Positions 1-33,849 of a DNA stretch of 33,849 nucleotides are shown here, piece after piece (the stretch's first letter is position 1; the number at the start of each line of letters is the position of its first letter). Source of the stretch: Nitrospirota bacterium (lineage in GTDB: Bacteria > Nitrospirota > 9FT-COMBO-42-15 > HDB-SIOI813); the NCBI GenBank assembly GCA_016217665.1, contig JACRHF010000006.1, positions 1 to 33,849 on the forward strand, written 5' to 3'. Under the pieces are notes generated by a model that ran no database searches, had not been told where the DNA came from, and worked only from the letters and a program-made list of their open reading frames with translations. Made by a program: the position numbers and the translations under genes.

Positions 1-1107
1 GCCGAGAGGGTTGCCAGGCAATTAGGTTTCAGCAGTGAGGAGACAAGCCTCCTTGTCTTCCTGGTCCGGGCCCACCTGAACATGTCACTGATCGCCTTCA
101 GGAGGGATTTATCAGAGGATAAGGTGATCCTCCTCTTCGCAAGAGAGGTGGCAAGGCCGGAGCTCTTGAAAAAACTGTTTGTGCTGACCTATGCAGATAT
201 CAGGGCCGTAGGACCTGATACGTGGAATGAATGGAAGGAGAATCTCCTGACAGATCTCTATTACAAGACCATGGAAGAGCTCTCCGGGACGAGGGCGATC
301 TATTCTGAAGAGGATATCATCTCAAGGATCAAGAAGGATATCGGAGAAAAGCTCTGCCTGATCTATCCCCCTGAATGGTTAGACGAACAGCTCCATTCTA
401 TGGAGCCGCGCTATCTCCTGATTACACCCCCGGAGAAGATCATGAATCATCTCCATATGGTCAATAAACTCAAAGAGGACAAAAAAGAGCAGGTTCTCGT
501 AGATGTCTCGACAGAAAAGGGGGTTATTGAATTCACGGTTTATACTTACGATAATATCATTCCAGGGCTGTTCTCAAAGATTGCAGGGGTGCTGGCCGCT
601 GCCGGTTATAATATCCTGGGGGCCCAGGTCTGTACCACCCAAAAGGGGATTGTCGTGGATACCTTCCAGGCACACGACCCGTATCCTGAGGGGGTTTCCT
701 CCCTGCTGCGTCAGGCCACGGTGAGGAAACACATCTGCGAGGCGCTCACGGGAGAGGCTACTGTAGAACATCTCTTTGAGAAATATGCCAATAAGCGACC
801 CAGGAAAAAGGCCATTCCCATCACAGCCCCTACCCAGATAGAGATCGACAACGAGTCCTCTGATGAATTTACCATCATGGACATCTTTGCGGCAGACAAA
901 CAGGGCCTCCTCTATGTCATTACGAAAACGATTCATGCCCTGGGCCTGTCTGTCTACTCATCGAAGATCGCAACTCATGTCGACCAGATCGTGGATGTCT
1001 TTTATATAAAAGAGCTCGCTGGAAACAAGGTGACCACCCCTGAGCGGATTGCCGAGATCAAGCAGCGGCTGCTGGATGCCATTGAAGAGTATTGGAAGGC
1101 GGGGTGA
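1..1107 (+). CDS. glnD: GlnD, bifunctional uridylyltransferase/uridylyl-removing enzyme (C-terminal part)
   Basis: The reading frame is open from base 1, so the gene begins before the window and only its last ~368 residues are present. GlnD senses glutamine and adds or removes UMP on PII proteins in nitrogen control. The first residues (LVRAHLNMSLIAFRRDL) match the end of the HD uridylyl-removing domain. They are followed by the typical KLFVLTYADIRAVGPDTW segment and two C-terminal ACT domains, around bases 530-690 (FSKIAGVLAAAGYNI) and 865-1020 (DKQGLLYVITKTIHALGL). The nucleotidyltransferase domain lies outside the window. The gene ends at TGA 1105-1107 with no terminator-like hairpin behind it. 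Family assignment is firm; activity of the missing N-terminal half cannot be judged. Confidence 0.95.
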   Translation, partial: AERVARQLGFSSEETSLLVFLVRAHLNMSLIAFRRDLSEDKVILLFAREVARPELLKKLFVLTYADIRAVGPDTWNEWKENLLTDLYYKTMEELSGTRAIYSEEDIISRIKKDIGEKLCLIYPPEWLDEQLHSMEPRYLLITPPEKIMNHLHMVNKLKEDKKEQVLVDVSTEKGVIEFTVYTYDNIIPGLFSKIAGVLAAAGYNILGAQVCTTQKGIVVDTFQAHDPYPEGVSSLLRQATVRKHICEALTGEATVEHLFEKYANKRPRKKAIPITAPTQIEIDNESSDEFTIMDIFAADKQGLLYVITKTIHALGLSVYSSKIATHVDQIVDVFYIKELAGNKVTTPERIAEIKQRLLDAIEEYWKAG

Positions 1108-1319
1108 GTCAGGAGATGCGGAACAGGAGGCATCGGAAGGTGTTTTAACAATATAGGCAAGGAATTAAGTGTGGTGTCCCCGGAATGTCCTTTCCGGCGC
1201 TTGCCTGGGTGGCAGACTCTGTGTCCATTTGTCGGCGTGCAATATCCGATTTGACAATCAGGCCCGGGGCGTTGCTGTCCTGGATCATTACTTGCTGACC
1301 CGCGCGCAGGCCTCGATAT
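1108..1319. other. non-coding gap between glnD and helicase remnant
   Basis: This 212-bp stretch follows the glnD stop. On the minus strand it lies downstream of the helicase remnant. A minus-strand frame different from the remnant's stays open to about base 1145 and gives a protein-like tail (GLIVKSDIARRQM), but I do not recognise it. It may be the far side of a deletion that fused two old genes. No promoter, RNA gene or terminator is evident. Confidence 0.4.
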
Positions 1320-1973
1320 GACCTCGCCGCTGAAGAAGGTGGCCGAAAGCTTGTGGGCCTCATCGCAGATGACAAGGTCCCACCGTCCGTCAGGAGACTG
1401 AAGCTTTTGCTGGACATTCTCGTCCCGTGAGAGTTTGTCGAGTCGAGCGATAACCAGATGGTTTTCCAGAAACCAATTTCCGGTACGCGCTGCCTCGAGT
1501 TTGTCGTTTGTGAGGATCTCGAAGGGGAGCTGAAAACGGCAGTAGAGTTCGTCCTGCCACTGCTCAGCCAGACTTCCTGGACAGACAACGAGACAGCGCT
1601 GCAAATCTCCCCGAACAATCAACTCTTTGATCAGTAAACCTGCCATGATCGTCTTGCCGGCGCCTGGTTCATCAGCCAGCAGGAAACGGAGCGGCTGCCT
1701 GGGGAGCATGGCCTCATAGACCGCGGTAATTTGATGGGGAAACGGTTCGACAAGGGAGGTGTGGACTGCAAGAATGGGATCGAAAAGGTGTGCAAGCCGT
1801 ATTCGGTGCGCCTCAGAGACAAGGCGGAAGAGGCTGCCATCCCCATCAAAACTCCAGGGTCGTGAGAAATCATTGTTATCATCGTGGATGGAGGGGTCCT
1901 GGGGGTTGATGAAGGTGAGAGGGGTAAAGGACCCCCTCCGTTTCCAACCGCTTTGGCGAGCAAAGAGTGACGT
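1320..1973 (-). pseudogene. SNF2/DEAD-type helicase remnant
   Basis: About 218 codons in one frame read like the start of the ATPase core of a large SNF2-related helicase, the kind found in DISARM-like and other defence or restriction loci. Visible pieces are the lead-in DGDGSLFRLVSEAHRIRLAH and EPFPHQITAVYEAM, Walker A in ADEPGAGKTIMAGLL, the segment CPGSLAEQWQDEL, EILTNDKLEAARTGNWF, and the Walker B/DEAH box VICDEAHKLSATFF. After SGEV near base 1320 the family-like sequence stops, where intact members continue for several hundred residues. At the 5' end the frame meets TGA at 1974-1976 with no good start. The piece is therefore truncated on both sides. It lies opposite to its neighbours, suggesting the leftover of an acquired gene. 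The exact family cannot be fixed from this fragment. Confidence 0.8.
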
Positions 1974-2098
1974 TCAGGACTGTTTTCCCATTTATTTCTG
2001 GTGAACCGTCATGCCCCTTCGGGGCACAAAGGAGCATGAAAATCCAGTATGTCGCTTACATAATCAAAATCCTGTTCCTTGGGCGTACAAAATAATTA
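1974..2098. other. intergenic spacer with short hairpin
   Basis: The spacer lies between the helicase remnant and the ATPase promoter. It contains a perfect 6-bp hairpin at 2012-2026 (TGCCCC-TTC-GGGGCA). No T-run follows on either strand, so it is not a standard terminator. The rest becomes strongly A+T-rich towards 2100. No gene is seen. Confidence 0.4.
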
Positions 2099-2127
2099 TT
2101 GTTATCACTAATCATAATTAGTATAAT
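2099..2127 (+). promoter_or_regulatory. sigma-70 promoter of AAA_14 ATPase gene
   Basis: TTGTTA at 2099-2104 and TATAAT at 2122-2127 are separated by exactly 17 bp. Transcription would begin near 2134, only ~12 nt before the first ATG. The direct repeat ACTAATCAT (2107-2115 and 2139-2147) brackets the -10 box and could be an operator. Confidence 0.65.
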
Positions 2128-2145
2128 TCAATAACTTTACTAATC

Positions 2146-3435
2146 ATGACATGGCATATGGAACGGGCCCTAATAACACAGAATAGACATTGGGATAATA
2201 AGCCTTATGAAAACCTGTTCAATCGGAATCTGGTTAATTCTATTTTAACCAAGATCAAATTGAAAGAGATACAGGTTTTATTGGGTGTAAGAAGGAGCGG
2301 CAAGTCAACTATCTTTAAGCTGCTCATAAACCATCTTTCCAAAAAGGCCGTACCGCAATCTATCCTCTATGTCAATCTGGATGACCCGCTATTTTCTGAG
2401 GTATGGAAGGACGCAAAGGAACTTTACAGGGTCATTGAGACCTCTGAAAAGATCACGAAGAAAAAAGTCAGGTACCTGTTTCTTGATGAAGTGCAAAATG
2501 TCAGGGGATGGGAAAAGTTCGTCAAGAGCGTGTACGATGCCGAACTTTTTGAGAAGATATTTATTACAGGCTCAAATTCATCCCTGTTAAATGGGGGCTA
2601 TGCCAGGCTATTGTCGGGCAGATATATTACAGATTATGTCTATCCCCTGTCATTTCATGAAATCCTGAAAACGAAAAACATCGTTACCTATAAGGATCTG
2701 GTGAGCAACAAACCTTGGGTGTTAAGTCTGCTGGATGAAATCTTATCCTTTGGTTCCTTTCCCGAGATCTATAAAATGGAGGATCCGGATTTAAAAAGGG
2801 AGGTGATCCTGAGCTATTATGATACGATCATTCTTAAAGACTGCGTTGCAATCCATGGAATCCGCGACATCAAGACTTTCAAGGAACTCTCTTTGTATCT
2901 TATTTCAAATATTGCATCTCTTTACTCTTATAATAGTCTTGCACGGGCAGTGAAGAGCAATGAGAACACCGTCAGAGAATTTGTAAACATCCTTGAAGAC
3001 AGCTTTCTGATCAGCGAGACAAGGCACTATTCTTATTCCCTCAAGACCCAGTCAAGGACTAAAAAGAAGGTCTATTGTATAGACAACAGTTTTATAAGTA
3101 ATGTTTCATTCAGATTTTCTGACAACAGGGGGAAACTTCTGGAGAATATGGTTTATGCAGAATTGGCAAAAAATGGTTACAGAGAGATATTTTACTTTCT
3201 TGATCAGAAGGAATGCGACTTTATCTTTAAGAAGGAGAAAGATCTCATAGCTCTTCAGGTAGCCTATGGAATCGATGCGTCAAATATTGACAGGGAAGTT
3301 CAGGGGATTCTTGCGGCCATGAATAAATTAAATATTAAGAAAGGATTTATTATAACATATGATACGGAGCAGAAGTTAGGCGAAAATATATTAATGGTTC
3401 CATTCTGGAAGCTTTACGAAGAGGTTTTAGTATAA
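2146..3435 (+). CDS. AAA_14/DUF4143 family ATPase
   Basis: This 429-aa protein has the standard layout of AAA_14 + DUF4143 ATPases: P-loop GVRRSGKST at residues 47-55, Walker B YLFLDEVQ at 110-117, sensor-like FITGSNSSLL around 139-148, and a C-terminal DUF4143 region (about 200-420) that usually carries a nuclease-like fold. Members are common in mobile or accessory DNA; their function is largely unknown. The gene looks more A+T-rich than its neighbours and sits next to a decayed helicase, which suggests transfer. ATG 2146 or ATG 2158 could be the start; neither has a Shine-Dalgarno site. The promoter just upstream would give a very short leader. It is probably transcribed alone, ending 41 bp before the next gene. 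Confidence 0.85.
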   Translation: MTWHMERALITQNRHWDNKPYENLFNRNLVNSILTKIKLKEIQVLLGVRRSGKSTIFKLLINHLSKKAVPQSILYVNLDDPLFSEVWKDAKELYRVIETSEKITKKKVRYLFLDEVQNVRGWEKFVKSVYDAELFEKIFITGSNSSLLNGGYARLLSGRYITDYVYPLSFHEILKTKNIVTYKDLVSNKPWVLSLLDEILSFGSFPEIYKMEDPDLKREVILSYYDTIILKDCVAIHGIRDIKTFKELSLYLISNIASLYSYNSLARAVKSNENTVREFVNILEDSFLISETRHYSYSLKTQSRTKKKVYCIDNSFISNVSFRFSDNRGKLLENMVYAELAKNGYREIFYFLDQKECDFIFKKEKDLIALQVAYGIDASNIDREVQGILAAMNKLNIKKGFIITYDTEQKLGENILMVPFWKLYEEVLV

Positions 3436-3476
3436 AGACATAAAAACAGACCGATGTTTTAAGGAGGTTTCAGGGC

Positions 3477-4493
3477 ATGATTTACTTCCTTGCACTGTTT
3501 ATGGGTCTCTCTCTTTTCTGGACGCCGGCCTCATTGGCCGGGTATAAGGATGTTGACACTAAGATCGCCGAACAGGAGATCTACAGTCACATCGTGAAAG
3601 AAGAGGCCCGGTTTACCTTCCGTCTGCAAAAGGGGGGATTTGAGAAAGGGATCGCACAGGGGATGTGGGATGCGGATGGCCATTTAACAGACCGCGCCAC
3701 TGCCTCGAAACTAAAGTCCTTAAAACGCGCCGGAACCAAAGACTTTTTGATCTCATCGCAGAATGCGGATATACGGTTTAAGATTACAGAGATTAAGGAG
3801 ATGAATCTGGGTGTGAAGTTTAAGCAGGTACAGTTTATGTGGCAGTATCAGTCAGAAGTGCCGTCTCTCTGGAAACGGTTCATCGTTAGCGGCGGCCAGG
3901 GATTTGCGGCTTTTGTTCCGGACAATGATGGGTGGCGTTATGACGGTATGGAACTAAGATACTCGGAAGAACCGTTCCCCCTCACCAGGGCGGAAATTGA
4001 CGAAGAGCAGAAAGAGATGCAGCAGATAGAGCTGGCAAGGGCTAAAGAGGAAGAGACAAAGCGCAGGTTACAGACAGAGCGCCAGAAAAGGATAGAAGAG
4101 TCGAAGAAGGCGGGCAAAAACTACGGGACATTTAATCTGGCAACCCGCGGGGGACAGGAAGGGTGTATCGTCTCAGATGCAGGGGTAACCTGCCAGAAGG
4201 ATGGGGATAGTGGGAAGCAATCCTATTCCATCCTGTTTGTGGATGTAAAGGATATCCGGAAGACCTCTTATCCGGGACCGGCCTCAAAACAATATTACGC
4301 GATAGAACTCACCCTGCGTGAAATAAAAAAGGCGCCTGCGGCAGGGATTGGCCAACAGGACTCTATGATCAGCTCCTGGAAAAATATCACTCAATGGATT
4401 TCTGAAAACAAGAATGAGATTGACAAGTTTTTTGATGTCCTGACTCAGGCCCACAGGGAGTGGCGAAAAAGGTTCAGCGATATTGCTGAATGA
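3477..4493 (+). CDS. exported coiled-coil protein of unknown function
   Basis: I do not recognise this 338-aa protein. Residues 1-21 form a signal peptide (MIYFLALFMGLSLFWTPASLA), so it is probably secreted or periplasmic. Residues ~22-165 are a globular region, ~172-218 a charged Lys/Glu/Gln-rich helix likely to form a coiled coil, and ~220-300 a second globular region with two cysteines (EGCIVSDAGVTC) that could form a disulfide. A strong AAGGAGG site at 3461-3467 lies 9 nt before ATG 3477, supporting this start. The ABC-2 permease gene follows after 18 bp on the same strand, so the two are likely co-transcribed and may act together at the envelope. Confidence 0.75.
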   Translation: MIYFLALFMGLSLFWTPASLAGYKDVDTKIAEQEIYSHIVKEEARFTFRLQKGGFEKGIAQGMWDADGHLTDRATASKLKSLKRAGTKDFLISSQNADIRFKITEIKEMNLGVKFKQVQFMWQYQSEVPSLWKRFIVSGGQGFAAFVPDNDGWRYDGMELRYSEEPFPLTRAEIDEEQKEMQQIELARAKEEETKRRLQTERQKRIEESKKAGKNYGTFNLATRGGQEGCIVSDAGVTCQKDGDSGKQSYSILFVDVKDIRKTSYPGPASKQYYAIELTLREIKKAPAAGIGQQDSMISSWKNITQWISENKNEIDKFFDVLTQAHREWRKRFSDIAE

Positions 4494-4511
4494 AACAGTC
4501 CAGATAACAAC

Positions 4512-5633
4512 ATGACCCGTTTATTTGCAGTGGTTGAAAGGGATCTGCGCCGGTTTTTAAGGAATCCGGTCGTGGTACTCTCCAGTGTGCTGATGCCCCT
4601 CCTGTATCTTTTAATCCTGGGAAACTCCTTTCAGGGGGAGTTAAAAAATCTCTCCTTAGTCATCGTAAACTTAGACAATGGACCCTATGCCTCCCGTACG
4701 GTGGAACTTCTCCATGCCATTGAAGAGGGCGCGGGTACCATCCGCATATTTAAGGAGACCGATCAGGGCAAGGCCTTAGCAGGGGTAAAGGAGGGGAGAT
4801 ATAAGGGGGCCCTGATACTCCCGCAGGATTTCAGCCGGAAGATGACACGGGGACAAGGGGGAGATATGGGTCTTTTCCTCGACAATACAGAGATCATTTC
4901 TGCCAGGACATTGAGGGCCATCATCATCTCTGCCATGGCCAGTATAGAATCTGAGTTTATTCCTGTCAGGGAAAGGAACGACCGGGTCATTGTCAGGGAT
5001 ATCGAGCTGTATAAAAGGGTGGATTATGATCAGACACTGATCCCCGGTGTCATCATCATGGCCATCTTTCTCGGTGCCATGACTACAGGGGCGTTCAACA
5101 CGGTCATGGATAAATTCCTGGGGATTGATGAAAGCTACCTCCTGACCCCTCTTTCCAAGACGGATATTGTCTTAGGGCTTGTCCTCAGCGGTGTTATCAT
5201 CACCACCATTATTGCACTCCTGGTCCTGTTTCTGGCCACCCTCATCTCCGGGATTTATATCTGGAACATCCTTTCTCTTTATGCCCTGCTCTCTGCTGTC
5301 CTGATTATCATCCTGTCCACACTGGGACTGATCGGGATGATGTTTGTGATCCTGGGACGGGCGAACCATCCGAGGATCGTCGGGGTGTTAGGCGGCTTTT
5401 TAAATGTCATCTTCTTCTTTCCAAGCGGCGCTATTTACCCTGTTGAAAGTTTCCCGGGCTGGCTGAAGACCTTTGCGAAGGTAAACCCCGAGAGATACTC
5501 TGTCCATGCCCTCCGAACGATCCTTTTTAAAGGAGAGGGTCTCAGGGGCATCGAGGGGGATATCCTCTTTTTAGCCATCTTTGCCGGCGTGACACTCTCT
5601 ATTGCCACCTTTTCTTATAGACGGGAGTTATAG
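4512..5633 (+). CDS. ABC-2 type transporter permease
   Basis: The 373-aa sequence has the ABC-2 permease layout: one N-terminal membrane helix (residues ~20-38), a long extracytoplasmic loop (~40-165), then about five helices from ~175 to the C-terminus, including LIPGVIIMAIFLGAMTTGAF, a long hydrophobic block at ~218-285, and FFFPSGAIYPVESFPGWL near 302-320. Such permeases export drugs, lipids or polysaccharides with a separate ATPase. No ATP-binding subunit is encoded anywhere in the window, so the partner must lie elsewhere or the protein works differently. The apbE gene starts 3 bp after the stop, with the ribosome site (TAGGAG) overlapping the stop codon, so translation is coupled. Confidence 0.88.
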   Translation: MTRLFAVVERDLRRFLRNPVVVLSSVLMPLLYLLILGNSFQGELKNLSLVIVNLDNGPYASRTVELLHAIEEGAGTIRIFKETDQGKALAGVKEGRYKGALILPQDFSRKMTRGQGGDMGLFLDNTEIISARTLRAIIISAMASIESEFIPVRERNDRVIVRDIELYKRVDYDQTLIPGVIIMAIFLGAMTTGAFNTVMDKFLGIDESYLLTPLSKTDIVLGLVLSGVIITTIIALLVLFLATLISGIYIWNILSLYALLSAVLIIILSTLGLIGMMFVILGRANHPRIVGVLGGFLNVIFFFPSGAIYPVESFPGWLKTFAKVNPERYSVHALRTILFKGEGLRGIEGDILFLAIFAGVTLSIATFSYRREL

Positions 5634-5636
5634 GAG

Positions 5637-6662
5637 ATGCGTTTTTCAAAATCTTTGCCTCTCCTCTTGCTGATCATCATGCTCGCCCATGCCTGTACCC
5701 CATCGGTTCATATCTATAAGAGATCGCAGGTGCTCATGGGGACTGTCGTGGAGATTACGGTCGTGGCACGGAATGAAGAAAGGGCGGAAGAGGCCATGAC
5801 TGCCGCATTTAAAGAGATCCGGCGGCTTGAAGAAATCATGAGCACTTACATCCCTTCCTCCGATATATCCAGGGTCAATGCCGCTGCAGGGCTTTCTCCG
5901 GTAAAGGTACACAAAGACCTGATCCTTGTTGTCAAAAAGGCGCTCGAATTCGCTCACCTGTCCGGAGGGGCGTTTAATATAGCCCTCGGACCAGCCATAG
6001 ACCTGTGGAATGTGACAGAGTCAGACAGGGTCCCGTCTGATCAGGAGTTAGAGGCCATACGGCCTTTGACAGACCTGAAAAATATCGTGGTGGACGATAC
6101 CGCGGACACCCTTTTTCTCAAGGAGAAGGGGATGAAGATCAATCTGGGGGGAATCGGGAAGGGGTTAGCCGCTGATTATGCCTATAATGTCTTGCTAAAA
6201 CACGGAATCAGATCGGGTATCGTTGCCGTTGCAGGAGACCTGAGGGTCTTTGGCAAAAGGCCGGATGGGAGTACCTGGAATATCGGGATCAGGCACCCAC
6301 GGAAAAAAGAGGGAGTCATGGCCCAGGTACGTTTTTCAGATGATATGGCAGATATGGCGATCTCCACCTCAGGAGATTATGAGCGCTTCTTTATGAAGAA
6401 TGGCGTCCGGTATCATCATGTCCTCTCTCCCGATACACTGCGCCCAAGCCGGGGGAACCAGAGTGTCTCTGTCATCGCAAAGGATTCGACGACAGCGGAT
6501 GCCATTTCCACGGCGATTTTTGCAATGGACCCTGAAAAGGGGTTTAAGCTCCTGGAATCCCTGCCTGAGGTGGAGGGGATTATCATGGGGGATGATGGCC
6601 ATATCGGCCTCTCTCCCGGTCTTAAAGGACATCCAAAGGTTGCCGTAGAAATTATCCCTTAA
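5637..6662 (+). CDS. apbE: FAD:protein FMN transferase, ApbE lipoprotein
   Basis: ApbE attaches FMN covalently to Thr/Ser of extracytoplasmic flavoproteins such as RnfG/NqrC and related electron-transport subunits. The 341-aa product starts with a lipoprotein signal (hydrophobic stretch ending LAHAC, Cys20). It contains the family motifs VLMGTVVEITV, SGGAFNIALGPAIDLW, KINLGGIGKGLAADYA (flavin-binding GGIGKG) and the C-terminal DSTTADAISTAIFAM, so it looks complete and active. It is translationally coupled to the upstream permease gene. No obvious substrate flavoprotein is encoded nearby. An extended -10 box for the next gene lies just after its stop. Confidence 0.95.
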   Translation: MRFSKSLPLLLLIIMLAHACTPSVHIYKRSQVLMGTVVEITVVARNEERAEEAMTAAFKEIRRLEEIMSTYIPSSDISRVNAAAGLSPVKVHKDLILVVKKALEFAHLSGGAFNIALGPAIDLWNVTESDRVPSDQELEAIRPLTDLKNIVVDDTADTLFLKEKGMKINLGGIGKGLAADYAYNVLLKHGIRSGIVAVAGDLRVFGKRPDGSTWNIGIRHPRKKEGVMAQVRFSDDMADMAISTSGDYERFFMKNGVRYHHVLSPDTLRPSRGNQSVSVIAKDSTTADAISTAIFAMDPEKGFKLLESLPEVEGIIMGDDGHIGLSPGLKGHPKVAVEIIP

Positions 6663-6666
6663 TCTG

Positions 6667-6675
6667 TGCTATAAT
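6667..6675 (+). promoter_or_regulatory. extended -10 promoter of TPR gene
   Basis: TG-C-TATAAT (TG at 6667-6668, hexamer 6670-6675) is a perfect extended -10 element. No good -35 lies 17 bp upstream. Only 12 nt (TCCGTCCTTACA, no Shine-Dalgarno) separate the hexamer from ATG 6688, so the mRNA would start about 5 nt before the start codon. Confidence 0.6.
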
Positions 6676-6687
6676 TCCGTCCTTACA

Positions 6688-8421
6688 ATGAACGGCTCTG
6701 TAGAAAAACGACTTAAAGAAATAGATTCCGCCATAAACCGGGGTGAATACAAAAAGGCCTCTTCCCATCTTCAGCAGATTGCCTCGGATAGGCAAGGTGA
6801 GAAAGACGTCTTGTCAGAGATCACCCTCCTGTCGGGAAAAATAGCAGACACCCGGAGCGAATATCCTGTTGCCTTAGACCTCTACAATCAGGCCCTTAAA
6901 GAGGCCATCTCAGCGGGGTATGATATCGGGCATGGAAAGTCCCTGCGAAGGATAGGCGCTGTTTACTCCAAAAAGGGGAAATATACCGAGGCCTTCAAAT
7001 GCTTCGGGGATGCCTTGACTATTTTTAAGAAAAAGGCGTACCGGCTGGAAGAGGGGTGCGTGTACAACAACGTGGGTACTATCCATGCGATACAAGGAAA
7101 GGCTGATGAGGCCATGGCCCTTTTTAAAAAGGCCTTACAGATCCACAAGGGAATAGGTGAAAGGCTGGAGGTAGGACATGACTATAACAGCTTTGGCATT
7201 CTCTATAAGTTCCAGGGAGATTACAAAAAGGCGATGGAGTATTATCAAAAGGCCTTAGAGATCTATCAGGAGGAGCAATACCGGCTTGGAGAGGGGACCA
7301 TCTGTGCCAACATCGGGAATGTCCTGAGTAAAAGGGGGGATTACGCAACCGCCCTGGAATACCACAAAAAGGCGCTCTCCACTCACCGGCGGCTTCACAA
7401 TCGTATATGGGAGGGGAATGACTATACCAATATCGGGAATATCTATAATATCCAGTCGGATTATAAGAATGCAATACGTTATTATGAAAAGGCCCTGCGT
7501 ATTCATGCAAGCCTCGGTCACAGGCTGGGTGAGGGGAATGACTACGCCAATATTGGAACGATCTATGCTGAGATGAACCGGTACGATAAGGCATTGGAGT
7601 ACTTTCAAAAGGCCCTAAACATCCACCGGGCCCTGAAAAACCGCCTGGGTGAAGGGAGCGACTACTCCAATATCGGGAATATTTACGGTCATAAGGGAAT
7701 GTACCGGAAGGCCCTGGAATTTCATCACAAATCTCTGAAGATCCACGAAGAGTTGAATAGCCTTATAGGCATCGGGAGTGTTTATACAAACATCGGAAAC
7801 ACGTATTGTCATCAGGGGGATTATGAAAAGGCCCTGGAATCTCATCAAAAGGCGCGCCGCATCCAGCATGGCGTTGGAAATAAACTTGGCGAGGGAAATG
7901 CATTTGCAAATATAGGAAATATTTACAGCAGCAAGGGGGAGTTTGAAACGGCATTAAAACACCAGGAACTGGCCCTCGATATATTTAAGGGGATTGGGAA
8001 CAAATCAGGCTCTCAAACAGCCCTTGCCAATATCCAGGCCAGTCTTGGAAATATCTACAACAACCGCGGTGAGTATAAAAAGGCCCTTGATTTCCTTTTC
8101 AACTCCTTAGAGATTCACAAGAGGATAGAAAACAAGCTGGGGATAGGGAATGCCTGTGCACAGATAGGAACCGTCTATAGTAATCAGGGAGATTACAAGC
8201 GGGGACTGCAGTTTCTTGTCAGGGCGCTCGCCCTCCATACAAAACTCGGCATCCGGAAGGGTATGGAGTTAGACTACCTGAGTATCGGAAACATTTATAT
8301 AAAATGTGGTGAATACAAGAAGGCATTAGAGTTTAATAAAAAGGCCTTCAAACTCCATTCATCGGGGACAATTCATATCCATCAAAAACAAAATGGGCCA
8401 AAGGGGAGAAATAGAAGATAA
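6688..8421 (+). CDS. TPR-repeat protein with 40-residue repeats
   Basis: The 577-aa protein is almost entirely TPR scaffold: about 13-14 tandem units spaced 40 residues apart instead of the usual 34, each of the form GEGN-YANIGNIY...GDY-KALEYYQKALEIH. This 40-residue form is the type seen in LGN/Pins (GPSM2) and related bacterial TPR_12 proteins, which bind peptides in their groove. One late unit (SGSQTALANIQASLGNIY, around residues 442-459) carries a 4-residue insertion. No signal peptide or membrane helix is seen, so it is probably cytoplasmic. The first ~30 residues and the last ~20 (basic, KQNGPKGRNRR) lie outside the repeats. The stop overlaps the ATG of the DHH gene (TAATG). The start follows an extended -10 box with no ribosome site. 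Confidence 0.88.
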   Translation: MNGSVEKRLKEIDSAINRGEYKKASSHLQQIASDRQGEKDVLSEITLLSGKIADTRSEYPVALDLYNQALKEAISAGYDIGHGKSLRRIGAVYSKKGKYTEAFKCFGDALTIFKKKAYRLEEGCVYNNVGTIHAIQGKADEAMALFKKALQIHKGIGERLEVGHDYNSFGILYKFQGDYKKAMEYYQKALEIYQEEQYRLGEGTICANIGNVLSKRGDYATALEYHKKALSTHRRLHNRIWEGNDYTNIGNIYNIQSDYKNAIRYYEKALRIHASLGHRLGEGNDYANIGTIYAEMNRYDKALEYFQKALNIHRALKNRLGEGSDYSNIGNIYGHKGMYRKALEFHHKSLKIHEELNSLIGIGSVYTNIGNTYCHQGDYEKALESHQKARRIQHGVGNKLGEGNAFANIGNIYSSKGEFETALKHQELALDIFKGIGNKSGSQTALANIQASLGNIYNNRGEYKKALDFLFNSLEIHKRIENKLGIGNACAQIGTVYSNQGDYKRGLQFLVRALALHTKLGIRKGMELDYLSIGNIYIKCGEYKKALEFNKKAFKLHSSGTIHIHQKQNGPKGRNRR

Positions 8422-9839
8422 TGAGATATGTTATCCTCTGTCAGGATGAGCTCCCCTATTTTCTTTTGCTGTTAAAGACCCTTTCTTCTAAAAAAGATTC
8501 TATCCAGTTTTTTGTGGATCAAAAGGGCCTCTCTGAGAGGCTATCCAGCCAGGGCGTCTCTGTAACAGTGGTCTCTTTTACAGAGGATAGGGAGAAGTTC
8601 ATCAAACGGTTAGATCTCGAACCAGATAACTGCCTGATTGTCGCCATAAAAAATCTGGGAATCCTGTCCAGCATCCTGAAAGCTGTAGCCCGTTATCACC
8701 CCTATCAACCGACCCTTATCATTGAGGAAAACGACCTGGTGATTCCTGAACAACTCAGCGCAAAGCTCGTAAGGCCTTCTTCTATCTTTACAGACATCTG
8801 CCTCCCCAAGATCGAACAGGCATTTACCAAAAGGCAGGTTCAATCCATCAAGGAGCTGTTTGAAGACAAGGACAAGATCCTCCTTCTCATCCAGGCTGAT
8901 CCTGATCCGGATGCCATCGCAAGCGCACTTGCTTTTCGCCACCTGATTGGCCGTAACAGGATGACCGCCCACATCGTCTCCTTTGGAGAGGTGACACGGC
9001 CTGAGAATCTGGCGATGCTGCGGCTGCTCGATATCCAGGTAGATAAGGTCGGACCGGAGGTTTTTGCCAAATATGAAGGGTTATGTCTGTTAGACGTCCA
9101 ACCGCCGCATCTTGGGGATGTCCTCAGCCAGACGGTTCCTCCTGTAGACGTGCTCATTGACCACCATCCGGAAAAACCCGGGTATCAGGCCAAAATAAAA
9201 GACATCCGGGCCACCTACGGCGCAACTTCTACTATCCTGACAGAGTATCTGCGGGCTGTTGATTTCAATATCTCACAGCGGCTTGCCACAGCCCTCCTCT
9301 ACGGCATCAAGAGTGATACCCTTTTATTGGGAAGGGGGGTGGACCCTGCAGATATAGAGGCCTTCTCCTATCTCTATCCCCTTGCCAATACCAATATACT
9401 CCGGCGGATAGAGCGTCCGGAGGTGCACCCTGAAGACATTGATTCCTTTAGTAACGCCCTTAAGAAAAGAAAGATTGTAAATAACATCTTATTCTCCCAC
9501 CTTGGGCGGGTCAGGCGGGAGGATGTCATCCCCCATTTTGCCGATTTCTCCCTCCAGGTAGAGGGGGTGGAGTGGGCTGTGGTGTCCGGAATTTTTAAGG
9601 GAAACCTGGTCATCTCTGTCCGTAATGTGGGGTATGTGCGAAGCGCCGGGATTATTGTAAAAAGGGCCTTTGGCGACCTGGGGAGTGCGGGGGGACACAG
9701 CCACATGGCCAAGGCCGTTATCCCGTTGAAAAATTTTTATGCCCGGTTTGGTAACAGGAGAGAGTCCACGATGCGGGAGCAGATCACAGAAATGTTCCTT
9801 TCGGGATTTGAAGAAGCCATTAAAGAACAGGAGGATTAG
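8421..9839 (+). CDS. DHH-family phosphoesterase with N-terminal nucleotide-binding-like domain
   Basis: This 472-aa protein has an N-terminal domain (1-~145, Rossmann/TrkA-N-like by pattern only). A DHH domain follows from ~150 (LIQADPDPDAIASALAF, then LLDVQPPHLG, then LIDHHPEK near 245), and a C-terminal DHHA1 domain ends GSAGGHSHMAKAVIP. DHH/DHHA1 enzymes degrade short RNAs, pAp or cyclic dinucleotide products using Mn2+. The motif I position that is usually His (HxxPDxDA) is Gln here (QADPDPDA), which removes a classical metal ligand. It may be a lineage variant or signal altered chemistry. The start overlaps the TPR stop by one base; an AAGGGGAG site at 8400-8407 supports it. It is followed after 2 bp by the hibernation factor gene. 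Confidence 0.88.
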   Translation: MRYVILCQDELPYFLLLLKTLSSKKDSIQFFVDQKGLSERLSSQGVSVTVVSFTEDREKFIKRLDLEPDNCLIVAIKNLGILSSILKAVARYHPYQPTLIIEENDLVIPEQLSAKLVRPSSIFTDICLPKIEQAFTKRQVQSIKELFEDKDKILLLIQADPDPDAIASALAFRHLIGRNRMTAHIVSFGEVTRPENLAMLRLLDIQVDKVGPEVFAKYEGLCLLDVQPPHLGDVLSQTVPPVDVLIDHHPEKPGYQAKIKDIRATYGATSTILTEYLRAVDFNISQRLATALLYGIKSDTLLLGRGVDPADIEAFSYLYPLANTNILRRIERPEVHPEDIDSFSNALKKRKIVNNILFSHLGRVRREDVIPHFADFSLQVEGVEWAVVSGIFKGNLVISVRNVGYVRSAGIIVKRAFGDLGSAGGHSHMAKAVIPLKNFYARFGNRRESTMREQITEMFLSGFEEAIKEQED

Positions 9840-9841
9840 AA

Positions 9842-10189
9842 ATGATCTACAACGTACTCTACAAAAATCTGGAGCCCATGCCGCAGGTAGAACAGCATCT
9901 CGAAAAAAAGATACAAAAGGTCCAGGACCTTTTACCGACCTTTGATGACGATGCCGTTAAGCTGGATATTGCCCTTGAAAAACATGCGCGCCGGGAGGAA
10001 TATTATACCTCCCTCACCCTGGCCATTCCCCGGAAGACCCTCCGGGCAAAGGAGAAGGGATTTGATGCCTTTAATGCCCTGAATGCCGCCTTTGATGAGC
10101 TGTTAAGAGAGGTCATAAAATTCAAGGACATGTTAAAGAGAGAACATACCTACAAGGCCCGAAGGGCTGAGAAAAAACCAAGGAAATAG
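9842..10189 (+). CDS. hpf: ribosome hibernation-promoting factor (short form)
   Basis: The 115-aa protein has the HPF/YfiA (S30AE) fold signature: LEKKIQKVQDLLPTF, alternating strands EYYTSLTLAIPRKTLRAKEKGFDAFNALNAAFDELLREV, and a basic C-terminal tail (KREHTYKARRAEKKPRK). The family binds the 30S decoding region in stationary phase and blocks translation. The short length means it lacks the dimerisation domain of long HPF. It lies 2 bp downstream of the DHH gene and 15 bp upstream of rfaE2. The N-terminus is slightly unusual (YNVLYKNLEPMPQVEQHLE) but fits the family. Confidence 0.88.
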   Translation: MIYNVLYKNLEPMPQVEQHLEKKIQKVQDLLPTFDDDAVKLDIALEKHARREEYYTSLTLAIPRKTLRAKEKGFDAFNALNAAFDELLREVIKFKDMLKREHTYKARRAEKKPRK

Positions 10190-10204
10190 GTTCAGCCACA
10201 GACC

Positions 10205-10681
10205 ATGATAGTCTCGCTGCCGGAATTAGTCCCCATGGTTGCCGGGTTAAAACAGGCCGGAAGGCGGATCGTCTTTACAAATGGCTGTTTTGATATCCTT
10301 CACGTCGGCCACGTCCGTTATCTGGAAAGCGCCAGGGCGCTTGGGGATATCCTCATCGTGGGATTAAACAGTGATGCCTCTGTAAAGAGGATCAAAGGGG
10401 ACAAGCGTCCCATCGTACCGGAAAGGGAGAGGGCAGAGGTCCTCTCTTCTCTCCGTTTTGTTGACTATGTCGTTCTGTTTGATGAGCCGGATCCCTATAA
10501 CACGATTGCCGCAATCAAACCGGACATCCTGGTAAAAGGGGGCGACTGGTCCCCTGAGAATATTATTGGCAGGGATATTGTGGAATCTTACGGTGGGGAG
10601 GTGCATACCCTGCCCTTTATCGAAGGGGCCTCTTCATCGAGGATCATAGACGATATTGTTACAAGATACGGTAAGCTATAA
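10205..10681 (+). CDS. rfaE2: D-glycero-beta-D-manno-heptose 1-phosphate adenylyltransferase
   Basis: The 158-aa protein is the stand-alone nucleotidyltransferase half of HldE. It adenylylates heptose-1-phosphate in making ADP-heptose for the LPS inner core, which implies a Gram-negative envelope. The cytidylyltransferase-like core is clear: VFTNGCFDILHVGHVRYLE (HxGH motif), GLNSDASVKRIKG, RPIVPERERAEVLSSLRFVD, KGGDWSPENIIGRDIVESYGG, and the terminal EGASSSRIIDDI. No kinase half (rfaE1) is in the window. The start has only a weak upstream ribosome site. mfd begins 6 bp after the stop. Confidence 0.95.
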   Translation: MIVSLPELVPMVAGLKQAGRRIVFTNGCFDILHVGHVRYLESARALGDILIVGLNSDASVKRIKGDKRPIVPERERAEVLSSLRFVDYVVLFDEPDPYNTIAAIKPDILVKGGDWSPENIIGRDIVESYGGEVHTLPFIEGASSSRIIDDIVTRYGKL

Positions 10682-10687
10682 CTCCAG

Positions 10688-13600
10688 ATGTATCCCTTCT
10701 CGGATGTAGTTGAAAATTTTTCGGCGAATCAATGGGTCCCGCGGATTGGCGGATTGTGGGGCTCTGCCAGGGCCTTATTCCTCTCTCTTCTGTTCAGAAA
10801 GACAGGGCGGACTCTCTTTGTCATTACACCCACTGATGAAGCAGCAGAATTATTACTGACAGACCTGCGTTTCTTTTCATCTTGGTTTGTGCCCCCTCCC
10901 CCGGTCTTCTCCTTTCCCTTCTGGGAAATACTCCCCTACGATGCCATCCCCCCTCACGCCGGTATCATCCATGAAAGGATGATCTCCTGCCGGGCTTTAT
11001 TGGACGGTGAGAGCGGGGTGTTTGTTGTCCCTGTCCATTCTCTCATGCAGCGGCCCATGTCCATCGATCGGCTGATCGAGGGCCTGTTGAAGGTTCACAC
11101 AGGAATGCAGATAGAGAGAGATTCTCTTCTCTCTCATTTGGTGAGCATTGGCTTTGAACCTGCGGATATCGTCACCACACGGGGTACTTTCTGTCCCCGC
11201 GGGGGCATTGTAGACCTTTTTTCCCCTGGAGAGGATTCCCCGGTGCGTATCGAGTTCTTTGGGGATGTCATAGAGTCCCTTCGTGCCTTTGATCCGGAAA
11301 CGCAGCGGTCCGTGACCCCCAGGGATTCTGCCACGATTCTGCCGGCCAGGGAGGTTTCTTCTCCGCAAACTTCCCTGTTTGATTATGTCCCAGAGGGGGC
11401 CATTATCGTATTGGATGAAATTAACGAGATTTCACGAAATGCCACAGAGTACTGGAACCAGATCTGGAACGCCTATACAGAGGTCTCCTCGCAGAGGGAA
11501 GGTGTGTCAGAACCGCATGAGATATACCTCTCTGCAGAGGTTGTCCTACAGTCTTGCCGCGCCCTTAAATCAAGAATCGAGATGGATCCTTTGTCACTGG
11601 AGGGTTCCTGTAATGTTGCCATCAAATCAGCCTCTGATGTTTTTTTAGAGGCCATCCGGGATCCTTCACCCTTACAGGCTGTTGCCGGGACTTTAGATAT
11701 CCTTCGAAAATCCTTTACGGTCCTGCTTGTTTCTCCAACAGAGGGGCAGGCAGAGCGGTTCCGGGATATCCTTGGGGAATATAATGTACCGGCGGCCATT
11801 AAGAGAGCAGAAGAAATGACGCCGCTTGTCTTCTCACCCGGAGATCGCCAAATCCTGCCGGTGCTGATTACCTCTGGAAACGCCTCTTCCGGTTTTCTAT
11901 CTCCCGATGCCTCCCTGTTAATCGTAACTGAAGAAGAAATCTTTGGAAAAAGGACTAAACGGAGGCCCCCATCAAAGCAGAAGGCCCGGTCTCTCTTTAC
12001 CTCCTTCCAGGATATAAAACCTGAAGACTATGTCGTCCATATATATCATGGTGTTGGACAGTACGACGGGCTTCGGCGCAAGACCTTCAGCGGCGGGGAG
12101 GGTGATTTCCTGTGTATCCGGTATGCCGCGGGTGATTCTGTCTACGTCCCTGTGGATAAGATGGACCTGGTCCAAAAGTATATCGGGGCGGAAGGCCACT
12201 CACCCCATGTGGACAGGCTTCAGGGATCGGGGTGGGAAAAGACAAAGAAGCGCGTACAAAAGGCCGTGGAAGAGATTGCGATGGACCTCGTCGATCTCTA
12301 TGCGGCCCGCGAAATTTTAGAGGGATATGCCTTTTCGCAGGATAGTCATATCTTAAAGGAGTTTGAGGCCTCCTTTGAATATGAAGAAACTCCAGACCAG
12401 CTTGCCGCTATCGATGATGTAAAAAGAGACATGGAATCCCGAAGGCCCATGGACAGGTTGATTTGCGGAGATGTGGGATATGGAAAGACCGAGATTGCCA
12501 TCCGGGCGGCCTGTAAATCGGTCCTGGACGGGAAACAGGCCGCCGTGCTTGTTCCGACGACCCTCCTGGCCCAGCAGCATTACCAGACCTTTTCCCAGAG
12601 GTTTGCCTCTTTTCCTGTGCACGTGGAGATGTTGAGCCGGTTTCGCTCGCCCAAGGAACAGGCCTCTATCATAAACGCCCTTGCCGATGGTTCTGTTGAC
12701 GTGATTATTGGCACACAGCGCCTCCTCCAGGCGGACATTAGTTTCCGGAATCTGGGACTCGTAATCGTCGATGAGGAGCAGCGCTTCGGGGTTGCACAAA
12801 AAGAGAAGCTTAAACAGATCCGGAAGACTATCGATGTCCTTACCCTTTCAGCCACACCCATCCCAAGGACCCTGCAGATGTCCCTATTTGGCATCCGGGA
12901 TCTGAGTACTATAGAAACCCCGCCGGTTGACCGCCTTTCGATCCGTACACTCATTGCCCCCTTTGATAAAAGGATTATCCGCGATGCGATGATGCGGGAA
13001 TTTGGCCGGGGTGGTCAGGTGTTTTTTGTGCATAACAGGGTTGAAAGTATCGACAATATGGCTGTCTTTCTGCAGGATCTCATTCCAGAGGCGCGCATTG
13101 GTGTGGCCCATGGACAGATGCGGGAACACCTCTTAGAAGATGTTATGATTAAATTCATAAAAAGGGAAACCAATCTCCTGGTCTGCTCATCTATTATTGA
13201 GTCCGGCCTGGATATACCCTCAGCCAATACGATCATCATCAACAGGGCTGACAGATTTGGCCTTGCAGACCTTTATCAGCTCAGGGGGCGTGTTGGAAGA
13301 TCGGGGCATCAGGCCTATGCGTATATGTTAGTCCCTGGCGAGGAGGCGCTGTCCCAGGATGCCAAAAAGAGGATACGGGCCATACAAGAATTATCGGATT
13401 TGGGGGCCGGTTTCAGGTTGGCCATGAAAGACCTTGAAATCCGCGGCGCCGGCAACCTCTTAGGGAGAAAGCAGTCCGGGAACATCATGGCTGTAGGTTT
13501 TGAACTTTATGGTCAGATGCTCGAGGAGGCGGTCAAGAGATTACAGGGAGAGAAGGTGGAAGAGGAGATTAATCCCACGATAAATCTTCGCGTCTCGGCC

Positions 13601-14005
13601 TTTATCCCTGAGGATTATATCGGGGACCCTTCTCAGCGGCTTACCTTCTACAAACGGCTTGCCGCTGTAAAGGAAGAAGATATGTTAACCTCTCTCAAAG
13701 AAGAGATGATTGATCGCTATGGACTACTGCCCTTCCAGGCAGAGAATCTCTTTAAAGTGATGGAGACAAAGTTTCTTGCCCGCGCCTCTTATGTCTCAAA
13801 GATAGAGGCAGGAGAAGGCGGGGTCTATTTTACGATTGATCCCAGGGCAAAGATATCCGGAGACATTATTAAGGTCCTCTTTTCTCTTTTCAGGACCCGG
13901 GTCCGGCTCGTGTCGGAATATACCTTTTTCTTAACCGTCTCTTCTGTTGACTCCCTCTTTTTAGAGATAATTAACTGCTTGAAAGCATTGGTGGGTTGTG
14001 TTTAA
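10688..14005 (+). CDS. mfd: transcription-repair coupling factor Mfd
   Basis: Mfd removes stalled RNA polymerase at DNA lesions and recruits UvrA. The 1105-aa length is normal. Domain order is visible: UvrB-like N-terminal part (TTRGTFCPRGGIVDLFSPGE, VRIEFFGDVIESLRAFD), RNAP-interaction domain (PEDYVVHIYHGVGQYDGL), translocase motor with Walker A GDVGYGKTEIAIRAA (about residues 594-608), DEEQRFGVAQKEKLK (about 693-707) and motif VI QLRGRVGRSGHQAYAYML, then the C-terminal regulatory domain (NLRVSAFIPEDYI to end). It looks complete. It is closely spaced with rfaE2 (6 bp) and shares the strand with the gene run from the TPR protein. Confidence 0.97.
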   Translation: MYPFSDVVENFSANQWVPRIGGLWGSARALFLSLLFRKTGRTLFVITPTDEAAELLLTDLRFFSSWFVPPPPVFSFPFWEILPYDAIPPHAGIIHERMISCRALLDGESGVFVVPVHSLMQRPMSIDRLIEGLLKVHTGMQIERDSLLSHLVSIGFEPADIVTTRGTFCPRGGIVDLFSPGEDSPVRIEFFGDVIESLRAFDPETQRSVTPRDSATILPAREVSSPQTSLFDYVPEGAIIVLDEINEISRNATEYWNQIWNAYTEVSSQREGVSEPHEIYLSAEVVLQSCRALKSRIEMDPLSLEGSCNVAIKSASDVFLEAIRDPSPLQAVAGTLDILRKSFTVLLVSPTEGQAERFRDILGEYNVPAAIKRAEEMTPLVFSPGDRQILPVLITSGNASSGFLSPDASLLIVTEEEIFGKRTKRRPPSKQKARSLFTSFQDIKPEDYVVHIYHGVGQYDGLRRKTFSGGEGDFLCIRYAAGDSVYVPVDKMDLVQKYIGAEGHSPHVDRLQGSGWEKTKKRVQKAVEEIAMDLVDLYAAREILEGYAFSQDSHILKEFEASFEYEETPDQLAAIDDVKRDMESRRPMDRLICGDVGYGKTEIAIRAACKSVLDGKQAAVLVPTTLLAQQHYQTFSQRFASFPVHVEMLSRFRSPKEQASIINALADGSVDVIIGTQRLLQADISFRNLGLVIVDEEQRFGVAQKEKLKQIRKTIDVLTLSATPIPRTLQMSLFGIRDLSTIETPPVDRLSIRTLIAPFDKRIIRDAMMREFGRGGQVFFVHNRVESIDNMAVFLQDLIPEARIGVAHGQMREHLLEDVMIKFIKRETNLLVCSSIIESGLDIPSANTIIINRADRFGLADLYQLRGRVGRSGHQAYAYMLVPGEEALSQDAKKRIRAIQELSDLGAGFRLAMKDLEIRGAGNLLGRKQSGNIMAVGFELYGQMLEEAVKRLQGEKVEEEINPTINLRVSAFIPEDYIGDPSQRLTFYKRLAAVKEEDMLTSLKEEMIDRYGLLPFQAENLFKVMETKFLARASYVSKIEAGEGGVYFTIDPRAKISGDIIKVLFSLFRTRVRLVSEYTFFLTVSSVDSLFLEIINCLKALVGCV

Positions 14006-14042
14006 ATAGAGGCTTAAAATAACTTTCAAAAGAGGAGAAAAA

Positions 14043-14933
14043 ATGCGAAAGGATTTTTTGTTGAAGGTGTTATGTTGTCTGCTTCTGTTGTTATCGGTTA
14101 CGGCCTGTAAACAGAAGGAGGTGGTCAAAAAGGCCGCTACCGGACCGGTTGTAGCTACGATAAACGATAAAGAGATTACCTTGTCTGAGTTTACAGAGAG
14201 GATTAAAGAGTATCCGGCTTTGGCCCACGGCGGAGAGATGACAGAAGAGACCAAAAAGGCCTTTCTGGACAATCTGATTGTTCGGGAGCTTATCTTTCAG
14301 GAGGCCCTTCGTTTGGGTATAGACAAAGATAAAGAGACACTTCAGTTTATTGAAGAGATGAAGAAGCGGGTTATCGTTGATAAGTTTTTTAAAAAGGAGG
14401 TAGATCAAAAGGCGCAAGTCTCTAATGAGGAGATAAAGAAGTTTTTTGATGAAAACCCTGAAGAGGGCAAAAGTCCTGATGAGGTCCGGGCAAGTCACAT
14501 CCTTCTTAAGACCCGTGAAGAAGCGGATATGGTCCTAAAAAAAGCGAAGCAAGGGGCAAAATTTGAAGACCTTACAAAAAAATTCTCTATGGATCCCGGG
14601 AGTAAAGATTCTGGTGGAGATTTGGGGTTTTTTTCACAGGGAATGATGGTGCCTGAATTTGATGCGGTAGCCTTCAAACTAAAAGTTGGAGAGGTCAGTG
14701 ATATTGTTCAATCCCGGTTTGGTTTTCATATCATAAAGGTCCTGGAAAAGAAGGAGGGGAAGCAGAAAAGTGTTGAGGAGAGCAAGCCAGAAATTGAGAA
14801 AAAACTTCTCGCCAAAAAACGTAAAGATACATTTGACACTCTTGTTGCAGATCTTAAATCCAAGGCAAAAATTTCCATAAACAATGATCTTCTGTTGGGT
14901 TCCAAGGGGACTGAAAAACCAAATGATAAATAG
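14043..14933 (+). CDS. parvulin-type peptidylprolyl isomerase lipoprotein
   Basis: The 296-aa product begins with a lipoprotein signal (LLLLLSVTAC, lipid Cys22). A SurA_N-like chaperone region follows (about 40-140: VVATINDKEITLSEF, FLDNLIVRELIFQEALRLGI). The parvulin PPIase domain (about 150-245) contains DEVRASHILLKTREEAD, FSMDPGSKDSGGDLGFFSQGMMVPEFDAVAF and FGFHIIKVLEKK. It is likely a PrsA/SurA-type folding factor on the periplasmic face. An AGAGGAG site lies before ATG 14043. A possible promoter (TTGAAA at 13979 with a weak -10 TAAATA) sits at the mfd end. It overlaps the next parvulin gene. Confidence 0.92.
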   Translation: MRKDFLLKVLCCLLLLLSVTACKQKEVVKKAATGPVVATINDKEITLSEFTERIKEYPALAHGGEMTEETKKAFLDNLIVRELIFQEALRLGIDKDKETLQFIEEMKKRVIVDKFFKKEVDQKAQVSNEEIKKFFDENPEEGKSPDEVRASHILLKTREEADMVLKKAKQGAKFEDLTKKFSMDPGSKDSGGDLGFFSQGMMVPEFDAVAFKLKVGEVSDIVQSRFGFHIIKVLEKKEGKQKSVEESKPEIEKKLLAKKRKDTFDTLVADLKSKAKISINNDLLLGSKGTEKPNDK

Positions 14934-15849
14934 GAAATTTTTGGTTTTTTTCTTTCTTGTCCTTATCAATCTTCTCTCTCTTTCCTTTGGGGCAAGGGAT
15001 ACCCTTGGGTCTACTGATGGGATCATGGCGTTTGTGAATGAGGACCTTATTACAGAGAGTGAATTAAATAGCTCAAAGATATTTCCCCATAAATCTATTT
15101 CTTTTCTTATTGAAAAGAAAATACAGTTACAAACAGCAAATAAGATGGGGATAGGGGTTAACCCAACAGAAATATCTGCGGCAATGGAGGATATCAAGAA
15201 GGAAAATTCTTTCTTCTCTGATAAGGATTTTGAGGAGGCCTTATTAAAACAAGGGATTTCCCTGGAGGATTACAAGAAGGATTTAAAGGAACAGCTTATT
15301 CTTTTGAAACTCATCAATAGAGAAATAAAATCCAAGATAACGGTTAATGACTCTGAGTTAGAGGAATATTACTCTTTAAATAAGAGATTTTTTTCCGGAC
15401 CGGAAGAGATTAGAATAGGTTATATACATATTCCCATAAAAAAGACCGAGCCGGTAGATATTTTTAACCAGGCCCAAAACAAGATCCGTGATATACTGGC
15501 CTCTTTTAAAAAAGAGGCCTCCTTTTCTGATATAAAACTAAACTATTCAGGACAACCGGAGGTCATTGTAAGTGAAGATCTTGGTTTCATAAAGAAAGGA
15601 GAACTTCTACAGGAGTTAGACAATACTGTCTTTACCTTAAGAGAGGGTGAAATCAGTGATGTTATTTCTACGCCATCAGGGTTTTATATCCTTAAGATGT
15701 TAGAAAGAAGAAAGGAGATGGAGGCTCTCCCATTTACAGAGGTAAAGGATATGATAAAGGAGATGCTTTTTCAGGAGAAGAGTGAAAAGAGGGTGAAGGA
15801 ATGGATCTATGAATTAAAGTCCGCCTCCTATATTGATATAAAAATCTAA
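14923..15849 (+). CDS. SurA-like periplasmic chaperone with divergent parvulin domain
   Basis: I place the start at ATG 14923, inside the end of the previous gene (11-bp overlap). It gives a clean signal peptide (MINRKFLVFFFLVLINLLSLSFG); an upstream in-frame ATG at 14884 would add 13 unlikely residues. The ~308-aa product has a SurA N-terminal region (GIMAFVNEDLITESELN, LIEKKIQLQTANKMGIGVNPTEI) and one parvulin-like domain (IRIGYIHIPIKK ... EDLGFIKKGELLQELDNTVFTLREGEISDVISTPSGFYILKML). The domain is more divergent than in the upstream gene, notably lacking the RASHIL form, so it may be a chaperone with little isomerase activity. The pair is translationally coupled and probably serves outer-membrane or secreted protein folding. 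Confidence 0.88.
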   Translation: MINRKFLVFFFLVLINLLSLSFGARDTLGSTDGIMAFVNEDLITESELNSSKIFPHKSISFLIEKKIQLQTANKMGIGVNPTEISAAMEDIKKENSFFSDKDFEEALLKQGISLEDYKKDLKEQLILLKLINREIKSKITVNDSELEEYYSLNKRFFSGPEEIRIGYIHIPIKKTEPVDIFNQAQNKIRDILASFKKEASFSDIKLNYSGQPEVIVSEDLGFIKKGELLQELDNTVFTLREGEISDVISTPSGFYILKMLERRKEMEALPFTEVKDMIKEMLFQEKSEKRVKEWIYELKSASYIDIKI

Positions 15850-15859
15850 CCTGATTTAT

Positions 15860-15889
15860 TTTATTATTATTTATATAAATAATAATAAA
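15860..15889. repeat. 30-bp perfect A/T palindrome
   Basis: The arms 15860-15874 and 15875-15889 are exact reverse complements without a loop, built only of A and T (TTTATTATTATTTAT and its complement). The element starts 11 bp after the second parvulin stop. It could be a DNA-unwinding element, a protein-binding palindrome, or a weak bidirectional terminator; there is no GC stem. Confidence 0.9.
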
Positions 15890-16004
15890 TAGGAGTAGTA
15901 AGATAAGCTGTTATTTTGTTGATATCTGTGAAACCTGTTGGGAAAAAAAGAAAAGGTGCGGCATAAACCTGTTTATAGATTATCTCGTTATTAACAAAAA
16001 TAGA

Positions 16005-16033
16005 TTGTCATTAAAAAGGGATTCTGATATAGT
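16005..16033 (+). promoter_or_regulatory. sigma-70 promoter of dnaA
   Basis: TTGTCA (16005-16010) and TATAGT (16028-16033) are separated by 17 bp, with an extended -10 TG at 16025-16026. Transcription would start near 16040 and give a leader of about 110 nt that includes the 16090-16115 hairpin and DnaA-box-like sites, allowing autoregulation by DnaA. Confidence 0.65.
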
Positions 16034-16089
16034 AAGGGCTCCTCAGAAAGCATCCGGATAAAGGACCTTCAAGAGCGAAAAAACAATTC

Positions 16090-16115
16090 ATATCTTATTG
16101 TAAACAATAAGATAT
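16090..16115 (+). promoter_or_regulatory. perfect inverted repeat in dnaA leader
   Basis: Arms ATATCTTATTG (16090-16100) and CAATAAGATAT (16105-16115) pair over 11 bp with a TAAA loop. The repeat lies inside the predicted dnaA leader, 34 bp before the start codon, and is followed by TTTAG. It may be an operator or an mRNA hairpin; it is too A+T-rich for a strong terminator. Confidence 0.8.
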
Positions 16116-16149
16116 TTTAGTTATTAACACCTGTGGAAAAAGTGTTGAA

Positions 16150-17484
16150 ATGGATATATGGGAGATAAGCCTTAAGGAGATAGAAAACACCTTGACAAGA
16201 CAGAGTTTTGAAAATTGGTTTAAACCGACAAAACTACATTCTTTTCAAGGAAATACGGTTGTGATTGGGGTGCCCAATGTCTTCCTGGGGAATTGGCTGA
16301 AGAACCATTTTATTGATGTGATAAAGGGTTCTGTTAAAAAGGTTACAGGGATAGAGGATATTAACATTGATTTTGTGGTTTGTGAAGATTTAAACCAGGT
16401 TTTAGACGATGCGGCGCCACTAACAGAGGGTAAAAAAAAGAAAGAAGAGAGATTAAACCAAAAATATACCTTTGCCTCTTTTGTCGTTGGACCCAGTAAT
16501 CAGTTTGCCCATGCGGCAACACGGGCAGTGGCTGAAGCCCCTGGAATGTCCTACAATCCTCTTTTTATATACAGCGGTGTTGGGTTGGGAAAGACTCACT
16601 TGCTCCATGCCATAGGAAATCACATCGCTCTTACAAAACCTTCTTTAAAGATTCTGTACGTTTCGTCTGAGCAGTTTACGAATGAGGTCATCCAGGCCAT
16701 CTTAAACGATAAAACTGTAGAATTAAGGAATAAGTATAGAACCAATACAGATATCCTGTTGATGGATGATATCCAGTTTATAGCCGGAAAAGAGAGGACA
16801 GTAGAAGAGTTTTTCCACACCTTTAATACCCTGTATGAGGCCCGGAAACAGATTGTCATAACGAGCGACAAATTTCCCAAAGACATAAAAAACATAGATG
16901 AAAGGCTTCGATCCCGGTTTGAGTGGGGTCTATTAGCAGATATACAGCCGCCGGACTTAGAGACCAGGATTGCTATTATTAAGAAGAAGGCGGCCGGAGA
17001 ATTTCCTCACATCATCTTTCCTGACGATGTAGCCTTTTTTTTAGCAGAGAATATCAGAACAAACGTGCGGGAGTTGGAGGGTGCCCTCATCAGACTGGGG
17101 GCTTTTTCTTCCCTGACTGGACAGGAGATATCCCAGGAAATGGCTAAAAGGGTGTTTAAGAACATTATCAGGGAGAGAGAAGAGAAGATTACACCGGAAA
17201 AGATACAAAAGGTAATCGCGACACATTTTAATATAAAAATCGTGGATCTGAAGTCAAAAAAAAGGACAAAGACCCTTGTCCTGCCGCGGCAGATAGCCAT
17301 GTTTTTGTGCAGGGAATTACTGAAGCTGTCTTTTCCGGAGATAGGAAGATTGTTTGGGGGGAAGGATCACTCCACAGTGATTTATGCCTGTAACGTGATA
17401 GAAAAGCAGAAAGAGAAAGACCCCAACACCGGTTATTTAATTGAAGATGTTTTAAAAAAAATAAAGGAAGGTGAACGAGAATGA
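16150..17484 (+). CDS. dnaA: chromosomal replication initiator DnaA
   Basis: DnaA binds DnaA boxes and melts the origin. The 444-aa protein is full length: N-terminal domain I (WEISLKEIENTLTRQSFENWF), short linker, AAA+ core starting KYTFASFVVGPSNQFAHAA with Walker A GVGLGKTHLLHAIGN (about 142-156), Walker B ILLMDDIQFIAGKERT, sensor region VRELEGALIRLGAFS, and the C-terminal DNA-binding domain with PRQIAMFLCRELLKLSFPEIG and GGKDHSTVIYAC, the usual DnaA signature. It has no strong ribosome site. Its TGA overlaps the dnaN ATG (ATGA), so the two are translationally coupled. Confidence 0.98.
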   Translation: MDIWEISLKEIENTLTRQSFENWFKPTKLHSFQGNTVVIGVPNVFLGNWLKNHFIDVIKGSVKKVTGIEDINIDFVVCEDLNQVLDDAAPLTEGKKKKEERLNQKYTFASFVVGPSNQFAHAATRAVAEAPGMSYNPLFIYSGVGLGKTHLLHAIGNHIALTKPSLKILYVSSEQFTNEVIQAILNDKTVELRNKYRTNTDILLMDDIQFIAGKERTVEEFFHTFNTLYEARKQIVITSDKFPKDIKNIDERLRSRFEWGLLADIQPPDLETRIAIIKKKAAGEFPHIIFPDDVAFFLAENIRTNVRELEGALIRLGAFSSLTGQEISQEMAKRVFKNIIREREEKITPEKIQKVIATHFNIKIVDLKSKKRTKTLVLPRQIAMFLCRELLKLSFPEIGRLFGGKDHSTVIYACNVIEKQKEKDPNTGYLIEDVLKKIKEGERE

Positions 17485-18659
17485 AAACACAAAATTCGAG
17501 ACTTAGATTCCAAATCGAAAAAGGGGTACTCCTTCTGGGAATCCAGCGGGCTCAGGGAGTAACAGAAAAGAGGAGCACAGCTCCTATTTTCTCAAATGTC
17601 CTCCTGGAAGGAACAACCCCGGGATCAGGGAATAAGGGACAAGGAGAGGTCAAAGGACAAATTTCCATTGTGGCTACAGATCTTGAGATAGGAATTAAGG
17701 GGACCTATCCGGCGCGGGTTCATAGTGATGGAGGAATCGCGGTCTCCGGAAAGAAACTTCATGAGATTATCAGAGAACTTCCAGAGGGAGAGGTCGATAT
17801 CAGTGTCGAAGATGAGAAGTTTTTGACGATCAAATCAGGAAACAGTTTTTTTAAGGTTGCCGGGTCTAATAAAGAGGATTTCCCGGCGTTTCCTGAGATG
17901 AGCGAAGAGAGTATGTTTACGATAGACTCAAGCATCTACAGGGAGATGATCAAAAAAACCTTGTTTGCCGTGGCGGATGCAGAGGCCCGGCAGGTGCTCA
18001 ATGGCGCCTTGTTAGAGATTGAAAAAGAGGGGGATAAAAGGGCCAGGATAAGGATGGTGGCTACAGATGGCCATAGAATGGCCTTGTGTGAGCGATGGGT
18101 TGAGATCTCACAAACCGCAAAACAGATTATTTTGCCCAAAAAGACCCTGTTGGAACTGCGAAAATTCCTCGAAGTGAATGAAGGAATAAAGACAGGCGTG
18201 GGAGAAAAACAGATATCTTTTAAGGGTGAGGATGTCTATCTGACATCGAGGCTCATTGAAGGAAATTATCCAAATTATAAACAGGTTATTCCCCCAAAAG
18301 GGGAACAGACCGTGAGGATCAACCGGACACAGTTTAGTGATGTCGTCCGGCGGGTTTCCGTTATGTCGCGGGAGAAGACCAGGGCGATATTAATAGAGTT
18401 TTTAGCCGGAAAGGCCATATTCCGGGCAAGAGATCCGGAGATAGGCGAGGCCAGTGAAGACATCGGGATAGACTATAAAGGACCCGGAGTTACCATCGGC
18501 CTTAATTATCAATATCTCCTGGATGCCCTTGAATCCATGGAGGATGAAGAGGTGATGATGGAGATGCAATCCAGTTTAAGCCCGTGTGTCCTTAAACAGG
18601 AGAGTGACCCCAACTCTCTCAGTATTGTGATGCCGATGCGGGTTCAGGAGATGGAGTAA
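17481..18659 (+). CDS. dnaN: DNA polymerase III beta sliding clamp
   Basis: The beta clamp tethers polymerases to DNA. The 392-aa protein shows the three clamp domains: GVTEKRSTAPIFSNVLLE and ATDLEIGIKG in domain I, FAVADAEARQVLNGALLEI and MVATDGHRMALCE in domain II, and VRRVSVMSREKTRAILIEF and GLNYQYLLDALES in domain III, ending VMPMR. Domain I has an extra Gly/Lys-rich stretch (GTTPGSGNKGQGEVKGQ, about residues 35-51) where most clamps have a short turn. It overlaps dnaA by 4 bp and is followed by gyrB after 6 bp; recF, often found between them, is missing here. Confidence 0.97.
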   Translation: MKTQNSRLRFQIEKGVLLLGIQRAQGVTEKRSTAPIFSNVLLEGTTPGSGNKGQGEVKGQISIVATDLEIGIKGTYPARVHSDGGIAVSGKKLHEIIRELPEGEVDISVEDEKFLTIKSGNSFFKVAGSNKEDFPAFPEMSEESMFTIDSSIYREMIKKTLFAVADAEARQVLNGALLEIEKEGDKRARIRMVATDGHRMALCERWVEISQTAKQIILPKKTLLELRKFLEVNEGIKTGVGEKQISFKGEDVYLTSRLIEGNYPNYKQVIPPKGEQTVRINRTQFSDVVRRVSVMSREKTRAILIEFLAGKAIFRARDPEIGEASEDIGIDYKGPGVTIGLNYQYLLDALESMEDEEVMMEMQSSLSPCVLKQESDPNSLSIVMPMRVQEME

Positions 18660-21062
<2,403 letters not shown>

Positions 21063-21090
21063 ATCAGGTAGATGGAAGCGGATACAGGGT

Positions 21091-21116
21091 AGAAGTTAGA
21101 AGCAAGAAGCAAGAAA
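21091..21116 (+). repeat. short purine-rich direct repeats between gyrB and gyrA
   Basis: Imperfect 7-bp direct repeats of the type AGAAGTT/AGAAGCA run three to four times through this spacer, immediately before the gyrA ribosome site. On the RNA this is an unstructured purine track. The function is unknown. Confidence 0.6.
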
Positions 21117-21129
21117 GGGAGGAAGTCGT

Positions 21130-23574
21130 TTGGCCATAGCAGGAGAAAAGAAGATACCGGTAAGCATAGAAGCTGAGATGCGCTCATCCTATCTCGACTA
21201 TGCGATGAGTGTTATTGTCGGCAGGGCCTTGCCCGACATCCGGGACGGATTAAAGCCGGTTCACAGGCGCATCCTTTACGCCATGTATGAAATGGGTGTC
21301 CCCTGGAACAGGCCGTATAAAAAGTCTGCAAGAATCGTCGGAGATGTCATCGGTAAGTATCACCCTCACGGAGATGTTGCCGTGTATGATGCCATTGTGC
21401 GTCTTGCGCAGGATTTTTCCATGAGATACCCGATCATAGACGGCCAGGGGAACTTTGGTTCTGTAGATGGAGATCCGCCCGCGGCCATGCGGTATACCGA
21501 GATCAGGATGGCAAAGATCGCAGGAGAGATGCTGGCAGATCTCGATAAGGAGACGGTAGAGTTTGCGCCTAACTACGACGGATCCATGGTGGAGCCGCTC
21601 GTCCTACCCACAAAGATTCCGAACTTGCTGATCAACGGGGCTTCCGGTATCGCCGTGGGGATGGCGACCAATATACCCCCGCACAATTTAGGGGAGATTG
21701 TTGATAGTCTGATTATTTGTATCAACAATCCTGAGGTGGCCATTGAAGAGCTGCTGAGGGTTATAAAAGGACCGGATTTTCCTACGGCAGGGTTTATTCA
21801 TGGACTCAAGGGGATTCAGGACGCGTACAGGACCGGCCGCGGGATCATTCAGATGAGGGCCAGGGCCTTTATTGAGACGAATCCCAGGACAGAAAGGGAG
21901 AGCATCATCATTACGGAGATCCCTTACCAGGTCAACAAGGCAAAGCTGATCGAGGATATTGCAGGACTTGTGCGGGATAAAAAGATAGAAGGGCTCTCAG
22001 AGATCAGAGATGAGTCGGACCGGGAAGGGATGAGGATAGTCCTTGAAGTAAAACGGAATGAGCAGGCGGCCATCATCCTGAACCATCTCTATAAACATAC
22101 CCAGATGCAGACCAGTTTCGGCATTATCATGCTGGCCCTCGTGCACAATCAACCCAGGGTCCTGAACTTAAGGGAGATGCTCCGCTACTTTATTGAGCAC
22201 CGGCGGGAGATCATCATCCGGAGGAGCCAATATGAGCTGCGGAAGGCCGAGGAAAGGGCCCACATCGTAGAAGGGCTGAAGACAGCCCTTGCCAACCTGG
22301 ATGAGATCATCACCCTCATCAAAGGCTCAAGGACGCCGGAAGAGGCAAAGGGCGCCCTGATGGCGAGGTTTGCTCTGACCGGGGTGCAGGCCCAGGCCAT
22401 TCTCGATATGAGGCTTCAGCGGCTCACAGGGCTTGAGAGGGAAAAGCTGGAGGAGGAATACCGGCAGCTCATTGAGCGGATCACCTATCTCCACGCTGTC
22501 CTTGCCAGTGATTCCCTTGTCATGCAGATCATCAAGGAGGAGCTCCTGGAGATAAAGGAGGCCTACGCAAACCCGCGAAGGACAGAGATCATCCCGGAGA
22601 CAAAAGAGATATTGGTAGAAGACCTGATTGTTGAAGAGGACATGGTCATCACGATATCCCACTCCGGTTATATCAAAAGAAACCCTGTGACCACTTACCG
22701 GAGCCAGAAAAGAGGCGGGAAGGGAAAGATCGGGATGGAGACCAAAGAGGAAGACTTTGTCGAGCACCTCTTTGTGGCCTCTACCCATAATCATCTCCTG
22801 TTTTTTACGGATACCGGAAAGGTCTACAGTATGAAGGTCTACCAGATACCTGAGGCCGGCAGGCTCGCCAAGGGAAAGGCGATCGTGAATCTCCTGCAGC
22901 TTAACAGAGATGAACGGGTGACCGCTGTCCTGCCTGTATCCGTGTTCAGTAGTGATAAATATATTATCATGGCGACCACAAAGGGTGTCATGAAAAAGAC
23001 CTCCCTGGATGCTTACAGCAACATAAGGTCAGGCGGCATTATCGGGATTTTATTAGATGAGGGAGATAAGTTGATCTCTGTGAGGCTCACCTCCGGCAAC
23101 CAGGAGGTGTTGTTGAGTACACACAATGGGATGGCCATACGATTTAATGAAGAGGAGATTAGAGCGATCGGGAGAGTCGGGAGGGGTGTCAAGGGCATTG
23201 ATCTCGATGAGGATGATTTTGTCGTAGGCATGGAGATTGTACGCGGGAATTCTACTATTCTTACGGTGACCGAGCGTGGCTATGGCAAGCGGACAGACCT
23301 TTCCGAATACAGGATGCAGGGCCGCGGAGGAAAGGGGATACTGACTATCAAGTCTACCTCAAGGAATGGAAAGGCTGTTTGTGCCCTCCAGGTGTCTGAC
23401 GAGGATGAGACCATGATCCTCACCACGGCCGGTAAGATCATCCGGATGAAGACGAGGGATATCTCCATTATCGGCCGTAATACCCAGGGTGTCAGATTGA
23501 TTGATATAGACGATAACGACAAGGTTGTCGGTGTAGCGACATTAGCAGAGAGAGAAGATGAAGAGGTCCTTTAA
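21130..23574 (+). CDS. gyrA: DNA gyrase subunit A
   Basis: GyrA cuts and rejoins DNA in gyrase. The 814-aa frame begins with TTG at 21130, supported by GGGAGGAAG at 21117-21125 and by the canonical N-terminus ([20 protein letters not shown]). The active tyrosine is Tyr122 in [10 protein letters not shown], in E. coli numbering. The quinolone region reads [13 protein letters not shown], so residue 83 is Val in place of the usual Ser/Thr while Asp87 is kept. The C-terminal beta-pinwheel is present with a GyrA box QKRGGKG, one residue off QRRGGKG. The stop overlaps rlpA by 17 bp. Confidence 0.97.
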
Positions 23575-24193
23575 GGCACGGGTGTTCCTTATTTTTATAT
23601 TTTCCATAATCCTCTCCTCCTGTTCCTTACCTGTCTCAAGAGAACCGTATGCCCCAGGGTACATCGAGAGGGGGATTGCCTCCTGGTATGGAGAGGAATT
23701 TCATGGCCGGCCGACATCGAGCGGGGAAATATATGATATGCAGGCCCTGACAGCGGCACACAAACTGATGCCGCTCGGGACCGTCGCAAAGGTTACAAAT
23801 CTGGAAAATGGACGTTCCGTCACCGTGAAAATAAATGACAGGGGTCCCTTTATTGATAACCGTATCATAGATCTGTCGTACGGCTCAGCAGGCGCCATTG
23901 ACATGGTTGAAACGGGCCTGGCCCCTGTAGAGATTGAGGTCTTGAAGTGGGGAGAAAGGATATCTGATTTTACCATACAGGTAGGTTCATTTGTAATCCA
24001 GGAAAATGCCATAAGATTAAAGGACCGGTTAGAGCAGAAATATGCGGATGTATACATTGTCCCCTTTGCTAAAGACGACATGAAGTTCTATCGAGTCCGG
24101 GTAGGGGTGATAAAAGACATAAAAGAGGCAGAGCAGTTGGCAGGAGAGCTATCCGCTACCGGGCTTGTGACCTTTATTACACGAAAAGATTAA
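23558..24193 (+). CDS. rlpA: RlpA, septal ring lytic transglycosylase-like lipoprotein
   Basis: The 211-aa product starts with a lipoprotein signal (FSIILSSC, lipid Cys22). A double-psi beta-barrel domain follows (about 38-130: [56 protein letters not shown]), and then a SPOR domain (about 140-211: [19 protein letters not shown]). RlpA acts on denuded peptidoglycan at the septum; the SPOR domain targets it there. The NDRGPF aspartate typical of active RlpA is present. Its ATG lies inside the 3' end of gyrA, so it is translationally coupled to it, an uncommon pairing. Confidence 0.95.
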
Positions 24194-24224
24194 GGAATGG
24201 TGAAAGTATAAACGAAGGAGAACA

Positions 24225-25739
24225 ATGAAGATGAAAGTTTCTGTCAAGAGGGGCACAGTCTTACAAGAAAATGTAGATGCGATCCTGGTTGGGATTCACG
24301 AAAATGGTACAGGGTTTAGTCCGCTGGTCCAGGAGATTAACAGGCTGTTAGGCAGAGCTATCAGCAAGGTACTTGAGCGAAAGGGGTTCACCGGGAAGCC
24401 GGAGCAGATAGAGGTCATAGGGACCGGGGGGGCAATTCCTGCAGCGTACGTCTTTTTATGTGGACTTGGAAAGGCGGAAAAGGCAGGGCTTGAGCAGGTC
24501 CGGCAGGCTATGGGGAGGGCGTCATTGCGTGCGAGAGAAATGGGCTTAAAGACGATAGCGACCTCGACTGCGGCCTTTGGTTTTAGATTGGAAGGGGTGA
24601 CCGTCAAAGATGTGGGCTACGCCGTGGCAGAAGGCGCCATCCTTGGACTCTATCGCTTTTCGAAATATAAGGTAAAGGAAGATGCAAACTCCCGGAATAT
24701 AGAGGAGTTAAGGGTCGTTGAAGAAGAGAAAGATGACGTAAGAAAGGCAGAGGAAGGGGTTATGCAGGGGAGGATTGTCGCAGAATCCGTTAACTTTGCA
24801 AAGGACCTGATCAATCATCCGGCGAACGATATGACGCCGGCCATACTGTCAGAGACGGCAAGGAAGATGGCAGCGGCCAATAAGATTAAGTGTACAGTCC
24901 TCTCAAGGCCTCAGATAGAACGGCTTGGCATGGGGGCTTTTTTAGGAGTGGCTAAAGGGAGTCAGGAGCCCCCTAAATTTATAATCCTTGAATACAACGG
25001 GGGTAAGAAGGGGGGGGAACCCATCGTGATTGTTGGGAAGTCTATAACCTTTGACAGCGGCGGCATCTCCCTGAAACCTAGCGAAGGGATGGGAAAGATG
25101 AAATATGATATGTCCGGAGGAGCCATTACCTTAGGGGTACTCAGGGCGGCCTCCATGCTTCGTTTACCTCTGAATCTGGTCGGCCTTCTCCCCGCGACCG
25201 AGAACATGCCGAGCGGGACAGCAAGCCGGCCCGGGGATGTCCTGCGTTCCATGAGTGGCCGGACTATCGAGATTATCAGTACGGATGCAGAGGGGAGGCT
25301 GGCATTGGCAGATGCCCTGTTTTATGCCACACGGTACAAGCCACGCTGGATAATAGACATTGCCACCCTGACAGGGGCCTGCGTCGTTGCCCTGGGAAAT
25401 CATGCTACCGGGATGCTGGGAAATGATGAGGAATTAAAAGAGAGGGTGGTTAAGGCCGGGGAGAAGGTCTGGGAACGGGTCTGGGAAATGCCCCTGTGGG
25501 ATGACTACTTTGAACAGATCAAAAGCCCCATAGCGGACATGAAAAATTCAGGCGGCCGGGAAGGTGGAGTAATGACTGCGGCCATCTTATTGAGCAAATT
25601 TGTAGAAGGCTATCCCTGGGTGCATCTTGATATTGCAGGGGTTGCATGGAATGATAAGGAAAGGGCCTATTCACCCGTGGGGGCTTCTGCTATAGGGGTA
25701 AGGCTGATAGCGCAGCTTTTGATGGACGCCTGCTCTTAA
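24225..25739 (+). CDS. pepA: cytosol (leucyl) aminopeptidase PepA
   Basis: PepA is an M17 aminopeptidase that releases N-terminal residues using two metal ions; in some bacteria it also binds DNA. The 504-aa protein has the N-terminal macro-like domain and the C-terminal catalytic core, with metal and catalytic residues visible in GKSITFDSGGISLKP (Lys272, Asp277), KYDMSGGA, LPATENMPSGTA and the signature STDAEGRLALADAL (near 350-363; most members have NTDAEGRL). An AAGGAGAA site lies before ATG 24225. It is followed by a hairpin at 25763-25793 that separates it from the convergent csp gene. Confidence 0.96.
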   Translation: MKMKVSVKRGTVLQENVDAILVGIHENGTGFSPLVQEINRLLGRAISKVLERKGFTGKPEQIEVIGTGGAIPAAYVFLCGLGKAEKAGLEQVRQAMGRASLRAREMGLKTIATSTAAFGFRLEGVTVKDVGYAVAEGAILGLYRFSKYKVKEDANSRNIEELRVVEEEKDDVRKAEEGVMQGRIVAESVNFAKDLINHPANDMTPAILSETARKMAAANKIKCTVLSRPQIERLGMGAFLGVAKGSQEPPKFIILEYNGGKKGGEPIVIVGKSITFDSGGISLKPSEGMGKMKYDMSGGAITLGVLRAASMLRLPLNLVGLLPATENMPSGTASRPGDVLRSMSGRTIEIISTDAEGRLALADALFYATRYKPRWIIDIATLTGACVVALGNHATGMLGNDEELKERVVKAGEKVWERVWEMPLWDDYFEQIKSPIADMKNSGGREGGVMTAAILLSKFVEGYPWVHLDIAGVAWNDKERAYSPVGASAIGVRLIAQLLMDACS

Positions 25740-25762
25740 AAAGAGGCAAGATCTTGTAGACA

Positions 25763-25793
25763 ATATACCCCGCCATGGAGAGGCGGGGTATAT
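25763..25793. terminator. hairpin between convergent pepA and csp
   Basis: Arms ATATACCCCGCC (25763-25774) and GGCGGGGTATAT (25782-25793) pair over 12 bp with loop ATGGAGA. It sits between two convergent genes and is well placed to end both transcripts. The A/T outer part of the stem gives U-rich RNA, but no long T-run follows on either strand. Confidence 0.75.
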
Positions 25794-25804
25794 AAAATAT
25801 AGGC

Positions 25805-26005
25805 TTATATTTTGACAACATTTTTCGCGTGCGCGCCTTTTGGACCACTCTCCACTTCGAATTCTACTTCCTGACCTTCGGCGAGGGATTTGAACCCCTC
25901 GTCTTGAATGGCTGAGAAGTGTACGAACACATCTTCGCCATTTTCCTGTTCAATGAAACCATAGCCTTTCTTGTCATTGAACCATTTAACGCGACCTTTT
26001 GGCAT
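25805..26005 (-). CDS. csp: cold-shock domain protein
   Basis: The 66-aa protein is a single cold-shock domain: [17 protein letters not shown] (RNP1 KGYGFI) and [11 protein letters not shown] (RNP2 VFVHF). Such proteins bind single-stranded RNA and DNA, melt hairpins and can act as transcription antiterminators. An AAAGGAGGTC ribosome site precedes the ATG. Between that site and any plausible promoter lies a strong terminator-like hairpin (26040-26070), so the gene seems to be expressed by reading through it. The tetraheme cytochrome gene lies upstream on the same strand. Confidence 0.97.
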
Positions 26006-26033
26006 TGCTTCTGACCTCCTTTTCTTTATAAAA

Positions 26034-26070
26034 TAAAAAAACCGCAGAGGCCACTACGACCCCTGCGGTT
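26034..26070 (-). terminator. intrinsic terminator / attenuator in csp leader
   Basis: Read on the minus strand, AACCGCAG (26070-26063) pairs with CTGCGGTT (26047-26040), with two further G-C pairs past a mismatch. It runs directly into TTTTT-A-TTT (26039-26031). The T-run ends about 25 nt before the csp ATG. It may also end cytochrome transcripts. Confidence 0.85.
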
Positions 26071-26127
26071 ACCGATGGCCATCGACATCATCTTCAGTGC
26101 AACAACTACAATGCAATACTGCGTATT

Positions 26128-26156
26128 GTTTTAGCATATACAATATTTACCGTCAA
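26128..26156 (-). promoter_or_regulatory. sigma-70 promoter upstream of csp
   Basis: On the minus strand, TTGACG (26156-26151) and TAAAAC (26133-26128) are spaced 17 bp. The start would be near 26121, giving a ~116-nt leader that includes the terminator hairpin. Confidence 0.5.
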
Positions 26157-26174
26157 GCAGAATAATAAGATTAT

Positions 26175-26717
26175 TTACATATCGTGGCAGGCGAGACAGA
26201 GGGCACTTCGGTCATTCGATATCCGGAGGAACAGAGGATTTTTACAACTATGAGGATCATGACAGCTTGCACATTCCACTTTTTCGCCAAAAAGTTTTAT
26301 CGGGGCATTTGGAAAGCCCTTTAATTTTAGAGTAGAGCTAATATTTTTAGCCTCTGAATAGCTCACTGAAAACGGATGATCTACCCCCTGTATATGTCCT
26401 ACGGCAGCAGGTTTTGAGATCCGTTCAGCAAGACTCCCCAGGGTGGTGTATGTAGAGACATCCAGGGTAGAACCATCGTGACAGCTCAGACAAAAGCCGC
26501 TTTCATTATTGATTGTAAAACCTGTCTCCTCCGGAGACTCAGCATTATGGCAGTAGAAGCAAGCGGTATATTCGCCGGGCGAGATATTATGCTTGGGGCA
26601 TATATCTGAAGGGGTTACACTGTCTGCAGACTGAGGAAGCCAAAGAACAGAGAGACATACGATCAATCCTGACAAAAGGCTAACGGCCAACGGATACTTC
26701 TTTCTCACGACCCACAT
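26175..26717 (-). CDS. tetraheme c-type cytochrome (doubled CXXCH type)
   Basis: The 180-aa protein starts with an uncleaved anchor or signal peptide (RKKYPLAVSLLSGLIVCLSVLWLP). It has four c-heme sites: CFYCH (53-57), CLSCH (76-80), CASCH (149-153) and CLACH (174-178), arranged as two pairs. HPFSVSY at 114-120 may supply a distal His ligand. It is likely a periplasmic or membrane-attached electron carrier; the partner is unknown. The -10 box of a near-consensus promoter ends 6 nt before the ATG and no ribosome site exists, so the mRNA would be leaderless. It diverges from the HNH gene across 83 bp. Confidence 0.9.
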   Translation of the reverse strand: MWVVRKKYPLAVSLLSGLIVCLSVLWLPQSADSVTPSDICPKHNISPGEYTACFYCHNAESPEETGFTINNESGFCLSCHDGSTLDVSTYTTLGSLAERISKPAAVGHIQGVDHPFSVSYSEAKNISSTLKLKGFPNAPIKLFGEKVECASCHDPHSCKNPLFLRISNDRSALCLACHDM

Positions 26718-26723
26718 GACAAT

Positions 26724-26752
26724 ATTTTACATAGCCGGCTGTATAAAGTCAA
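26724..26752 (-). promoter_or_regulatory. sigma-70 promoter of cytochrome gene
   Basis: On the minus strand, TTGACT (26752-26747) and TAAAAT (26729-26724) are spaced 17 bp. The -10 ends 6 nt before ATG 26717-26715, so the expected start site is at or next to the A of the start codon. Confidence 0.65.
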
Positions 26753-26760
26753 TGAATCTA

Positions 26761-26790
26761 TTGCCTTTTTCATAGAGGATTGTGTATAAT
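26761..26790 (+). promoter_or_regulatory. promoter of HNH gene
   Basis: TTGCCT (26761-26766) and a perfect TATAAT (26785-26790) are spaced 18 bp. The -10 ends 10 nt before ATG 26801, with no ribosome site between, implying a leader of about 4 nt. Confidence 0.6.
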
Positions 26791-26800
26791 GTCATCTTAA

Positions 26801-27337
26801 ATGGAACATACGCTGCTACTGAATGCGACCTATGAGCCGCTAAAGGTCATACACTGGAAGAGGGCCATTACGCTCCTTTTCCAGGGGAAGGTAGAGGTCT
26901 TAGAGGTCTATAATAGAGAGATCCACGGGGTGTCGATTTCATTTCGCCTCCCCTCTGTCCTCAGGCTTTTAAAATGTGTGCGGGCGAAAGATATCCATAA
27001 AGTGAAATTTTCCAGGGCTAATATTTTTGCCCGGGATAGCTATCGCTGTCAATACTGCGGAGACAGGTTTGATATCAAGGAATTGACATTTGATCACGTA
27101 ATCCCTGTTGCACGCGGCGGGAAAAAGAGCTGGGAAAACATTGTAACGGCCTGTTGGCGGTGTAACAATAAGAAGTCCGGCGGCACCCCTGTCGAATCGG
27201 GGATGCAGTTAATAAAACATCCTGTTGAGCCAAAGTGGCTTCCCCACGTCACCATAACGATAGGGATTAGAAATACACCGGAAAGCTGGCGTGATTATCT
27301 CTACTGGAATGTAGAATTAGACCAGGAAGAGCCGTGA
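26801..27337 (+). CDS. HNH endonuclease family protein
   Basis: The 178-aa protein belongs to the stand-alone HNH family that starts LLLNATYEPLKVIHWKRAI. The nuclease core spans about 73-125: zinc cysteines in CQYC (83-86) and CWRC (118-121), catalytic-type FDHVIPVARGG (His99) and WENIVTACWRCNNKK (Asn113). All core residues are present, so activity is likely. These genes are widespread as single chromosomal genes; their role is unknown, and they are not necessarily restriction enzymes. It is transcribed divergently from the cytochrome and ends 5 bp before a MITE-like palindrome. Confidence 0.93.
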   Translation: MEHTLLLNATYEPLKVIHWKRAITLLFQGKVEVLEVYNREIHGVSISFRLPSVLRLLKCVRAKDIHKVKFSRANIFARDSYRCQYCGDRFDIKELTFDHVIPVARGGKKSWENIVTACWRCNNKKSGGTPVESGMQLIKHPVEPKWLPHVTITIGIRNTPESWRDYLYWNVELDQEEP

Positions 27338-27342
27338 CAACG

Positions 27343-33849: not shown

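Follow-up and report, generated by a model that had tools for sequence, protein, structure and literature searches.

The csp gene and the terminator in its leader

The window, the entire stretch of 33,849 nucleotides that was analysed, carries a csp gene on its minus strand, preceded by the elements collected in Table 1. Read on that strand, they follow in the order promoter, intrinsic terminator with its T-run, ribosome site and csp start at 26005. Orthologues of the encoded protein in the same family are 97-88% identical. Downstream, csp converges with a leucyl aminopeptidase gene, and the space between the two contains a perfect inverted repeat, TATACCCCGCC...GGCGGGGTATA (window 25764-25792), with a T-run on neither side.

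Table 1. Coordinates of genes and predicted elements at the csp locus of the window
Feature	Position	Strand	Remarks
csp coding sequence, stop included	25805..26005	minus	66-aa cold-shock domain protein; open reading frame; Pfam CSD PF00313, E 3.1e-30
Shine-Dalgarno sequence AAGGAGG	26015..26021	minus	Assigned by sequence; invariant across 5 aligned leaders
U-rich tract of leader terminator	26031..26040	minus	Ends 25 nt ahead of ATG; conserved
Intrinsic terminator hairpin facing csp, AACCGCAGGGGUC-GUAGU-GGCCUCUGCGGUU	26040..26070	minus	13 bp, 5-nt loop, -22.6 kcal/mol; kept in G003, G004, G006, G007
Predicted antiterminator 3' strand GUGGCC	26049..26054	minus	Overlaps terminator loop and 3' arm
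Predicted antiterminator 5' strand GGCCAU	26075..26080	minus	Conserved as GGC[CU]AU amid mostly divergent upstream leader; pairs with 26054-26049 in intermediate fold
Inferred 5' leader of csp mRNA, ~115 nt	26006..26121	minus	Start placed from promoter position, ~7 nt past -10 hexamer
csp promoter TTGACG-17-TAAAAC	26128..26156	minus	-35 TTGACG 26156-26151; -10 TAAAAC 26133-26128; extended -10 TG 26136-26135
Upstream co-directional gene, multihaem c-type cytochrome, 180 aa	26175..26717	minus	Outside csp unit; other genes replace it in G006 and G004/G007

The initial annotation of this DNA, made from the letters alone, named TTGACG-17-TAAAAC as the sole good promoter, placed it upstream of the hairpin and held that no promoter fits between the T-run and the ribosome site. 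Both statements stand. The promoter also has an extended -10 element, and its -35 (CTTGACG) and extended -10 (TGn) are kept in all five aligned leaders; a consensus scanner missed it because the sixth -10 base is C. Between the T-run and the Shine-Dalgarno sequence no second promoter was found, as the nearest TATAAA lacks a -35, is not conserved and would leave almost no leader.

A GC-rich hairpin with a T-run 25 nt ahead of csp and facing it, also described in the initial annotation, is confirmed by its coordinates and by its stability of -22.6 kcal/mol, a value that dinucleotide shuffling of the intergenic stretch reached in 0 of 1000 trials; any terminator of -9 or better arose in 63 of the 1000. 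When ~310 kb of the same genome was searched for sense terminators ending 15-110 nt upstream of a start, only 2 of 143 other genes had one, both of them poor long hairpins. As in attenuators, an intrinsic terminator separates the promoter from its gene, all three on one strand. Because the promoter lies upstream of the terminator and no room is left for another, csp would have to be transcribed through its own leader terminator, as had been proposed; with promoter, terminator, Shine-Dalgarno sequence and start in line and no alternative promoter, such passage is very probable.

Leaders of other family genomes with a full csp orthologue were used for comparison. Promoter, terminator and Shine-Dalgarno sequence are kept in four of these genomes (G003, G004, G006 and G007), which represent three other genera (g3, g4 and g6). 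In the leader alignments (A2 and A3) the invariant or nearly invariant segments are the -35 CTTGACG, the stretch GGC[CU]AU.GGU.ACCGC, the terminator 3' arm and the Shine-Dalgarno sequence. Column identity averages 89% over the last 85 nt, and the leader upstream of GGCC is mostly divergent. The leader of the same-genus genome G001 (L002, just before 1501) is without 44 nt that comprise the terminator 3' arm, the T-run and part of the Shine-Dalgarno sequence; this may be a real deletion or an assembly error that skipped the hairpin. Beyond the family, a search with a model of the window-type leader (R2) found no further strong matches, these being confined to five family genomes; the seven weaker matches inspected are terminators in front of various genes, including one csp.

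A predicted antiterminator that competes with the terminator

An alternative stem between GGCCA (26049-26053) and TGGCC (26076-26080, both on the plus strand) had been proposed as a competitor of the terminator. The coordinates are right, and the predicted pairing extends to 6 bp, GGCCAU with GUGGCC. Since the 3' strand overlaps the loop and 3' arm of the terminator, the two folds are mutually exclusive. For the intermediate transcript, which has only just gained GUGGCC and in which the terminator is not yet closed, folding of the growing RNA predicts the antiterminator as the minimum-energy structure in 5/5 leaders; these leaders are related and so do not amount to five independent tests. Its pairing probabilities are 0.66-1.0 in the five leaders, and the same fold appears in 9-22% of shuffled leaders. 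In G006 the stem is reduced to 4 bp, GGCC with GGCC. A different antiterminator, pairing GGCC with GGUC of the 5' arm, is not preferred and is weak in L004.

A few nucleotides later the terminator wins in four of the five leaders, the antiterminator remaining the minimum throughout in G003. At full length and 37 C those same four leaders favour the terminator by 4 to 10 kcal/mol, and by more in the cold; in the window leader the margin of the complete terminator over the best fold that contains the antiterminator is ~9 kcal/mol. Read-through would therefore have to depend on kinetics or on assistance. Crude direct-path estimates put the barrier to leaving the antiterminator at 11-18 kcal/mol for 37 C, with mostly higher values on cooling; behind such a barrier the modelled antiterminator could persist through the termination decision, making a kinetic switch possible. 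Folding of the leaders at low and high temperature, a check that the initial annotation suggested, shifts the equilibrium to the terminator on cooling in four of the five leaders, so that simple melting in the cold would act in the wrong direction.

No covariation is seen in the five window-type sequences, because the pairing segments are nearly identical in all of them. Matches of the leader to the Rfam models Teg23, RT-12 and trpB are weak, all far under gathering scores. Attenuation by a leader peptide was considered and rejected: the AUGGCCAUCGGUAAC frame is open in g1, g3 and g6, but both g4 genomes lack its start codon and no Shine-Dalgarno sequence precedes it. Judged from sequence, a real attenuator with the antiterminator GGCCAU:GUGGCC has a probability of roughly 60%.

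Leader terminators and a second leader design in Nitrospirota

By the same 15-110 nt measure, a leader terminator precedes csp in 46 of 83 Nitrospirota csp leaders, a sample drawn by csp similarity and not at random, versus 38 of 415 shuffled leaders. At least one such leader occurs in 21 of the 31 Nitrospirota families sampled. Among the 80 csp loci of a named-genome set, drawn mostly from other phyla (Acidobacteria, Latescibacterota, Rokubacteria and others), 15 are also positive, some weakly. Csp genes from Acidobacteria, Latescibacterota and Rokubacteria (L078, L099, L101, L092, L102; L044, L062; L049, L056) have other leader terminators that also differ from one another.

A second csp paralogue of the same genome (G000:C52:9886-9976; locus L128; L193) has an unrelated leader, here called type B. 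An alignment of 20 type B sequences (A1) supports a 15-pair outer helix and a 12-pair terminator: both sides change in 13 pairs, versus 3-8 when the pairing is slid, and 82% of cells are paired versus 35-60%. The outer-helix strand GGAAGUUUUUGU can alternatively pair with the terminator 5' arm ACAAAGACUU, in a helix that is 94.5% paired and invariant. Such invariance is expected of strands with several partners, but it leaves the antiterminator without covariation support. The intermediate fold contains the antiterminator pairing in 48 of 48 distinct type B sequences versus 27% of shuffles, although 48/48 is not an unbiased rate, since the pattern used to select these sequences itself includes the strand.

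With a model of type B (R1) the element is detected in 155 of 396 Nitrospirota genomes and 96 of 170 genera, counts that are upper bounds because low-scoring matches include chance terminators. Csp lies directly downstream in 49 of the 50 matches opened. In a set of 24 genomes outside Nitrospirota, type B occurs in one, that of L084. The type B leaders scanned have no match at gathering scores in Rfam release 15, and this widespread Nitrospirota leader is a candidate new RNA family absent from Rfam. The window leader was tried as a member of type B and rejected. It is absent among R1 matches up to E 10, with L006 and L004 reaching only 22 and 18 bits, and window type and type B are thus separate designs. 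The two have in common a csp gene, promoter, predicted antiterminator, terminator and Shine-Dalgarno sequence; they differ in sequence and in pairing plan, since in type B the partner of the antiterminator strand AAGUUUUUGU is the 5' arm of the terminator, and the terminator lies inside the outer helix.

Two segments of type B, GUUUCGGAAGUUUUUG and, downstream of it, a strand like CUCCGGAAACU, recur in csp leaders of Geobacterales and relatives (L040, L041, L045, L059, L061, L064, L066, L071, L073 and L077). These leaders have no U-run terminator and score at most 18 bits with R1 where tested; they are perhaps related leaders that act otherwise.

Terminators are also found by scan before genes for RRM-type RNA-binding proteins in several Nitrospirota families, 20-75 nt before the start in 8 of 27 (L224 at about 1487-1580, L225, and the RRM-type loci L251, L252, L254, L255, L261, L274 and L280), with no such case in the window's own family. 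Attenuation may therefore extend to RNA chaperone genes at large.

Proposed attenuation, its candidate signal and competing readings

The csp leader is proposed to act as a transcription attenuator. RNA polymerase would initiate near 26121, make the ~115-nt leader and reach the terminator, whose U-run lies 25 nt before the start codon. Once GUGGCC (26054-26049) emerges, GGCCAU (26080-26075) could pair with it, which would block the 3' arm of the terminator on its loop side and let the polymerase read through into csp. If this pairing fails, or gives way again within a few nucleotides, the terminator would close and yield only the short leader RNA. The order of parts, the conservation and the predicted competing folds are read from the sequence; that the balance between the two folds is regulated is what we infer.

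The amount of free Csp is the preferred, if tentative, candidate for the signal, with a direct action of temperature on folding kinetics close behind. Csp proteins bind single-stranded RNA. Free Csp in excess would hold the antiterminator strand open and favour termination, an autorepression; after cooling, structured RNA would titrate Csp and allow more read-through. The initial annotation had regarded E. coli Csp proteins as antiterminators, and feedback or temperature-dependent attenuation as plausible. Reports on Csp at terminators go in both directions: E. coli CspD lowers termination (PMC9765468), and B. subtilis CspB and CspD mostly favour it (PMC8307031).

Direct sensing of temperature would be the same attenuator with another signal: the antiterminator would be trapped in the cold and cause read-through with no protein involved. 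In four of the five leaders, cooling does raise the exit barriers from the antiterminator (in the window from 12.9 to 17.8 kcal/mol between 37 and 10 C), but these are crude direct-path estimates that fall on cooling for L004, the equilibrium difference moves to the terminator, and the polymerase slows in the cold as well, so that this variant is doubtful. Slightly less credible is a terminator that does not switch at all, being either a stop of constant, incomplete efficiency by which the csp level is set, or the source of a short leader RNA with a role of its own. Such a stop would accord with the large equilibrium advantage of the terminator and the lack of covariation in the window leader; against it, the competing stem is predicted in every leader folded and more often than in shuffled ones, and the type B leaders of other csp genes have an invariant antiterminator amid covarying helices.

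It is improbable that the terminator serves the upstream gene, with csp merely tolerating read-through. The upstream gene is co-directional and ends ~170 nt before csp in all aligned genomes, as that arrangement would have it, but a conserved promoter lies between this gene and the terminator, so csp transcripts cross the terminator too. Moreover, the terminator sequence stays with csp across three kinds of upstream gene, namely a multihaem cytochrome (window genus and G003), a 439-aa protein (G006) and an ABC ATPase (G004 and G007), and a terminator conserved while its upstream neighbour is swapped belongs to csp. Least probable is an RNA thermoregulator of the E. coli cspA type (Rfam RF01766). 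A match spans 26166-25760 at 82.4 bits, above the gathering score of 78, but the model takes in the coding region, the window terminator sits in an unaligned insertion of the match, and the leader by itself is not hit even when E values up to 10 are admitted; the match thus stems from the csp coding region.

Comparison with known systems sets the attenuator reading in context. With riboswitch, trp and pyr-type attenuators the window leader shares the succession of promoter, leader, mutually exclusive folds of terminator and predicted antiterminator, then gene. It differs from them in that the controlled gene encodes an RNA chaperone, and neither a ligand domain nor a conserved leader peptide was found. 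The likeness to E. coli cspA lies in a structured csp leader and, going by a title cited in PMC4956666, in an extended -10 promoter; the cspA leader works on translation (PMC9947658), whereas the window leader has no RF01766 match unless coding region is included. The B. subtilis cspB and cspC 5' UTRs with their cold shock boxes are likewise csp leaders that affect expression, a single mutation in that of cspC raising it about twofold, but no leader terminator is described for them (PMC8307031). A scan of sampled Bacillus csp loci also detected none. In a search of the literature, mostly its open-access part, no published csp leader with a terminator came up.

The controls known for csp leaders work at the level of translation or stability. 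Transcription attenuation is a known kind of control, here probably applied to csp genes. The recurrence of the window-type leader in related genera, with a second design across the phylum, suggests an undescribed way of switching csp genes. At somewhat less than even odds, Nitrospirota csp genes are commonly controlled by attenuators located in the leader itself, with two or more unrelated designs, type B (AAGUUUUUGU:ACAAAGACUU, outer helix and terminator) being an undescribed, csp-dedicated RNA class through which Csp or temperature sets the Csp level by termination. At other genes, effects of Csp proteins on intrinsic termination have been reported with opposite signs in E. coli and B. subtilis. 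A natural csp attenuator kept with its gene would, if real, allow a direct test of whether Csp acts on terminators and, if so, with which sign; such attenuators would also explain csp control in a phylum without studied cold-shock regulation.
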